In this document: in pieces, positions 1 through 64,000 of the stretch | How the letters are laid out: the number at the start of each line of letters is the position of its first letter | Position numbering within the stretch: position 1 is the stretch's first letter | DNA from: Gardnerella vaginalis ATCC 14018 = JCM 11026 | GTDB lineage: Bacteria > Actinomycetota > Actinomycetes > Actinomycetales > Bifidobacteriaceae | Direction: 5' to 3' | DNA: 64,000 nucleotides | Assembly (NCBI RefSeq): GCF_001042655.1 | Contig: NZ_AP012332.1 | Location: 434,001-498,000 of the forward strand | The notes under the pieces: generated by a model | The model's input: the letters and a program-made list of their open reading frames with translations, nothing else | What the model was told of the DNA's origin: nothing | The model's database searches: none | Translations under genes and position numbers: made by a program

Positions 1-195
1 CTTGATGTTGAAAATGGCGTATATTTTGTTCATGATTGCACTGAGGCGGATAACGTTGTGTGGAATCTTGTGGCCGCGCATTCGAGTAGTGTTGTGTTAT
101 TGAAAGGGTCTCATGCGTCAGGCTTGAGCGTGTTAGCTGAACGCTGGTCTAAACTTAATGAGAGTCTTAGTGAACATACGGAGGTTAACCTGTGA
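1..195 (+). CDS. murF: MurF, C-terminal end (partial, runs off the left edge)
   Basis: The first 64 codons are open in frame 1 and end with TGA at 193-195. They contain a KGS-type motif followed by the segment LSVLAERW, which matches the C-terminal end of UDP-N-acetylmuramoyl-tripeptide--D-alanyl-D-alanine ligase. This cytoplasmic ligase adds D-Ala-D-Ala to the muropeptide precursor. The immediate neighbour is mraY, whose GTG start overlaps this stop by four bases (GTGA), implying translational coupling in a dcw operon. Only the end of the substrate-binding C-terminal domain is present, so the assignment rests on this motif and on gene order. Confidence 0.82.
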   Translation, partial: LDVENGVYFVHDCTEADNVVWNLVAAHSSSVVLLKGSHASGLSVLAERWSKLNESLSEHTEVNL

Positions 196-1295
196 TTGCG
201 CTTATCGTGGGAATCGTGGTATCGCTGATTGTTACTATTGTCGGTACGCCGCTTTTAATCCGCTTAGTACACCGTTTAAATTACGGTCAGTACATTCGTC
301 AGGACGGTCCACAATCTCATTTAGTTAAACGTGGAACTCCTACAATGGGAGGTGTTGTTATAAACCTTGCTGTTGTAGTTGGTTGGGCTGCTTCTGCTCT
401 TTACAGATACTTCTCTGTTGGACGTACACCATCCTGGTCTGCGGTTCTTGTGCTTTTTGCAATGCTTTCTATGGGTTTTCTTGGGTTCATTGATGACTTT
501 GCAAAGGTTCGTAAAAAACAGAATCTTGGTCTTTCGGTTCGTGCAAAGCTGATTGGTCAAATTATTTTTGCAAGCATTTACGCACTTTTGGCTCTAATGC
601 TACCAACTCAGTCTGGTATTGCTAGTGCTCAGGCTGGTATGAGCTTTATTGAAAAACCATTTCTTGATTTTTCAATGTTTGGGCAAGTCGTAGGAATTGT
701 GGTTTTTATTATTTGGGTTAACTTCTTGATGGCGGCTTGGTCTAATGCTGTAAATCTTACAGATGGTTTAGATGGTTTAGCTTCTGGCTCTTCAATGATT
801 GCTTTTGCTGGTTACGCTATGATTGCGTTCTGGGAAAGTTACCACGTTAAAGGTGGCGGTCATTTTGGTTTCTCGTACGCAGTATCTGACCCTCTTGATT
901 TGACTATTATTGCTGTTTGTGCAGCTGTTGCCTGCTTTGGATTCTTATGGTACAACGCAAATCCTGCTCAGGTATTTATGGGAGATACGGGATCATTGGC
1001 ATTAGGTGGTCTTTTTGCTGCTCTTTCGATAGCTACTCATACCGAGTTTCTAGCTGTTATTTTGGGCGGATTATTTGTTATAGAAGCATGTAGTGATGTA
1101 ATTCAGGTTGGATGTTTTAAGCTTACGCATAAGCGAGTGTTTAAAATGGCTCCTATACACCATCATTTTGAGCTTGTTGGCTGGGCGGAAGGTAAAGTCG
1201 TTGTTCGTTTTTGGATGATTGAGCTTATGTTTGTACTTTCTGCATTGATGATGTTTTATGCGGATTGGGCTGGTCATTCTGGGTTACTGATTTAA
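192..1295 (+). CDS. mraY: MraY, phospho-N-acetylmuramoyl-pentapeptide transferase
   Basis: Polytopic membrane enzyme that transfers phospho-MurNAc-pentapeptide from UDP to undecaprenyl phosphate, making lipid I. The 367-residue length fits the family. Signature elements are visible: an NLTDGLDGL block near residues 188-196, NPAQVFMGDTGS near 256-267 with the catalytic Asp, and a HHHFE motif near 323-327, all between hydrophobic helices. The GTG start at 192 overlaps the murF stop, so expression is probably coupled to murF. The family assignment is very secure; the start is supported by the overlap rather than by a strong ribosome site. Confidence 0.97.
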   Translation: MIALIVGIVVSLIVTIVGTPLLIRLVHRLNYGQYIRQDGPQSHLVKRGTPTMGGVVINLAVVVGWAASALYRYFSVGRTPSWSAVLVLFAMLSMGFLGFIDDFAKVRKKQNLGLSVRAKLIGQIIFASIYALLALMLPTQSGIASAQAGMSFIEKPFLDFSMFGQVVGIVVFIIWVNFLMAAWSNAVNLTDGLDGLASGSSMIAFAGYAMIAFWESYHVKGGGHFGFSYAVSDPLDLTIIAVCAAVACFGFLWYNANPAQVFMGDTGSLALGGLFAALSIATHTEFLAVILGGLFVIEACSDVIQVGCFKLTHKRVFKMAPIHHHFELVGWAEGKVVVRFWMIELMFVLSALMMFYADWAGHSGLLI

Positions 1296-1373
1296 CGATT
1301 AGTTCTGACTTAACGATTAGCATTGACTTAGTAATTGAGTATCTACTTGGTAATTGGTGAGGGTTAAATAAAT

Positions 1374-2951
1374 ATGAGCAGCGTTGCAGAAGATTGTTTG
1401 CTTAGGGAATTGTCGTTCCACAAGAAGTTCCCATTCAATAATGTTCTTGTGGCGGGTCTTGGTGTTTCTGGCATTGGTGCTGTAGAAGTGCTTAAATCCG
1501 TTGGTGCTACAGCGATTACTGCAGATGAGCGTAAGGAAGAGGCTCAGGTACACGATTTTTCCAAGATTGATTGGGATAATATAGATGCTGTTGTAACATC
1601 TCCTGTTTTTAATCCTCGTACACCTTTTATTCTAGAAGCGCAGAAGCGTAATATTCCAGTTATTAGTGAAGTGGAGCTTGCTTGGCTTGTTCGTGTAAAC
1701 TCAGATAAAACCAATAATCCTGCACCTTGGGTTGGAATCACTGGTACGAATGGAAAAACTTCCACTACAGAGATGACTTCCGAAATGCTAACTGCTTGTG
1801 GTTTTGATGCTCCTGCAGTAGGAAATATTGGAAAATCGGTTTCTCACGCTGCTATGGAATCAGAACATGATGTTTTGTGTGTAGAATTAAGCTCTTTCCA
1901 GCTTCATTTTACTAATTCGATGAGATTAGATTGTGCAGCTATTACTAATATTGCTGCGGATCATTTAGATTGGCACGGTGGGATTGAAGCTTACGCAAAA
2001 GACAAGTCTAAAGTTTTTAATGGGGTTAAAAAGGCTCTTGTTTATAATGCTCAGGATTCTAGAGTAAGTGAACTTGCAGCTAACGCTCAAGTAGAAGATG
2101 GTTGTAAGAAAATTGGCTTTACACTTGAACCTCCAGAATCTGGAGAAATAGGTGTTGAAAATGGTTGGATTGTAGATAAGAGTGGTGTTGCTGGCGGAAA
2201 AGTTGGAGATCCAGTTAAATTAGTGGAGCTAAGGGATCTTAAGCATTTATGCGAACCAGACGGAAGCGTATATCCTCATCTTCTTGCAGATGCTTTGACT
2301 GCTTTAGCTCTTACATTAGGGTTGAATCCAGATGTTGAAAATGCTGTAAAAGCTTTGTGTAACTTTGCTCCAGGAGGTCACAGGATTCAAACTGTTGCAA
2401 CTTTAAATGCTGACGATAATCTTCCTGAACACTCGATTCGTTTTGTAGATGATTCAAAGGCTACTAACGCTCACGCTGCAGCAGCATCTATTTCTAGTTT
2501 TGGTAAAAAATCTGTAATTTGGATCGCTGGGGGGCTTGCAAAAGGCGGTTGTTTTGAAGATCTAGTTAAAGATAATAGAAGTATTATAAAGGCTGCTGTT
2601 GTGATTGGTGTAGATCAAAAACCGATTATAGAAGCTCTTAATGCTAATGGAAAAGATATTCCAGTAACTATTGTTTCTCCAGATGGAACAGGTTGTGAAT
2701 CTTTTGATTATGCGGATGATTCTGTTCTTAAAAAAGTGGAAAACGATAAGACTATTAGCCCAGATCCTTCTCTAGGTCAAAAAGTTATTTCTACAGCAGT
2801 TGATGCTGCCGGACGCTATGCAAAACAAGGAGATGTTGTGTTGCTGGCTCCAGCGTGTGCATCAATGGATCAGTTTGTGTCTTATGCGGATCGCGGATCT
2901 CGTTTTGCTAAAGAATCTGAGCGATGGGTTAATAGTCATGAACGTGAATAG
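1374..2951 (+). CDS. murD: MurD, UDP-N-acetylmuramoylalanine--D-glutamate ligase
   Basis: Cytoplasmic Mur ligase that adds D-Glu to UDP-MurNAc-L-Ala. The N-terminal Rossmann-like segment has GLGVSGIG near residues 29-36. The ATP-binding loop [10 protein letters not shown] lies near residues 123-132, followed by the DHLDWHG block typical of Mur ligases. At 525 residues it is longer than the usual 440-480, partly through an extended N-terminus and acidic insertions. A GGTGAGGG stretch lies rather far upstream of the ATG, so a different start is possible. Its stop overlaps the start of ftsW by 14 bases, consistent with coupled expression. Confidence 0.95.
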
Positions 2952-4266
2952 CAAAAAATCTAATCCTAACAATGCTAATAAAAAGCCTTTGCGATTGTTT
3001 TCTTCTAGTAAAAAACAGCGTTCTACTAAATCGTCAAGAGCGTATGAAACTTTTAATGAAAACAGTCATGCTTTTAAACAATACGTTGGTATTCGTAGCA
3101 TATTTAATCCATTATGGTGTTTGTATGGTTTAAGAATATCTGTTGCAATGCTTTCTGTTTTCGGCTTATTTATGGTTTTTTCAAGTTCCTCAGTGACTAT
3201 GATTACTTATGGAGCAGGTCCTTGGGGTTCTGGAATAAGTCAATTGATTTATTGCATTATTGGATTTATTGGTTATTTGATTGTTTCTCGTCTTCCAGTC
3301 GATTTCTATAAAAGTAAGATTATTGTTATTTACGCAATATCTGTTTTTATGCAATTTTTGACTTTTGTGCCAGGAATTAGACATGAGGTTAATGGTAATG
3401 CTAGCTGGATTAAAATAGGTCCTTTTACAATGCAGCCCGCAGAAATAACCAAGTTAGCTATATGTATTTGGCTTCCTATGGCTCTTGTACTGGCTAAAAA
3501 AGCTTATGAGCGTGTTCAAATGCGCGCATACATTCCGTCTGTAGTGGCTCTCGGAGTTTCATTGCTTCTTGTTGTTGCTGGTAAAGATCTTGGTACTGCG
3601 TTGATTATTCTTCTTATAGCCGTAGTCGCATTTTATATAGGAGGATTCCCTACAAAGTGGCTCGTTATCGCTCTTATATCTGCATCTGCAGCTGTTTTAT
3701 TGTTGGTTGTTACTAGTCAAAATCGTATGAGGCGTATTCTTGCGACTATCCATGGTTGTGATGCTAAGTCTATAAAAGGCGTGTGCTTCCAAGCTATTCA
3801 TGCGCAATATGCTATGGCTTCTGGTGGTCTTATGGGTGTTGGCATAGGTAATTCTCGAGAAAAATGGAATTATTTACCTTATGCTCATAATGATTTTATT
3901 TTTGCGATTATCGGCGAAGAAATGGGATTTTTTGTAGCGTCTTGTGTGATTCTTCTTTATATTGTTATTGGATGGTGTTTGTTAACTTCCGCATTGCAAT
4001 CTCATAGTAAGTTTGTTTCGATATCTCTTATAAGTATTGCTACATGGATTGTAGGTCAGGGTTTAATAAACATATTGGTTGTGGTTCAAGTTCTTCCTGT
4101 TATGGGTGTTCCTATGCCGTTTATTTCTGCTGGTGGTTCGTCTTTAGTTATGTGCTTGTTGAGTATTGGTGTTGCGGACTGTTTTATTAGAAGTAACCCT
4201 TATATTAAGCCTAGTGTTAATAGCAGTATTAAGTCAGTTTCTAGTGAGGATGACAATAAACGTTAA
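2938..4266 (+). CDS. ftsW: FtsW, SEDS-family septal peptidoglycan glycosyltransferase
   Basis: Membrane SEDS protein that polymerises lipid II at the division septum together with a class B PBP. The protein has a basic Ser/Lys-rich cytoplasmic N-terminus of about 55 residues, then about ten hydrophobic helices. SEDS hallmarks are present: GKDLGTAL in the centre, [10 protein letters not shown], and [13 protein letters not shown] near the C-terminus. The frame is open further upstream inside murD, but ATG 2938 fits the domain limits and overlaps the murD stop, so it was chosen (442 residues). FtsW is preferred over RodA because of its place between murD and murG. Confidence 0.93.
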
Positions 4267-4398
4267 AGTCTGGTTATTGTCTAATTGTTTAGTCTTAGAT
4301 TAAAGTTTTAGATTAGGTTAGAAATTATTATAATTAGTGGTTTTAGATTGATTTAAATTTATTTTAGATTCACTCTAGCTCGAATGTAGGTGGTTTAT

Positions 4399-5625
4399 AT
4401 GGAAGATGTGAACTCTGATTCCTCTGTCGATAATGTCGATGAAGATTCTTTGCATGTTGTTTTAGCAGGGGGCGGAACAGCAGGTCATGTTAATCCTCTT
4501 CTTTCTGTAGCTAGCGCGTTAAAAGATTTAGATGAATCTGTAAAAATTAGTGTTATTGGAACTAATGTTGGATTAGAAAAGACTCTTGTTCCACAAACTG
4601 GTTTATCGCTTGATGTCATTGAGAAAGTTCCTTTTCCTAGAAAACCTAATTTATACATGTTTAAGTTTCCTTTTAAATGGGTTCGTGAAAAGAATAAGGT
4701 TCGTGAAATACTGAAAACAAGACGCGCTGATGTTGTTGTTGGTTTTGGTGGTTATGCTTCTGCTCCTGTTTATTCGCAAGCTCACAGCATGAGATTGCCT
4801 ATTGTTATTCATGAGCAGAATGCTCGTGCTGGAATGGCAAATAAACTTGGTGCGCGTTGGGCTAACATGATTGGTTGTGTTTATGATGGCACTGGTTTAT
4901 GCTCAAAATTAGGTTCGTGCACAAAAGCGTTACGAGTCGGTTTGCCTCTTAGAAAAGCGATATCTGATTTATGCGCACAAATTACACAAGATTCTGATTT
5001 AGCTAGGATAGAAGGTGCTAAAAAGCTTGGATTAGATCCAAGTAGACCTATTGTACTTGTTACAGGTGGGTCTTTAGGTGCTAAAAGTTTGAACGATTCT
5101 GTTTCTATTGCTGCTGGCGATTTGCTTAAGTGTGCTCAAATAGTTCATCTTACGGGTTCTGGAAAGTCTAAAGAAGTTAAAGATAATGTTGCGCGAGTGG
5201 CTGGTCTTAATCAAATAAACGACGTTAAGCCAGAGCATGCAGGTTTAGGTGATTATCATATTTGTGAATATTTGGAGAGGATCGACTGGGCTTTTGCTTG
5301 TGCAGACTTGGTGATTTGTAGGTCTGGCGCTGGTACTGTTGCAGAAATATCTGCTATTGGTCTTCCTGCAATTTACGTTCCGCTGCCGATTGGTAATGGT
5401 GAGCAGCGTTTTAACGCACAGCCTGTTGTGGATGCAGGAGGAGCGATTATGGTTAGCGATTCTGATTTTACTGTTGATTGGATTCGTGACAATGTGTTGA
5501 AATTGCTTGACAATACAAATCGTCTTGAACAAATGCGTGAAAAATCTTGGAAATATGGCATTCGTGATGCTGCGAGTGTAATGGCAAAATATATTCTTGA
5601 TATTGCAAAAGAAAGCAGAAGATAA
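4399..5625 (+). CDS. murG: MurG, UDP-GlcNAc:lipid I N-acetylglucosamine transferase
   Basis: Peripheral membrane GT-B glycosyltransferase that converts lipid I to lipid II. The N-terminal glycine-rich motif [10 protein letters not shown] is near residues 25-34, and the C-terminal UDP-GlcNAc domain shows VTGGSLGA and RSGAGTVAE. The frame opens at a GTG at 4390, but ATG 4399 is preferred because AGGTGG lies seven bases upstream of it. The 132-base gap after ftsW is AT-rich and contains a TATAAT at 4329-4334, so a secondary promoter inside the cluster is possible. murC follows after two bases. Confidence 0.95.
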
Positions 5626-5627
5626 TT

Positions 5628-7139
5628 ATGGATATTAATATGAATCCTATGCGCTCAGCATTTGAAGCAGACCAGACTATATCTTCGTTAGGCTCTGTTC
5701 ACTTTATTGGAATAGGCGGAGCTGGAATGAGCGTTTTGGCAGAAATGCTACACGAAGAAGGGGTGGAAGTAAGTGGATGTGATTGTCAAGAAAATGACCA
5801 CACAAGACGCTTAGAAGAACTTGGAATAAATGTAAAAATAGGTCAAAGTGCAAGTCATATAAAAAATTCCGATATTCTTGTGTATTCTAGCGCGATTAAG
5901 CCGAGTAATCCTGAAATTATTGCTGCTTATCAAAATGGTGTGAAACTTGTACACAGAAGCGACATCTTATCCTTGCTTTTAAGTGCTAAAAGGGGAGTAA
6001 CTGTTGCTGGAGCGCATGGCAAAACTACAACAAGCTCACTTTTAGCACATATTTTGCGAGTTTGTGGTAAAGGTGATCTAGCAGACCCGAGTTATGCGAT
6101 TGGTGGATCTATTCAAGCACAAGATGGTGGTGAAATAGACGGAGGGCATGCTGGCAGCGGAATCGTTATGGTTGCAGAGGCGGATGAATCCGACGGCAGC
6201 TTTGAAAAATATAATCCGTATATTGCAATTGTTACAAATGTTGAAGCGGATCATTTGGATCATTATGGAAATGCGCAAAATTATCGCTCGGCTTTTGTTG
6301 AACATTTAAGCCATGCTCTTGGGCATATTGTGATTTGTGCAGATGATGATGGCGCTCGTGCCGTTTTAGATGCTTTAAGCGATGATTCTCTTAAAAAAAC
6401 AATCGTTTACACAAGTAATAAAGATAATGTTTCTTTGCTGAATGATCGAGTGAAAAGTTTTGTAAAATTTGCCTTTATTGAGCATGAAAGTGAAAAAACG
6501 GGTAGCGGAAGTGAATCGTTTGTTATTGAATTTAATGGCGATTTTATAGATGTTAATCTTATAATTCCAGGATTGCATAATGCTAGGAACGCATGTGCTG
6601 CTATTATTGCTGCGATGCTTTTAGGCATGAGCCCTAAAGATGCGGCAGATGGTGCTTCTAGTTTCCGTGGGGCTTCTAGGCGATTCGATATTCGTGGGTG
6701 TGTTAATGGAGTAACGGTTGTAGACGATTACGCGCATCATCCTACGGAAATAGATGCTCTTTTGCGCGCTGCAAGAAGAAGATATCCGAATGCTAGTATT
6801 CGTGTTCTTTTCCAGCCGCATCTGTTTTCTAGAACTCGCTCTTTTGCGCATGAATTTGCATCTGCATTATCTCTTGCAGATGACGTGATCGTCACTGGAA
6901 TTTTCCCAGCTAGAGAAAAACAGGAAGATTTCCCAGATATTCACGCGTCAACTATTGTTGATGTAGCTAGGAAAGATGATATTACGTCTAATATCGAGGC
7001 AGTGGAAGATATGCGTGAAGGTGCTCTAAAATTGGCTAGTCGAGCAAAAAATGGCGATGTTCTGTTTACTGTTGGAGCAGGAAGTATCACAGCTATGACA
7101 TCTGTTATGCTTGAAGCATTGAGTTACAAAAGTTTGTGA
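5628..7139 (+). CDS. murC: MurC, UDP-N-acetylmuramate--L-alanine ligase
   Basis: Cytoplasmic ligase that adds the first amino acid, L-Ala, to UDP-MurNAc. The N-terminal nucleotide-binding loop GIGGAGMSVLAEML is near residues 27-40. The ATP loop AGAHGKTTTSSLL is near residues 127-139, and the DDYAHHPTEI block marks the C-terminal domain. The 503-residue length is normal. It starts two bases after the murG stop, so the two are almost certainly co-translated. An in-frame Met at codon 5 is an alternative start. Mur ligase order murG-murC-ftsQ is the standard actinobacterial arrangement. Confidence 0.96.
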   Translation: MDINMNPMRSAFEADQTISSLGSVHFIGIGGAGMSVLAEMLHEEGVEVSGCDCQENDHTRRLEELGINVKIGQSASHIKNSDILVYSSAIKPSNPEIIAAYQNGVKLVHRSDILSLLLSAKRGVTVAGAHGKTTTSSLLAHILRVCGKGDLADPSYAIGGSIQAQDGGEIDGGHAGSGIVMVAEADESDGSFEKYNPYIAIVTNVEADHLDHYGNAQNYRSAFVEHLSHALGHIVICADDDGARAVLDALSDDSLKKTIVYTSNKDNVSLLNDRVKSFVKFAFIEHESEKTGSGSESFVIEFNGDFIDVNLIIPGLHNARNACAAIIAAMLLGMSPKDAADGASSFRGASRRFDIRGCVNGVTVVDDYAHHPTEIDALLRAARRRYPNASIRVLFQPHLFSRTRSFAHEFASALSLADDVIVTGIFPAREKQEDFPDIHASTIVDVARKDDITSNIEAVEDMREGALKLASRAKNGDVLFTVGAGSITAMTSVMLEALSYKSL

Positions 7140-7203
7140 GTTTATAAGAGTTTATAAAATTTTAAAGCAGATAAAAGTCGTAAGCTGATTTAAGAGGTAG
7201 TGT

Positions 7204-8337
7204 ATGGGGCGTGTGATTTTTAGCAAGTCTGAAGGTCGTACTGTATCTAGTACGACTGGAAACGATGCGGAAAATCGTAACCTGATTTCTAAAAAATCAT
7301 TGCGCAAAAAAGGTAGAACAGCAAAATCGAATTTAACTACATCTGATAGTTCTATTGAGTTTGTTACATCTTCCGTGCCTACAACTGCATCTAAATCTTC
7401 TGCGTCTTCTGTAACTGCAGAGTTTTCTGTATCGGGTGAATCTACAAAAAATAATGCTTCTAAGAACACTTTTGTAGATGCTAGGAGACTTTCTGTAGTT
7501 GATTTTGTAAAACAGACTTTGCGTTCAACCGCTGGGCCATTAGGTATTGTTTCTAGGCCTAAAGTTATAGATTTCAGTGCTAGAGAAAAAGAAAAAAAGT
7601 TCGCTAGTTTACGTACGATTCTGTTGAGATTTCTCTATAGTTTTCTGATAATTGCATCTATAACATTGCTATGTTGGGTTCTATTCTTTTCTCCTGTATT
7701 TAGACTTAAGTCTAAAAATATTAGTATTTTTGGCTCTAACGAATGGGTTAGTGAGCAAAAAATTTCGTCTATTGCATCTAATCAGGTAAATAAATCGCTG
7801 TTTTTAGTGTCATCTCAAGAAATAATTGAGCAACTTAATAACATACCTGGTGTTACAGAAGCTAAGGTTTCAAAAAAATTCCCTCAAGGATTGCAAATAA
7901 CGGTTAGAGCGCAAAAGCCTGCTGCGATACTTAAATCTCACGGTAGTGAAAAATTAACAGCTGTTGACGTTAAAGGTAGAGTTCTTAATGCAGTTGAAAA
8001 TGTTCCTACTACAGGAATTCCAGTTATTGAAGTTACAGACGTTCACAAGAGTTTGAGCAGTAAGGCTGTACGTGAGGCGTTGAAAATTGTAAGTTCTTTG
8101 TCTGAAGATTTTCGTTCACATGTAATGCGAGTTAGTGCCAGAACTCAGGATTCTGTTGAAACTGAGATTTCTTCCACTGTTTCTAACGTAGAAATTCATC
8201 GTGTAATTGTTTGGGGTGATTCTTCAGATTTAGATCTTAAAAAGGCGATTGTAGACGTGATTATCAATGATCCTAGCAAAATTGGAAACAGGCAACGTCT
8301 TGATGTTTCTGCTCCCGCAAGACCTATTTTAAAGTAG
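7204..8337 (+). CDS. ftsQ: FtsQ, divisome POTRA-domain membrane protein
   Basis: Bitopic divisome protein that links early and late division proteins. The first ~135 residues are a Ser/Lys/Thr-rich, probably disordered cytoplasmic region. A single membrane helix follows near residues 140-162. After it comes a POTRA domain (beginning LKSKNISIFG) and the FtsQ-type segment with PGVTEAKVSKKFPQGLQI. An AGAGGTAG ribosome site precedes ATG 7204. The divisome gene ftsZ does not follow; instead the next genes are the str operon, and ftsZ lies near the other end of this window. Sequence divergence is high, as is usual for FtsQ. Confidence 0.9.
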   Translation: MGRVIFSKSEGRTVSSTTGNDAENRNLISKKSLRKKGRTAKSNLTTSDSSIEFVTSSVPTTASKSSASSVTAEFSVSGESTKNNASKNTFVDARRLSVVDFVKQTLRSTAGPLGIVSRPKVIDFSAREKEKKFASLRTILLRFLYSFLIIASITLLCWVLFFSPVFRLKSKNISIFGSNEWVSEQKISSIASNQVNKSLFLVSSQEIIEQLNNIPGVTEAKVSKKFPQGLQITVRAQKPAAILKSHGSEKLTAVDVKGRVLNAVENVPTTGIPVIEVTDVHKSLSSKAVREALKIVSSLSEDFRSHVMRVSARTQDSVETEISSTVSNVEIHRVIVWGDSSDLDLKKAIVDVIINDPSKIGNRQRLDVSAPARPILK

Positions 8338-8616
8338 TTCGTTTAAGCGGATCTTATTTAAGCGTATTTTAATTGTCAAGCAAGGATGTATAATAGTAGT
8401 TCGTGTGTGCCAACGGTGCGCCTTATGTTATAGGTGTTCTCGTTGGGATATCCCAAGTGCCAAGGATAGCGCGCAGTAATGCGTGGCTGGAGGCATGAGG
8501 GCCATCGGGCCGGTGGACTGTGGCTTTTACTCTTTTAACCGATTCATGGTTTAAGGTGTGCTGCAGTGTGGCGGTTTTCACCAAATAGAAGATAACAATG
8601 AATCGGAGAACTTAAG
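8338..8616 (+). promoter_or_regulatory. Leader and probable promoter of the str operon
   Basis: This 279-base stretch between ftsQ and rpsL has no gene. A TATAAT at 8389-8394 preceded by TG is the best -10 candidate, but no convincing -35 lies 16-18 bases upstream. The expected transcript would begin near 8400 and carry a leader of about 210 bases. The leader includes a 14-base perfect palindrome at 8443-8456 (TTGGGATATCCCAA) and a GC-rich patch near 8500-8520. A structured leader acting in ribosomal-protein feedback is possible but is an inference. Confidence 0.45.
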
Positions 8617-8988
8617 TTGCCTACGATTGAACAACTCGTCCGTAAGGGACGTCAGGCCAAGCCTAAGAAGTCAAAGACTTTGGCCTTGAAAGGTAGCCCG
8701 TTGCGTCGTGGCGTGTGCACTCGTGTGTACACCACCACTCCTAAGAAGCCAAACTCTGCGCTTCGTAAGGTTGCTCGTGTGCGCCTCAGCTCGGGTATTG
8801 AAGTAACCGCCTATATTCCAGGCGAAGGTCATAACTTGCAGGAGCACTCCATTGTGCTCGTGCGCGGTGGCCGTGTGAAGGATCTCCCAGGTGTGCGTTA
8901 CCACATCGTGCGTGGTGCTCTCGATACCCAGGGTGTTAAGGACCGCAAGCAGGGTCGTTCCCTGTATGGAGCAAAGAAGGCGAAGTAA
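8617..8988 (+). CDS. rpsL: 30S ribosomal protein S12
   Basis: Decoding-centre protein of the small subunit. All 123 residues match the family, including [13 protein letters not shown] around the Lys-43 region and [12 protein letters not shown] around the Lys-88 region. Both streptomycin-relevant lysines are the susceptible (wild-type) residues as far as can be read. Translation begins at a TTG (8617), since the protein starts [10 protein letters not shown] directly after it and a GGAG ribosome site lies eight bases upstream. It is the first gene of the str operon, and rpsG starts three bases after its stop. Confidence 0.98.
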
Positions 8989-8991
8989 AAC

Positions 8992-9462
8992 ATGTCACGT
9001 AAAGGACCTGCAAAAAAGCATCAGCTGCTTCCTGATCCAATCTACGGCTCGACCGTCGTGGCTCAGTTGATTAACAAAATTCTTCTCGATGGCAAGAAGT
9101 CCATCGCAGAAAACATCGTCTACACTGCTCTTGAGCAGGTGAAGGCAAAGACCGAGCAGGAGCCAGTTTCTGTTTTGAAGCGCGCTCTCGATAACATTCG
9201 TCCAAGCCTTGAGGTTCGTTCCCGCCGCGTCGGTGGTGCAACCTACCAGGTGCCAGTCGAAGTTAAGCCTGCTCGTGCAAACACTTTGTCCTTGCGCTGG
9301 CTTACAGACTTCTCCCGCCTTCGTCGTGAGAAGACTATGGCTGAGCGTTTGGCTAACGAAATTCTCGATGCCTCCAATGGCTTGGGTGCTTCTGTAAAGC
9401 GCCGCGAGGATACCCACAAGATGGCAGAAGCAAACAAGGCTTTTGCTCACTATCGCTGGTAA
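8992..9462 (+). CDS. rpsG: 30S ribosomal protein S7
   Basis: Primary 16S rRNA-binding protein that nucleates assembly of the 30S head. The 156-residue protein begins [10 protein letters not shown] and ends with KAFAHYRW, both typical of actinobacterial S7. The central [14 protein letters not shown] block is diagnostic. It sits between rpsL (three bases upstream) and fusA (42 bases downstream) in the conserved str operon order. Codon use is noticeably more biased (C-ending codons, more G+C) than in the neighbouring accessory genes, as expected for a highly expressed gene. Confidence 0.98.
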
Positions 9463-9504
9463 TCCACAAGATAATCGGTATCTTAAAGAGCTAAGGATAA
9501 TAAT

Positions 9505-11634
9505 ATGGCACAAGATGTGCTTAACGACCTGAATATGGTTCGTAACATCGGCATCATGGCGCACATCGATGCTGGTAAGACTACTACCACCGAGCGTATT
9601 CTTTACTACACTGGTAAGAATTACAAGATCGGTGAAACTCACGATGGCGCATCCACCATGGACTTCATGGCACAGGAGCAGGAACGCGGTATTACTATTC
9701 AGTCTGCTGCAACCACTTGCTTCTGGCAGCGTCAGACTCATGACACTGACGATCGCTACCAGATCAACATCATCGATACACCAGGACACGTTGACTTTAC
9801 CGCAGAGGTTGAGCGTTCTTTGCGTGTTCTCGACGGTGCTGTTGCAGTGTTCGATGGTAAGGAAGGCGTGGAGCCTCAGTCTGAAACCGTTTGGCGTCAG
9901 GCTGATAAGTATAGTGTTCCACGTATTTGCTTCATCAACAAGATGGATAAGCTTGGCGCAGATTTCTACTATTCTGTTAAGACCATTAAGGAAAAGCTTG
10001 GTGCTAAGCCTCTCGTTATTCAGCTTCCAATCGGTGCTGAAAACGACTTCCTTGGTGTTGTTGACTTGATTCGTATGAAGGCTTACGTCTGGAATGACGT
10101 TAAGGACGATATGGGTGCCCACTACGACACCGTTGACATTCCTGCAGACCTGCAGGAGCGTGCAGAAGAATATCGTGCCGAGCTTATGGATCAGGTTGCA
10201 GAAGCTGACGAAGAGTTGCTTGAGAAGTACCTCGAATCTGGAGAGCTTTCTGAAGAAGAAATGCGCGCGGGTATTCGCAAGCTTACTATTGCTCGCGAAG
10301 CCTTCCCAGTAACTTGCGGTTCTGCATTCAAGGATAAGGGCGTTCAGCCAATGCTGGATGCTGTTGTTGACTTCCTTCCAAGCCCAGAAGATGTTCCATC
10401 TATTAAGGGCTTTGATCCAAGCGACGAATCTGTTGAAATTGATCGTAAGCCAGTAAACACCGATCCATTTGCAGCTTTGGTGTTCAAGATTTCAACCCAT
10501 CCATTCTATGGAAAGCTTGTGTTCGTGCGCGTGTATTCTGGTGAAGTTAAGCCAGGCGATTCTGTGTACGATTCCACCAAGTCCAAGAAGGAACGTGTTG
10601 GTAAGATCTTCCAGATGCACGCAGATAAGGAAAATCCTGTAGATTCTGCAGAAGCTGGAAACATTTACACCTTTGTCGGTTTGAAGAATGTCAGCACTGG
10701 TGATACTTTGTGCGACGAAAAGAACCCAATTTCTTTGGAATCCATGACCTTCCCAGATCCTGTTATCGAGGTTGCTGTGGAGCCAAAGACGAAGGCAGAT
10801 CAGGAAAAGATGAGCTTGGCTTTGGCTAAGCTTTCTGATGAGGATCCTACCTTCCAGGTTAAGACCGATGAAGAGTCTGGTCAGACTTTGATTTCTGGTA
10901 TGGGCGAGCTTCAGCTCGACATTATTGTGGATCGTATGCGCCGCGAGTTCAAGGTCGAAGCGAATGTTGGTAAGCCACAGGTTGCTTATCGTGAAACCAT
11001 TCGTAAGGCTGTTATGAACCAGGAATACACCCACAAGAAGCAGACTGGTGGTTCTGGTCAGTTCGCAAAGGTTTTGATGAACTTCGAGCCAATCGATCCA
11101 GAATCTGGCGAAGTCTATCAGTTCGTTAACGAGGTCACTGGCGGCCACATTACTAAGGAATTCATTCCTTCCATCGACGCAGGTGTGCAGGAAGCTATGG
11201 AATCTGGCGTTTTGGCAGGCTTCCCAGTGGTTGGCGTTAAAGCAACCGTTACCGACGGTCAGACTCACGACGTTGATTCTTCGGAAATGGCCTTCAAGAT
11301 TGCAGGTTCCATGTGCTTCAAGGAAGCTGCTCCTAAGGCTCACCCAGTAATCCTCGAGCCAATTATGGCAGTGGAAGTTCGTACTCCAGAAGAGTACATG
11401 GGTGACGTTATGGGCGATTTGAACTCCCGTCGTGGAAACATTCAGTCTATGACCGACGCTACTGGCGTTAAGGTTATTGACGCTAAGGTTCCACTGAGCG
11501 AGATGTTCGGCTACATTGGTGATCTTCGTTCCAAGACTCAGGGACGTGCAATGTTCACCATGCAGATGGACTCTTACGCGGAAGTTCCAAAGGCTGTTTC
11601 GGACGAGATTATTAAAGCCCAGCGCGGCGAGTAA
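9505..11634 (+). CDS. fusA: Elongation factor G
   Basis: GTPase that drives translocation of tRNA and mRNA on the ribosome. The 709 residues carry the G1 loop [12 protein letters not shown] at residues 19-30, the switch [10 protein letters not shown]3 DTPGHVDF and G4 NKMDK, followed by the later EF-G domains. An AAGGATAA ribosome site precedes ATG 9505. A long open frame on the opposite strand is only an effect of the codon bias. Between fusA and tuf there is a pronounced set of hairpins, described separately. Confidence 0.99.
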
Positions 11635-11645
11635 AAGCGCACGCT

Positions 11646-11774
11646 ACTTCGGTGTTTTGTGTCCCTAGTCAACGCTAGAATTTCGTACGTTGACTGGGTT
11701 CTGGCACCGAAGTGGCACCTAACCCAGAAACCCAGTAAATATGTAGCGAGAGGCTTCACATAAGGTTGTGAAGC
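11646..11774 (+). promoter_or_regulatory. Hairpins in the fusA-tuf intergenic region
   Basis: Two structures are readable by complementarity. The first is a nested stem: outer arms ACTTCGGTG (11646-11654) and CACCGAAGT (11705-11713) enclose inner arms AGTCAACG (11667-11674) and CGTTGACT (11688-11695). The second is an 8-base stem, GCTTCACA (11753-11760) with TGTGAAGC (11767-11774), ending 16 bases before the tuf ribosome site AGGAGG at 11791. No T-run follows either stem, so they are not ordinary terminators. They may process or stabilise the tuf message, or let tuf be expressed apart from fusA. Confidence 0.55.
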
Positions 11775-11804
11775 AAACTACGAGACGTCCAGGAGGACAA
11801 ACAC

Positions 11805-13004
11805 ATGGCAAAGGAAAAGTACGAGCGTACTAAGCCGCATGTTAACATTGGTACCATCGGTCACGTTGATCACGGTAAGACTACCTTGACCGCGGCTATT
11901 TCTAAGGTGCTGCATGGCGAGTATCCAGATCTGAACCCTCAGTATGACTTCGATCAGATCGACGCCGCTCCAGAAGAGAAGGAGCGCGGCATTACCATTA
12001 ACATCGCCCACATCGAGTATCAGACGGCTGCACGCCACTATGCTCACGTGGACGCCCCAGGCCACGCTGATTACGTTAAGAACATGATCACTGGTGCCGC
12101 TCAGATGGATGGCGCAATCCTCGTGGTTGCTGCTACCGACGGTCCAATGGCTCAGACCCGTGAACACGTCTTGCTTGCTAAGCAGGTCGGCGTTCCAAAA
12201 ATTCTTGTTGCTTTGAACAAGTGCGATATGGTTGACGACGAAGAGCTTATCGATCTCGTTGAAGAAGAGGTCCGTGACCTCCTCGAAGAAAACGGCTTCG
12301 ATCGCGATTGCCCAGTCATCCGTACTTCCGCTTACGGCGCTTTGCATGATGACGCTCCAGACCACGACAAGTGGGTAGAGACCGTCAAGGAACTCATGAA
12401 GGCTGTTGACGAGTACATCCCAACCCCAACTCACGATCTTGACAAGCCATTCTTGATGCCAATCGAAGATGTGTTCACCATCTCCGGTCGTGGTACCGTT
12501 GTCACCGGTCGTGTTGAGCGTGGTAAGCTCCCAATCAACACCCCAGTTGAGATCGTTGGTTTGCGCGATACCCAGACCACCACCGTCACCTCTATCGAGA
12601 CCTTCCACAAGCAGATGGATGAGGCAGAGGCTGGCGATAACACTGGTCTTCTTCTCCGCGGTATCAACCGTACCGACGTTGAGCGTGGTCAGGTTGTGGC
12701 TGCTCCAGGTTCTGTGACTCCACACACCAAGTTCGAAGGCGAAGTTTACGTCTTGACCAAGGACGAAGGTGGCCGTCACTCGCCATTCTTCTCCAACTAC
12801 CGTCCACAGTTCTACTTCCGTACCACCGATGTTACTGGCGTTATCACCTTGCCAGACGGCATCGAAATGGTTCAGCCAGGCGATCACGCAACCTTCACTG
12901 TTGAGTTGATCCAGGCTATCGCAATGGAAGAGGGCTTGACCTTCGCAGTTCGTGAAGGTGGCCGTACCGTTGGTTCTGGTCGTGTGACCAAGATTCTTGC
13001 CTAG
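11805..13004 (+). CDS. tuf: Elongation factor Tu
   Basis: GTPase that delivers aminoacyl-tRNA to the ribosome. The 399-residue protein has G1 GHVDHGKT at residues 19-26, the effector [10 protein letters not shown]3 DAPGHADY (Ala where E. coli has Cys) and G4 NKCD. Strong codon bias and a near-ideal AGGAGG site eight bases upstream fit very high expression. It closes the str operon and is followed 37 bases later by a rho-independent terminator. Only one tuf copy is in the window. Confidence 0.99.
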
Positions 13005-13040
13005 TATTTTTTCTAACTGAAGATATTAGTTAAGTCTTAG

Positions 13041-13075
13041 AAAAGACCCCATGAGGAAAATCGTGGGGTCTTTTT
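13041..13075 (+). terminator. Rho-independent terminator of the str operon
   Basis: Arms AAAAGACCCCA (13041-13051) and TGGGGTCTTTT (13064-13074) form an 11-base stem with a 12-base loop, ending in a run of five T. It lies 37 bases after tuf. Confidence 0.93.
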
Positions 13076-13268
13076 GTATTTTCTGTTGAAGAATTACACA
13101 TAGATCGTTTTGTGTTGTTTGGTGTGTTGTTTGGCGTTGTTTAGCGTGTTTTGAATTTTTACTTTTTTATAGTTATCACAAAAATTATCACAACATTGTT
13201 TTTTTTTTAAATGTTATTGTGTAAATGGCGAAAGTGTGTCTGAGAGTCAGTCTTTTGTTGGAATATTG

Positions 13269-13707
13269 GGGTTATAGGCCAAAAAGTGTGTAATAAATCA
13301 TGTCTCACGCATTGCAATACAAGGGTTTTGCGGTAATCAAATCTGTTTTCTGCACATTCGCCACCCGGATAAAAAGTGTGTAAAAAATAAGCTCATAACC
13401 CTTATAGCAGTACGGCTCGCGGCATATCGAATGTGGGTTATTTCTTATGTTCTTTGGTGTTCGAAACATGTATTATCTGAATATTTAACAATAAATCGTC
13501 AAACGCTGTTACTGTCGCAGATTACGTACTGCACTAGTAACATATGACCGTTACTTTCTCAGTTGGCTGACTGAGTTATTAACAGTGTCGTGCCTATTAC
13601 CGTTATTTTCTCAGTTCGTTAACTGAGTTATTAACGGTGTGTGTACTGTGGCTTATACGCCAGAAGATTAATCAGCTTAGCTTTACACACTTTTTGGCCT
13701 ATAGCCC
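13269..13707. repeat. Non-coding element bounded by 25-base inverted repeats
   Basis: The left arm 13269-13293 and the right arm 13683-13707 are inverted copies matching at 24 of 25 positions; the core reads TATAGGCCAAAAAGTGTGTA. A partial third copy (AAAAAGTGTGTAA) lies at 13371-13383, followed by more rearranged arm-like sequence. The 439-base interior has no convincing coding frame. The 9-mer ATAAATCAT occurs both just inside the left arm (13293-13301) and directly after the right arm (13708-13716). The structure resembles a MITE or the deleted remnant of an insertion sequence. Kinship to IS256-type ends, which often carry a GTGTAA-like motif, is only a guess. Confidence 0.6.
13547..13638. 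repeat. Two tandem 40-base hairpin units
   Basis: Unit 1 (13547-13586) and unit 2 (13599-13638) are imperfect direct repeats with a 52-base period. Each can fold: in unit 2, ACCGTTA pairs with TAACGGT and, inside, CTCAGTT pairs with AACTGAG around a CGTT loop, separated by a small internal bulge. Unit 1 keeps the inner stem and part of the outer one. They lie inside the inverted-repeat element. Conserved stems in both copies suggest a structured RNA or protein-binding site. Confidence 0.5.
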
Positions 13708-13744
13708 ATAAATCATATGTGAATAATGAAAAATCTAAATACGA

Positions 13745-13773
13745 AAAAACCCAAGCCGCAAAGCTTGGGTTTT
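13745..13773 (-). terminator. Terminator downstream of tRNA-Lys
   Basis: Arms 13746-13756 (AAAACCCAAGC) and 13763-13773 (GCTTGGGTTTT) form a perfect 11-base stem with a 6-base loop. Read on the minus strand it ends in a T-run, just past the tRNA 3' end at 13779. Confidence 0.9.
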
Positions 13774-13778
13774 GTTTG

Positions 13779-13852
13779 TGCCCCCTCAGGGATTCGAACC
13801 CTGGACACGCTGATTAAGAGTCAGCTGCTCTAACCAACTGAGCTAAAGGGGC
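13779..13852 (-). tRNA. tRNA-Lys (anticodon CTT)
   Basis: The minus strand folds into a complete cloverleaf of 74 bases. The acceptor GCCCCTT pairs with AGGGGGC, the D-arm begins GCTCAG, the anticodon loop is CTCTTAA (anticodon CTT, reading AAG), and the T-arm contains GGTTCGAATCC. The discriminator is A and CCA is not encoded, as is usual in Actinobacteria. It is transcribed away from the S8 protease gene and ends at the terminator at 13745-13773. Confidence 0.97.
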
Positions 13853-14287
13853 GTTGGTCATTTCTTGAGCCGAGTAATAACTATACTCAGAATCGATTTA
13901 TTTGCAAGTTACGGCGTGTCGTGTTTTGTTATTAGTGCTATAACACTTTTTGGTTTCACATTTTATATTTCGGAAAAATTTCGATAAGAAGTTTATCTAA
14001 AGTAACATATGTTTATAAATATAAGCAATATTTATAAAAAATAGTAACAAAAAACGAGTTTTGAATCTTTTGTGTGAACAACATGTTAATTTATAGTTGT
14101 ATAATCAACGCAATTCTGAAAAATTTTCTCTTTAGAAATGGCTATATTTAGCCGTTCTTTGTGGGTTGATTCGTATTTTTTAACTGTTTATGCATAAAAA
14201 TTTACATATTTATGTTTTTTTTATTTTCCTCAATGCTAGGCTTGTGAAAAATATTTTATAAGTATTTCATTGAAGGAGAGCGTATTT
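13853..14287. other. AT-rich spacer upstream of the surface protease
   Basis: This 435-base spacer has no supported gene. It is very A+T-rich. The best promoter-like feature is a TATAAT at 14100-14105 without a clear -35 box. It should hold the tRNA-Lys promoter (minus strand, near 13860-13900) and the protease promoter. A GAAGGAGAG ribosome site at 14271-14279 belongs to the protease. Confidence 0.4.
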
Positions 14288-17200
14288 ATGAAGTTCAAAA
14301 GAGCATCATATTTAACTCGCTTAGCTGCATTAGGAGTTGCTACAGCAACCCTTATCGTGCCGCTTTCCGGATTAACTACAGCATACGCAGAAACTGTATC
14401 AAACGTAAATGTTAATAAAAAATCTGATAAAACCACAATTTCTGGTGCAAATAAATTGCTCAGCAAAGCTGCTGATTCAGGTCATGTGCCTACAGAAGCA
14501 GAAATTAAAAGAGCTATTAAAGATTTTGCTGAAAATAAAAAGAATGAAGGTACGGAAGAATCTTATAAAGGTTCATTGCTTGAAAAAGCTATAGAAGATT
14601 ATAAAAAAGCGTATAAAAACGAATTTGACTTTAATTCTAAAGAAGAAGTAAATGTTGTAGTTACTCTTAAAGGTAAAGGTGGCATTGGAAAAAGTGTTGC
14701 TTCAGAACGTAAGAATCAACAAAATAAACTTCTCCCTCAATGGTGCAAAAAATATAAGATGAAGGTTCGCCGTCAGCTTGGATACTTGGTGAATGCATTT
14801 GAGGTAACCATGCCTCAGAATATGGTATTAGAACTTAGAAAAGAGCCTGAAATTGAATCTGCTCACAAAGCACGTAAATTCCGGACAATGGAAAACAATG
14901 CACGTGTTTTACAAGGTGTAGGTGAGGCTTTTAAAAAGTATAAGCTTGATGGCACTGGTATGCTAGTTTCAATTATTGATACCGGTATTGATATGAATCA
15001 GCCAGATATGAAGCTCGATGAATCTGCAAAAGCTCATATAAAAATGAAACCTAAGCCTGGTTTTACAGATAAAGTTCCTGACGGCTATAATTTTGCAGAT
15101 CAAAACGATAATGTTAGAGATGATATTAGTGAAGAACAGCATGGCATGCATGTAGCTGGTATTGTGGCTGCTAATGGAGATGAGACAGGTAAACCAGCAG
15201 ACAAGAATTGGCGTGTAGATGGTGTTGCTCCAAACGCACAGCTACTTGCTATGAAAGTGTTCTCGAATGAAGCTAGCAGATCTGGCGGTGCTGATGATGC
15301 TGATATTGCTGCTGCTGTTGAAAAATCCGTTGAGCTTGGTGCGGATATTATAAACATGTCGCTTGGTTCTATCAACGGCTTTAGTGGAGCCTCAAATATT
15401 ACAGGTTTGGCATTAAAGAAAGCTAGAGCTGTTGGTGTGCTTCCAGTTATTTCTGCCGGTAATTCAGGTTTGAATTTTTCGTCTAATGGTGAAATAGATG
15501 ATGTTTTTGGAAAGTTAGATGATGCGACTCTTGGTACGCCTTCTGCATTCCCTGAAGCTTTCAGTGTTGCTTCTGTTGAAAATTCAGTTATGACAGAGAA
15601 AAAAGCAACTTATAAAGTAGATGGTTCCAGTAAAGGTACAGATATACTTTATAGGTTGGCTACAGGCAAACCTGATGGTCAAGAGCGTGAAGTCGTTTCT
15701 GTAGGATATGGAAGATCATACGATGATGATTCAGATGATCCTGATATAGATGAGTACGATAGCGTAAATGTTCACGGTAAATATGTATTAGTTGAGCGCG
15801 GTAAAATCAATTTTGCTACAAAATTCAAGCATGCTTTTGAAGCTGGTGCCGCAGGTATACTTGTTTACAATAATGATAAAGGTACAGAACAATTCCTTGG
15901 TATGGCTGGTATTGAAGGATTTGGCAAAAAATTTGGAGTGTCGATTAGGCGTACTGACGCTTTAAAAATGCTCGATGATCTTAAGCAAAATAAGAAAGTT
16001 AAGATTTCTTTCAGCAATGATTATGTAAGCGCTCCAAATCCTGATAGCATGCATCCTTCAGGATTCTCTTCGTGGGGTTCAACGCCAGAGCTCGACTTTA
16101 AGCCTAATATCGCTGGTATCGGTGGTAACGTATTTTCTACTCAGAACGGTAAAGGCAATTATGTAAACATGTCGGGTACCTCTATGGCTGCTCCAAATGT
16201 TTCAGGTCTTTCTGCACTTATGGTGCAATATTATAAGAATCGTTTTCCTTCTATTAGTAGAGTAGAACGCGCAAAGAGAGCAACTCAAGCGTTGATGAAT
16301 ACTGCGAAGGTTCTTACTGATGATGGTAAAGATACGGGCGTTCCATATGTTCCTCGTCAAATCGGTGCTGGCTTGGCACAAGTTGACAAAGCTATGGATA
16401 CAAATGTTATTGCTACTGTTAACGGTGAATCTTATGTTCCTCTTCGTGAAGTTAATGGTGAAAGAACTATTAAAGTAGATTTGCACAATTACGGAAGCAA
16501 AGATTTAACTTTCAACGTTCCAACTCAACAAGTATTAAATGAATCAAACGAAGCTAATAAAAATACTGTTACAAATATAAGTAAGAATGAGGATTTGACT
16601 CCTCAAAATTGCAATGGCAGTATTTTAGTAAAAGCTAATAGTGTTGCAACAGTTGAATTTAAGCTTAAGCCAAACACTAGTAGGAATCACTATATTGAGG
16701 GTTATATTCGATTTGAATCAAAAGATTCTAATCAACCAAACATCTCAGTTCCATATCTAGGTTTCGTTGGAGATTGGAATAAAGAGCCAATTCTTGTTGA
16801 TCCTAGTAAGGAGTATTCTTCAGATATTAAAGCAAGTACAACTCTTGTTTCTGCGGTAAGTAATACTAATAAAGTAAAGGTGAATCGTGAGGGTGAAGCT
16901 ACTAAATTAGGTTCATTCTCTCCTAACAAAGATAAGCTTTTAGACACTATCATTCCATCTGTAATGATGTTCCGTAGTGCTGAAGAAGTCAGATATTCTA
17001 TATATGACAGTAAGGGCAACCTTGTTAAAGATTTAGGTTATGACAATTATCTTAGCCGTAGTGATTACAGGAGCCTTAAAGGAAATGCTCATGGTAATGA
17101 GAGTTCTACTGGTGAATGGGATGGTAGTGAATACGATCCTAAAACCGGTAAAGAGGTAATTGCTCCTGATGGAATATATACGTACAAGGTTACAGCAAAA

Positions 17201-17827
17201 TTGTCTAAGAATTCTGATCGTTCACAAACCTACACTATGAAGGTTGGTCTTGATACCAAAGCTCCTAAGATTAAGGTTTCTGACCGTGACTCTAATGGTG
17301 ATGTGATTATTACTGTCACTGACGATTTGAGCGAAACTTATGTGCCTGATATTCATATAAATGGCAAATGGTCTGCAGTTAGAAATGTAGATAAAACATG
17401 CCAGGAAAAAGATGACAAGGGTGCTTGTAAGTTAAACTTTGATCCTTCTAATCCTGCGACAAAGCATACTTATAAAGTTCATATTGGGTCTGATGCTAAA
17501 TTCCTTTATGTCTCAACTAAGGATTCTGCTGAAAATAAAAGTGGTTATGTTTATAAGATTTTTAAGGATTCTAAGGATTCTAAAGATGTTGTTATAAATG
17601 GAGCCTCTAAGCTTGCAAGTAAGACTATGGCCATTAGATTCATGTCTAAATTCGATGGTGACAATAATCTTTATCTTCCTATCGGCGGTTATGCTTCCGA
17701 TGATGTGAAAGATATTAAAGTTTCGGTTACCTATAAAGATAATGGGAATAAGACTGTAACTGTTGATGATGAGCATAAGAAATTCTTCAAAGATAAGTCA
17801 GCTTTTGCCGCCTATGTTCCTCTTTAG
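14288..17827 (+). CDS. Lactocepin/C5a-peptidase-like S8 subtilisin, amino-terminal part (ends at in-frame TAG)
   Basis: Secreted serine protease. ATG 14288 is chosen because GAAGGAGAG lies about eight bases upstream and a signal peptide follows (basic start, hydrophobic core, TAYAET cleavage region near residue 34). The catalytic triad is intact: Asp in IIDTGID (residue 231), His in HGMHVAG (285) and Ser in GTSMAAP (632), with oxyanion Asn in SAGNSG (392). A PA domain is inserted around residues 490-590. Fn3-like and FlgD-like segments follow the catalytic core. The frame ends at TAG (17825-17827), but the same frame continues open for another 2475 bases. As read, the product (1179 residues) would be an unanchored, potentially active protease. 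Host targets are unknown. Confidence 0.85.
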   Translation: MKFKRASYLTRLAALGVATATLIVPLSGLTTAYAETVSNVNVNKKSDKTTISGANKLLSKAADSGHVPTEAEIKRAIKDFAENKKNEGTEESYKGSLLEKAIEDYKKAYKNEFDFNSKEEVNVVVTLKGKGGIGKSVASERKNQQNKLLPQWCKKYKMKVRRQLGYLVNAFEVTMPQNMVLELRKEPEIESAHKARKFRTMENNARVLQGVGEAFKKYKLDGTGMLVSIIDTGIDMNQPDMKLDESAKAHIKMKPKPGFTDKVPDGYNFADQNDNVRDDISEEQHGMHVAGIVAANGDETGKPADKNWRVDGVAPNAQLLAMKVFSNEASRSGGADDADIAAAVEKSVELGADIINMSLGSINGFSGASNITGLALKKARAVGVLPVISAGNSGLNFSSNGEIDDVFGKLDDATLGTPSAFPEAFSVASVENSVMTEKKATYKVDGSSKGTDILYRLATGKPDGQEREVVSVGYGRSYDDDSDDPDIDEYDSVNVHGKYVLVERGKINFATKFKHAFEAGAAGILVYNNDKGTEQFLGMAGIEGFGKKFGVSIRRTDALKMLDDLKQNKKVKISFSNDYVSAPNPDSMHPSGFSSWGSTPELDFKPNIAGIGGNVFSTQNGKGNYVNMSGTSMAAPNVSGLSALMVQYYKNRFPSISRVERAKRATQALMNTAKVLTDDGKDTGVPYVPRQIGAGLAQVDKAMDTNVIATVNGESYVPLREVNGERTIKVDLHNYGSKDLTFNVPTQQVLNESNEANKNTVTNISKNEDLTPQNCNGSILVKANSVATVEFKLKPNTSRNHYIEGYIRFESKDSNQPNISVPYLGFVGDWNKEPILVDPSKEYSSDIKASTTLVSAVSNTNKVKVNREGEATKLGSFSPNKDKLLDTIIPSVMMFRSAEEVRYSIYDSKGNLVKDLGYDNYLSRSDYRSLKGNAHGNESSTGEWDGSEYDPKTGKEVIAPDGIYTYKVTAKLSKNSDRSQTYTMKVGLDTKAPKIKVSDRDSNGDVIITVTDDLSETYVPDIHINGKWSAVRNVDKTCQEKDDKGACKLNFDPSNPATKHTYKVHIGSDAKFLYVSTKDSAENKSGYVYKIFKDSKDSKDVVINGASKLASKTMAIRFMSKFDGDNNLYLPIGGYASDDVKDIKVSVTYKDNGNKTVTVDDEHKKFFKDKSAFAAYVPL

Positions 17828-20302
17828 AACGGTGTTAATCATATTGTTGTTACAGGTTTAAACAATGAACGTAAGCCAATTGGTAATGATGAAGTTGATG
17901 TAACTTTCAATGCTCATGCTCCAAATATAACAGTAACCAATTTGAACAAAAATAATAATCTCGATGTTCTTAAAAACGGTGAGGTTACTATTAAGGGCAA
18001 AGTTACTGATGATAAAGGTGACAAGCTTTCGATGCATTTGGATTATGTTAAGACAGCGCAAACTCCTGATGGTGGTGTTTCCGTTGGTAGCGGTTCTTCT
18101 TCTGGAGAATTTGTAGATCCTGATGATGTAAAGCTTAATGATGACGGTTCATTCGAAGTTACTATTAAACCTGATGCTACTGCTTATACAGTTACTTTAA
18201 CTGCATCTGATGGTGCGAATGATTCTTCTAAAGTGTTTGCTTTAGAAGGTCGTACGAAGCCAGTAGATAAGTTTGATAGTGAAGTTCATAGGATATTCAG
18301 CAAGGATTATGACTTTGAAATAGATAAGGAATCCGCAAATAAGTTTGAAGGAATTAACACTTATATAATTCAACCAAAATTGAAAGACGGTAAGCCAAAT
18401 CCTAATATAAGTGGTAATTCCTTTACAGTAACAGGTAAAGTTGGACCTAAGATTTCAAACATAGTGTTCACGCCTTCTGCTGAAATAGTTGACGGTCATA
18501 TGAAATTGAAAGATCCTATTGTTGCTGTAATTAAAGATGGTCGTTTTTCTGTGACGCTTCCTATGCGTGTTGGAATAAATGATTTCCGTATGCAACTTAA
18601 AGAAAAAGTTAAGAAAGAAGGGTCAACAGAGGAATTAGAGAGAAGCTTCCTTGATACTAAGGCAAGATTCTACTTTGACGTAAATCCAGCTAAGGCTGTG
18701 TTTAACGAACCTATTGTTTACGGTAATACATTGTTCACCAATAAAGATTCTGTGGACTTCAAGGGTTCTATGAGCCAGGATTGCTTTGGGTATTCTCTGT
18801 TTATAAACGGAAGTATAGTTAGTGAATTCTTCTCAACAGATGGTGGTGGTGAAAAGGTAAACAAGTCATTGTTTAACAAGAATTTTGCTGTAAAAGATAA
18901 GGATATTATTCATGTAGAAGTGAATAATACAACTGCTTCATCTTTGGAAACCTTCATACCTGTAGTTGTTGATAAGAAGGATCCTGAAGTTAATATTGGT
19001 GTGGAAAGCAATGAAACTATTAGTGATAATAGATCCATCAAGGTGAAGGTCAAGGATAATAATCTTCAACTTGCAAAAGTATATGTTGATGGAAAAGTTG
19101 TCGCTTCTGCTAAAAATAATCTAGTTAAGAAGAATATAGAAGATATTCTTGTAGATTCTGATAATAGTAAAGATAATGCTGCTGTTGTTGCTAGCAAGCC
19201 GGGTGAGACTGAATTCAGTCTTGATATTCCAACTGCTGATTTAAATAACGGTAGTCATACTATTAGAGTAGAGGCTGTTGATTACGCGGGTAATATTACG
19301 ACTAATACGAACGCTGATAGTGATACGGTTTCTAAGGTAATTGTGATTGACAGAAAGAAAGATACGCCTCAAGGTCCATCTGAACATTCTGGCTCTTCTA
19401 ATACTTCTGTAAATCCACCTGCTGAGTCGACTTCAGCGCCTAAGGCTCCTGAATCAATAGCAGATCTAAAACAATCACTTAAAGGTGATCTTGTAGTTGG
19501 TAATCGCTTGAATAACGTTGCTCGTGCTGGTAAGAGCAATCCTGTTGTTATGCTGATTGCTGGAATGAATGATTCTGCTGAATCTGGTTCTGAGTCTCCT
19601 AATGCTAAAGTTTCTAGTGATACAAGTGCATTCATTAACCAACTTAAGAAGAATAAGTTAGCTTATGCTTATGCTTACATTTATTCTTCGCCTGTGCTAT
19701 TGCATGGTAAAGATGGATCTAAGTATGTAACGGTAACGTTAGGTGATGATGGGTTGCCTCGCTTCGACGCTAAGATACCAGAAGGATATTCAGGTGAGTA
19801 TACGATTGTTCTTCTTGATGAAAATGGTTCGCAGATTGCATGGACTAATGTGTGGGTTATTCCAGCTAATGCAACTTCATCTGAAGAAACAATTGCAGAA
19901 TATAATCAGAAATATTCTGAAAATAATTTCGGAAGTGTTTTGGGAAGTTCTTCAGGATTTGGATTTGATTCATATTACGAGAATTATGAATCTTCTAGCA
20001 ATGCTGCCAATGATTATTTGAGCTCTGGTTACGCAAATGCTAGTGGATCTGCAAATGCAAGCAATGCTGATGCCAACGGTAGCGGAAGTAAGAACGGAAG
20101 CGGATCTAAAGCTAATGGTGCTGCCAATTCTGGTGCAAGCAATTCTGCATCTTCAAAGGAAGCTAATGCAAGTAGCATGCTTTCAAAGTTAAGTGCAACT
20201 GGTGTTGGAACAGTTTCCACTCTGGTTACAGTTACTTTGTTGATGCTAATTAGTGCTTTTGCGTTAATTGCTAGCAGATTGCGGAATCGAAGTATTAAAT
20301 AA
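17828..20302 (+). pseudogene. Carboxyl-terminal part of the S8 surface protease, cut off by the TAG
   Basis: The reading frame of the protease continues directly after the TAG with no shift, so a single base change accounts for the split. The region encodes repeated beta-rich domains of the type found in long streptococcal and lactobacillar proteases. A Ser/Ala/Asn/Gly-rich wall-spanning linker follows (about 20000-20160). The end is LSATG (20189-20203), a hydrophobic helix and a basic tail, i.e. a sortase-type anchor with a non-standard LPXTG motif. The first possible internal start is a TTG at 17942 with no ribosome site, so independent translation is unlikely. The full gene would have been 2004 codons. 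Confidence 0.75.
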
Positions 20303-20357
20303 TTGAATTTTAGATTCTGAAGTTGAATTTTAGATTCTATGATTCTAAATAATTAAG

Positions 20358-20394
20358 TACTCCTCATGCTTAATCGCATGGGGAGTATTTTATT
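20358..20394 (+). terminator. Rho-independent terminator after the S8 protease
   Basis: TACTCCTCATGC (20358-20369) pairs with GCATGGGGAGTA (20376-20387) through 12 positions with one T.G pair and a 6-base loop, then TTTTATT. It lies directly against the most upstream xseA start, whose GGGGAG ribosome site is part of the stem. Confidence 0.85.
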
Positions 20395-21810
20395 GTGGGC
20401 ACTACTGTCGAGAGTTATCGCGTGTTTGTCCCTCTTTGCAGTCAAGCTGTAAACATGACCTCGTCAAATATGATGCCGCAATTATTCCAGGATGATGCTT
20501 CGCAAGATATGCCGCAAGATTCGCAGCAGACGATTATGTCGCAGCCGCGCCAAACGTTCGTTCAGTCGCAGCCGCAGCCGCGCCAGCTTCCTCTGAAGGC
20601 AGCCGACACGACTGCCGAAAATCCTTGGCCGGTAAGCGTTATAAGCCAAAAGTTCCATGGTGCTGTAGAAAAGTGGCCTGCAGCTTGGGTAGAAGGTCAG
20701 ATTGTTGAAATCAACATGAGAAGGTCTACGTCTGGCTACATAACGCTCAGAGACAGTAACGAAGACATTTCAATCTCCATAATGGGCTTTAGCAAGTTTG
20801 TTCAGCAATCGAAAGATTTGCGGCAGGGCGATAGAGTAGTAGTTCACGGCAAGGCGGATATTTGGGTAAAAGCAACGCGATTGAGCTTTGTTGCAGACGA
20901 AATTAGACGTGTTGGCGCTGGCGACTTAAAAGCGCAAATAGATGAGTTGCGCAAAAAGCTTAAAGGCGAAGGCTTGTTTGACGTGGAGAATAAAGTGCCT
21001 CTGCCTGAGTTCCCAAAGTGCATTGGTCTAGTGTGTGCGCCTCAAGCTCGCGCCGAGGGGGATGTTATTACAAACGTCAATTTGCGCTGGCCTGTAACGC
21101 GTTTTAAGGTGGTTCACGCGCATGTTCAGGGTGTGCAATGCCCAGCGGACGTAATTGCGGCCATTAAGCAGCTAGACGCAGACCCAGAGGTTGATGTGAT
21201 TATTGTTGCGCGCGGCGGCGGTAGTTTTGAAGATTTGATTGGATTTTCGGACGAAGGCGTGGTTCGCGCTACGGCTGCTTGCGTAACTCCGATTGTTTCT
21301 GCGATTGGTCACGAAGACGATTGGACGCTTATTGATTTGGCTGCAGATATGCGAGCCTCTACTCCTACAGATGCAGCAAAGCGCGTTGTTCCAGATGTTA
21401 ACGAGCAATGGCAGTTGATTGATAACGCTTTGCAACACGCGCGTATGAGGATTTCTGCGCGAGTTAGCAACGAGATTCAGCTTATTGAAGGCTACGCGAA
21501 TCGTCCTAGCCTTACTAGACCTAGCACTATGCTGGAGCCGCATGAGTTGTTTGTGCAGCAGGCCGTTGAACGCATGAGGCATGGTTTGGTGCGGCTGCTT
21601 GACGACGCTAGTTTGACTGTTGAAAAAGCGCATGCCAGTATTACGGCTCTTAGTCCGCAATCAACGCTTAATCGAGGTTACGCAGTTGTGCAAATTAGCG
21701 GTGGGAAAGTACTCGATGATTCTAGTCGTGTAAAAACTGGCGATGATATAACTGTTACTCTTAAAAGTGGATTGATTACAGCTAGCGTTACTTCTGTAGA
21801 AAAGTCGTAA
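20395..21810 (+). CDS. xseA: Exodeoxyribonuclease VII large subunit
   Basis: Catalytic subunit of the single-strand nuclease ExoVII, used in mismatch and recombination repair. After a Gln-rich N-terminal tail of about 80 residues comes the OB fold (AAWVEGQIVEINMRRS), then the XseA catalytic core with FPKCIGLVCAP and the ARGGGSFEDLIGF motif, and a C-terminal NRGYAVV segment. The start is uncertain. GTG 20395 has GGGGAG nine bases upstream, but this sits inside the preceding terminator. ATG 20455 would lose 20 non-conserved residues. xseB follows after 109 AT-rich bases. Confidence 0.93.
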   Translation: MGTTVESYRVFVPLCSQAVNMTSSNMMPQLFQDDASQDMPQDSQQTIMSQPRQTFVQSQPQPRQLPLKAADTTAENPWPVSVISQKFHGAVEKWPAAWVEGQIVEINMRRSTSGYITLRDSNEDISISIMGFSKFVQQSKDLRQGDRVVVHGKADIWVKATRLSFVADEIRRVGAGDLKAQIDELRKKLKGEGLFDVENKVPLPEFPKCIGLVCAPQARAEGDVITNVNLRWPVTRFKVVHAHVQGVQCPADVIAAIKQLDADPEVDVIIVARGGGSFEDLIGFSDEGVVRATAACVTPIVSAIGHEDDWTLIDLAADMRASTPTDAAKRVVPDVNEQWQLIDNALQHARMRISARVSNEIQLIEGYANRPSLTRPSTMLEPHELFVQQAVERMRHGLVRLLDDASLTVEKAHASITALSPQSTLNRGYAVVQISGGKVLDDSSRVKTGDDITVTLKSGLITASVTSVEKS

Positions 21811-21919
21811 AGTTGTAAAATCTAAAGCTGTAAAGTCGTAAAATCTAAAAGTCTTAAAAATAAAAACGCAAAAATTTTAAATAAAAAAATCTTAAATAAA
21901 AAATTAGAAAAGGATAATT

Positions 21920-22228
21920 ATGAGCGACGAAACAAAAGACGCAGGTGCAAAAGTTGACGCTATTAGCACGCTTAGCAGTGAAGAGCGGGCTGCGATTAAC
22001 GCAATGCCTTACGAAGAGGCGCGCGAAAAGCTTGTGCAAGCTGTTAAAGCACTTGAGGCTGGCGGTTTGACTTTGGATCAGTCTATGCATCAATGGGAGC
22101 TTGGAGAAGCGCTAGCAAAGCGTGCGCAGGGCTTGCTTGCATCGGTTCGCGCTAAGTTGGACGCGGCTCAAGCGGAGCAGTCTGCTACGGCTGCAACTGC
22201 TGGAACGCAGTCTAATCTTGAATCTTGA
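21920..22228 (+). CDS. xseB: Exodeoxyribonuclease VII small subunit
   Basis: Small partner of XseA that forms the elongated multi-subunit ExoVII complex. The 102-residue protein contains the family pattern SYEEA-like PYEEAREKLVQAVKALEAGGLTL, with helical heptads and the later WELGEALAKRA segment, followed by an Ala/Gln/Thr-rich tail. An AAAGGATAA ribosome site precedes ATG 21920. The spacer after xseA is unusually A-rich and contains degenerate repeats of TAAAATCTAAA-type sequence. Confidence 0.92.
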   Translation: MSDETKDAGAKVDAISTLSSEERAAINAMPYEEAREKLVQAVKALEAGGLTLDQSMHQWELGEALAKRAQGLLASVRAKLDAAQAEQSATAATAGTQSNLES

Positions 22229-22234
22229 GCAGGT

Positions 22235-22257
22235 TATAGCGTGTAAACCACGCTATA
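22235..22257. repeat. Perfect inverted repeat at the tRNA-Arg promoter
   Basis: TATAGCGTG (22235-22243) and CACGCTATA (22249-22257) are perfect 9-base arms around TAAAC. The right arm ends three bases before the TATAAT (22261-22266) of the following tRNA gene. It starts seven bases after the xseB stop. No T-run follows, so it could be an operator or an end-stabilising hairpin. Confidence 0.5.
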
Positions 22258-22277
22258 GTGTATAATTGCCATTTGTT

Positions 22278-22350
22278 GCCTCGGTAGCTCAGTGGATAGA
22301 GCACCACTCTCCTAAAGTGGGTGTCGTCAGTTCGATTCTGATCCGGGGCA
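22278..22350 (+). tRNA. tRNA-Arg (anticodon CCT)
   Basis: A complete 73-base cloverleaf. GCCTCGG pairs with CCGGGGC in the acceptor (one T.G pair), CCACT-CTCCTAA-AGTGG forms the anticodon arm (anticodon CCT, codon AGG), and the T-arm holds GTTCGATTC. The discriminator is A and CCA is not encoded. A TATAAT at 22261-22266 is a suitable -10 box. Confidence 0.97.
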
Positions 22351-22392
22351 CTTTTTGCTAATGTTAGGGGATAGTGTTAGATTGTTTCTAAC

Positions 22393-22606
22393 TTAAGCGA
22401 TGATCCGTTATCGGCGGGGAGTTTTCGGAAGAACGGCGAGGATTCGTAAGATCCTCGCTTATTAGAACCGACGGGGTTGGCCCGTATAGCCAAACACGAG
22501 AGGCTGCAAGAGTTGCGTAAGCATCTTGCAGCAAGCGAGGTGGTACCGCGGCAATAACTGTCGTCCTCGCAGGGAAATATTCACCCTGTTGAGCGAGGAG
22601 AGCACA
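22393..22606 (+). promoter_or_regulatory. T-box riboswitch (tRNA-Ile, translational type) of ileS
   Basis: The T-box core AGGTGGTACCGCGG is at 22538-22551, with TGGT available to pair with the ACCA end of uncharged tRNA. A short stem I near 22399-22414 presents ATC (22403-22405), the Ile specifier, in its loop. The switch itself can be traced. CCTCGC (22565-22570) can pair either with GCGAGG in the antisequestrator (22535-22540) or with GCGAGG (22593-22598), which contains the ileS ribosome site. No terminator T-run exists, so control is by hiding the ribosome site, the known mode for actinobacterial ileS T-boxes. Confidence 0.95.
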
Positions 22607-25600
22607 GTGAGCGAATCCACTAATCCAGCAACTAGCGCGTGCGCAAATACGTCTGCAAATCACGTATATCCGAAAGCAAATGTAACTGCATCAACGCAAG
22701 AAAACGCCGGCGCGCAAGTTGCACCAAATCCTTCCTTCCCAAAGCTTGAAGAATCAGTTCTCCAATACTGGGATGCAAACAACACTTTCCGCAAGTCAAT
22801 CGAATACCGCCCGTCTGGCAAAGGTAGCCAAAACGAGTTTGTGTTCTTCGATGGCCCTCCATTCGCAAACGGTCTTCCTCACTACGGCCACCTTCTCACA
22901 GGCTATGCAAAAGACGTGGTTCCGCGCTATCAGACTATGCGCGGCCGCAAAGTAAACCGCGTTTTTGGTTGGGACACTCACGGACTTCCAGCAGAGTTGG
23001 AAGCGCAGAAGGAACTCGGCATCGAGTCGGTTGAGCAAATCGAAAAAATGGGCATCGCGAAGTTCAACGATGCTTGCCGTGCCAGCGTTTTGAAGTACAC
23101 GAACGAGTGGCAAAACTACGTACATCGTCAGGCTCGCTGGGTTGATTTCGAGCGCGGCTACAAGACACTGAACATTCCATATATGGAATCCGTAATGTGG
23201 GCATTTAAGCAGCTTTACGATAAGGGCTTGGCTTACAAGGGTTACCGCGTGCTTCCGTACTGCCCGAAGGACCAAACTCCACTTAGTGCCCACGAGCTTC
23301 GCATGGATGCGGATGTGTACCAGAATCGTCAGGACACTACCGTTTCCGTGGCTGTTAAGCTTCGCGACGAAGACGATGCTTACGCAGTATTCTGGACCAC
23401 TACTCCTTGGACAGTTCCAACAAACTTCGCAATCGTAGTTGGTGCAGATATTGATTACGTGGAAGTTCGCCCAACTGAAGGCAAGTTTGCTGGCAAAAAG
23501 TTCTACATTGGTAAGCCTTTGCTTGGTTCCTACACTAAGGAACTTGGCGAAAACTATGAGGTTGTGCGCGAGCTTAAGGGCGCTGAGATGGCTGGCTGGC
23601 GCTACTATCCAGTGTTCCCTTACTTTGCAAGCGATTCTGCGCTCGCTGAGGGTGGCACTCCTGGTCCTAACGCTTTTACGATTTTCACAGCAGATTATGT
23701 TGACACCGCTGAAGGTACTGGCCTCGTTCACCAGGCTCCTTACGGCGAAGACGATATGAACACGCTTAACGCGCACGAGATTCGCAGCGTTGACGTGCTT
23801 GACGCAGGCTGCAAGTTTACAAGCGATTGCCCAGATTACGAAGGCTTGTACGTTTTTGACGCGAACTTGCCAATTTTGCGCAACTTGCGTGCAGGAGACG
23901 GTCCGCTTGCTCAAATGCCGGAAGATCAGCGCGCGTTGCTATTCCAAGAAAAAAGCTACGTGCACAGCTATCCTCACTGCTGGCGTTGTGCAACTCCGCT
24001 TATTTATAAGCCTGTTTCTAGCTGGTTTGTGTCTGTTACGAAGATTAAGAAGCGCTTGCTTGAGCTTAATCAGGAGATTAATTGGATTCCTGGAAACGTT
24101 AAGGACGGCCAGTTTGGTAAGTGGCTTTCTAACGCTCGTGATTGGTCTATTAGCCGTAACCGATTCTGGGGCTCGCCAATTCCAGTGTGGGTGAGTGACG
24201 ATCCAAAGTATCCTCGCGTAGACGTTTACGGTTCGTTGGATGAGCTTAAGGCTGATTTTGGCGACTATCCTCGCGACGACGACGGCAATGTGAATATGCA
24301 CCGCCCATATATTGATCGCCTTACTCGTCCAAATCCAGACGATCCTACTGGAAAGTCGCAAATGCACCGTATTACGGATGTTCTCGACTGCTGGTTTGAG
24401 TCTGGTTCTATGCCTTTCGCGCAATTCCATTATCCTTTTGAAAATAAAGACTTCTTCGAAGAGCACTTCCCATGCGATTACATCGTTGAATATATTGGTC
24501 AGACTCGTGGATGGTTCTACACGCTTCACATTATGGCTACGGCTCTGTTCGACCGTCCAGCTTTTAAGAATGTGATTTGCCACGGCATTGTGCTTGGCTC
24601 CGACGGTCAGAAGATGAGTAAGCATTTGCGCAATTATCCGGATGTGAACGGTGTTTTCAACGAGTATGGTTCAGATGCTATGCGTTGGTTCCTTATGTCT
24701 TCGCCAATTTTGCGCGGTGGCAATTTGATTGTGACTGCAGACGGCATTAGGGATACGGTTCGTCAAGTTATGCTTCCAGTTTGGAGCTCATATTACTTCT
24801 TCACTTTGTATGCGAACGCTGCAAACGGTGGTAAGGGTTACGATGCTCGCAGGCTTCGCGCGGACGAGGTTGCAGGACTTTGCAACATGGATCGTTATTT
24901 GCTTGCTCGCACGCGTTTGCTTGTTGAGCGCGTAGAAAAATGCTTGAACGAGTTTGCAATTAGCGATGCTTGCGCGGCAGTAAGCGATTTTATTGACGTG
25001 CTTACGAATTGGTATATTCGCGGCAGCCGCGACCGATTCTGGAATGAAGACGAGACTGCTTTCAACACGCTTTACACTGTGTTGGAAGTGTTTATGCGCA
25101 CGATTGCTCCTCTTGCTCCTATGGAAGCAGAGGCTGTGTGGCGTGGTCTTACTGGCGGCGAATCCGTGCATTTGGCTGATTGGCCTTATTTGGTTGAGCC
25201 GCAAATGCTTTCAGATGGCGAGAAGAACCCTAAGGCTGGCGAAGTCACTGAGCTTGGTGCTGTTCTTGCGCACGACGATGCTTTGGTTGCTGCTATGGAT
25301 AAGGTTCGCGAGGTTGTGTCTTCTACGCTTTCTTTGCGCAAGGCGGAACAGTTGCGTGTGCGCCAGCCGTTGGCAAACTTGACTGTTGTTGCAGAAAATA
25401 CTGCTGCTGTAGAGCCTTACGAGCAGGTGCTTGAGCGCGAGCTTAACGTGAAGAATGTCACATTCTGCACTTTGCAAGATGCAAGCGAACACGGTTTGAA
25501 GATTGTTCACGAGCTTAAGGTTAACGCTCGCGCGGCTGGCCCTCGTTTGGGTAAGCAAGTGCAGTTTGCTATTAAGGCTTCTAAGAGTGGCGATTGGCGT

Positions 25601-26017
25601 GTTAACGAGTCTGGCGCTCCTGTTGTTATGACTCCAAACGGCGAAGTTGCGCTTGAACAAGGCGAGTATGAGCTTATAAATCGCGTTGAGTCTTCGGATG
25701 CTCAAGCGGCTGCGAATACGGCTTCTTCTGCAATGCCAACTGGCGGTTTCGTTATGCTCGACACTGCTTTGACTAGCGATTTGCTTGCTGAAGGTTACGC
25801 TCGCGACGCTATTCGCGCTGTTCAGGATGCTCGTAAGGAGAACGGTTTGGATGTTACAGACCGAATCGCTTTGACTTTGAATGTGCCTAGCGTGGACGTT
25901 GCTAAAGTTGAGCAGTTCCGTGATTTGATTGCTAACGAAACTCTTGCTACAAGCTTAGAAGTTACTGAGGCTGATTCTAGCGCAACTGAGCTTAGCGTAA
26001 GTCTTAAGCGCGCGTAA
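22607..26017 (+). CDS. ileS: Isoleucyl-tRNA synthetase (eukaryote-type, class Ia)
   Basis: Charges tRNA-Ile and edits Val. The start is GTG 22607, six bases after GAGGAG, because the T-box sequestrator lies directly upstream; the frame is open further upstream through the leader. The HIGH motif appears as PHYGH, and KMSKS as KMSKH near two-thirds of the 1136-residue protein, with the CP1 editing domain between and an anticodon-binding region after. The motif wording (FFDGPPFANGLPHYGH, GWDTHGLP) belongs to type 2 enzymes, the form tied to natural mupirocin resistance in bifidobacteria. Confidence 0.97.
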   Translation: MSESTNPATSACANTSANHVYPKANVTASTQENAGAQVAPNPSFPKLEESVLQYWDANNTFRKSIEYRPSGKGSQNEFVFFDGPPFANGLPHYGHLLTGYAKDVVPRYQTMRGRKVNRVFGWDTHGLPAELEAQKELGIESVEQIEKMGIAKFNDACRASVLKYTNEWQNYVHRQARWVDFERGYKTLNIPYMESVMWAFKQLYDKGLAYKGYRVLPYCPKDQTPLSAHELRMDADVYQNRQDTTVSVAVKLRDEDDAYAVFWTTTPWTVPTNFAIVVGADIDYVEVRPTEGKFAGKKFYIGKPLLGSYTKELGENYEVVRELKGAEMAGWRYYPVFPYFASDSALAEGGTPGPNAFTIFTADYVDTAEGTGLVHQAPYGEDDMNTLNAHEIRSVDVLDAGCKFTSDCPDYEGLYVFDANLPILRNLRAGDGPLAQMPEDQRALLFQEKSYVHSYPHCWRCATPLIYKPVSSWFVSVTKIKKRLLELNQEINWIPGNVKDGQFGKWLSNARDWSISRNRFWGSPIPVWVSDDPKYPRVDVYGSLDELKADFGDYPRDDDGNVNMHRPYIDRLTRPNPDDPTGKSQMHRITDVLDCWFESGSMPFAQFHYPFENKDFFEEHFPCDYIVEYIGQTRGWFYTLHIMATALFDRPAFKNVICHGIVLGSDGQKMSKHLRNYPDVNGVFNEYGSDAMRWFLMSSPILRGGNLIVTADGIRDTVRQVMLPVWSSYYFFTLYANAANGGKGYDARRLRADEVAGLCNMDRYLLARTRLLVERVEKCLNEFAISDACAAVSDFIDVLTNWYIRGSRDRFWNEDETAFNTLYTVLEVFMRTIAPLAPMEAEAVWRGLTGGESVHLADWPYLVEPQMLSDGEKNPKAGEVTELGAVLAHDDALVAAMDKVREVVSSTLSLRKAEQLRVRQPLANLTVVAENTAAVEPYEQVLERELNVKNVTFCTLQDASEHGLKIVHELKVNARAAGPRLGKQVQFAIKASKSGDWRVNESGAPVVMTPNGEVALEQGEYELINRVESSDAQAAANTASSAMPTGGFVMLDTALTSDLLAEGYARDAIRAVQDARKENGLDVTDRIALTLNVPSVDVAKVEQFRDLIANETLATSLEVTEADSSATELSVSLKRA

Positions 26018-26046
26018 AAAACACAACTAACAGCTAATTAACTAAA

Positions 26047-26090
26047 CAAAAAACGTGCCGTTGTATGATTCATACGTCGGCACGTTTTGT
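26047..26090 (+). terminator. Rho-independent terminator of ileS
   Basis: AAAACGTGCCG pairs with CGGCACGTTTT across an inner GTATG/CATAC stem, followed by GTTTGT. The hairpin starts 30 bases after the ileS stop and is symmetric enough to work on both strands. Confidence 0.88.
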
Positions 26091-26099
26091 TTGTCTTCG

Positions 26100-26186
26100 G
26101 ATTTCGCATAAGTGTAGGCGAAATCGGGGTCGCGATACGCTCTAAGCGAAAAGTGAAGCAATGCGACACTCTGATTTTCTACACTT
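26100..26186. repeat. Short imperfect inverted-repeat element before the ABC operon
   Basis: The 8-mer AAGTGTAG (26110-26117) has its reverse complement at 26179-26186, and the similarity extends inward imperfectly for about 25 bases on each side. Inside are GTCGC/GCGAC and CGCT/AGCG stems. AAGTGTAG also lies in the loop of a separate perfect stem, GATTTCGC (26100-26107) with GCGAAATC (26118-26125), so alternative or pseudoknotted folds are possible. It could be a small dispersed palindromic element or a leader RNA of the transporter. The rest of the spacer to 26293 shows nothing clear. Confidence 0.45.
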
Positions 26187-26293
26187 CCATACCTTCATAT
26201 AAATTCGTTATGACAATAATACAAATTTATTCATGTTTGTATTTGTTAGTTTTATAGAAAAATTGCAATACGAAAGTGCAGGTAACGAAATGA

Positions 26294-27187
26294 GTGGCGA
26301 TGAAAAGGGGCGGTGTATTTTATTCGCGTAGTAAGCGCGACTTATCAAGTGTTACCGCAATTGTTGGAATTGCAATAATATCACTGTTTGTTTTATTGGC
26401 GATTTTTGCCGACCTTTTTACTCTTATTACAGGTAATGATCCATATAGCGAAAATCCCGATGTTTTGTCGGATTCTTCGTTGCCTACAGGCATAGGCGGA
26501 ATAAGCTCAAAACATTGGTTTGGCGTAACGCCATTGCGCGGAATTGACTTATTTGCAATCATCTCTCACGGCGCAAGAATCTCTCTTGGAATTGGCTTAG
26601 CTTCTACTGCAATCTCCGTTGTTTTAGGCGTTGTAATTGGCGTTATTGCTGGTTATTTTGGTGGTTTTGTTGATTTTGCAATTTCTCGCATTATGGACGT
26701 GTTCTTTGGGTTTCCGTTCCTAATCTTTGCGATTGCGCTTTCTGCGATTGTGCCTCAAACTTTCCCGCGTCCGCTTCTTTTAACTCTTATAATCGGCTTT
26801 TTTGGTTGGCCTAGTATGGCGCGATTGGTTCGCGGCGAAACACTTAGCCTTAAAAATCGCCATTTTGCTGTGGCTTCTAGAGTTATGGGCGCTAGTGCTT
26901 TTCATGTTTTGCGCAATCAGATTTTGCCAAACATGCTTCCAATAATCATTGTTAATACAACACTTTCTATACCAGGCCGTATTGCACTTGAAGCGGCACT
27001 TTCATTTCTTGGCGTTGGCATGAATCCGCCTTCGCCTTCGTGGGGACGCTCAATATCCGACGCAGTGCAGTGGGCATTGGTAGACCCGTGGTATTTAATA
27101 TTCCCAGGTTTATCTTTGTCCCTGCTTGCGCTCGGGTTTAATATGCTGGGCGATTGGCTTTCTTCAAAAATGGAGATAGCAGCATGA
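26294..27187 (+). CDS. Peptide-type ABC transporter permease (DppC/OppC-like)
   Basis: Inner-membrane channel subunit of an oligopeptide/dipeptide-type importer. The 297-residue protein has an N-terminal membrane helix, then the OppC-type region with GVTPLRGIDLFAI. The EAA loop that contacts the ATPase is seen as VMGASAFHVLRNQILPNMLP, and the C-terminus holds EAALSFLGVG. The start is GTG 26294 (ATG 26300 is equally possible). Its last four bases overlap the next permease gene (ATGA). The order permease-permease-binding protein-fused ATPase makes one operon. Confidence 0.9.
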   Translation: MAMKRGGVFYSRSKRDLSSVTAIVGIAIISLFVLLAIFADLFTLITGNDPYSENPDVLSDSSLPTGIGGISSKHWFGVTPLRGIDLFAIISHGARISLGIGLASTAISVVLGVVIGVIAGYFGGFVDFAISRIMDVFFGFPFLIFAIALSAIVPQTFPRPLLLTLIIGFFGWPSMARLVRGETLSLKNRHFAVASRVMGASAFHVLRNQILPNMLPIIIVNTTLSIPGRIALEAALSFLGVGMNPPSPSWGRSISDAVQWALVDPWYLIFPGLSLSLLALGFNMLGDWLSSKMEIAA

Positions 27188-28191
27188 GCGTTTTTCTTTA
27201 CATTATTAGGCGCGTTGCAAGCGCTTTGGCTGTTATTGCTGTTATTGCAATGGCAATGTTTTTGATTTTCTTTATGACTCCAACAAATCCTGCTCAGCTT
27301 ATGTGCGGCAAACCTTGCACGCCTGAGCGTTTAGCACAAGTTTCTGCGTTTATGGGAACTGATTTGCCTTGGTATAGTCAGCTTTTTAACTATTTGCAGG
27401 GTATTTTTGTTGGCCGTACTTTTGGCGATTCTGCATCTGCCAGCGCAATTGTTTGCGCGGCTCCTTGCTTAGGATGGTCTTTTGCGCTTAATGAGCCTGT
27501 TACTGGTTTGATTTTTAGTCGTTTTCCAGTTACAGCATCAATCGCCATTGGCGCTGCTGTTTTGTGGATGATAATTGGCGTATTTGCAGGCGTTTTGCAA
27601 GCTGTTAAGCGTGATTCGTGGATTGACCGCTTAATTGTAGCAATATCTTCGATTGGTATTTCGTCTCCTACCTACTTAATTGGTTTGCTGGCGATTATTG
27701 CTTTTGCGGTTTACATTCCCGTTTTTCCTACGGGTGGATATGTTAGCTTCTTTGCTAATCCTTTTGACTGGGCTTGGCATCTGCTACTCGCTTGGATTGT
27801 TTTAGCGTTGATAAATGGCGCTTTTTATGCGCGCATTACTCGTTCTACAATGATTAGGGAATTTGGTAAAGATTATGTGCGAACTGCAAGAGCAAAGGGC
27901 ATGCCCGATTCACATGTTGTAGTAAATCATGCTTTGCGAAATGCGATTTTACCAATATTTACAATGTTTGGTTTAGATCTTGGCGGTCTTCTTGGTGGAG
28001 CGGTTATAACTGAGCGTGTGTTCTCTATGCACGGGTTGGGTTCGCTTCTTTTAGACGCTGTTAAGACTTTTGATTTGCAAGTTTTGGTTGGAGTTACGCT
28101 GTTTTCGGCCGCTCTTGTAATAATTGCAAATCTTATTGTTGACGTCTGTTATTGTTTGCTTGATCCTAGAGCGGCTAAAGTCGCCCTTTAA
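27184..28191 (+). CDS. Peptide-type ABC transporter permease (DppB/OppB-like)
   Basis: Second channel subunit, pairing with the preceding permease. ATG 27184 overlaps the upstream stop and gives 335 residues; the frame opens earlier but only within the neighbour. The N-terminal helix is followed by the FMTPTNPAQL region typical of OppB/DppB. Near the C-terminus the EAA motif reads RTARAKGMPDSHVVVNHALRN, with GGAVITERVFSMHGLGSLL after it. A Cys-containing insertion (MCGKPCTPERL) lies in the first extracellular loop, as in several actinobacterial homologues. Confidence 0.9.
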   Translation: MSVFLYIIRRVASALAVIAVIAMAMFLIFFMTPTNPAQLMCGKPCTPERLAQVSAFMGTDLPWYSQLFNYLQGIFVGRTFGDSASASAIVCAAPCLGWSFALNEPVTGLIFSRFPVTASIAIGAAVLWMIIGVFAGVLQAVKRDSWIDRLIVAISSIGISSPTYLIGLLAIIAFAVYIPVFPTGGYVSFFANPFDWAWHLLLAWIVLALINGAFYARITRSTMIREFGKDYVRTARAKGMPDSHVVVNHALRNAILPIFTMFGLDLGGLLGGAVITERVFSMHGLGSLLLDAVKTFDLQVLVGVTLFSAALVIIANLIVDVCYCLLDPRAAKVAL

Positions 28192-28333
28192 AGTGGTGAT
28201 TAGTGAGCGATTAAAATCGCCAGCAAAATCGCCATTAAGGTTGCAACTAAAGTCGCTACTAAAGTCTTCTTTAAATCACAATAATAAAAATTTTTAATAA
28301 CTTTATAACTTTATAAAAAATTAAGGAAAAATC

Positions 28334-30082
28334 ATGCAAAATACACAAAATATACAAAATTATTATCAAATCATCAAAAAATTTAATCGCGGTTTTGCTC
28401 TAAATACATTAAGAGCAATTGCTGTAATTCTAGTGTTTTCGCTGGTTTATGCATTTTCTGCTTGCGGAACTGCTGTGCAAAGTGGTCAAAACCTACAAAA
28501 AAGACTACCAAATGCTTCTGTGCTTAATGGCAATCCAAAAAAGGGCGGAACGCTTACGATTCTAAGCTCTGAATCAAAAATGGATTTTGATCCTGCAAGA
28601 AGTCAGGGTTTGCCAATAACTTCTAATAGCCTAGTTTTCCGCGCTTTAACAACGTGGAAAGTAACGCCAAGTGGCAAAACGCGTGTTGTTGCCGATTTAG
28701 CAACAGATACGGGAACTGCTTTAGACGGCGGAAAAACTTGGAAGTACACTCTTAAAAAAGGCATTAAATACCAGGATGGAAGCCCAATAACGTCTAAAGA
28801 TATTAAATATGGTCTTGAGCGTTCTTTTGCAAACTCGCTTACAGGCGGATTCGGTTACCACAAAGCGCTTTTGGAAGGCGCTAAAGACTATGCCGGTCCG
28901 TTTAGTGGCAAATCTTTGGATTCGATTGAAACTCCAGACAATCAAACAATCATTTTTAAACTAAATGCTGCTTTTGCTAATTGGCCTTGGGTTGCGTCTT
29001 TGGCGGCCTTTGCTCCCGTTCCGTTAAATTCTGGGAATGCGCAGGATTATGGTAAAAGCCCAGTTGCTTCTGGACCGTACAAAATTGTTGAAAACGAAGT
29101 TGGCAAGCAAATTGTTATGGTTAGAAACATTAATTGGGATTCCAGCGCGGATTCAATTCGAGCTAATTACCCAGACAAGATAATTTGGAAGTTTGGTGTT
29201 GATCCTTCTGTTGCTGCCCAATCTATGATTCAAGGCAATTCTGGCGCAGACAATGCTATTCTTGCAGATTTTGTGCCTCCAGCTCAACGCGCACAAGCTA
29301 AAGCAAGCTACAAGTCGAGCAATCTTTTAGTTACAAGCGGTGACGGAGCGTTGGAATATTTGGCCATGAACAATCGCCGTATTAAAGATGTTAAGATCCG
29401 AAAGGCGATTCAGTACGCTGTAGATAAGCAGTCGTATCAGCGAGCAAAGGGCGGTGCGGTTGCTGGCGGTTTTGCAACAACGCTTATTACTCCAGGCGTA
29501 AGCGAGCGCAAAGTCTATAATCTCTATTCTGCAAATCCGCGTGGGGACGTAGAAAAGGCTAAACAATTATTAAAGGAATCGGGTAAATCTAAACTAAAGT
29601 TTAGTCTTATTGCTCGCCCAGATCAGGCGCAAGTGGCATCTTCTATTCAAGCAAGCTTAAAGCGCGTTGGAATTGATGTTTCTATACGAACTGTGGATTC
29701 GCAGATTTTTACCGATATGATTACTGGCGATTCTGGCGACTACGATTTAGCTTTGTCTAAATGGCAGCCTGATTTTCCTTCTGCGTATGCAAATATTGGT
29801 CCGCTTTTTGACTCTTCGCAAATAGGCGGCGGCAATTGGAATATATCTCGCTACTCGAATCCAAAAGTGGATTCCTTGATTCGTCAAGCTGTTGGCGTTA
29901 TAGATAAGTCGCGTGCAGATTTGCTTTGGCAGCATGTTGATAAAGAGATTATGCGCGATTCTCCAATCGTTCCGCTTATTTACTCTAAGAACACTTATAT
30001 TCACGGAAGCAATGTGGAAAACTTCTTTGTTGGGTCTTTCCCGGCTTATCCAAACTATGCGCGAGTTTCGCTTAGAAACTAG
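28334..30082 (+). CDS. Peptide-type ABC transporter substrate-binding lipoprotein
   Basis: Extracellular binding protein of the SBP_bac_5 (DppA/OppA) family. The signal region runs to a lipobox-like FSACG at about residue 44, so it should be lipid-anchored. The domain opens with GGTLTILSSE and the FRALTTW segment, with the family's VADLATD and KGIKYQDGSPIT patterns. An AAGGAAA ribosome site precedes ATG 28334. The signal peptide has an unusually long Asn/Gln-rich lead. The 142-base gap before it is AT-rich with short AAAATCGCCA-like repeats. Substrate is unknown; dipeptides or oligopeptides are the usual ligands. Confidence 0.9.
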   Translation: MQNTQNIQNYYQIIKKFNRGFALNTLRAIAVILVFSLVYAFSACGTAVQSGQNLQKRLPNASVLNGNPKKGGTLTILSSESKMDFDPARSQGLPITSNSLVFRALTTWKVTPSGKTRVVADLATDTGTALDGGKTWKYTLKKGIKYQDGSPITSKDIKYGLERSFANSLTGGFGYHKALLEGAKDYAGPFSGKSLDSIETPDNQTIIFKLNAAFANWPWVASLAAFAPVPLNSGNAQDYGKSPVASGPYKIVENEVGKQIVMVRNINWDSSADSIRANYPDKIIWKFGVDPSVAAQSMIQGNSGADNAILADFVPPAQRAQAKASYKSSNLLVTSGDGALEYLAMNNRRIKDVKIRKAIQYAVDKQSYQRAKGGAVAGGFATTLITPGVSERKVYNLYSANPRGDVEKAKQLLKESGKSKLKFSLIARPDQAQVASSIQASLKRVGIDVSIRTVDSQIFTDMITGDSGDYDLALSKWQPDFPSAYANIGPLFDSSQIGGGNWNISRYSNPKVDSLIRQAVGVIDKSRADLLWQHVDKEIMRDSPIVPLIYSKNTYIHGSNVENFFVGSFPAYPNYARVSLRN

Positions 30083-30098
30083 AAAAGGATTTAAGAAA

Positions 30099-31724
30099 AT
30101 GTTGGAAAATCGCGAAAACCCAGTGCTTAGCGTTAGTAACTTGTCTATTGCGATTGGCAAAAATCAGATTACGCATAACGTATATTTAAACTTATATGCG
30201 GGCAAAATTAGTGCGCTGGTTGGCGAATCTGGTTCGGGAAAGTCCTTAACTTCGTTGGCATTAATGGGTCTTCTTCCAGACGATTTTAGTGTTTCTGGCA
30301 AAGCGGTTATTAATACAAGCGCTAATGACAGTTTGGATTTACTAAGCAATAATGCTCCGTATTCTTATATTCGTTCGGGGCTTATTTCAATGGTATTCCA
30401 AGAGCCATCTACCGCATTTAATCCAGTTATGCGCATTGGCAAGCAAATTGAAGAGTCATTAAAATATCATCCCGAAAAGTTTGGCAAGACGAGCGCTCGC
30501 GCTAAAAAATCGCGAGTTCTTGATTCCCTTAGCGAGGTTGGCCTAAAGGATGTAAATCGCGTTTATAGGTCTTATCCGCACGAACTTTCTGGAGGGCAGC
30601 TTCAGCGCGCAATGATTGCAATGGCAATTATTAATCAACCTTCTTTGCTTATTGCAGACGAGCCTACAACAGCTTTGGATGTTACAACTCAGCGTAAGAT
30701 TTTGCAGCTTTTGCGCGATTTAGCTAAAAAGCATAATATTGCGGTTTTGATTATTACGCATAATATGAGCGTTGTTAAGGCTGTTGCAAACACAGTTTAT
30801 GTTATGAACAGTGGCAGTATTGTTGAAAGTGGGCTAGTTAAAGATGTGTTTTCTAATCCTAAAAACAGCTATACGCGATCTCTTTTAGACTCTATTGTTG
30901 ATTTTGATATTAGTAATTTAGCTAGCGAATCAACTAGTTCGGAGGCTGGCGATTTTTGCGTAAACATTCAAAATGTTTCTGCTAAATATGATAAGTATTC
31001 TAAAATTTTCAACCCTTCTAAATACGCAATAAGTGATTTGAACCTTAATATTTTAAGGGGGAAAACGCATGCGCTGGTTGGCGAATCTGGTGCTGGAAAA
31101 ACAACGATTGCAAAGCTTATTTCTGGTCAGCTTAAGCCAGAATCTGGCAGCATAAGCATAGAGGGTCTTAATTTATACTCCGATTGCAAAAAACGCGCAA
31201 ATCGCAAGATTTTAAGCAATATTGGGTTCATTTTCCAAGATTCTGGCTCGGCGCTAAATCCTTTAAAAACTGTAGGTTGGAGCATTGCCGAGCCTCTTAT
31301 TGTCAATAAAAGTCTTAGCGAAGAAGAGCGCAAAAAGCGCGTGGAGCTTGTTCTTAATCAAGTGCATTTGCCATTAAGCTTAATAAACAGGTTCCCGCAC
31401 GAGCTTTCTGGCGGTCAAAAACAGCGAGTTGGCATTGCGCGAGCGTTAATAAATCGTCCTTCTTTGATTATTGCAGATGAGCCAACTTCGGCGTTAGATG
31501 CAAATCATTGCCTAAAAATCCTAAATCTTTTAAGTAGCTTGCAAAAGCAGTACAACTTTTCGTGCTTGTTTATAACGCATGATTTGGCTTTAGTAAGCCG
31601 CATTGCTAGCCAAGTTAGTGTTATAAAAGGCGGAAGGATTGTTGAGCAGGGAAGCGTTAAAGATGTATTGCGTTTACCTAAAAATCCATACACGCGCAGT
31701 CTTATTGATGCTGTTTTGCAATGA
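30099..31724 (+). CDS. ABC transporter ATPase with two fused nucleotide-binding domains (DppD-DppF-like)
   Basis: Energises the importer encoded just upstream. Two complete ABC modules lie in one 541-residue chain. The first has Walker A GESGSGKS and signature LSGGQLQR; the second has GESGAGKT and LSGGQKQR. Both are followed by LLIADEPT or LIIADEPT Walker B motifs. ATG 30099 is chosen since AAAAGGAT lies about ten bases upstream, although the frame opens further back inside the binding-protein gene. Both modules keep their key residues, so a working heterodimer-like arrangement is expected. Confidence 0.94.
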   Translation: MLENRENPVLSVSNLSIAIGKNQITHNVYLNLYAGKISALVGESGSGKSLTSLALMGLLPDDFSVSGKAVINTSANDSLDLLSNNAPYSYIRSGLISMVFQEPSTAFNPVMRIGKQIEESLKYHPEKFGKTSARAKKSRVLDSLSEVGLKDVNRVYRSYPHELSGGQLQRAMIAMAIINQPSLLIADEPTTALDVTTQRKILQLLRDLAKKHNIAVLIITHNMSVVKAVANTVYVMNSGSIVESGLVKDVFSNPKNSYTRSLLDSIVDFDISNLASESTSSEAGDFCVNIQNVSAKYDKYSKIFNPSKYAISDLNLNILRGKTHALVGESGAGKTTIAKLISGQLKPESGSISIEGLNLYSDCKKRANRKILSNIGFIFQDSGSALNPLKTVGWSIAEPLIVNKSLSEEERKKRVELVLNQVHLPLSLINRFPHELSGGQKQRVGIARALINRPSLIIADEPTSALDANHCLKILNLLSSLQKQYNFSCLFITHDLALVSRIASQVSVIKGGRIVEQGSVKDVLRLPKNPYTRSLIDAVLQ

Positions 31725-31774
31725 TTATGTTTGTGCTAAAAAGTACCATTGTAAGAGTTTATTAGGAGGTTTTT

Positions 31775-32557
31775 ATGTCTTCGTGCGCTCCAATAGGTGT
31801 ATTTGACTCTGGGTTAGGTGGTATTTCTGTAGTTCGTGAGCTTCGAGAAGCAATGCCAAATGAGCGCATTATATACTTTGGGGATTCTGCTAATGCTCCA
31901 TATGGCATAAAAACTCCGCAAGAAGTGCGTGAGCTTAGTTTTAAGATTGTTGAGCATTTTGCAAGTCTTAATGTTAAAGCTATTGTTATTGCTTGCAATA
32001 CTGCCACTTCTGCTGCTGTTAAAGATTTGCGTGAGCACTATAGTATGCCGATTATTGGCATGGAACCTGCTCTTAAGCTTGCTTGCGATTTAGGTGGCGG
32101 CAAGCCTCAGCGCGTGATTGTTGCTGCTACTCCTTTAACGCTTAAAGAGCGCAAGTTTGCGGAACTTATGAATCGTTTTACGCAAGATCACCAAATTTTT
32201 TCTAGACCGTGTCCAGATTTGGTAGAAATTGTGGAAAATGGTGATTTAGGCAATAAAAATATTGTTATGAGTGCTTTGCATAAGTATTTTGATTCTTATG
32301 ATTTAAACAATATTGATTCAGTTGTTTTAGGCTGTACTCATTTTGTGTTTTATAAAAGTTATTTTCGCGAGTTTTTGCCTGATTGCGTGAAGATTGTAGA
32401 TGGTAATGCTGGCACTATTCATCATCTTAAAAGCGTCTTAGATTCAATGAATCTTCTTGCGGATAAAGATGACGAGGGGAGTGTTTTGCTCACTAACTCC
32501 GATTCAAGCGATCGTATTGCTAAGCTATCGCAATCTCTGCTTAATAGTGACTGCTGA
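31775..32557 (+). CDS. murI: Glutamate racemase
   Basis: Makes D-glutamate, the MurD substrate. The 260-residue protein has [12 protein letters not shown] at the start, the first catalytic Cys in [13 protein letters not shown] (about residue 74) and the second in VVLGCTHF (about residue 188). TAGGAGG lies eight bases before ATG 31775. It is separated from the ABC operon by 50 bases. Downstream are two tandem copies of AAATATGTGATG (32587-32610) in the gap before the convergent VKOR-like gene. Confidence 0.96.
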
Positions 32558-32634
32558 TTATAACTTTAATTTAAATTGCAGCTTATAAATATGTGATGAA
32601 ATATGTGATGAATTTAGTTGTATAAGCTTTTGAT

Positions 32635-33339
32635 TCAACTAAATATAGCATGACCGTATTTGCTTAAAATTAATAGCACGATTACGAATATCCATAGTGA
32701 GTCTACGATTAAATCGTAGTTAATTCTGTAATACGCGTTTAGAATTTTATTTTTTAATCCAATTCCTTGCGCGCTAACTGTTGCGTGGCTAAGTGACATG
32801 AATTGTATAGTAGTGCAAAACATTAGTACTAAGCACCATGGGCAAAGAACTTGTATTACGAACATTGATTGAGAAAACAGCCAATACGCGTACAAGAGTG
32901 CGCATAACCCGCCTACCCAACTAAATATCGCTAGCCATTTTGGAAGTTTTACTTTTGCTATTCCAATTACAGCAAGTGTTACAAATACGCTTTCGGCGGC
33001 TATTCCAAAGAAGGCGTTAGGGAAGCTTAGTTCGCCAAATCGTATGAATTCTGCTTGCCATGTTTGAGCTACTTTAGAGCATGATATGAGAGTGTTTATA
33101 TCGCATCCAAGCGCTTTGTGCGGTGTGCGCGCAAGAGCTAAAGTTTCAGAAGATAATATTAGAGATGTTAGAAGGGCTATTGCAGAAGTAACTAGCATAA
33201 TAGCGTAAACCCAAGTAGCAGAATGTCTCCAGCCTTTTAATGAGTTTGTTTCGTAAAGTGTTTTTTCGTCTACATTGTTTTCCGTTTTAGATAGCTCATT
33301 TATATTAGTGAGTTCTGTTTGTGAATTACAGCTATCCAT
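32635..33339 (-). CDS. Vitamin K epoxide reductase (VKOR) family membrane protein
   Basis: Membrane oxidoreductase that, in Actinobacteria, reoxidises DsbA-like proteins and so supports disulfide formation in exported proteins. Four to five hydrophobic helices are visible. The loop Cys pair is in GCDINTLISCS and the catalytic CXXC is CPWC near residue 167. AGGAG precedes the ATG at 33339. The first ~35 residues are an acidic, Asn-rich cytoplasmic tail. No DsbA-like partner gene lies next to it. The adhesin and protease genes in this window encode Cys-containing exported domains that could use such a system (inference). Confidence 0.9.
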   Translation of the reverse strand: MDSCNSQTELTNINELSKTENNVDEKTLYETNSLKGWRHSATWVYAIMLVTSAIALLTSLILSSETLALARTPHKALGCDINTLISCSKVAQTWQAEFIRFGELSFPNAFFGIAAESVFVTLAVIGIAKVKLPKWLAIFSWVGGLCALLYAYWLFSQSMFVIQVLCPWCLVLMFCTTIQFMSLSHATVSAQGIGLKNKILNAYYRINYDLIVDSLWIFVIVLLILSKYGHAIFS

Positions 33340-33420
33340 AAGTACTCCTGTAAACGCTAATAATGTAGGGATTAATCGTTTATAAGATAAACGTTACATG
33401 CCACAGTTTACGATAATTGT

Positions 33421-34308
33421 ATGACTGTAACTAGCACTAGCGCTGATATTGATTTTTTTGCAAACCCTGATGAGAATAATTCTGGTTGGGATTTGCATTG
33501 TCATACCTTTTATTCCGATGGTACAAAGTCGCCAGAAGATTTGGTAAATGAAGCTAAAACTATTGGTCTTAAAGGTGTGGCTATTACAGATCACGATACT
33601 ACTGCTGGTTGGAGTGATTTTAAAGAAGCTGCTAATATTGCGGATTTTCCAGTTATTTTTGGATCCGAAATCACATCTGTAGAAGGTAATATATCGGTTC
33701 ATATGCTTGCTTATCGTTATAATCCAAACGACGAGTGCATTATTGAAATGTTTGATTTAACAAGGAAACGTCGTTTAAATCGTACGCGTAAAATGGTGGA
33801 GCTTATGTCGCACGATTTTCCGATTACTTGGCAAGATGTTCTTGATCAAGCAGGTAAAGGGAATCTGACTACGATTGGCAGACCACATATTGCAGATGCA
33901 TTGGTTTCTGCAGGTGTTTTTGAAACAAGATCTCAGGCTTTTGCAGGGCCAGTAGCGCCTCATGGACCTTATTACATTCCTACGCCTTCTCCCAGCGTTG
34001 ATGAAGTTATTAAAGTTATTAAACATGCTGGGGGAGTGAGCGTTATTGCACATCCTGCGGATTATAGTAGGAATCCTGTTATTCTTTCAGACTCTCAAAT
34101 TGCTTATTACGCTAGTTTAGGTCTCGATGGTTTAGAAGTGTATCATCGTGGTAATTCTTTAACGCAAAGACAAAGACTATTTGGATTAGCAAAAGACTTG
34201 GATTTGCTTGTTACTGGCGGCTCTGATTGGCACGGAAGCGGGAAACCAAATAGTCTTGGTGAAGAAACAACTAGCGACGAAGTAGTGAGTAAAATCCTAA
34301 ATCGCTAG
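33421..34308 (+). CDS. PHP-domain phosphoesterase
   Basis: Metal-dependent phosphoesterase of the PHP family (TrpH/nucleoside 3',5'-bisphosphate phosphatase-like). Metal-binding motifs are clear: DLHCHTFYSDG near residue 24, TDHDTTAGW near residue 59, and a C-terminal GSDWHGSGK. The 295-residue length is typical. No ribosome site precedes ATG 33421, while a GATAAT lies about ten bases before it, so the mRNA may be leaderless. It is divergent from the VKOR-like gene and shares an 81-base intergenic region. Physiological substrate cannot be told from sequence. Confidence 0.88.
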   Translation: MTVTSTSADIDFFANPDENNSGWDLHCHTFYSDGTKSPEDLVNEAKTIGLKGVAITDHDTTAGWSDFKEAANIADFPVIFGSEITSVEGNISVHMLAYRYNPNDECIIEMFDLTRKRRLNRTRKMVELMSHDFPITWQDVLDQAGKGNLTTIGRPHIADALVSAGVFETRSQAFAGPVAPHGPYYIPTPSPSVDEVIKVIKHAGGVSVIAHPADYSRNPVILSDSQIAYYASLGLDGLEVYHRGNSLTQRQRLFGLAKDLDLLVTGGSDWHGSGKPNSLGEETTSDEVVSKILNR

Positions 34309-34316
34309 TTTTGTAA

Positions 34317-34541
34317 TTACAATGCGTTGAAACCAACAGTGTGTGTTGGGGTATCTCCGATTATTGCATAGGCAAAAGAGTTGCTAGGTACAACAATTTT
34401 CCTGTTATTTTTATCTGTAATGGTGATTAATTTTTCGTCTTTGATTGCATTGGTTATAATATTCTGCACGTCTTCTTCGCTTTGTTCTGATTCAAAGCTG
34501 ATAGTGTCGTTTACGTGTTTAACTCCGATTGTTACCTTCAT
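34317..34541 (-). CDS. DUF3107 family small protein
   Basis: A 74-residue actinobacterial protein of unknown function. It starts MKVTIGVKHVNDTISFES, has an acidic helix (QSEEDVQNIITNAI) and ends VGFNAL, all typical of DUF3107. AAAGGAAAC precedes the ATG at 34541. In other Actinobacteria this family lies near uvrD2-type helicases, as it does here (two genes away). It is convergent with the PHP gene, eight bases apart. Function is not known and is not inferred. Confidence 0.85.
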   Translation of the reverse strand: MKVTIGVKHVNDTISFESEQSEEDVQNIITNAIKDEKLITITDKNNRKIVVPSNSFAYAIIGDTPTHTVGFNAL

Positions 34542-34623
34542 TTTGTTTCCTTTAATACTTTTGATACTTTTAATAATTGGTTTCTTTGATTTTACTTAAT
34601 ATTTAGCATCTAATATTTAGCAT

Positions 34624-36216
34624 TTACGAATTACTCAGTTTGTCTTTAGCATCTTTAATAGCTTGATCTGCATCTTTTAGCATTGGGATAATAATAGTTG
34701 CTGGCTTATCTAAATCTTCATTGTTATTTTTGCCAGTATTTTCTACATTGTTATCTTTGCTTTCGATGCTGTTATTGCTCTCAATCTTGCTTTCGATGCT
34801 TCCGTCACTATTCTTGTTACTATTATCGGCGTTATTGATAATGCTATTTATAACTTGTGTTTCTAGATTATCAGCAACAGATGTAGTTTTAGTAGCATTC
34901 GTATTATCAGACTCTTTGTAAGAATCTTCTTGCGCTTGTGAATTTGAATAGTTCACTTTTGTAGGGTTTTCACTCGTGCTGTCGTTATTGCTGTTTAAAG
35001 CAATTGTCTGACTTTTAGCACTTATATTGCTCTCATTTGTGGCATCAGAAGATTCAATAGTATCGTCTTTAACTATATCTCCTACAGTTAGAGAAGACGC
35101 AGGATTTGCGCTTGAATTGTTGTTTTGATTAGCATTTGCGTTTCTAGAATTGTTTATACGCGTAAGCTCGTGAGCAAGACGTTCTACTTGTGCTTTAAAG
35201 CGCATGATCCCAGTTGTATCCGCACGCTGCAAAGCTTGAACAAAGTCGCCAACCTGCTCCATTTGAAGCCATAGGTTTGCGCGAAGCATAATCATGCTGT
35301 CTAATCTGGCTCCTAGCATTCTTCCGTAAGCGCTAAGAAGTGCATTCCTATGCTGTTCATTAAGTTTTGCAAAAATCCACGCTAAATCTCGCGCAGGATC
35401 GTTGATTTGCATGCTCTGCCAATTGGTTATTGCAGTAATCGTAGATCCAGAAAATAGAAAATCTCCATCTTTAAAACCGCCGTGAACAGGGCAAGTGTCA
35501 AATGCCCACAATCCATCGGTTTCAAGCACTCTGGACCAGTTATCGGTGATTTCAGTAGGAATGTGACCAGCTTGACGTAGCCTTTTAATCCAAGATGTTA
35601 ATTGTGCGCGAATCTGACCAGTAGTAAAAGTCGGGTAGCCGCCTTTTGTTAAAAATGCTGGGCTTAGTCGGTGAATCGCGCCCATGGCTGTGCCAGCGTT
35701 TACGCAATCGTCTGTTGTAAGAAGGCTTAATTCTCTAGCGCTTCCGTTTAAATGCGGGCAAATCAATACTGTTGGATTATTAAAATCTGCCTGTCCAAGT
35801 CTTTCGCCATATAAGCTGTTTGAATCAGATTGGTTATTTTCTTGAGCAGATTGTGTAGATTGTGTAGATTGCGCAACTTTTGTATTTTGCGTATTTTGAT
35901 TGTTCTGGTTTGAAAGAGAGCCAGGAACAAACTTAAGCATTTCTTCGTGTGCAAATCCAAGAGCTGCAAGTCCTTTGGTTTTTTGCAGCACCCATGCTGC
36001 TCTCGCTCTGTCGTGTAAGCGTTTTTGCCCTTTTTCCTCGGAGCTTACAAAAATGTCATAAAGGTTACCAGAAACGTCTTGAATAACGGCATGAGATATT
36101 CCCGCAGCGGCATCGGTGGCGTTTGCCTGCTCACTTTGGCGGGTTCCGGCGAATTGTACTTCTGGCATGACCGATGAGGCCAGCGCTACCAACTTGAATC
36201 TGCTTATCTGTGTCAC
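34624..36216 (-). CDS. APH-like phosphotransferase-fold protein with long low-complexity tail
   Basis: The N-terminal ~350 residues resemble the aminoglycoside/choline phosphotransferase fold. DTCPVHGGFKDGDFLFSG stands in for the HGDxxxxN catalytic loop, followed by INDPARDLAWIF. The last ~170 residues are Asn/Ser/Asp-rich and probably disordered. Translation begins at GTG 36216 with no ribosome site; a TATTAC about nine bases upstream suggests a leaderless transcript. Such a gene regularly accompanies uvrD2 in Bifidobacteriaceae and other Actinobacteria; it need not confer antibiotic resistance. The catalytic Asp is replaced by Gly in the loop, so activity is doubtful. Confidence 0.72.
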   Translation of the reverse strand: MTQISRFKLVALASSVMPEVQFAGTRQSEQANATDAAAGISHAVIQDVSGNLYDIFVSSEEKGQKRLHDRARAAWVLQKTKGLAALGFAHEEMLKFVPGSLSNQNNQNTQNTKVAQSTQSTQSAQENNQSDSNSLYGERLGQADFNNPTVLICPHLNGSARELSLLTTDDCVNAGTAMGAIHRLSPAFLTKGGYPTFTTGQIRAQLTSWIKRLRQAGHIPTEITDNWSRVLETDGLWAFDTCPVHGGFKDGDFLFSGSTITAITNWQSMQINDPARDLAWIFAKLNEQHRNALLSAYGRMLGARLDSMIMLRANLWLQMEQVGDFVQALQRADTTGIMRFKAQVERLAHELTRINNSRNANANQNNNSSANPASSLTVGDIVKDDTIESSDATNESNISAKSQTIALNSNNDSTSENPTKVNYSNSQAQEDSYKESDNTNATKTTSVADNLETQVINSIINNADNSNKNSDGSIESKIESNNSIESKDNNVENTGKNNNEDLDKPATIIIPMLKDADQAIKDAKDKLSNS

Positions 36217-36319
36217 AGTTCAACAGTAATACAAAGCAGCGAGATATAGTCAAATAACCTTTAACCACATTTGTGTTTTAATCTTTTATTTTTTCTTTGT
36301 TTGCTGTAACAATAGAAAT

Positions 36320-37903
36320 ATGATTTCTTCTCCAGAGTCATTATTGAATGATTTAGATGATTCACAGCGTGCAGCAGCCATGGCATTAAATGGTCCTGTT
36401 CGCATTGTGGCATGCGCTGGTGCTGGTAAAACTCGCACTATTACACGCAGAATAGCGTATGCGTGTGCTAAAGGAGAATGGGATGAAAATCGCGTTTTAG
36501 CGGTAACTTTCTCTGTAAAGGCTGCTAAAGAAATGCAAGAACGTCTTAAAAAATTAGGTGTTAATAATGCGACTGTTGCAACTTTTCATTCTGCAGCATT
36601 AAAACATTTACGTAAGGTATGGGATTCAGTGTGCTCAGCTCCTTTTCCAAGAATAATGGATAATCCTAAAGAAGTTACAGAGCAAGCATTGATTCATTAC
36701 ACAGATCTTGCAAATATGACGTCTGTGCAAATAAGAGATATTATTTCAGAAATTGATTGGGCGAAAGTTTCGCTTATTGCACCAGATGATTATGCGAAAG
36801 CATATGCTTGTGTTCATAGAGAACTCCCTGCGGGCTTAGATGTTAAACAATTCGTAGAAGTTTATAAAGCGTACGAGATTGAAAAAAATACGCGTAATCT
36901 TATTGATTTTAACGATTTGCTCCTTTTAACCTGTCATATTTTAAGATCTTTCCCTAATGCTGCTAAACAGATTCGCAGTTTAATAGGTTGGGTTACTGTT
37001 GATGAATATCAGGATGTTTCGCCATTGCAACATGAGCTTCTTGTACTATGGTTGGGCGATAACCGCAATATTTGCGTTGTTGGAGATCCTGCACAAACCA
37101 TCTATTCTTTCGCTGGCGCTAGTAGTTACGATTTACTTGAGTTTCCAAACGAATTTGCACCAATCTACGCGGATATTAGTTTGAATACGGATTACAGGTC
37201 TACAGAACGTATTGTTGGTCTTGCTAATCGTGTTCTTTCACAATCTGCGTGTAGGCGTGATTATTTAAAATTAAAATCAAATATTAGGGGTGGCGCTCGC
37301 GTTTCCAAAAGTATTTATAATACTGATTACGATGAGGCTCTTTCTGTTGCTCAGCAGATTTCTAAAGCTGTTAAATCGGGGGATGCGCTTCCTACGGATT
37401 TTGCTATTCTTACGCGCACTAATGTTCAGCAGAATATGTTTTGTAGAACATTAGGTAGCTTGGGCTTACATTTTTCTGTTAAAAAAGATGCTGGTCTTCA
37501 ACCTGATGTGCTCGATAATAATATAGATAATACAGAAGTAAGCAATTCCAATTCATCGGTTGCTGGCGACTTATCCTTTGCTGATACAGATAATAAGTTT
37601 GTAGATAATGTTTCCGAAAAGAAGCATGTTGATTTAATTAAAAAATCTTTACTTCCTGTAACTATATCTACAATTCACGCGTCTAAAGGTTTGGAATTTA
37701 AACACGTTTTTTTGGTTGGCTGTTCTGAAGGTCTTCTTCCTTTTGGATCTTCTGTTAGTAGAAGTGAAGATGAGGATGAAGAAGAACGCAGACTTATGTA
37801 TGTTGCAATAACAAGAGCGGAAAAAACCTTGCATATTTCTTACGCTCTTTGCAAGGATTATGGAAGTGGTATGCAAAGAACTGTAAGTCATTTCTTAGAA
37901 TAA
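36320..37903 (+). CDS. Superfamily 1 DNA helicase, UvrD2-like
   Basis: ATP-dependent 3'-5' DNA helicase of the UvrD/PcrA/Rep class. Walker A is ACAGAGKTRTI near residues 31-41; motif II reads VDEYQDVSPLQ, with QTIYSFAGA and, near the end, TIHASKGLEF and LMYVAITRAEK. At 527 residues it is shorter than UvrD (~700), and the 2B region is interrupted by an Asp/Asn-rich insert around residues 395-440. The neighbourhood (DUF3107, APH-like, DUF2342 protein, Lon-like protease) matches that of actinobacterial uvrD2. A ribosome site is not evident before ATG 36320. Confidence 0.9.
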   Translation: MISSPESLLNDLDDSQRAAAMALNGPVRIVACAGAGKTRTITRRIAYACAKGEWDENRVLAVTFSVKAAKEMQERLKKLGVNNATVATFHSAALKHLRKVWDSVCSAPFPRIMDNPKEVTEQALIHYTDLANMTSVQIRDIISEIDWAKVSLIAPDDYAKAYACVHRELPAGLDVKQFVEVYKAYEIEKNTRNLIDFNDLLLLTCHILRSFPNAAKQIRSLIGWVTVDEYQDVSPLQHELLVLWLGDNRNICVVGDPAQTIYSFAGASSYDLLEFPNEFAPIYADISLNTDYRSTERIVGLANRVLSQSACRRDYLKLKSNIRGGARVSKSIYNTDYDEALSVAQQISKAVKSGDALPTDFAILTRTNVQQNMFCRTLGSLGLHFSVKKDAGLQPDVLDNNIDNTEVSNSNSSVAGDLSFADTDNKFVDNVSEKKHVDLIKKSLLPVTISTIHASKGLEFKHVFLVGCSEGLLPFGSSVSRSEDEDEEERRLMYVAITRAEKTLHISYALCKDYGSGMQRTVSHFLE

Positions 37904-37966
37904 TTTGTTTAAAATAATTCTAAGAAAATCGCAAGTTTTTCCGCTCTGTTTTATTATTTCTATTCA

Positions 37967-38040
37967 TTTATTATTCACTTATTATTTATTTATTGTTATT
38001 TATTATTTATTTATTTATTATTCACTTATTATTTATTTAT
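37967..38040. repeat. 27-base direct repeat in AT-rich sequence
   Basis: Identical 27-base copies lie at 37967-37993 and 38014-38040 (start TTTATTATTCACTTATTATT), separated by more TTATT-type sequence. The second copy spans the stop codon of the convergent DUF2342 gene. Length variation is likely. Confidence 0.75.
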
Positions 38041-39855
38041 ATCTGAATCGGGATTTGAATCAGAATCAGTTTCACCGTTATCTGAATCTTCGTCAGCATT
38101 GTTGTTTGCGTCATCAGATTCGTAGTCAGACGTGTCATTAGATGCTAACAGTTTGCTTAATTCATCGTCCCAATTCACATCTTTGAGTTTCTTTTCTAAA
38201 TCTTCACTATTCTTGAAGTCTTCCAAATTAGGCATATTTATGCTTGATTCTTTTGACTCTTTATTTGTTTCAGTTTCCGATTCAGAATTAGACTCAGCAT
38301 TAATTTCAGCATTAGCCTCAACATTATCATTTTTCTTATTTTCATAAGAATTTTCATGTTCAGACTTGTCGTTATCAATCTTAGAAGCTGACGACTCTTC
38401 ATTATCTGTAGAATCAGCCTCATAGGATTTGCTTGCCTCATCTTTGTTTGTAGAATCTGCAGAATCTATTTGCTTATTATTATCTGTGCTATTTTCATCT
38501 GTAGTATTCGTTTTTTTATCACTTGCGTTTGCCTCATCCTGAGACTCTGGTAAATCAGGCAAAAGATCAGGATGATTCCACATAGAGTCTCGCTCCTCAA
38601 TGCCTTTTTCGCTTGTGATTGAATCCCATAATGCTGCAGCTTCTCGCATTCTGCGCGGTCTTAATCTCAATCCGATAAGGGATTCAAAAGTTATTTCCGA
38701 AGGTCCACCTGCAGCGCGCTCGCGTCTCATCATCTCTCTAAGTTGATCGATGTGTGGAATATGTGCCATTCCAGCACGCCAAATAACGCAATCAACCCAG
38801 CCTTCTGTAAGAGCAAGAAGTGTTTCCAATCCTCTAAGAGCCTGTTTTTGACCCTCTGTGTCTGTATCTGCAACTTTAGAAATATCTACCGCTCCAGAAA
38901 CAGCTTCTGGATCCATTTCTTGAATATCTCTAAGCTGGTCTTCTACAGCATCTAAGTCAATAGAAATACCATCTGCATACTTTATAATCAGAGCTTCAAA
39001 ACGTGGCATAAGCCATGGTACAGACGCAAACAAGCGAGCGTGTGCAAGTTCACGTAAGGCAAGATAATTCATAACTTCTGTTACGTCTAATCCCCAGGTT
39101 TTTGCATAATCTATGCAATTGTACGGAATGAGACCTCCAGCTGGATTGTTAAGTAGTGCTATACCTTGATCGAAGCTTCCATGAACCTCGTGAGATAATG
39201 CTCCAGCAGCGTATCCTAGTTGCATCGCAAAAGATGTATTTCCGAGCAATCTCATAAACTGGTCAGGTTGTTTTACCTCATCTGGCATAGGGATTGGCAT
39301 AATTCCATCGTATATGCCATCCACTTCTGTATCTTGTGAATCGCCAAATTTTGCGGATATTACGCTTGTAAACGCCTCGCACACAGATTTTGCAACAGGG
39401 TTCGCGAATTTAACCCACGAATCTATTGTTCCTTCAATCCAATCAGATCTAGAAAGAATATCAGGTGTTCCTGGCGCAGGATTTAAGTTGCAACTTGTGT
39501 CTAGCCACAAGTTTGCTTGGCTAAGTGCTCTTCTGGCACAGTCTGCAACTTCAGCGTTTACGGTTCCTCCGTCGCTTGTTGATCTTTGAATAGCGATAGA
39601 TTGTGCAAGCTTTTTATTTATTGGACCGTCTTCGAGAGTCACTCTCATTTCAAGAGGATTGTTTAATCCTCCTGTAGAAAAAGCTTGCATCATGGCGTGA
39701 ACTTCGCCTGGTGTCGGAAGTCCTCCAATTCCACACCTTTCCTTGATGTGTTCGCGTATGTCAAAAGGGAGGTTCTCAAAGTTGTGCCATGCTTTTTCGC
39801 CTTGTTCAGAACCAAAGCAGTCGACGAGCCACTGGTGAATTTCTTCTTCGCTCAT
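38029..39855 (-). CDS. DUF2342 (zinc-dependent metalloprotease-like) protein with acidic tail
   Basis: The first ~430 residues match the actinobacterial DUF2342 family annotated as zinc-dependent metalloprotease or F420-associated hydrolase. The usual HExxH site appears as RELAH in YLALRELAHARLF, lacking the first His, so protease function is uncertain. The remaining ~180 residues are Asp/Glu/Ser/Asn-rich, interrupted by a helix-like conserved-looking segment (NMPNLEDFKNSEDLEKKL). The start ATG at 39855 follows an AAGGAC-like site. Its neighbours, uvrD2 and a Lon-like gene, are the classic actinobacterial context. Confidence 0.85.
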   Translation of the reverse strand: MSEEEIHQWLVDCFGSEQGEKAWHNFENLPFDIREHIKERCGIGGLPTPGEVHAMMQAFSTGGLNNPLEMRVTLEDGPINKKLAQSIAIQRSTSDGGTVNAEVADCARRALSQANLWLDTSCNLNPAPGTPDILSRSDWIEGTIDSWVKFANPVAKSVCEAFTSVISAKFGDSQDTEVDGIYDGIMPIPMPDEVKQPDQFMRLLGNTSFAMQLGYAAGALSHEVHGSFDQGIALLNNPAGGLIPYNCIDYAKTWGLDVTEVMNYLALRELAHARLFASVPWLMPRFEALIIKYADGISIDLDAVEDQLRDIQEMDPEAVSGAVDISKVADTDTEGQKQALRGLETLLALTEGWVDCVIWRAGMAHIPHIDQLREMMRRERAAGGPSEITFESLIGLRLRPRRMREAAALWDSITSEKGIEERDSMWNHPDLLPDLPESQDEANASDKKTNTTDENSTDNNKQIDSADSTNKDEASKSYEADSTDNEESSASKIDNDKSEHENSYENKKNDNVEANAEINAESNSESETETNKESKESSINMPNLEDFKNSEDLEKKLKDVNWDDELSKLLASNDTSDYESDDANNNADEDSDNGETDSDSNPDSDINK

Positions 39856-40074
39856 AGTTAAGTCCTTACAGTCTTAGTTAAAAGTCATCTAATATTTTCT
39901 ACGTTATTTCGTATTCATTTATTAGTGTGACTTTTTGCAGCTTATTACAGATTCTACCTGATATACGGCAATTTTCATTCAATAAATCAATAATTTAAGT
40001 AACTTTTTTAATTTAATATTTTGAATGAATCCTAATTCCGTTATGCGTATGGCTTGAGTATAGAATTATTTCTT

Positions 40075-41016
40075 ATGACTAATAAGATATTTGCTGTTTT
40101 TAATAATGGATGTATGACTGTTATAAGTTTTACGAGTAGAGTTTTTAATTATTTTGTTAAATATTTTTCTTCAAAATCCGTGCAGTATTTTATTGGACTA
40201 ATCATTGGTATTCTTGCGATTATTGTGCTTTTTCTTCCTAGCGCATATGTTGTTGAAGAACCAGGACCAACTCAAGACGTTTTAGGAAAATCTTCTGGAA
40301 AATATGTGATAAACGTAGATAATCCTAATAATCCTAATAATCCTAATAAAAAAGCTGCTTCAGCTGTTTCGGGTTTAAAATCGCATTCAAAAAGTGGCAA
40401 ATTGCTTTTAGTCACAGTAAATACATCTGGAGTGCCAGGGTATGAGATTCCAAATATTTACGCTGTTTTATCTTGGTTTGATTCAAAAAAGCAGATTTTG
40501 CCGCGTGAGGTGTTAGTACCTGTAAATCAAAATGCAAGTGATTATAAAAAAGAAACAAATAAGCAGATGACTTCCTCGCAATCTTCTGCGCAAGTGGCGG
40601 CTTTGGATTATGCGAAGAAACATCTTAATGTGAATGTAAAAAACGTAAAAGTTAAGATGCATATAGACGATATTGGCGGTCCTTCTGCAGGAATGATGTA
40701 TGCTTTGGGTATTTTAAACAAGTTAACTGGCGTAGATTTGGCTGGCGGCAAAACAATAGCAGGCACGGGAACCATTGATAATAATGGGAAAGTTGGGGCA
40801 ATCGGCGGAATTCGTTTAAAGATGATATCTGCTAAAAGAGATGGTGCAAGATGGTTTCTAGCGCCAAATAGCAATTGTGATGAGGTGGTTGGCAATATTC
40901 CGCAAGGTTTAAACGTAGTAAGCGTTAAGACTTTAGATGATGCGTATAAAGCGTTGGAGAAAATTAAGGCTGGTAAAAGTATAAAGTCTTTTAAAACGTG
41001 TAATGCGAAGATGTAG
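40075..41016 (+). CDS. Lon-like (S16) membrane-anchored serine protease, PDZ domain absent
   Basis: An N-terminal membrane helix (near residues 38-60) is followed by an extracytoplasmic region and a Lon-type catalytic domain. That domain has Ser in GGPSAGM and Lys in GIRLKMISAK, the S16 dyad. Homologues (YlbL type) normally have a PDZ domain between the N-terminal region and the Lon domain. Here the NKQMTSSQ segment runs into the Lon domain within about 35 residues, so PDZ appears to be missing. ATG 40075 is preferred to TTG 40054. No ribosome site is present, and a TATAGAAT lies about ten bases upstream, so the message may be leaderless. Confidence 0.85.
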   Translation: MTNKIFAVFNNGCMTVISFTSRVFNYFVKYFSSKSVQYFIGLIIGILAIIVLFLPSAYVVEEPGPTQDVLGKSSGKYVINVDNPNNPNNPNKKAASAVSGLKSHSKSGKLLLVTVNTSGVPGYEIPNIYAVLSWFDSKKQILPREVLVPVNQNASDYKKETNKQMTSSQSSAQVAALDYAKKHLNVNVKNVKVKMHIDDIGGPSAGMMYALGILNKLTGVDLAGGKTIAGTGTIDNNGKVGAIGGIRLKMISAKRDGARWFLAPNSNCDEVVGNIPQGLNVVSVKTLDDAYKALEKIKAGKSIKSFKTCNAKM

Positions 41017-41041
41017 AAGATGTAGAAGATGTTGCTTCATT

Positions 41042-41121
41042 TTTAACTCTTTATTTCTTTAACTCTTTATTTCTTTAACTCTTTATTTCTTTAACTCTTT
41101 ATTTCTTTAACTCTTTATTTC
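41042..41121. repeat. Five exact tandem copies of a 16-base repeat
   Basis: TTTAACTCTTTATTTC is repeated five times without a mismatch at 41042-41121, beginning 26 bases after the Lon-like gene. It is non-coding and likely to vary in copy number between strains. Confidence 0.95.
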
Positions 41122-41318
41122 TATTATCGAAAATCCTATATTTAGTATGTTTTATTATGCAAAGTGCTGCATATTGTGTTTTAAGACACGCCGAGTGTGA
41201 TAATTTCGATGCTAAAAGCGAAAAATATAAAGTTTCCAATATATTTTTAACGTATTTTATGGTGATCTTTATAGAATCTAGGAATTTTTACGAATGTTAA
41301 AAAATGTGTAGATTTTCC

Positions 41319-41349
41319 TTGAATTTTCCTATGGGGGGGGGGGTACAAC
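41319..41349 (+). promoter_or_regulatory. Putative phase-variable promoter of the pilus locus (11-G spacer)
   Basis: TTGAAT (41319-41324, 4 of 6 consensus) and TACAAC (41344-41349, 4 of 6) are separated by 19 bases, eleven of which are an uninterrupted G run (41333-41343). Loss of two G would give the optimal 17-base spacer. It lies about 290 bases upstream of the adhesin start, in the only region that can drive the locus. Slipped-strand changes in the tract would alter promoter strength. Poly-G phase variation of sortase-dependent pili is known in bifidobacteria; the promoter-spacer position here is my inference. Confidence 0.6.
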
Positions 41350-41439
41350 TGTATACGTGCTTTGCAGTAGTGCACTGTATTATTTTGCATTTGAGCGTTT
41401 GGCGCGAATTTAACTACTGGTTTTGTGGAAGCTAGGTAT

Positions 41440-41592
41440 GCTTACGTTTATTTAACGCTTGCACGCTAGTTTTCATCGATAGTTTCGAGTCGGCTTACGT
41501 TTATTTACGTAACTTGATTGCGCGCTTTTTGCTTGCAATGCAGTGTTCTGCACCCCGGGCAATGCTTGTTGGCTTATAAAACCAACAAGCAT
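41440..41592 (+). promoter_or_regulatory. Pilus leader: 15-base direct repeats and an 11-base hairpin
   Basis: GCTTACGTTTATTTA occurs at 41440-41454 and 41493-41507. Downstream, ATGCTTGTTGG (41562-41572) pairs perfectly with CCAACAAGCAT (41582-41592) around a 9-base loop. No T-run follows, so this is not a normal terminator. The hairpin ends 45 bases before the adhesin ATG. The direct repeats could be operator half-sites and the hairpin an mRNA stability or protein-binding element. The rest of the 621-base gap from 41017 shows only the 16-base tandem repeats and the poly-G promoter. Confidence 0.5.
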
Positions 41593-41637
41593 GAGTATTC
41601 GAGCAGCTTTTAGATTTTAAGAAATCGAGGCGTTAGA

Positions 41638-44600
41638 ATGTCACGGCTTCATGGCTTATTGAACTTGCGTAAGCAGTTTAGAATGCTTAATGCTTCCTCT
41701 TCAAATAGTTGCAGCCGTACTCTCTCAAAGCGTTACGTTTTCCGCGCGCTTTTAGCAATGCTCGTTGCCGTCGCCACCATAGTAACCATGCTCATCGTGC
41801 CGCCAGTACAAGAAGCTAAGGGTTATGCAGATGGTAAAGCACCGATTCACGCTTGGTGGAATAGTTTTGGTACAGGCTTTGTGTCTGGTTCTGGCTTTGG
41901 AATAGGGGATGCTCCTAATCAAATTGCTTCTAACGTTGAAGTTGTGCGCAATGTTTATGACTCTTCTACTGGTAGAAATAGAACTCAGATTAAATGGGAA
42001 GTGTTTTTCAATACTTATTCTCAAATGTACGAGAGTATTGTAACAGGTGAACCTTATAGCGGTAAGCAAGAAGATAAAGCGTTTGGTGGTAAAAGACCTC
42101 TTCTTATGGCTTGGCTTCCAAAAGGTATTGATAGAAAGAGTATAAGAATTAGTAGAAGGAAGTCTGGTAATAGAGCTGGTTACCGTAACTATGGCTGCTG
42201 GCCTGAAACAGACAAGTGGTATAGCGCGTTTCCAAAAGATAAACAGTTTGATAAAACTGATAACGGTCGTGGATGTAGAGCAATCCAGTATCAAGAGCCT
42301 ATTGTTACAATTAATAAAACATTAGATGAGTTTGTTAACAGTAGTTCTAGATGGGCTCATTCGTTCGATGGTAATTTGTATGAAGGTAAAGCTGGTAAAG
42401 AGGGTGCTGGTAAAGATCAACAGCTATTTAACTCTTATTGGGATAATGCTTTAGGTACTTCCAGACTTACATCGTATTGCGATTCGAACGATAAGCATGA
42501 CATGTGCGAAATTAGAAACTGGAAGAATGATTTCTCTACTGTTCTTGCTGACTGGGAAGTTTCAGGTAATACGGCTTTTCAGTGGAATATCACTGCGTTT
42601 GTTGATAGTAGTATGGAAAATCGCTCAGATTTAGTATTGAAGAATCTTCCGTTCTCAGCTGGATGGAACTCTGGCAAAGGTACATATTCCGAAAGCGATT
42701 TTGGAGATTTAGAAACGAAGAAAAATGGTGCTGTAGAAGTTAGAAGTAAGTGGACTTTTATTGGACCTTTCGATAGTGATGGCGATGGTATTCCAGATTC
42801 TATGGAAGGTTATGACCATAAGAATCCTGATGCTTTGCCTGATTTTAGTAATAGTGATCAGCCGCATACTGTTTTGAATAATATTACTGATCCAAATGGT
42901 AAGACTGAAATCAAGTATCCTCAATATTCGTCTAGCATGATGAATGATTATGTAAAGAAATTAAATAATCAGAATTTAAGCTCGGACACTACTTATGGTG
43001 GCGTAGAGAATGTGCCTGTTACTACGTATGGTACGCCTGTAACAATTAAGCCGTACGTTAATACTGGTTCTTGGCAGGGGTGGGATTTAGGCGACTGGGA
43101 CGGTCAATATTCTCTACAAAACCATTATGGCGGTCACTATGTTGCAGGAAAAGATACGGATACTACTACTAATATTCCATCAGATTTTCCTAACGGCTCT
43201 AGCATGAAGTACGAGCTTACTTCTATTCCACAAGGTATTACGCAATCAAGTAGTTGTAGTACTGGTAAGAATAATTCTGACAAAGGCTGTGTGAGTATAG
43301 ATAGTAAAACTGGTTATATTACTTATAATCCAGGAAGGTTGGATCGTAAAACCGAAGGTATTACTTTTAAGGTGAAGATTACGCACCCAACTCCTAGTGC
43401 CTACCAATACAACTGTAAGTATACGACACCGATGGTTCAGGAAAATGTACCTATAAAAATCAAGGTTGTTTCTAATGCCATGTTGTACAACCCGCAGTAC
43501 AAGGAAACTACTGTTGCATACGATCCGAATCAGAAGAAGTTTAACCCTACTGATAGCGAAGAGCCTAAGAGTGTACGAGCTAACAAAAAGCCGTGGGTTA
43601 GAGTAGGTAATCTTCCTAAAGGTTCTACCTTTAAGTTAGAGAAGTATGGTAAATACGGTTCTCCTGTGCTTGATTGGTCTAAGATTGATTCGAAAAATAC
43701 AGGAAACGGCAAAGTGACGTTTAGCCCGTCTAAAACACAAGCTGGTAAAAGTGAAAAGACGCCTGTGCTTGTTACGTACCCAGATGGTTCTACGTCTAAA
43801 GATAGTGATGCAGGTAATTATGACAAGGTCGTGTATGCTACTGTTAAAGTTGGTGATTTGCCAATTTCAGGCGGTGACTTGAATCTTGGTTTATATGACG
43901 GGAATAGCATAAATAATAATGGTTTCTGGGGCTTTTCCTTTAGAGATAAAACGAATCCTCACGAGATCGATAAGGGTAAGAAAATAGGTCTGTCAGATAA
44001 GGATCACAAGAACCCTAATAAGGGTATTGTGTTTGATTCTTGGGCAAAGAATGGTAAAGGTCCTATTACTTTCCGCGTGATATGCCATAGGACGGATGTA
44101 CCTAATTCTCCGTTCGCGTTGCTTAAGCCTAAAGAAGGAAACAAAGAAGCTAGCGGAGAGATTAACGGCTTGCATTTTGAGGATTTCCGACAGTGGATTC
44201 GAGATAACGACAAGCGTTGCAAGGGCAAGGATTGCAGTAACGATAATCTCTACCTTCACTCTAGAGAATACGAAAATGACACTATGGAGCGTTCGCGCGC
44301 GATGATTGGTGGCACGCCTAAGGAAGGCGGCTCGTACGAGTGTAAAGTGTTTGCTTTCCACGACAAGCCTGATGATAACAAGCTTAAGGACTATAGTGGT
44401 TCGTTGGACACATTTGATAAAGCGGCAAAAAATGGTGGTTCTACTGAGTATTCAATACTTTTTGATAACTATGAAAGTATTAAAGCGGCAACAAAAGGCT
44501 CAGAGTGGATTACTGACAGTTTCTACTTTAAAATCAAGCTCAAAGACAACCAAAAGTACAACCCGACTTATGTAAAGATGCCAACTATTCAAGCTGGTAA

Positions 44601-46452
44601 GTCAATTAAGGATGGTAGGTATAGCAGTCCAACAAAAGACAATATCAGCACTGATCAGCCAAAGAGCACTAAAGATGGAAATGATGTTTCGGAGGATGAT
44701 CGAGCTAGCATTCTTGTTGGTGACCTTCCTGATGGCACGTGGTTTGAGATTAAGAAGCTACTTAGAAAAGTAGATGACAAAAACCATTCTGATAAGTTTA
44801 CGTTGCAACAAGAGAAGGAAACTTGGTCTAGGTTTGAAGATAGTGAAGACAACGTTACGCGCGATGAGCACGGCAATACTGTTAAGAAGAGTGGAAAAGT
44901 AGTTACTTTAGATCAGCCTAATCGCGAATATGGTTCTGTAACTTTCCACCCAGATAAGTGGCAGTCTGCTGGCGAGTATTGGGCGGAAGTTAGAGTTCAC
45001 TACCCAGACGGCTCTGTATCAGACGGCGAAGGCTCTGTAAACGAGAAGCACCCTGTGTACGCAAAGGTGAAAGTTACGCCTAAGCCTGGCAATAATAATT
45101 TTGGTCTTAACTTGTTTAGGTATACAACGGATTCTCAATACAGAACTATCAGCGTTGAAAATGGCATAAACCTTCATCCAGGAGATTTACTCGCTGGTAA
45201 CGATCGCCCTATGTTTGATTCTTACTTAACAAACGCTATTGGAAATCTTCATCAGCATATGATTTGCTCAAAGCAAGACAAGAATGGTAAGCAAACCGAC
45301 TACACGTATGGCATTCTTCCTGGTCATGTTAATAATGAGAAGTCGCAGAAAGATAGCGAAAAAGACGGATTGCGACTTTTGGAACCGCAGACGATTTGGA
45401 AGCATTCATCACTTAAGAATCAGTTTGAGTGCAATACTAATGGCAAAAAGTGCAAGTCTGATACTTACTTATACGATGATTGGGTTGATAGCGATAAAAG
45501 CTATAACACTTTTGAGCGCACGCACGGATCTTTCGGCGGCGTGGCGCAAAAGACCGGCGACTATGTGTGCAAAGTCTACGTTATAAAGGGCGATCAGAAG
45601 AAGTCGGATGCGTTTAAGAAAGCTGTCGAGTCTAATATCAAATCTAAGAAGAACGAAGACCCAGTTACAAGCGTTCTTAACGCTAGAGGTAATCCATATG
45701 GCAAAGAAGGCGAAGACTACAAAATTGGCGCATTCTCTGTGCATATTCATAAGGACAACCAGCTGTACAACCCGACTTATACAAAGATGCCAACGATTTT
45801 GGCGGGTAGTACTTTTGACAAGAACCTTAAGAATCACAAGGCTGACATAAGCTCTGACACTCCGCGAAGCAAGAAGATTGTTAAAGACAGCAATAATCAT
45901 GACGTTAATGCTAACGGCGTTCCAAAAGAGGATTTGGTTAACGTTAAGGAAGGCGCTCTGCCTGCTGGCACTTGGTACGAGATTAAGCGCTTTGTTAAGG
46001 CTGGCGATATTAAAAACTCGAAAGCAAAGAGTTTGCCTTGGGCTAACTTTGAAGACGGCGAAGATAACAAAGCTGATGGCAAGTTGGAAGCAGCCAGCAA
46101 GGACGCCACCGGCAAAGGCTCCGTCACCTTCCGCCCAGATAAGTGGCAGGATGAAGGCGAATATTGGGCTGAGATTAGGGTTCACTACCCGGATAGCTCT
46201 GCTTCGGATGATAAAGATTCAATCAACAAGGATCACCCTATCTACGCAAAAGTGGAGGTTACTAGACCAGATATTAGCGCTGGCGATTTGCATGTTGACG
46301 TGTACAAGTACTTTGACCATACAGCGTATAATTCCGATACCAATAAAGGCAGAGTCGACTCCGCAGATAACATTGCGAATGTTGACAACAAGGTTGGCGT
46401 TACTGTTATGCGCGGAATCGGCTTGCTGAATGACCTTGGTGTTGACTCATAG
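41638..46452 (+). CDS. Giant Rib-domain pilus tip adhesin, amino-terminal part (ends at in-frame TAG)
   Basis: Exported surface protein of a sortase-dependent pilus. A long signal peptide (basic lead, then a hydrophobic core near residues 38-58) is followed by a ~350-residue head. A calcium-type DSDGDGIPDSMEG motif lies near residue 376. Three Rib/alpha-like domains follow (near 617-740, 970-1150 and 1375-1545), each with YPDG/YPDS and YAKV or YATV signatures. They alternate with a Cys-containing module of about 200 residues. GAGG precedes ATG 41638. The frame stops at TAG 46450-46452 inside the third module but stays open after it. The product as read (1604 residues) lacks a wall anchor. Confidence 0.85.
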   Translation: MSRLHGLLNLRKQFRMLNASSSNSCSRTLSKRYVFRALLAMLVAVATIVTMLIVPPVQEAKGYADGKAPIHAWWNSFGTGFVSGSGFGIGDAPNQIASNVEVVRNVYDSSTGRNRTQIKWEVFFNTYSQMYESIVTGEPYSGKQEDKAFGGKRPLLMAWLPKGIDRKSIRISRRKSGNRAGYRNYGCWPETDKWYSAFPKDKQFDKTDNGRGCRAIQYQEPIVTINKTLDEFVNSSSRWAHSFDGNLYEGKAGKEGAGKDQQLFNSYWDNALGTSRLTSYCDSNDKHDMCEIRNWKNDFSTVLADWEVSGNTAFQWNITAFVDSSMENRSDLVLKNLPFSAGWNSGKGTYSESDFGDLETKKNGAVEVRSKWTFIGPFDSDGDGIPDSMEGYDHKNPDALPDFSNSDQPHTVLNNITDPNGKTEIKYPQYSSSMMNDYVKKLNNQNLSSDTTYGGVENVPVTTYGTPVTIKPYVNTGSWQGWDLGDWDGQYSLQNHYGGHYVAGKDTDTTTNIPSDFPNGSSMKYELTSIPQGITQSSSCSTGKNNSDKGCVSIDSKTGYITYNPGRLDRKTEGITFKVKITHPTPSAYQYNCKYTTPMVQENVPIKIKVVSNAMLYNPQYKETTVAYDPNQKKFNPTDSEEPKSVRANKKPWVRVGNLPKGSTFKLEKYGKYGSPVLDWSKIDSKNTGNGKVTFSPSKTQAGKSEKTPVLVTYPDGSTSKDSDAGNYDKVVYATVKVGDLPISGGDLNLGLYDGNSINNNGFWGFSFRDKTNPHEIDKGKKIGLSDKDHKNPNKGIVFDSWAKNGKGPITFRVICHRTDVPNSPFALLKPKEGNKEASGEINGLHFEDFRQWIRDNDKRCKGKDCSNDNLYLHSREYENDTMERSRAMIGGTPKEGGSYECKVFAFHDKPDDNKLKDYSGSLDTFDKAAKNGGSTEYSILFDNYESIKAATKGSEWITDSFYFKIKLKDNQKYNPTYVKMPTIQAGKSIKDGRYSSPTKDNISTDQPKSTKDGNDVSEDDRASILVGDLPDGTWFEIKKLLRKVDDKNHSDKFTLQQEKETWSRFEDSEDNVTRDEHGNTVKKSGKVVTLDQPNREYGSVTFHPDKWQSAGEYWAEVRVHYPDGSVSDGEGSVNEKHPVYAKVKVTPKPGNNNFGLNLFRYTTDSQYRTISVENGINLHPGDLLAGNDRPMFDSYLTNAIGNLHQHMICSKQDKNGKQTDYTYGILPGHVNNEKSQKDSEKDGLRLLEPQTIWKHSSLKNQFECNTNGKKCKSDTYLYDDWVDSDKSYNTFERTHGSFGGVAQKTGDYVCKVYVIKGDQKKSDAFKKAVESNIKSKKNEDPVTSVLNARGNPYGKEGEDYKIGAFSVHIHKDNQLYNPTYTKMPTILAGSTFDKNLKNHKADISSDTPRSKKIVKDSNNHDVNANGVPKEDLVNVKEGALPAGTWYEIKRFVKAGDIKNSKAKSLPWANFEDGEDNKADGKLEAASKDATGKGSVTFRPDKWQDEGEYWAEIRVHYPDSSASDDKDSINKDHPIYAKVEVTRPDISAGDLHVDVYKYFDHTAYNSDTNKGRVDSADNIANVDNKVGVTVMRGIGLLNDLGVDS

Positions 46453-47154
46453 TCTACAAATAAGCGCGGCGGCATTACGCTAAGAACGTTGTGCAGGGAT
46501 GCGAATGAGCCAGCTAAGGGCAGTGGTAATAAGTCTCAGGTTTGGAGCGAAAATCTAAATAAACTGTTCTTTAAGCTTAACAGCGGCGATAGTCAGAAAG
46601 TGTGGGGGCATGCGAACTTCCGACAGCAGGAAACTTGCCGTAAGAACGGTAATAAGGGTGATGGCTGCGTTACTGATGTAGCTAACCCTATGCTTTTTGA
46701 CAGCACTCGCGGAACTATGGAGCGCTCACGCGGATTTATTTCAAACACTAAAGCGCCTACGGAGACTGGAAAATACTATTGTGCAGTGTTTGCGTTGAAG
46801 CCAGATGCTTTGACTGAGTACAAGAATGCTGTGAAGAAAGGCACGATTAGTGTTGTGAATAATAGCGATATTGTTAGCGCTATGAGCTTTAAGGGCGAGA
46901 GCGGTATTGACTATGCTGCAAAATTCTTCCCAGTGTACGTGGTGAAACCATTCAAATTGCCAAAGACGGGCGGCATGAATTGGAACATGCTTCTTGGTGG
47001 TGTTGTGTTTGTTGGTACTTCTCTGATGCTTATTGCATTATTGCTTGATCAAAGCAAGTGGGGACGTGCGCTCATCGCTGAGATTATCAATATTATCAAA
47101 GTTTTTATCCGCAAAACCGCTAGAAAATGGCGCATTGAAAGGTGGCGATGCTGA
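46453..47154 (+). pseudogene. Anchor-bearing end of the tip adhesin, cut off by the TAG
   Basis: The adhesin frame continues without a shift after the TAG. It completes the third Cys module (TMERSRG and GKYYCAVFAL patterns like those in the first two) and ends with LPKTG (46957-46971), a membrane helix and a basic tail. By aligning the three modules, the TAG falls where module 1 has Trp (FDSWAKN) and module 2 has Tyr (FDSYLTN), so one base change from TGG, TAT or TAC explains it. No ribosome site serves an internal start. The sister proteins of the locus are intact. Confidence 0.78.
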
Positions 47155-47436
47155 TGAAAATTTTCTGCAGCGCAAAAACTGCAGTGTCAACGTTCCATGT
47201 GTCGGCAATGGTATTGCGTAGTTGCGTTACATAGTGACGTTACGCAGCTGCGTTACGCAGTGACGGCAATTATGCCGAAGCATGGTTCGGATTTAATCTT
47301 GCTGCGCGCGGCGCAAATCTTATACGCCGACAGCAGAGTTCATGCAGCTTGCAATGGCTCCGCCGACCGTGCGCAACACAAAACAGAAAACTTATCTCTT
47401 AAACCTGCTCGAAAGAGCAATAAAAAAGGAGAAATT
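47155..47436. other. Spacer between adhesin and major pilin
   Basis: This 282-base spacer has no convincing gene. It contains near-direct repeats of GCGTTACxCAGTGACG-type sequence (47224-47265) around a 12-base palindrome ACGCAGCTGCGT (47242-47253). An AAAAAAGGAGAA ribosome site ends just before the pilin ATG. An own promoter for the abundant pilin may lie here. Confidence 0.4.
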
Positions 47437-49089
47437 ATGAACAAGATAACTAAGCAATGCGTGGCGGCAATCGCCTCGCTCGCAATGGCTGGCACGCTGT
47501 GCGTCGCTGGCGCCGTGGTGGCTGGCAGCTCCGCTTGGGCTGTAACACCTGCAGCATCTAGTACTGATCCTGCACCGTGGGATAAATCTGCTGCCTCCAA
47601 GACTGGTACCATTACAATCACCAAGTACAAGGATGAAACCAATGACCAAGGTGTGCAGACAAAGAAAACAAAGGTTACTGGTGCAAAGTTTAAGGTAACT
47701 CCAGTTAGCAAAATAGATGGTAGTGCTATTGATCTTAAGAAGTATGATGATTGGCTAAAAGTTGCTGCTAAAGTCCCATCTCTTAACGCAAATCCTAGTT
47801 CTTTGAAAGATACTGATTTAGGTGCTGCATTACCAGAACAAACTACCAATGATGGTATTGCAACGTTCAGTAATCTTCAAATTGGCTTATACAAAGTTGA
47901 AGAAGTTAGTGTTCCAGATGGATACGAAAAGCTTCCAGAACCATTCTTCATGACTATTCCAGAGATAACCAGTGGCAAAAAAGGCACAGAATATAATTAC
48001 AATCCAACTGTCGATCCTAAGAATGCATATACTAAGGATGCTATTAAGAAGACTGTTGATACTAAGGGAATGGTTGGCACAAAGGATGATTTGCCATATA
48101 CCATTTCAACTTCTGTAGTCACAAATAGTGGTACGCCTGTTAAAGATCGTACGGCTGATGATTATCAGGGCTTTGCTGTGTGGGATGATGCGTTGACTAA
48201 AGCATATGATGCCAATGCGAACGTTGTGCAGAAAGTTAAGATCGGTAATTCTGAAATTACGAATACTAAAGGCAAAGAGGATAAGTATATAGTAGCAGTT
48301 AGTAATACGCCTGATGATAATAATCGTAAGCGTATTACCGTATCGTTTACAGATACAGGTCTTGGTGAAATTGCTACGGCTCTTAAGACTTCGCCAAATG
48401 CAAAGTTAACTGTTGATCTTAAATTCACTCTTAAAGAAGGAGTTGATTCTGGCGAACTCGTTAACAAGTATGGTTATCAGCCAGGATATAAGAAAGGTAC
48501 TCCTGAAAATGAAAAGCCAAAGCCTGTTAACCCAAACCCAGGTTCAGATTCCAAGGTAACTCTTGTTAAATTCAAGATTAAGAAGGTAAGCAGTACTAAC
48601 GCAACTGAAGGTCTTAGGGGTGCTAAGTTTGCTGTGTTTGCAAAGAAAAATGATGCTGACGCTTGTGCGGCTGATGTTTCTCGTGCAGATGATAAGTGCA
48701 AGAGTAAGTCTTCTAAGGGCTTTGCTGATACTGAAACTGCTGATAAGACTGGTTTGACAGCAGATGGGTTTAAGGCAAAGGTTGGACAAACGTTCTACGT
48801 TGTGGAAACTAAGGCTCCAGACAACTATGTTTTGGCTCCAAAGGTTGAAGAAGTTAATATTCCTACGGAGTATACAAAAGATGCTAAGTATGATACTCAA
48901 TCGCAGACGTTTATTTACTCGTTCAAGGATGTTCCAACGAGCAATAACATCGACCACTGGTTCAAGCTTCCTAAGACTGGTGCTTACGGCGTGATTATCT
49001 TCGCCATCATCGGTTTGGGCTTGGTTGGCGCTGGTACATTCATGTACATGCGCAACAATCGCAAGAAGGAAGAAGAACAGGCTGCCTGA
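47437..49089 (+). CDS. SpaA/FimA-type major pilin with LPKTG anchor
   Basis: Structural shaft subunit of a sortase-assembled pilus. ATG 47437 follows AAGGAG closely, and a signal peptide follows (cleavage near SSAWA-VTP, residue ~34). Pilin features in order: a Lys in NPTVDPKNA fitting the pilin-motif lysine, a first isopeptide-type domain (KVEEVSVPDGYE), a second domain with the E-box VVETKAPDNY, then LPKTG (48967-48981), a membrane helix and a basic/acidic tail. The 550-residue length is typical. It is followed by its dedicated sortase. Confidence 0.93.
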   Translation: MNKITKQCVAAIASLAMAGTLCVAGAVVAGSSAWAVTPAASSTDPAPWDKSAASKTGTITITKYKDETNDQGVQTKKTKVTGAKFKVTPVSKIDGSAIDLKKYDDWLKVAAKVPSLNANPSSLKDTDLGAALPEQTTNDGIATFSNLQIGLYKVEEVSVPDGYEKLPEPFFMTIPEITSGKKGTEYNYNPTVDPKNAYTKDAIKKTVDTKGMVGTKDDLPYTISTSVVTNSGTPVKDRTADDYQGFAVWDDALTKAYDANANVVQKVKIGNSEITNTKGKEDKYIVAVSNTPDDNNRKRITVSFTDTGLGEIATALKTSPNAKLTVDLKFTLKEGVDSGELVNKYGYQPGYKKGTPENEKPKPVNPNPGSDSKVTLVKFKIKKVSSTNATEGLRGAKFAVFAKKNDADACAADVSRADDKCKSKSSKGFADTETADKTGLTADGFKAKVGQTFYVVETKAPDNYVLAPKVEEVNIPTEYTKDAKYDTQSQTFIYSFKDVPTSNNIDHWFKLPKTGAYGVIIFAIIGLGLVGAGTFMYMRNNRKKEEEQAA

Positions 49090-49115
49090 TTTGCTCAGTT
49101 TGATGAGTAAATCAT

Positions 49116-49198
49116 AAACGATTGAGTCTATAACGATTGAGTCTATAAACGATTGAGTCTGCATAAATTGAGTCTAGGAGTAAAATCCTAGACTCAAT
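49116..49198 (+). promoter_or_regulatory. Repeats and 13-base perfect hairpin between pilin and sortase
   Basis: Three or four copies of ACGATTGAGTCT-like sequence run from 49117 to 49176. The last enters a perfect hairpin: ATTGAGTCTAGGA (49167-49179) with TCCTAGACTCAAT (49186-49198), 6-base loop, no T-run. It lies 77-109 bases after the pilin stop and 88 bases before the sortase start. A role as 3' stabiliser of pilin mRNA, or attenuator lowering sortase, is plausible. Confidence 0.6.
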
Positions 49199-49285
49199 AC
49201 TATGTAGTGCGTTTGTTACCTTTTTGGTCGATTTGGGGAACAAAATCGGGAATTATTTCCATAAATTCTTTAGCTTGGAGGAGTT

Positions 49286-50437
49286 ATGAAGCTAGCCGAT
49301 ATTAGCAATTGGTGCCGCTTGTTGAGCGAGCGCGCTGTTGCTAAATTGTTTAAGAATAAGGCGAAGCGTACCTCCAGTGTGGCTAGCACGAGCAGTGTGG
49401 CTAGCACGAGCAGTGTGGCTAGCACGAGCAATGTGGCTAGCACGAGCAATGTGGCTGGTGCGAGTGGCGTGGCTGCGGAAAAGTCGCTAGCAACCGAAGA
49501 GCAAACTCCACGATCCAACTCAAGCCAAAAAACACAGAAAAACTTAAAAACACAGAAAACTTTTATACATCGCATAATTGAGCCGATTGCGTTAGTGCTA
49601 GCAGGCGTATTGTTCTTCAGCTACCCAGTGGCGTCAACACTGTGGAACAACCACGTGTCTAAACAAATTTCCATAGATTACGACAAAGTAAGCTACAATC
49701 AGGCCGCTGGCGTGCGAGAATCTATTCTAAGAAGTGCGCGAAAATACAATGCGCGCAGAAAAAAATTCTTTACAGCCGACCCGTATGACGGCAGTGACAA
49801 TTACAAAAAAACAGTAGACTATAAGTCATATATCAAACAACTAGACGAACCAATGGGAATTATGGGAATCATAAAAATCCCGAAAATTGGCGTAAAACTA
49901 CCAATTTATCATGGCACTTCGCGCGATGTTCTAGCTCGCGGAGCAGGGCATTTGTATGGTACAGATTTACCTGTGGGCGGCAAAAACAGGCATACCGTTA
50001 TTACAGCTCATACTGGTTTGCCTACGGCAACTATGTTTGACGGTTTAATCGACATGAAGCGTGGAGACTACTTCTACATTGATGTACAGGGCGATACAAT
50101 GCGCTACAGGGTGTTTCGCATTAGTGTTGTAGACCCGCAGGATATCAGTTTGCTGCAGCGTGAGCCTGGGCGCGATTTGGCGACTTTGCTTACATGCACG
50201 CCGTATGGTGTGAACTCGTATAGGCTACTGGTTACGGGGTATCGCGTGCTGCCGGACCCAGCGCACGCTCCAGAAGATCATCTTCAGTGGCCCCTTTGGA
50301 TGACGCTGTTTGTAGCTGCTATGATTCTTTCGCTGTTGATAATTTCAATCATGGTAACTGGGTACTTACAAAAGCGTAAGAATAAATCAGATTTGCGCGG
50401 CAAACACATACTGCGCGAGACCTGCCTTCGCGATTAA
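49286..50437 (+). CDS. srtC: Class C (pilus-assembly) sortase
   Basis: Transpeptidase that polymerises pilins at their LPXTG motif. A cytoplasmic lead of ~85 residues (with a short tandem repeat) precedes the first membrane helix. The catalytic parts are clear: His in VITAHTG, Cys in LLTCTPYG and Arg in NSYRLLVTG. DPY near residue 166 fits the class C lid motif. A C-terminal membrane helix followed by a basic tail is also class C-like. GGAGGAG precedes ATG 49286. It should act on the adjacent pilin and, if anchored, the tip adhesin. Confidence 0.94.
   Translation: MKLADISNWCRLLSERAVAKLFKNKAKRTSSVASTSSVASTSSVASTSNVASTSNVAGASGVAAEKSLATEEQTPRSNSSQKTQKNLKTQKTFIHRIIEPIALVLAGVLFFSYPVASTLWNNHVSKQISIDYDKVSYNQAAGVRESILRSARKYNARRKKFFTADPYDGSDNYKKTVDYKSYIKQLDEPMGIMGIIKIPKIGVKLPIYHGTSRDVLARGAGHLYGTDLPVGGKNRHTVITAHTGLPTATMFDGLIDMKRGDYFYIDVQGDTMRYRVFRISVVDPQDISLLQREPGRDLATLLTCTPYGVNSYRLLVTGYRVLPDPAHAPEDHLQWPLWMTLFVAAMILSLLIISIMVTGYLQKRKNKSDLRGKHILRETCLRD
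49376..49465 (+). repeat. 18-base tandem repeat inside the sortase gene
   Basis: AGTGTGGCTAGCACGAGC occurs three times exactly (49376-49429), then as a one-base variant (49430-49447) and a degenerate copy (49448-49465). It encodes a six-residue repeat of the type SVASTS. Copy changes keep the frame, so length rather than phase would vary. Confidence 0.95.
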
Positions 50438-50553
50438 AGCGTAACGCGCGAACGATTTTCCCGAGATTGTTTACGTATTTGGTGGTTTTGGGAACAAACG
50501 CGGGGAAAAAATAAACAAACATGGGAGAAGTACGCTAACCAAGAAAAGCGGAA

Positions 50554-50629
<76 letters not shown>

Positions 50630-50777
50630 GCTTGAAACAAGATACAGTATGGTGTGTACTAGATGCGTGATTCGCGATTTGCGTGTGTCTTTCAGAGTTT
50701 GTGTTTTGCGTTTTGAAGCGTCTTAACAATCGCGTAGAGTATATTCAATAATGATATGTTCAGGAGGTCTATTGTTT

Positions 50778-52304
50778 ATGGCAAGTAAACCCGATACTGC
50801 GCGTAATTCTTCTGGTATTGAGCGCGTAGGTAAGCGCAAGAAGGGTTACAGCGTAGAGCAAGTTAATGATTTTCTTGAGCGTGCCCATTCTTTGTATGAG
50901 TCCGACGACATTCGTCTTACACAAAAAGATATTCAAGACGTGTCCTTCGATTTAGAAGATGAAGGATACGCTATTCCTCAAGTTGATGCGGCTCTTTCTA
51001 GGTTGGAACGTGCTGTTGTAGATAAAACAACCGAATACGAAATTTCTCATCGCGGTAGAATCGTTTGGAAAGCACAAGCCGATAGTGAATACCGTGTTTT
51101 GCTTAATCATTCTCAGCGTGATTACAAGATGCGTTTTGATTCTGGTCAATCTCGCAAGCCTTCGTATGATAAAAAACAGGTCGATAATGTTGTTAATAAG
51201 ACCTTAGATAAGATTTCTATTCTTCTTGGATATAAGCCAACGTGGGGTAATAGTTCAAGCGATCTTGATGGCATTGACGCAATGTTTGTTTCTAACGTGT
51301 TGTTTACACAGCGTTCTGGTAAACATGGATACGATGAGCGTCAAGTGGATTATTATTTGAACGCTTGCATACGATTGCTTAGTAGGCTTGAATCTTACGA
51401 TCGTGTTTCTAAGTACCTAGATTTTGATTCTAATGGTGCTGCCGCATCTTCTGTTAACGCAGCATATAGTCAGACGACGCCACAGCCTGTGCAATCTGCA
51501 AATCCTATGCCTCCATCTGTTCCCGTTGAGCATAATGCGGATTCGTTTGTAGTAAATCCTGTTCAAAATACTGTTGAAGCAGATAATCCTGTTGCAAATG
51601 ATATTTTTTCTAGAACTACAGTTGATGAAGTAGATTCGCATCATATTAGTGCAGATAGTGTGCCAGTCGTTGAGCATGTGGCAGATAGTGATAATAGTTC
51701 TGCACAGCATATTGAAGATATGCCTCAAGATAGGCAAAGCATTTTCGCACCTGTAGACAACAGTGTTGATAACAATAGTGGTGCTTCTCTTAACGATTTG
51801 CACCATGGGGATAGGGCTATTTTTACGCCTCATTCTGCTAATGTAGAGCCTAATGATGATACTGATGACGAGATGTCTCAGGCTTCTACTGTTATGCCTC
51901 CTACGTTCCCGCCATCGTATGCTCCGAAAGATTCCTATTCGCAGACTTATACAAGAGACAGTGCTATTCCAGCTGCACCTAGCCAAGATTCTTATAGTCA
52001 GAATCATGTTAATGCTGCTAATGCTAATGCTGTTAATACTAAAGATGATGATAAGAATGATTCAAAGAATAGTGCTTCAAACCCTGTTGGTGATTTGAAT
52101 TTGTCTCTTCTTGCATCTCCTAAATTTGAGCCGTCGCAAAGTCTCAATCTAGATATTCCAGATCTTTCATTCCCAGTTATGAATCATTTTAATGCTTCTT
52201 CTGAAGATTTTAATGCTAACAATGCTGGCAATAATGATTCAGATGATTTGGATGATACTGGCGAATCTAATTTCGGTGGTTTTGTGAATACAAGCCACAA
52301 CTGA
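50778..52304 (+). CDS. DivIVA-like domain protein with long disordered region
   Basis: The N-terminal ~210 residues contain DivIVA/DUF-type motifs. KKGYSVEQVNDFLERAH and a related KHGYDERQVDYYLNACI, with GYAIPQVDAALSRLE, look like repeated DivIVA heads. The rest (about 300 residues) is Ser/Asn/Asp/Pro-rich and low in complexity. AGGAGG lies ten bases before ATG 50778, which is preferred over an ATG 27 bases upstream. A role in polar growth or septum placement is inferred from the domain. recO follows after 46 bases. Confidence 0.78.
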   Translation: MASKPDTARNSSGIERVGKRKKGYSVEQVNDFLERAHSLYESDDIRLTQKDIQDVSFDLEDEGYAIPQVDAALSRLERAVVDKTTEYEISHRGRIVWKAQADSEYRVLLNHSQRDYKMRFDSGQSRKPSYDKKQVDNVVNKTLDKISILLGYKPTWGNSSSDLDGIDAMFVSNVLFTQRSGKHGYDERQVDYYLNACIRLLSRLESYDRVSKYLDFDSNGAAASSVNAAYSQTTPQPVQSANPMPPSVPVEHNADSFVVNPVQNTVEADNPVANDIFSRTTVDEVDSHHISADSVPVVEHVADSDNSSAQHIEDMPQDRQSIFAPVDNSVDNNSGASLNDLHHGDRAIFTPHSANVEPNDDTDDEMSQASTVMPPTFPPSYAPKDSYSQTYTRDSAIPAAPSQDSYSQNHVNAANANAVNTKDDDKNDSKNSASNPVGDLNLSLLASPKFEPSQSLNLDIPDLSFPVMNHFNASSEDFNANNAGNNDSDDLDDTGESNFGGFVNTSHN

Positions 52305-52350
52305 TCTATAAAAATACTTTGGATTAGCAGATTAAGAGTTTTTGATTTTC

Positions 52351-53085
52351 ATGCCGTTGTATAACGATGAGGCTGTAGTTCTTAAGACTTTTCCTTTAGG
52401 AGAAGCGGATAGAATTGTAGTTATGCTTACTAAAAAGCATGGTAAGATTCGTGCTGTTGCAAAAGGTGTTAGGAAAATAAAATCTCGTTTTGGGGCGCGT
52501 TTAGAACCTTTTATGCGTGTGAATGCACTTTTTGCTACTGGAAGAACTTTTGATGTTGTTTCTCAAGCGGTTTTAGTTTCTGCTTATGCTGAGAGTATTT
52601 GTGCTGATTATGATTTGTATAGTCGTGCTAGCATGATTGCGGAAATCGCAGATGATTTGGTTTCGTCTTCTGCACAGTATCAGGATTCTTGTATGCAATA
52701 CAATCTGCTTGTTGCAGCCTTATCTGCTCTTTCTAGGGGATTGCATAGTGCTGATTCAATTGGATTCTCATATGTTTTAAGAGCGTTAAAACTAGCTGGC
52801 TGGTCTCCTATGCTTAATGAATGCGTAGTTTGTGCAACTAAAGATGATTTATCATATTTTTCCTCTTGTTCTGGAGGAGTTATGTGTTCTAAAGATCATG
52901 ATTTGCAGTCAATTAAGTGTAATGGTTTAGCACGTTTTCAAATGATTTCTTTGATTAATGGCGATTGGAAGAATATAGACGGAACAGATATTGATTATTT
53001 AACGTATAGATGCGTTGAGCAGTGGTGTGAATATTATCTTGAGCGTCCAATTAAATCAATGCATTTATTAGAAAATAATATGTGA
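52351..53085 (+). CDS. recO: DNA repair protein RecO
   Basis: Loads RecA with RecR on SSB-coated DNA. The OB-fold start LYNDEAVVLKTFPLGEADRI is characteristic, followed by ARLEPF-type sequence. A Cys cluster (CVVCATKDD, then CSGGVMCSKD) fits a zinc site. ATG 52351 gives 244 residues; the TTG nine bases upstream is less likely. In Actinobacteria recO is often next to uppS; here the thiamine block lies between them, suggesting it was inserted (inference). Confidence 0.92.
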   Translation: MPLYNDEAVVLKTFPLGEADRIVVMLTKKHGKIRAVAKGVRKIKSRFGARLEPFMRVNALFATGRTFDVVSQAVLVSAYAESICADYDLYSRASMIAEIADDLVSSSAQYQDSCMQYNLLVAALSALSRGLHSADSIGFSYVLRALKLAGWSPMLNECVVCATKDDLSYFSSCSGGVMCSKDHDLQSIKCNGLARFQMISLINGDWKNIDGTDIDYLTYRCVEQWCEYYLERPIKSMHLLENNM

Positions 53086-53145
53086 TTTAATATAGCTTTT
53101 TTAGCGTCTTATTTAACGTTTTTGTGAACGTTTTAGTGAGCGTTT

Positions 53146-53344
53146 TTGTTAATTTTTTGTTTGAATTTTATAATAATTGTCCTCGCTGTCTGATGCAATA
53201 ATGATTGATATCAGACACGGGTGCTCTTTCAAAGAGCTGAGAAGATTACTGTCTAACCGTTTAACGTGATTCGGTTAATGCCGACGTACGGAGTTTTCTG
53301 CAGGGTCGCCTTTGTTTGATAACTGATAATGAAAGGAGACCCTA
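53146..53344 (+). promoter_or_regulatory. TPP riboswitch with promoter, controlling ykoE
   Basis: A promoter with -35 TTGTTA (53146-53151), 17-base spacer and -10 TATAAT (53169-53174) precedes a THI element at about 53213-53295 (CTGAGA at 53237-53242, then a GGTTAATGCCGACGTA-type 3' part). The expression platform is visible. AGGGTC plus CCTTT (53302-53313) pairs with AAAGG plus GACCCT (53332-53343), burying the AAAGGAG ribosome site of ykoE right before ATG 53345. No T-run is present, so TPP would block translation. Confidence 0.95.
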
Positions 53345-53965
53345 ATGGGTGCATCTGTTGAAGAAGAAACCGTGCGTCCATCTTTGCGATGGAATGTAGC
53401 TGATATTACGCTCACGGTTGTTGTAGCTGTAGCTTCTGGTATTATCTTCTGGGGTATCGGTTTGATTAGCGAGCCTATTTCTGCTGCTCTTAAGCTTATT
53501 CCAGTTCCAGGAGTCAGCGCATTGTACTACGGTTTGTTCTATTTTGCTGGTCCTTTGGCTGCTATTATGGTTCGCAAGCCAGGTGCAGCATTGTTCGGTG
53601 AGTTTATTGCTGCAATGGTTGAGTTGACTGTTGGAAGCCACTGGGGTGGTATCGGTACCGTTCTTCCTGGATTTGTTCAGGGCTTGTTCGCTGAATTTGC
53701 ATTCTTGTTCTTCATGTATCGCAAGTGGAATGTTGGCTTAAGCGCACTTTCTGGCGCATTAGCTGGTTTGGGTGGAATCGTTTCAACCTACCCGTTCTAC
53801 TATGCAGGTGTTCCAATCTTTGGTTCATTCATGGTGATTCACACTATTTGCAGCATGATTTCTGGTGCTGTAATCGGTGGCGTTTTGATGTGGTACTTGT
53901 ATAAGGGTATTGCTGCCACTGGCGCATTGAGCCGCTTTGCTTCTGGCAAAGAAGTGCGCGCCTGA
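53345..53965 (+). CDS. ykoE: YkoE, substrate-capture (S) subunit of an ECF-type thiamine/precursor transporter
   Basis: Membrane protein of 206 residues with about six hydrophobic helices, including FWGIGLISEPISAAL, ALYYGLFYFAGPLAA, ELTVGSHWGG and LAGLGGIVSTYPFYY, matching the YkoE family. YkoE normally works with ATPase and transmembrane partners (YkoD, YkoC), which are not encoded here, so it would need partners from elsewhere. The riboswitch directly upstream ties it to thiamine pyrophosphate. A terminator-like hairpin follows at 54014. Confidence 0.9.
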   Translation: MGASVEEETVRPSLRWNVADITLTVVVAVASGIIFWGIGLISEPISAALKLIPVPGVSALYYGLFYFAGPLAAIMVRKPGAALFGEFIAAMVELTVGSHWGGIGTVLPGFVQGLFAEFAFLFFMYRKWNVGLSALSGALAGLGGIVSTYPFYYAGVPIFGSFMVIHTICSMISGAVIGGVLMWYLYKGIAATGALSRFASGKEVRA

Positions 53966-54013
53966 TTTTACGGGTAAGATTACAAGTAAAATCAACTTAT
54001 AAATTTGATTTGT

Positions 54014-54044
54014 GGGCGGGGATTAATTACCTCGCCCATTTTTG
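54014..54044 (+). terminator. Terminator-like hairpin after ykoE
   Basis: GGGCGGGG (54014-54021) pairs with CCTCGCCC (54030-54037) with one G.T pair and an 8-base loop, followed by ATTTTTG. It would separate ykoE from the next gene unless read through. Confidence 0.75.
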
Positions 54045-54048
54045 TAAA

Positions 54049-54096
54049 GTCGCAAGTTAAATCGCAAGTTAAATCGCAAGTTAAGTTGCAAATAAA
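54049..54096. repeat. Degenerate 12-base tandem repeats
   Basis: Four units of ATCGCAAGTTAA type (first with G at position 1, then two exact, then GTTGCAAATAAA). Similar A-rich repeat drift is seen elsewhere in spacers of this window. Confidence 0.7.
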
Positions 54097-54155
54097 AGTC
54101 AAAATAAAATCACAAATAATAAAATCACAAATCACTATAAAACAAAGGAGTTAAT

Positions 54156-55079
54156 ATGCTAAGAGTACGTCTTGAATATGTGCATCCATGGACGAATCAC
54201 GCAGGTATGTATCTTGCAAGAAAGCGCGGATTGTATGCACAATACGGATTAGATGTAGAGTTTACAAGCACAGATACAGAGCGCGGCGATGTTCCAGCAT
54301 GTTTGGAGCGTGGAGAAGTAGATATAGCTCTTGTTCGTTTAAATCAACTTTTGGCTCATCAAAATGGTGCAAACAGGCTAACGTCGTTTGCTGTAATGAA
54401 TCAATCGCAAATTGGTGGAATCATAACAAATAAAAACACGGGCATTACGCGATTTAAAGATCTAGAAGGAAAGCGCGTAGTAATTCCTATGGGCGTTAAG
54501 CGCCTATACACGGAGCTTCAGCAGGCGGTTGCTGCCGACGGCGGCGATTTTAGCAAGCTGATTACAATTGACCCAGGCCCATGGGAGCCAGACATTCGAG
54601 CCGTAGAACGCGGAATGTGCGATGCTTTTATTAACGTAGCTTGGTGGGAGCCATACCAGGGTTCGCTTCCATTTGATCAAGTTGTTGTTCTTCCATTCGA
54701 TTCTATTGGCGTAGCGCCGCATCATTCTTACTATGTTTGCGCTCGCCAAGAGATGATTGAGCGAAATCCGCAATTAATACGTAACTTTGCAAGCGCAACA
54801 GTTAAGGGCTATGAGATGGCAGGAAAAGACCCTCAGGCTGGTGTTGATGCTTTGCAGAATGCGCTTTGCCATATTAGCCCAGAGGCTTTGCGTGCCTCGC
54901 TAGACGAAGTGATTCCGTCTTGGTACGACAAGAATGGTCGTTGGGGCACGGCAGACATGGCTTTGGTGGAAAACTACACTCGTTGGATGGGTGAAAATGG
55001 CCACTTAAGCGTGCCTCTTGATTGCGCGCTAAAAAGTTTAGAAAACGGGTGCGTAACAAACGAGTATTTGCCAGAATAG
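54156..55079 (+). CDS. NMT1/THI5-like (ThiY-type) protein without a signal peptide
   Basis: The 307-residue chain has the fold signature of ThiY/NMT1-THI5 proteins: NHAGMYLARKRGLYAQYGLDVEF, then GEVDIALVRLNQLL and LEGKRVVIP. ATG 54156 follows AAAGGAG at good distance, and there is no signal peptide or lipobox, unlike transport-binding proteins of this family. The yeast THI5 active-site Lys and His appear as Val and Gln at the aligned positions (from memory), and its Cys cluster is absent, so it is probably not an HMP-P synthase. A cytoplasmic pyrimidine/thiamine-binding role, or use by an ABC partner, is possible. Confidence 0.82.
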   Translation: MLRVRLEYVHPWTNHAGMYLARKRGLYAQYGLDVEFTSTDTERGDVPACLERGEVDIALVRLNQLLAHQNGANRLTSFAVMNQSQIGGIITNKNTGITRFKDLEGKRVVIPMGVKRLYTELQQAVAADGGDFSKLITIDPGPWEPDIRAVERGMCDAFINVAWWEPYQGSLPFDQVVVLPFDSIGVAPHHSYYVCARQEMIERNPQLIRNFASATVKGYEMAGKDPQAGVDALQNALCHISPEALRASLDEVIPSWYDKNGRWGTADMALVENYTRWMGENGHLSVPLDCALKSLENGCVTNEYLPE

Positions 55080-55208
55080 TCGTTAGTTTTGCATAAGCAA
55101 AGTCGCCAGCAGCCGCACATGAGCTGGTTTAGCGTTAAATAATCCCGCAAAAAATGCTCGAAAAACAATGAACCTGTAGTTAAATATTTGTATAAATATG
55201 GAGCGAAT

Positions 55209-56426
55209 ATGGAAAACGAAAGCAACGACCCTCAACTAGATATTGTTGCTCAAAGATGGGCAAATGTTGATTTATATGATGCAAATACTGTGTGCTCGCT
55301 TTTAGAGGAGCCGCTAGAAGTAGATTGCGTTTTAAGCCATAGTTTGCGCCCGATGGCTGCAGGTTCATTGCTTCGCGCGCATTACAAAGATAATGCATCA
55401 AAGCAATCTAAAAGTTTGGACGTTTATATTAAAAGATGCAGCACAAAAGTGAGGCAAGCTAGCACAATTAGACCGTATCATCGTTTTGCGGAGCATCTTT
55501 TACAAAACAAAATAAGCACACCAAAGTACTTGTATTTTAATAAAAATAGCGAGTATTTAGGTTTAGAAAAGAATACTTCTGGCGATATTTGCGTAGACGG
55601 AACTCTTCTTGTAATAGGCGATTGCGCTTACGAAGTTACTTTAAAAGCTAGTGGAGAAGACCGATACAAAGACGCGTACACTTGGGATCCGCCTAAAACG
55701 TGCGAAGAAGCCAAAAATCTTGGAGCGATGATGGCAAAAATCGCCTTAGCTTCACAAAGTTTTGACGAGCCAAATCCTAAGGAAATCAACGCTTTTCAAT
55801 CAAGATTTAGTCTTTGTGCAAGCGAAGACGTGCAAAGTGATGCCGAAGTTTGGTTAAAAAATAGGCCCGATTTAGCGAAATTCTTAAAAGAACAGAATCG
55901 TGATTTTGTAAAAGATTTAAGCGAATTTGCTCCAACATGCAAAAAAATTTACGATTTGGGGTACGCGAATCTAAGAAAGCAGTGGACTCATGGAGATCCG
56001 CATATATCTAATTTTATGTGGGAAGGTAGCGCTCCAAGCGCAGTATTTGACTTTGGAATGGCGTATAGAAACACAGCAATCTACGATTTAGCAATGACTT
56101 TAGAACGCAACACAATTCAGTGGGTAGATATTGCGAATGGCAAAAAAGATTCATTTAGAACGGATTTAGTTAAGTCAATTTTGCAAGGATATGCTAGCGT
56201 TCGGCCATTAACAGATGTTGAAAAAGAGTTGCTTCCGTTTGTTCTTAGCGTAAGTCAAATTGAGCAATGCGTAGAATTTGTAGACTATTATTTAAAGTCA
56301 AATGGATCTTACGACTTTAAAATTTGGGGCTACGATACTGGGTTCTTAGAGCACGCTAGATGGTATAAATCTAGTTACGGAGAGCAATATTTAAACGCTT
56401 TAATAGAGATTTTGCGAGAAATATAA
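55209..56426 (+). CDS. APH/choline-kinase-fold phosphotransferase in the thiamine block
   Basis: The 405-residue protein has the kinase-like catalytic loop THGDPHISNF near residues 260-269 and the metal loop VFDFGMAYRN following, both intact. ATG 55209 has GGAG five bases upstream and is preferred to TTG 55188. Thiamine kinase and HMP-related kinases of this fold exist, and the position after ykoE and a ThiY-like gene suggests a thiamine or vitamer kinase; this is inference. Codon use has no obvious signs of transfer. Substrate is not proven by sequence. Confidence 0.75.
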   Translation: MENESNDPQLDIVAQRWANVDLYDANTVCSLLEEPLEVDCVLSHSLRPMAAGSLLRAHYKDNASKQSKSLDVYIKRCSTKVRQASTIRPYHRFAEHLLQNKISTPKYLYFNKNSEYLGLEKNTSGDICVDGTLLVIGDCAYEVTLKASGEDRYKDAYTWDPPKTCEEAKNLGAMMAKIALASQSFDEPNPKEINAFQSRFSLCASEDVQSDAEVWLKNRPDLAKFLKEQNRDFVKDLSEFAPTCKKIYDLGYANLRKQWTHGDPHISNFMWEGSAPSAVFDFGMAYRNTAIYDLAMTLERNTIQWVDIANGKKDSFRTDLVKSILQGYASVRPLTDVEKELLPFVLSVSQIEQCVEFVDYYLKSNGSYDFKIWGYDTGFLEHARWYKSSYGEQYLNALIEILREI

Positions 56427-56530
56427 ATATAGAGGATTTTGGCGGATTTTTTATCTGATTTAGCTGGCTTTTATTAAGCTTTGCAAAACGGGTTTAAGTA
56501 TTCGTTCAATGGGGTTGTTAGATTTTAACT

Positions 56531-57325
56531 ATGAGTTTTGAAAACGTTGACTACACTTCGTTAAATATTCCAGCAGCTCCATTTAGTGATCCTAGCCGCG
56601 TGCCAGATTTTCCTAAAGGCAAAGTTCCTCGACATGTAGGCGTGATTATGGACGGCAATGGCAGATGGGCTAAAGAGCGCGGAATGATTCGCACCGAAGG
56701 GCATAAAGCGGCGGAGCCAGTGGTTTTCGACACTATTGCAGGAGCCATAGAAGCAGGTGTTCGCTATTTGAGCTTGTACACGTTTTCTACGGAAAATTGG
56801 AAAAGATCTCCTCAAGAAGTGCATTTTTTGATGGGATTTTCTAGAGATATTATTCACCGCAGGGTTGCGCAAATGAACGAGTGGGGAGTGCGCGTGCGCT
56901 GGGCCGGAAGACGGCCAAAATTGTGGAAGTCTGTTATTGACGAGTTGGAAAAAGCTCAAGAGATAACGAAAAATAACACTACGATTGACGTTGTTTTTTG
57001 CTTAAACTATGGTGGTCGCGCGGAAATCGCAGACGCTTGCGCGGCAATTGCTAGGGAAGTTAAAAGCGGCAAAATTAAGGGCGATCGCATTAGTGAGAAG
57101 ATGATTGCTGAACACTTGTATAACCCAGATATTCCAGATTGCGATCTTGTGATTCGCACTTCGGGAGAGCAGCGCACTAGCAACTTTTTGCCTTGGCAAG
57201 CGTCTTATGCTGAGCTTGATTTTGTGCCAGAACTTTTCCCAGATTATGGTCGCGAAGCGCTGTGGAGGTCAATTGACCGTTATGCGCATCGCGACCGCAG
57301 GTTTGGTGGCGTAAAAAACGCTTAA
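56531..57325 (+). CDS. uppS: Undecaprenyl/isoprenyl diphosphate synthase (cis-prenyltransferase)
   Basis: Makes the lipid carrier used by MraY and MurG. The 264-residue protein shows GVIMDGNGRWAKERG with the catalytic Asp near residue 38. YTFSTENWKR and the C-terminal LVIRTSGEQRTSNFLPW and FPDYGREALW motifs are also present. Length and motifs are those of actinobacterial UppS. It ends 26 bases before the convergent M20 gene. No strong ribosome site is seen before ATG 56531. Confidence 0.96.
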   Translation: MSFENVDYTSLNIPAAPFSDPSRVPDFPKGKVPRHVGVIMDGNGRWAKERGMIRTEGHKAAEPVVFDTIAGAIEAGVRYLSLYTFSTENWKRSPQEVHFLMGFSRDIIHRRVAQMNEWGVRVRWAGRRPKLWKSVIDELEKAQEITKNNTTIDVVFCLNYGGRAEIADACAAIAREVKSGKIKGDRISEKMIAEHLYNPDIPDCDLVIRTSGEQRTSNFLPWQASYAELDFVPELFPDYGREALWRSIDRYAHRDRRFGGVKNA

Positions 57326-57351
57326 ACTTATCTGTTAGTAGAATTAATTTA

Positions 57352-58581
57352 TTAGTCGCAAGCTAGCCATGCGCAAGCTGCTACAACAGCTGATTCAAGT
57401 CCACGATTTAGAGTTGGTTGCAAATCTGGAGCAAAAGCTGGATTGTGATTTCCAGGAGCATTTTTCATGTCTTCAAATCCACCTAATCCCCAGTATGCGT
57501 AAGGTGTATTGAAAGCGTTCGCGACTATAGAAAAATCTTCCGAAGCAGAAGCGCGCGAAATATTTACAGAGTCTTCTCCAAAGTATTCATCAAAAGCTTT
57601 ACGCACGCGCAAAGACGCATTCTTATCATTATTCGTAAGCGGATAGCGGTCATAGTATGTAAATTCTGGTTTCTTAGGACATCTTGCAAGCTCGCACTCT
57701 CCACGCACAATTCGTTCAATAGCATTGTGTACAAATTTTTGAGTATCTTCGCTATAAGTTCTTGTGTTAATTAAAAGCTCGGCATCATCAGGAATAATAT
57801 TCGACTTACTTCCTGCATTAAGCGCACCAACTGTAACAATTGCGTAATCTTTAGCTGCAAGTTCGCGAGAAACAATCGTCTGCAATTTCAACACAATAGA
57901 CGAAGCTAAAACCACAGGGTCAACGCTTAATTCTGGCATAGATCCATGTGAACCTTTACCAAAAATGTGCACGCGAATCGAAGCTGCAGTAGTTAAGAAC
58001 GCGCCCGAACGAATACCGACTGTTCCTGCAGGAATAGCACCCAACACATGCTGACCAAGGTAAACGTCAGGCTTTGCAATCATGCTCGTAATGCCATTTT
58101 CCACCAAGTATTTTGCGCCTTGAGCTGTTTCTTCTCCAGGCTGAAAAACGCCAATGTACGTTCCTCTCCAAGCATCTTTATGCTTGTTAAAAGCCTTCAA
58201 GGCGCCAAGTAGGCTGGAAATATGAAAATCGTGACCGCAAGCGTGTGAAACTCCAACCGTTTTGCCATTTTCGTCTTGCGTGCTAACTGTTGAAGTATAA
58301 TCTTTCCCTGAATTTTCTTTAATTGGAAGCGCATCAATATCCGCTCTCATAGCAACAACAGGACCTTCGCCGTTTTTAATCTCTGCCACAATGCCTGTCT
58401 TGCCAACTCGCTTTGTTTCAATCCCAGCCTTGCTAAGAATATCAATAATTGTTTGAGCTGTATGATCTTCTTTCATTGACAGTTCAGGATGTTGATGAAA
58501 GTATTTGTATTGTCTTTCTCGTTCTGATTGGGTTTCATCTAAATCGGATAATATCTTCTGAACTGCCGTAAGTTGCAGCAT
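57352..58581 (-). CDS. M20 family amidohydrolase (hippurate/IAA-amino-acid hydrolase type)
   Basis: Zinc-dependent amidohydrolase of 409 residues. Metal-binding and catalytic elements are visible: MRADIDALPI, HACGHDFH near residue 113, and GEETAQGA, followed by the dimerisation domain (GSHGSMPELSVDP). The FHQHPELSMKE start is the M20D type. AGGAA precedes the ATG at 58581. It lies between uppS and a thiamine-binding gene. The pyrimidine deformylase YlmB of thiamine salvage is also M20, but its subfamily differs, so a link is speculative. Confidence 0.9.
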   Translation of the reverse strand: MLQLTAVQKILSDLDETQSERERQYKYFHQHPELSMKEDHTAQTIIDILSKAGIETKRVGKTGIVAEIKNGEGPVVAMRADIDALPIKENSGKDYTSTVSTQDENGKTVGVSHACGHDFHISSLLGALKAFNKHKDAWRGTYIGVFQPGEETAQGAKYLVENGITSMIAKPDVYLGQHVLGAIPAGTVGIRSGAFLTTAASIRVHIFGKGSHGSMPELSVDPVVLASSIVLKLQTIVSRELAAKDYAIVTVGALNAGSKSNIIPDDAELLINTRTYSEDTQKFVHNAIERIVRGECELARCPKKPEFTYYDRYPLTNNDKNASLRVRKAFDEYFGEDSVNISRASASEDFSIVANAFNTPYAYWGLGGFEDMKNAPGNHNPAFAPDLQPTLNRGLESAVVAACAWLACD

Positions 58582-58645
58582 AAATTCCTGCTTTCTTTTG
58601 TTTTATTATAACTTTGTTGAGTTTTGAGATTATTTGATTTTAGTT

Positions 58646-59020
58646 TTATTTTTCTTTATTTCGTTCTTCGAGAATCTTGTCTACAAGAGCAGCTTTTGCG
58701 TCGATTTGATCGCTAAAACCAGGACGAATGTCTAACTTTAAAATAACGCCTGTGCGATAGCCTTTTTCAACAAGAACCATAGTTGCGTCTTTTACAACGC
58801 GCATAACATCGTCGAATTCGCCTTCGATATTTGTAAACATTGCGTTCGTTTCGTTTTTTAATCCAGAATCACGAATCACTTTAACGCAATCTGCTACATA
58901 TTCGCTAAGTTCTTCGCCAACTCCGCTAGGAGCAATGCACAATGCTGCAACTGTATTAGTTTTGTGGCAATTCTTGTTATTGCAAGTATCGCAAGTATTG
59001 TTATCAGTGTTTTCGCTCAT
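58646..59020 (-). CDS. MTH1187-type thiamine-binding protein
   Basis: Small cytoplasmic protein of the Thiamine_BP family. AALCIAPSG begins the ferredoxin-like fold, and GEFDDVMRVVKDATMVLVEKG and LKLDIRPG match the family pattern. A CNNKNCHK lead with several Cys precedes it. AGAGGA lies seven bases upstream of the ATG at 59020, which is preferred to the ATG 36 bases further out. The family binds thiamine or its precursors and often accompanies YkoE-type transporters; here ykoE lies 4.7 kb away. Confidence 0.87.
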   Translation of the reverse strand: MSENTDNNTCDTCNNKNCHKTNTVAALCIAPSGVGEELSEYVADCVKVIRDSGLKNETNAMFTNIEGEFDDVMRVVKDATMVLVEKGYRTGVILKLDIRPGFSDQIDAKAALVDKILEERNKEK

Positions 59021-59190
59021 TTTAAATCCTCTCAAAGTGAAAAATATGTGTTGCAAAATTATGCTTACACTTTATTGTATTCGTTTAGCTTATATATGAT
59101 GCTTATATATGTTGCTTTAGCGTCACAGGGTTTTTCTATAATAAACACCGTTTTCACCCAAATTTTCTAGATTTACGAAAAAGGTGTATT

Positions 59191-60711
59191 GTGGCTGTTT
59201 CAAAGCTTGATGAAGTCGTATCCTTGGCTAAGCGTCGAGGATTTGTGTTCCCAGCTGGCGAGATTTATGGTGGTACGCGTTCTGCTTGGGATTATGGTCC
59301 TTTGGGCGTTGCGTTAAAAGACAATATTAAGCGCGAATGGTGGCGTTATATGGTCACTACGCGTGGCGATGTTGTTGGAGTGGATACTTCTGTTATTTTG
59401 CCTTCCCAAGTTTGGGTTGCGTCTGGTCACGTTTCTGTGTTCAATGATCCTTTGATTGAGTGCTTGAATTGCCATAAGCGTCATCGTGCAGATAAGCTCG
59501 AAGAATCCTATGCCGAAAAGCACGGCGACAAAATGCCAGAAAATGGCTTGAAAGACATTGCTTGCCCAGATTGCGGCACTCGCGGAAACTGGACGGAGCC
59601 TCGCGATTTCAACATGATGCTTCGCACGCATTTAGGACCAGTTGAAGACGAAAACAGCTTGCACTACTTGCGCCCAGAAACAGCTCAAGGCATTTTTGTT
59701 GACTTTAAGAACGTTATGACTGCTACACGCCAAAAGCCACCATTTGGCATTGCGAATATTGGTAAGTCTTTCCGTAATGAAATCACTCCTGGAAACTTCA
59801 TCTTCCGCACTCGCGAGTTTGAGCAAATGGAAATGGAGTTCTTCGTAGAGCCTGGAACAGACGAAGCTTGGCATCAATATTGGATTGATACACGCGTAAA
59901 TTGGTATGTTGATTTGGGTGTAAAGCCTGAAAATTTGCGTATGTATGAGCATCCTAAAGAGAAGTTAAGCCATTATTCCAAGCGCACTGTAGATATTGAA
60001 TACAAATTCGGCTTCCAAGGATCTGACTGGGGAGAGCTTGAAGGTATTGCAAACCGTACCGACTACGATTTGTCTGCTCACGCTAAGCATTCTGGCGAGG
60101 ACTTGAGCTACTTCAATCAGGCTACTGGCGAAAAGTATGTGCCTTACGTTATTGAGCCTGCTGCTGGCCTTACGCGTTCGCTTATGGCATTCTTGGTTGA
60201 TGCTTACGACGTTGACGAAGCTCCAAACACTAAGGGCGGAGTCGACAAGCGTACTGTTCTTAGACTTGACCCTCGCTTGGCTCCTGTTAAAGCTGCAGTT
60301 TTGCCTTTGAGCAAGAAGCCAGAATTGCAGGCTGTTGCTCAAGATTTGGCTGCGGATTTGCGCCAGCACGATTGGGTTATTGATTACGATGAGTCTGGTG
60401 CTATTGGTCGCCGCTATCGTCGTGAGGATGAAATTGGTACTCCTTTGTGTGTAACAGTTGATTTTGATACTTTGGAAGATCATGCTGTAACGATCCGCGA
60501 GCGCGACACTATGCAACAAGAGCGCGTTTCCTTAGACAAGGTTGCAGATTACGTAGCAAGCCGCATTAACGAAAAGCGCGTTAAGTATCCGCAAGGTCCT
60601 GTAGAGATTGTTGGTACTCGCGCTGCAGATGGTGGTGTGGATGTTTCTAAAGAAAACGGTGTTGATGAATCGCAGCCTGTAAAGATTGCTCAGGCTGGCG
60701 GCTTGTATTAA
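59191..60711 (+). CDS. glyQS: Glycyl-tRNA synthetase (dimeric, class II)
   Basis: Charges tRNA-Gly. The start GTG 59191 follows AAAGGTG. The single-chain 506-residue protein begins with the core [21 protein letters not shown]. Class II motif 2 is [21 protein letters not shown] and motif 3 is [10 protein letters not shown], with a C-terminal anticodon-binding domain. Cys pairs (ECLNCHK and CPDCG) indicate a zinc knuckle. A TATAAT at 59137-59142 could be its -10 box. No T-box is visible upstream. Confidence 0.96.
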
Positions 60712-60780
60712 TACTCGTATAGTGAAAAATCGCTAATAAACAAAAACAAAATATATTAAAGTGAATGGAGTTAAAGCAAT

Positions 60781-61935
60781 ATGGATTTTTCTATTAAACC
60801 AGTAGATTTAGGGAAAATTCATATTGCAACTCCTGTTGTTTTATCTCCAATGGCTGGTATTACTAACTGGCCTTTTCGAGTGATTTGCCGCGAATATGGT
60901 CCGGACGGGCTTTACGTAGCAGAAATGATTACAGCTCGCGCATTAGTTGCAAGGAATCCTAAAGCCTTGCGTTTATGCCGTTTTGCGCCTAACGAAAAAG
61001 TGCGTTCTTTGCAACTTTACGGAGTAGATCCTTCTATTGTAGAGCTTGCTGCTCGAATTGTTGTTGATGAGAACATGGCGGATCACGTTGACTTAAACTT
61101 TGGATGCCCAGTTCCTAAAGTTACAAGGCGCGGCGGCGGTTCTGCTCTTCCTTGGAAAACAGATTTGCTTCAGGAGATTTTGCATCGTGTTGTTTCTGTT
61201 TGTGATCCAGCAGGAATTCCTGTTACAGCTAAGTTCCGCGTTGGTATTGACGAAAATCATGAGACTTTTATGCAAGCTGGTCATATTGCGCAAGAAGAAG
61301 GATGTGCTGCTGTAACTTTGCACGCGCGTACCACTGCAGAATATTATGGTGGTCATTCTGATTGGAGTCGTATTGCTGAGCTTGTAAATGCTTTGGATAT
61401 TCCTGTTTTTGGTAATGGCGATATTTGGGGTGCGGATGACGCTCTTGCAATGTTTAAAGAAACAGGATGCGCAGGCGTTGCTATTGGCCGCGGATGCCAG
61501 GGGCGTCCTTGGATTTTTGCTGATATTCGTTCTGCTTGCAATGGAAGCGACGATCGCGTTAATCCAAGTCTTGGGCAAGTTTGCAAGGTGATTTTAAGAC
61601 ATCTTGAGCTTTTAGTCGAGTTTTATGATGGCGACGAGCGAATGGCTGTTCATGACTTGCGCAAGCATATTGCTTGGTATTTAAAGGGGTTCCCTGTTGG
61701 AGGTGGAACTCGTAAGAATTTTATGGAATGTGAGTCTATTGAGGATGTCCAGCGTAATATTGATGCGTTAGATTCTTCGCTAAAGCTTCCTGAGCAAGTT
61801 TTAGACACGCCGCGTGGGCGAGTTCGTTTTGCAAAAAAAGTTCATTTGCCATATGGGTGGTTGGATTCTCGAATAACATCTCATAGTGAGCGTGAGGAGT
61901 TGTTTGGCGATGATCCAATGGATGCAAGTTACTAG
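60781..61935 (+). CDS. dusB: tRNA-dihydrouridine synthase
   Basis: FMN enzyme that reduces uridines in the tRNA D-loop. The start SPMAGITNWPFRVICR, the catalytic Cys in NFGCPVPKVTRRGGG, KFRVGIDE and GNGDIW are all DusB-type. The 384-residue length is typical. An AATGGAGTT site precedes ATG 60781. It follows glyS by 69 bases in the same direction. Confidence 0.95.
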   Translation: MDFSIKPVDLGKIHIATPVVLSPMAGITNWPFRVICREYGPDGLYVAEMITARALVARNPKALRLCRFAPNEKVRSLQLYGVDPSIVELAARIVVDENMADHVDLNFGCPVPKVTRRGGGSALPWKTDLLQEILHRVVSVCDPAGIPVTAKFRVGIDENHETFMQAGHIAQEEGCAAVTLHARTTAEYYGGHSDWSRIAELVNALDIPVFGNGDIWGADDALAMFKETGCAGVAIGRGCQGRPWIFADIRSACNGSDDRVNPSLGQVCKVILRHLELLVEFYDGDERMAVHDLRKHIAWYLKGFPVGGGTRKNFMECESIEDVQRNIDALDSSLKLPEQVLDTPRGRVRFAKKVHLPYGWLDSRITSHSEREELFGDDPMDASY

Positions 61936-62161
61936 GTTTTACTAGTGTTTTCTAGGGTTTTTGAGTATATAAAACATAATATAAACTACTGCTTAATATT
62001 TTAAACTTTTGTTAATAAAACGCATTAATGATTTGCGTATAGCACGGTGTATTATCGAATCGGTGACATTTTTTCAGTTTTTATTCATAAAACGCCGCCA
62101 TTATCGAGCGTTTTGCGCTAAAGTAATGCGTAAACGTGCGTGTGAGTGACAGGAGACAACG

Positions 62162-63364
62162 GTGAGCGAGATTGCCCAGACTGACAATTTCAACGACAAA
62201 ACCATAATCAAGGTAGTCGGCGTCGGTGGAGCCGGTGGTAACGCCGTCAACCGAATGATCACCGAGGGTTTGCAGAACGTAGAATTTGTGGCTATTAACA
62301 CTGATGCCAAGGATTTGTTGCGTTCTGATGCTGACGTGAAGATTTCATTATCTGACGCTTCGAGTCGAGGATTAGGAGCAGGTGCTGACCCAGAAAAAGG
62401 CGCTAAAGCTGCTCAAGATCATCAATCTGACATTGAAGAAGCATTAAAGGGCGCCGATATGGTGTTCGTAACCTGCGGAGAAGGCGGTGGAACTGGTACG
62501 GGTGCAAGCCCTATTGTTGCCCGCGCTGCACACCAGCAAGGTGCTTTGACAATCGCAGTAGTTACGCGTCCATTCGGTTTTGAAGGACCTCAGCGTGCTG
62601 CATCAGCAAAACTTGGTATTGAGAATCTTCGTAAAGAAGTAGACGCTTTGATTGTGATTCCAAACGATCGTTTGTTGGAAATTTCAGATCGAACCATCGG
62701 AATTATTGAAGCTTTTAAGACTGCAGATACCGCATTGCTTGCAGGCGTTCAGGGTATTACAGATTTGATTACCATGAATTCTTATATTCATGTTGATTTC
62801 TCTGATGTTACCGCTGTTCTTCGCGGTGCAGGAACTGCGCTATTTGGTATTGGTGCAGCGAAGGGTGAAGACAGAGCTACGCAAGCTGCAGAAATTGCTA
62901 TTAGCTCTCCATTGCTTGAAGAAAGCATTGAAGGTGCTCATGGTGCTTTGATAAATATTGCTGGTCCAAGTGATTTGAAGCTTCAAGAAGCAAGTGCTGC
63001 AACAGAGCTTGTTCGTAAGGCAATACATCCAGAAGCGCAGATTATTTGGGGTCTTTCTTTGGACGATTCTTATGGAGACGAGGTTCGTGTTACTGTTATT
63101 GCAGCTGGTTTCGATTCTCATCCTAAGTCTGAAGACAGCAAAGCAGGTGCTTTCGTAGATATGCAGGCAGGAGTCGATCCTGTGGCTCCAGCTCATTCCA
63201 CTACTACTGCTCCTTCTAAGCCTGTGGACACTGTTGAAACCGCGGAACCTGTTTCTTCTATGTTTGATTCTGTTGATCCAGTTAAGCAATATCAAACACA
63301 GGCTACTCAAGTGAAGCCTCAAGACGAACCAGACGAGCTGGATATTCCTGATTTTCTGCGTTAA
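62162..63364 (+). CDS. ftsZ: Cell division protein FtsZ
   Basis: Tubulin-like GTPase that forms the division ring. The start GTG 62162 follows CAGGAGAC. GVGGAGGNAVNRM is at residues 20-32 and the GTP signature GGGTGTG at 108-114. NTDAKDLL and a conserved C-terminal peptide ELDIPDFLR for partner binding are present after a linker of about 65 residues. The 400-residue length is normal. It is 54 kb from ftsQ, so the usual dcw link is broken. sepF follows after 24 bases. Confidence 0.98.
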   Translation: MSEIAQTDNFNDKTIIKVVGVGGAGGNAVNRMITEGLQNVEFVAINTDAKDLLRSDADVKISLSDASSRGLGAGADPEKGAKAAQDHQSDIEEALKGADMVFVTCGEGGGTGTGASPIVARAAHQQGALTIAVVTRPFGFEGPQRAASAKLGIENLRKEVDALIVIPNDRLLEISDRTIGIIEAFKTADTALLAGVQGITDLITMNSYIHVDFSDVTAVLRGAGTALFGIGAAKGEDRATQAAEIAISSPLLEESIEGAHGALINIAGPSDLKLQEASAATELVRKAIHPEAQIIWGLSLDDSYGDEVRVTVIAAGFDSHPKSEDSKAGAFVDMQAGVDPVAPAHSTTTAPSKPVDTVETAEPVSSMFDSVDPVKQYQTQATQVKPQDEPDELDIPDFLR

Positions 63365-63388
63365 GCATAACTAGGGGAGGGCATCTTA

Positions 63389-63856
63389 ATGGCTGGTTTT
63401 ATGAAGAACATGATGTCTTATGTAGGCATGAGTGATGTTCAGGACGACGATGATTTCGTTGATTCTCAAACACAGGATACTTCGTTTGACAACGACCACA
63501 GTGTTGCTCCTATGAGCCTTCATAATGGTGATGTTGCACAATCTGGTAATGGTGCTTCTACTCGATCTAATGCAGGTCGTATGAGTCGCATTACTACGAT
63601 TCATCCAAAATCTTATGAGGATGCGCAATTAGTTGGAAGAGCTTTAAGAGATGGAACACCAGTAGTCTTGAATCTTACGGGTGTTAGTGAATCCGTTGCA
63701 TATCGCATAGTTGATTTTTCTGCTGGCGTTGTGTTTGGTGTTCGCGGATCTATAGAAAGAGTAACTCCTAGAGTCTTCCTTTTAAGCCCTTCTCAAGTAA
63801 ATATAAAAGTTGAAGATGCTCCTAATGGCGGATCTGCTCGCGACTTATTCTCCTAA
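63389..63856 (+). CDS. sepF: Cell division protein SepF
   Basis: Membrane-linked protein that tethers and bundles FtsZ in Actinobacteria. The first ~25 residues fit an amphipathic membrane-targeting helix (MAGFMKNMMSYVGM). A disordered linker then leads to the SepF core: RITTIHPKSYEDAQLVG, VVLNLTGVSE and RVFLLSPSQVNI. The 155-residue length is typical. GGGGAGG precedes ATG 63389, and the gene is surely co-transcribed with ftsZ. Confidence 0.95.
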   Translation: MAGFMKNMMSYVGMSDVQDDDDFVDSQTQDTSFDNDHSVAPMSLHNGDVAQSGNGASTRSNAGRMSRITTIHPKSYEDAQLVGRALRDGTPVVLNLTGVSESVAYRIVDFSAGVVFGVRGSIERVTPRVFLLSPSQVNIKVEDAPNGGSARDLFS

Positions 63857-63918
63857 AGCTAAATAACATGAGACTAGTCGCCAGCGACCGAACATTCGAT
63901 TGCTACGCTTAACTTGTA

Positions 63919-63957
63919 TTTAAGGCAGATATCTTTTAGGTATCTGCCTTAAATTTA
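63919..63957 (+). terminator. Terminator-like inverted repeat after sepF
   Basis: TTTAAGGCAGATA (63919-63931) pairs perfectly with TATCTGCCTTAAA (63941-63953) around a 9-base loop, followed by TTTATACTT. It lies 63 bases after sepF and could stop transcription on either strand. Confidence 0.8.
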
Positions 63958-64000
63958 TACTTATTCTGTACTTATATTTTGGTTTACGATTAACTTAGCT

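What the first reader, a model, noticed from the sequence alone, without database searches (positions are those of the whole stretch)
41319..41349. An 11-G tract forms the spacer of the pilus-locus promoter
TTGAAT and TACAAC are separated by 19 bases, 11 of them an unbroken G run; two fewer G gives the ideal 17. A homopolymer in this position is a textbook rheostat: slippage would tune or switch expression of adhesin, pilin and sortase. Poly-G switching of bifidobacterial pili is known, but a promoter-spacer location differs from tracts inside pilin genes.
Basis: partly seen in the sequence, partly recalled or inferred. Interest (0 to 1): 0.78.

Follow-up and report, generated by a model that had tools for sequence, protein, structure and literature searches.

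The report
Poly-G promoter switch before pilus genes
In a Gardnerella genome a run of 11 Gs sits between the two halves of the likely promoter of a pilus gene cluster, where gaining or losing a G should turn the genes up or down; the same layout recurs before surface-protein genes in related species, and similar switches are already known in other bacteria.

Summary
In detail: TTGAAT (41319-41324), 19 bases ending in G11, then TACAAC (41344-41349), 294 bases before a large surface protein followed by a SpaH/EbpB pilin and a class C sortase. The promoter reading is well supported. Of 12 Gardnerella-type genomes, 9 can be read through the tract at this locus; all 9 keep TTG, a 7-8-base half-spacer, G8-13 and TAnAA, giving spacers of 16-21 and exactly 17 in 4 of 9. 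TTGA-N9-12-G9 gives 83 rows (64 distinct tracts) in these 12 genomes and 0 for the mirrored pattern. In this genome 24 tracts of G9 or more stand against one of G7-8; 12 of 24 carry TTG[AC] at the right distance, 1.1 expected. So it is one member of a recurring class. Slippage and length-dependent expression were not shown: no second strain, reads or RNA. The kind is known (porA, tp0126), and upstream G/C tracts in Gardnerella are in print; the promoter-spacer layout across the group is the new part. In this strain an in-frame stop cuts the adhesin before its LPKTG signal.

The parts
41319..41324 (+). -35 element TTGAAT (4 of 6 to TTGACA)
   Evidence: TTG invariant in the 8 equal-length orthologs aligned on the tract, and also present in G009
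41325..41332 (+). fixed half of the spacer, 8 nt
   Evidence: 8 nt in 8 of 9 readable orthologs, 7 nt in G009
41333..41343 (+). G11 tract, variable half of the spacer
   Evidence: orthologs have G8 to G13
41344..41349 (+). -10 element TACAAC (4 of 6 to TATAAT)
   Evidence: Positions 1, 2, 4 and 5 (TA.AA) invariant in 9 of 9 orthologs
41350..41637 (+). downstream region with predicted transcript start near 41356 (inferred) and long 5' leader
   Evidence: No Rfam family near its gathering score and no consensus promoter in it
41638..46452 (+). large surface protein (long Rib domain), presumed adhesin; frame ends at TAG 46450-46452
   Evidence: the G009 counterpart has an open frame of 1840 aa
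46453..47154 (+). same frame continued, with LPKTG at 46957-46971
   Evidence: searched apart, no family hit
47437..49089 (+). SpaH/EbpB family LPXTG major pilin (start chosen by eye at the signal sequence; longest ORF from 47197)
   Evidence: NF033902 475 bits, cut-off 95
49286..50437 (+). class C sortase
   Evidence: NF033745 260.7 bits, cut-off 160

Best explanation
The tract is the length-variable half of the -35/-10 spacer of a sigma-70-type promoter that starts the adhesin-pilin-sortase cluster. The other half of the spacer is held at about 8 bases. Replication slippage would change the G count, move the spacer through about 16 to 21 bases around the 17-base optimum, and so tune or switch transcription. 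With G11 (19 bases) the sequenced copy should be weaker than a G9 copy. Shown here: position, conservation of both elements and of the half-spacer, different tract lengths between species, recurrence before surface-protein genes. Inferred: slippage, the length-to-output relation, the transcript start, co-transcription of pilin and sortase.
For: 9 of 9 readable orthologs keep TTG + 7-8 nt half-spacer + G8-13 + TAnAA, spacers 19, 18, 21, 17, 17, 17, 18, 17, 16. TTGA-N9-12-G9: 83 rows (64 tracts) against 0 mirrored rows in 12 Gardnerella-type genomes. G9-TA 112 against 31 mirrored in 11 genomes. In G000, 12 of 24 tracts have TTG[AC] at 7-10 nt, shuffled mean 1.1, maximum 6 of 10,000 shuffles; non-redundant set across genomes 20 of 41, mean 1.7, maximum 7 of 5,000. 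53 of 63 such promoters have total spacers of 17-19. Paralogous promoters with an identical core differ in G count: 9,10,10,10,11 in G000 and 9,9,11 in G110. Another Gardnerella tract was shown to vary between colonies of one strain (PMC11287997 section 11).
Against: No tract-length variation within this species, no RNA and no reads were available. Some paralog sets do not vary (10,10,10 in G075; 10,10 in G044; 9,9 in G046), and of 6 tract pairs of G000 and G009 that I matched by eye 5 have equal length. The hexamers are weak (4 of 6 each); the strict scanner finds no promoter in 41010-41760 (0, shuffles mean 2.2), and this one would fail it even at 17 bases because TACAAC lacks the final T. 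TA after a tract is not specific to promoters: 5 of the 17 TA tracts in G000 lie inside a long frame (L045, L051, L052, L060 on the opposite strand, L057 on the same). In genomes other than G000 I fetched only tracts followed by TA. Several of the 9 orthologs are closely related and share flanks.
Confidence: 0.8

Rival explanations
1. The tract lies in the promoter but acts by another route: a binding site or structural element (G-quadruplex or unusual helix) for a regulator, with spacer length secondary.
For: Poly-G tracts act by other routes in some promoters, for example tprL of Treponema, where the tract overlaps the -10 region (PMC7864442 passages). Not tested here.
Against: The non-G half is held at 7-10 nt and 53 of 63 spacers fall at 17-19, as expected for spacing.
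Confidence: 0.1
2. The G-tract sits in the spacer and slips, but its length has little effect on output, and the tracts persist for another reason such as mutation bias.
For: Half of the tracts in G000 (12 of 24) do not show the promoter motif, and some are inside genes. No expression data.
Against: Conserved -35 and -10 on either side of a tract present in all 9 readable orthologs; strong excess over the mirrored pattern.
Confidence: 0.08
3. The tract length is an assembly artefact.
For: Homopolymer lengths are often miscalled; two orthologs have assembly gaps at the tract (G014, G046).
Against: A tract with the same flanking elements is present in 9 readable genomes. Only the exact count of 11 could be wrong.
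Confidence: 0.02

Closest known systems
Neisseria meningitidis porA and fetA promoter-spacer homopolymers
   Same: Homopolymer between -35 and -10 of a surface-protein gene, described as altering sigma-factor binding by spacing (PMC2791445 passages; PMC7864442 passages)
   Different: Unrelated Gram-negative host and gene; there variation and effect were measured, here not
Treponema pallidum tp0126 poly-G promoter
   Same: Poly-G between -35 and -10, best transcription at a 17-nt spacing (PMC7864442 passages)
   Different: Spirochete outer-membrane protein; here a Gram-positive pilus cluster and a recurring layout across many loci
Bifidobacterium breve sortase-dependent pilus G-tracts (bbr_0113, bbr_1889)
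   Same: Related bacterium, G-tract at the first gene of a sortase-pilus cluster (PMC9187656 passages)
   Different: There the tract is inside the coding sequence and acts by frameshift; the same paper mentions other UCC2003 G-tracts within promoter spacers without detail
Gardnerella homopolymer tracts of Garcia et al. 2024
   Same: Same group; about 70% of G/C tracts of 8 bp or more lie within 300 bp upstream of ORFs, many of surface proteins; one tract shown variable (PMC11287997 section 11)
   Different: In the parts I saw, no assignment to -35/-10 spacers and no statement on this pilus locus

Membership tests
Promoter-spacer homopolymer phase variation (porA/tp0126 type) | Homopolymer between a -35 and a -10 element | tested here: met
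   by sequence and conservation, not by transcript mapping
Promoter-spacer homopolymer phase variation (porA/tp0126 type) | Tract length varies between clones or isolates | tested here: inconclusive
   G8-G13 among orthologs and G9-G11 among paralogs, but some sets do not vary and 5 of 6 G000/G009 pairs are equal; no second strain was held
Promoter-spacer homopolymer phase variation (porA/tp0126 type) | Transcription depends on tract length | not testable with these tools
   Needs reporter or RNA data
Bifidobacterial pilus frameshift switch (B. [quoted passage not shown]
   Tract ends 294 nt before the ATG and no frame of 50 aa or more on that strand spans it
Sortase-dependent SpaH/EbpB-type pilus cluster | Major pilin and pilus-type (class C) sortase side by side | tested here: met
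   NF033902 and NF033745 above their cut-offs
Sortase-dependent SpaH/EbpB-type pilus cluster | Wall-anchored adhesin subunit with LPXTG in the same frame | tested here: not met
   In this strain the frame stops at 46452, before LPKTG at 46957-46971; in G009 the frame is open for 1840 aa

The most novel reading that the evidence does not exclude
Gardnerella carries a dedicated set of poly-G promoters (TTGA or TTGC, a fixed 8-9-nt half-spacer, G8-15, TA) that set the output of adhesins, pilins and a paralogous family of wall proteins independently. Each cell would wear a random combination of surface proteins, and the population a combinatorial surface code that can be read from G counts.
Probability: 0.45. 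Interest if true: 0.65.

Novelty: new member of a known kind. Interest (0 to 1): 0.5.

Why it matters
If length sets transcription, pilus and surface-protein states of Gardnerella could be read from DNA by counting Gs in reads from cultures or samples. It would give a mechanism for part of the clonal variation already reported (PMC11287997), and may bear on the report that pilation depended on cultivation and subculturing (PMC12095359 passages).

Tried and rejected
Intragenic frameshift switch: rejected, no frame spans the tract. Alternative -10 TATACG at 41352-41357: rejected, not kept in the orthologs beyond G009, while the hexamer directly after the Gs is. Known RNA in the leader: one hit far below its gathering score (RAGATH-12, 17.6 against 75 bits). 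Another consensus promoter: none found in 41010-41760 or 46900-49400 by a strict scan; one weak terminator-like hairpin at 47275-47290, where shuffles give 2.3 on average. Strain-level length comparison: not possible; the one named genome scan gave 10 loci, all on contigs of the lengths of genomes already held. Extension to other genomes of the GTDB genus: 32 rows against 12 mirrored rows in the other 100 genomes; of 19 such loci inspected a few look promoter-like (G018, G026, G005, G041), so I make no claim there. RNA-seq paper PMC5460279 (passages): nothing on this locus by the terms used.

Rows dropped before counts: of 137 distinct tracts (tracts with identical 25-nt flanks in one genome merged), the promoter-distance count used 109; left out were 15 not followed by TA and 13 TA tracts with N or a contig end in the upstream 40 bases. 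Orthologs left out of the 9: G014 and G046 (assembly gap at the tract) and G044 (no run of 7 or more G in the 3.2 kb fetched, which holds N). G009 was left out of the upstream column count because its half-spacer is one base shorter.

Full report
What is there. The window is bases 434001-498000 of a single-contig genome of 1,667,406 bases, handle G000. Ten related genomes have contigs of the same lengths as records named Gardnerella or Bifidobacteriaceae bacterium, among them G. swidsinskii, G. piotii and G. greenwoodii. That G000 is G. vaginalis ATCC 14018 is my recollection of its size and comes from no call. The reported sequence is exact: TTGAAT 41319-41324, 19 bases, TACAAC 41344-41349, with G11 at 41333-41343.

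Is it chance? The tract is the only run of 8 or more G on either strand of the window. Genome-wide the runs are bimodal: 24 of G6, one of G7, none of G8, then 24 of G9 to G15. Of these 24 tracts, 17 are followed by TA (shuffled mean 3.1, maximum 12 of 10,000) and 12 have TTG[AC] with the hexamer ending 7-10 bases before the tract (mean 1.1, maximum 6); 11 have both. Five of the 12 are paralogs with the same core; counting them once leaves 8 of 20. On the other side, 12 of 24 tracts do not fit, one of the 12 that fit (L048) is inside a gene, and 5 of the 17 TA tracts lie in long frames, so TA alone is no mark of a promoter.

The orthologous promoter. Relatives of the adhesin were found in 12 of 112 genomes of the GTDB genus at E 1e-10 or better; I call these 12 Gardnerella-type. 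At the adhesin locus 9 of the 12 can be read through the tract. Half-spacer plus G: G000 8+11, G009 7+11, G090 8+13, G022 8+9, G031 8+9, G075 8+9, G109 8+10, G110 8+9, G111 8+8; that is 19, 18, 21, 17, 17, 17, 18, 17 and 16. G014 and G046 have assembly gaps at the tract, and G044 showed no tract in a stretch that holds N. Aligned on the tract, TTG is invariant in the 8 genomes with an 8-base half-spacer, and positions 1, 2, 4 and 5 of the -10 hexamer are invariant in all 9, while most farther positions vary. G009 differs from G000 by one base lost from the non-G half, so there spacing changed without the tract.

A class of promoters. TTGA-N9-12-G9 gives 83 rows, 64 distinct tracts by my count of the list, in the 12 Gardnerella-type genomes, and no row for the mirrored pattern; the other 100 genomes give 32 rows against 12. 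G9-TA gives 112 against 31 mirrored in 11 genomes. Of 109 TA tracts with clean upstream sequence 63 have the -35 motif at 7-10 bases, and 53 of the 63 have total spacers of 17-19; in a non-redundant set 20 of 41 have it, 1.7 expected. In the genomes other than G000 I fetched only tracts followed by TA, so these last counts speak of that subset. The 11 G000 tracts with both marks lie before this adhesin, a paralogous adhesin (L054), a surface protein with atypical Rib domains (L043), five paralogs that share the start MMNKKAIAAFAAGATLLAGFAMATPA (L038, L040, L042, L056, L061), two proteins with signal-like starts judged by eye (L039, L055), and one unclear frame (L050). A further tract (L058) lies 258 bases before a second SpaH/EbpB pilin, but its upstream sequence does not fit TTG.

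Does length vary? Paralogous promoters with the same core have G counts of 9,10,10,10,11 in G000, 9 and five times 10 in G009 and in G109, 9,10,10,10 in G090, 9,10 in G031 and 9,9,11 in G110; but 10,10,10 in G075, 10,10 in G044 and 9,9 in G046 do not differ. L038 and L042 share 25 bases before and 10 after the tract and differ as G9 and G10. Of six tract pairs of G000 and G009 matched by eye, five are of equal length, this locus (G11 in both) among them. Lengths therefore differ, but the data do not give a rate and show no variation within one strain.

How it most likely works. A sigma-70-type holoenzyme reads TTGAAT and TACAAC; slippage in the G run would change their distance and helical phase and so promoter strength. 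At G11 the spacer is 19, so the sequenced copy is probably in a lower state than a G9 copy would be. This is inference: there was no RNA, no reads and no second strain. Both hexamers match the consensus at 4 of 6, and the strict scanner does not report this promoter or any other in 41010-41760. That pilin and sortase depend on the same promoter is inferred from order and orientation; the strict scan found no promoter before them, and the gap between the end of the adhesin frame (47154) and the pilin start (47437) is 282 bases.

A twist in this strain. The adhesin frame stops at TAG 46450-46452, and the same frame continues to LPKTG; the G009 counterpart has an open frame of 1840 aa. In this strain the switch would act on an adhesin without its wall anchor, plus uninterrupted pilin and sortase frames.

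What is known. Homopolymers between -35 and -10 vary the expression of porA and fetA in meningococci (PMC2791445, passages) and of tp0126 in Treponema with an optimum of 17 (PMC7864442, passages). B. breve pili use G-tracts inside the coding sequence, and that paper says in passing that UCC2003 has other G-tracts within promoter spacers (PMC9187656, passages). Garcia et al. reported that about 70% of Gardnerella G/C tracts lie within 300 bp upstream of ORFs, often of surface proteins, and showed one, at another gene, to differ between colonies (PMC11287997, outline, passages and section 11). In the listings of my paper searches and in the passages I opened I saw no assignment of Gardnerella tracts to promoter spacers and no account of this locus as such a switch; most subscription journals and bioRxiv preprints are not in that library.

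Verdict. Observation confirmed; the promoter-spacer reading is well supported; switching is probable but unshown. It is a new member of a known kind, made more interesting by being one of a set shared across the group.

Noticed in passing
46450-46452 in the frame 41638-47154: In-frame stop cuts the adhesin before its LPKTG signal in this strain; the G009 counterpart has an open frame of 1840 aa.
   Followed up: partly
41042-41122: A 16-bp unit repeated 5.1 times without mismatch, about 200 bp upstream of the promoter; G009 has one exact copy. A possible second length-variable element.
   Followed up: partly
49375-49456: An 18-bp unit repeated 4.6 times inside the sortase frame, coding for a repeated Ser/Thr-Val-Ala segment near its N-terminus.
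   Followed up: no
G000, 24 tracts of G9 or more: G lies on the + strand in 11 of 12 tracts below 0.83 Mb and on the - strand in 12 of 12 above 1.03 Mb, as if the G-rich strand followed replication direction; origin and terminus were not located.
   Followed up: no
L053 (G000 near 1148.5 kb); L049 (near 820.9 kb) shares the right-hand side: The G-tract sits inside what looks by eye like a terminator hairpin (cagccta-G10-tcctctctaggctg followed by Ts).
   Followed up: no
L057 and similar contexts in L092, L094, L139, L146, L157, L190, L193: A tract with the context atggtgct(t/c)-G9-11-tattc recurs in several genomes; in G000 (L057) it lies in a 509-aa open stretch near its start, so it may be a coding frameshift switch. 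Frames of the others were not examined.
   Followed up: partly
G048 near 2.59-2.63 Mb, G058 near 2.44-2.49 Mb, and G088: Other genomes of the GTDB genus have families of identical tract contexts: G9-TACGAT five and four times within about 40 kb, and G9-TAGTTT or TAGCTT ten times in G088.
   Followed up: no
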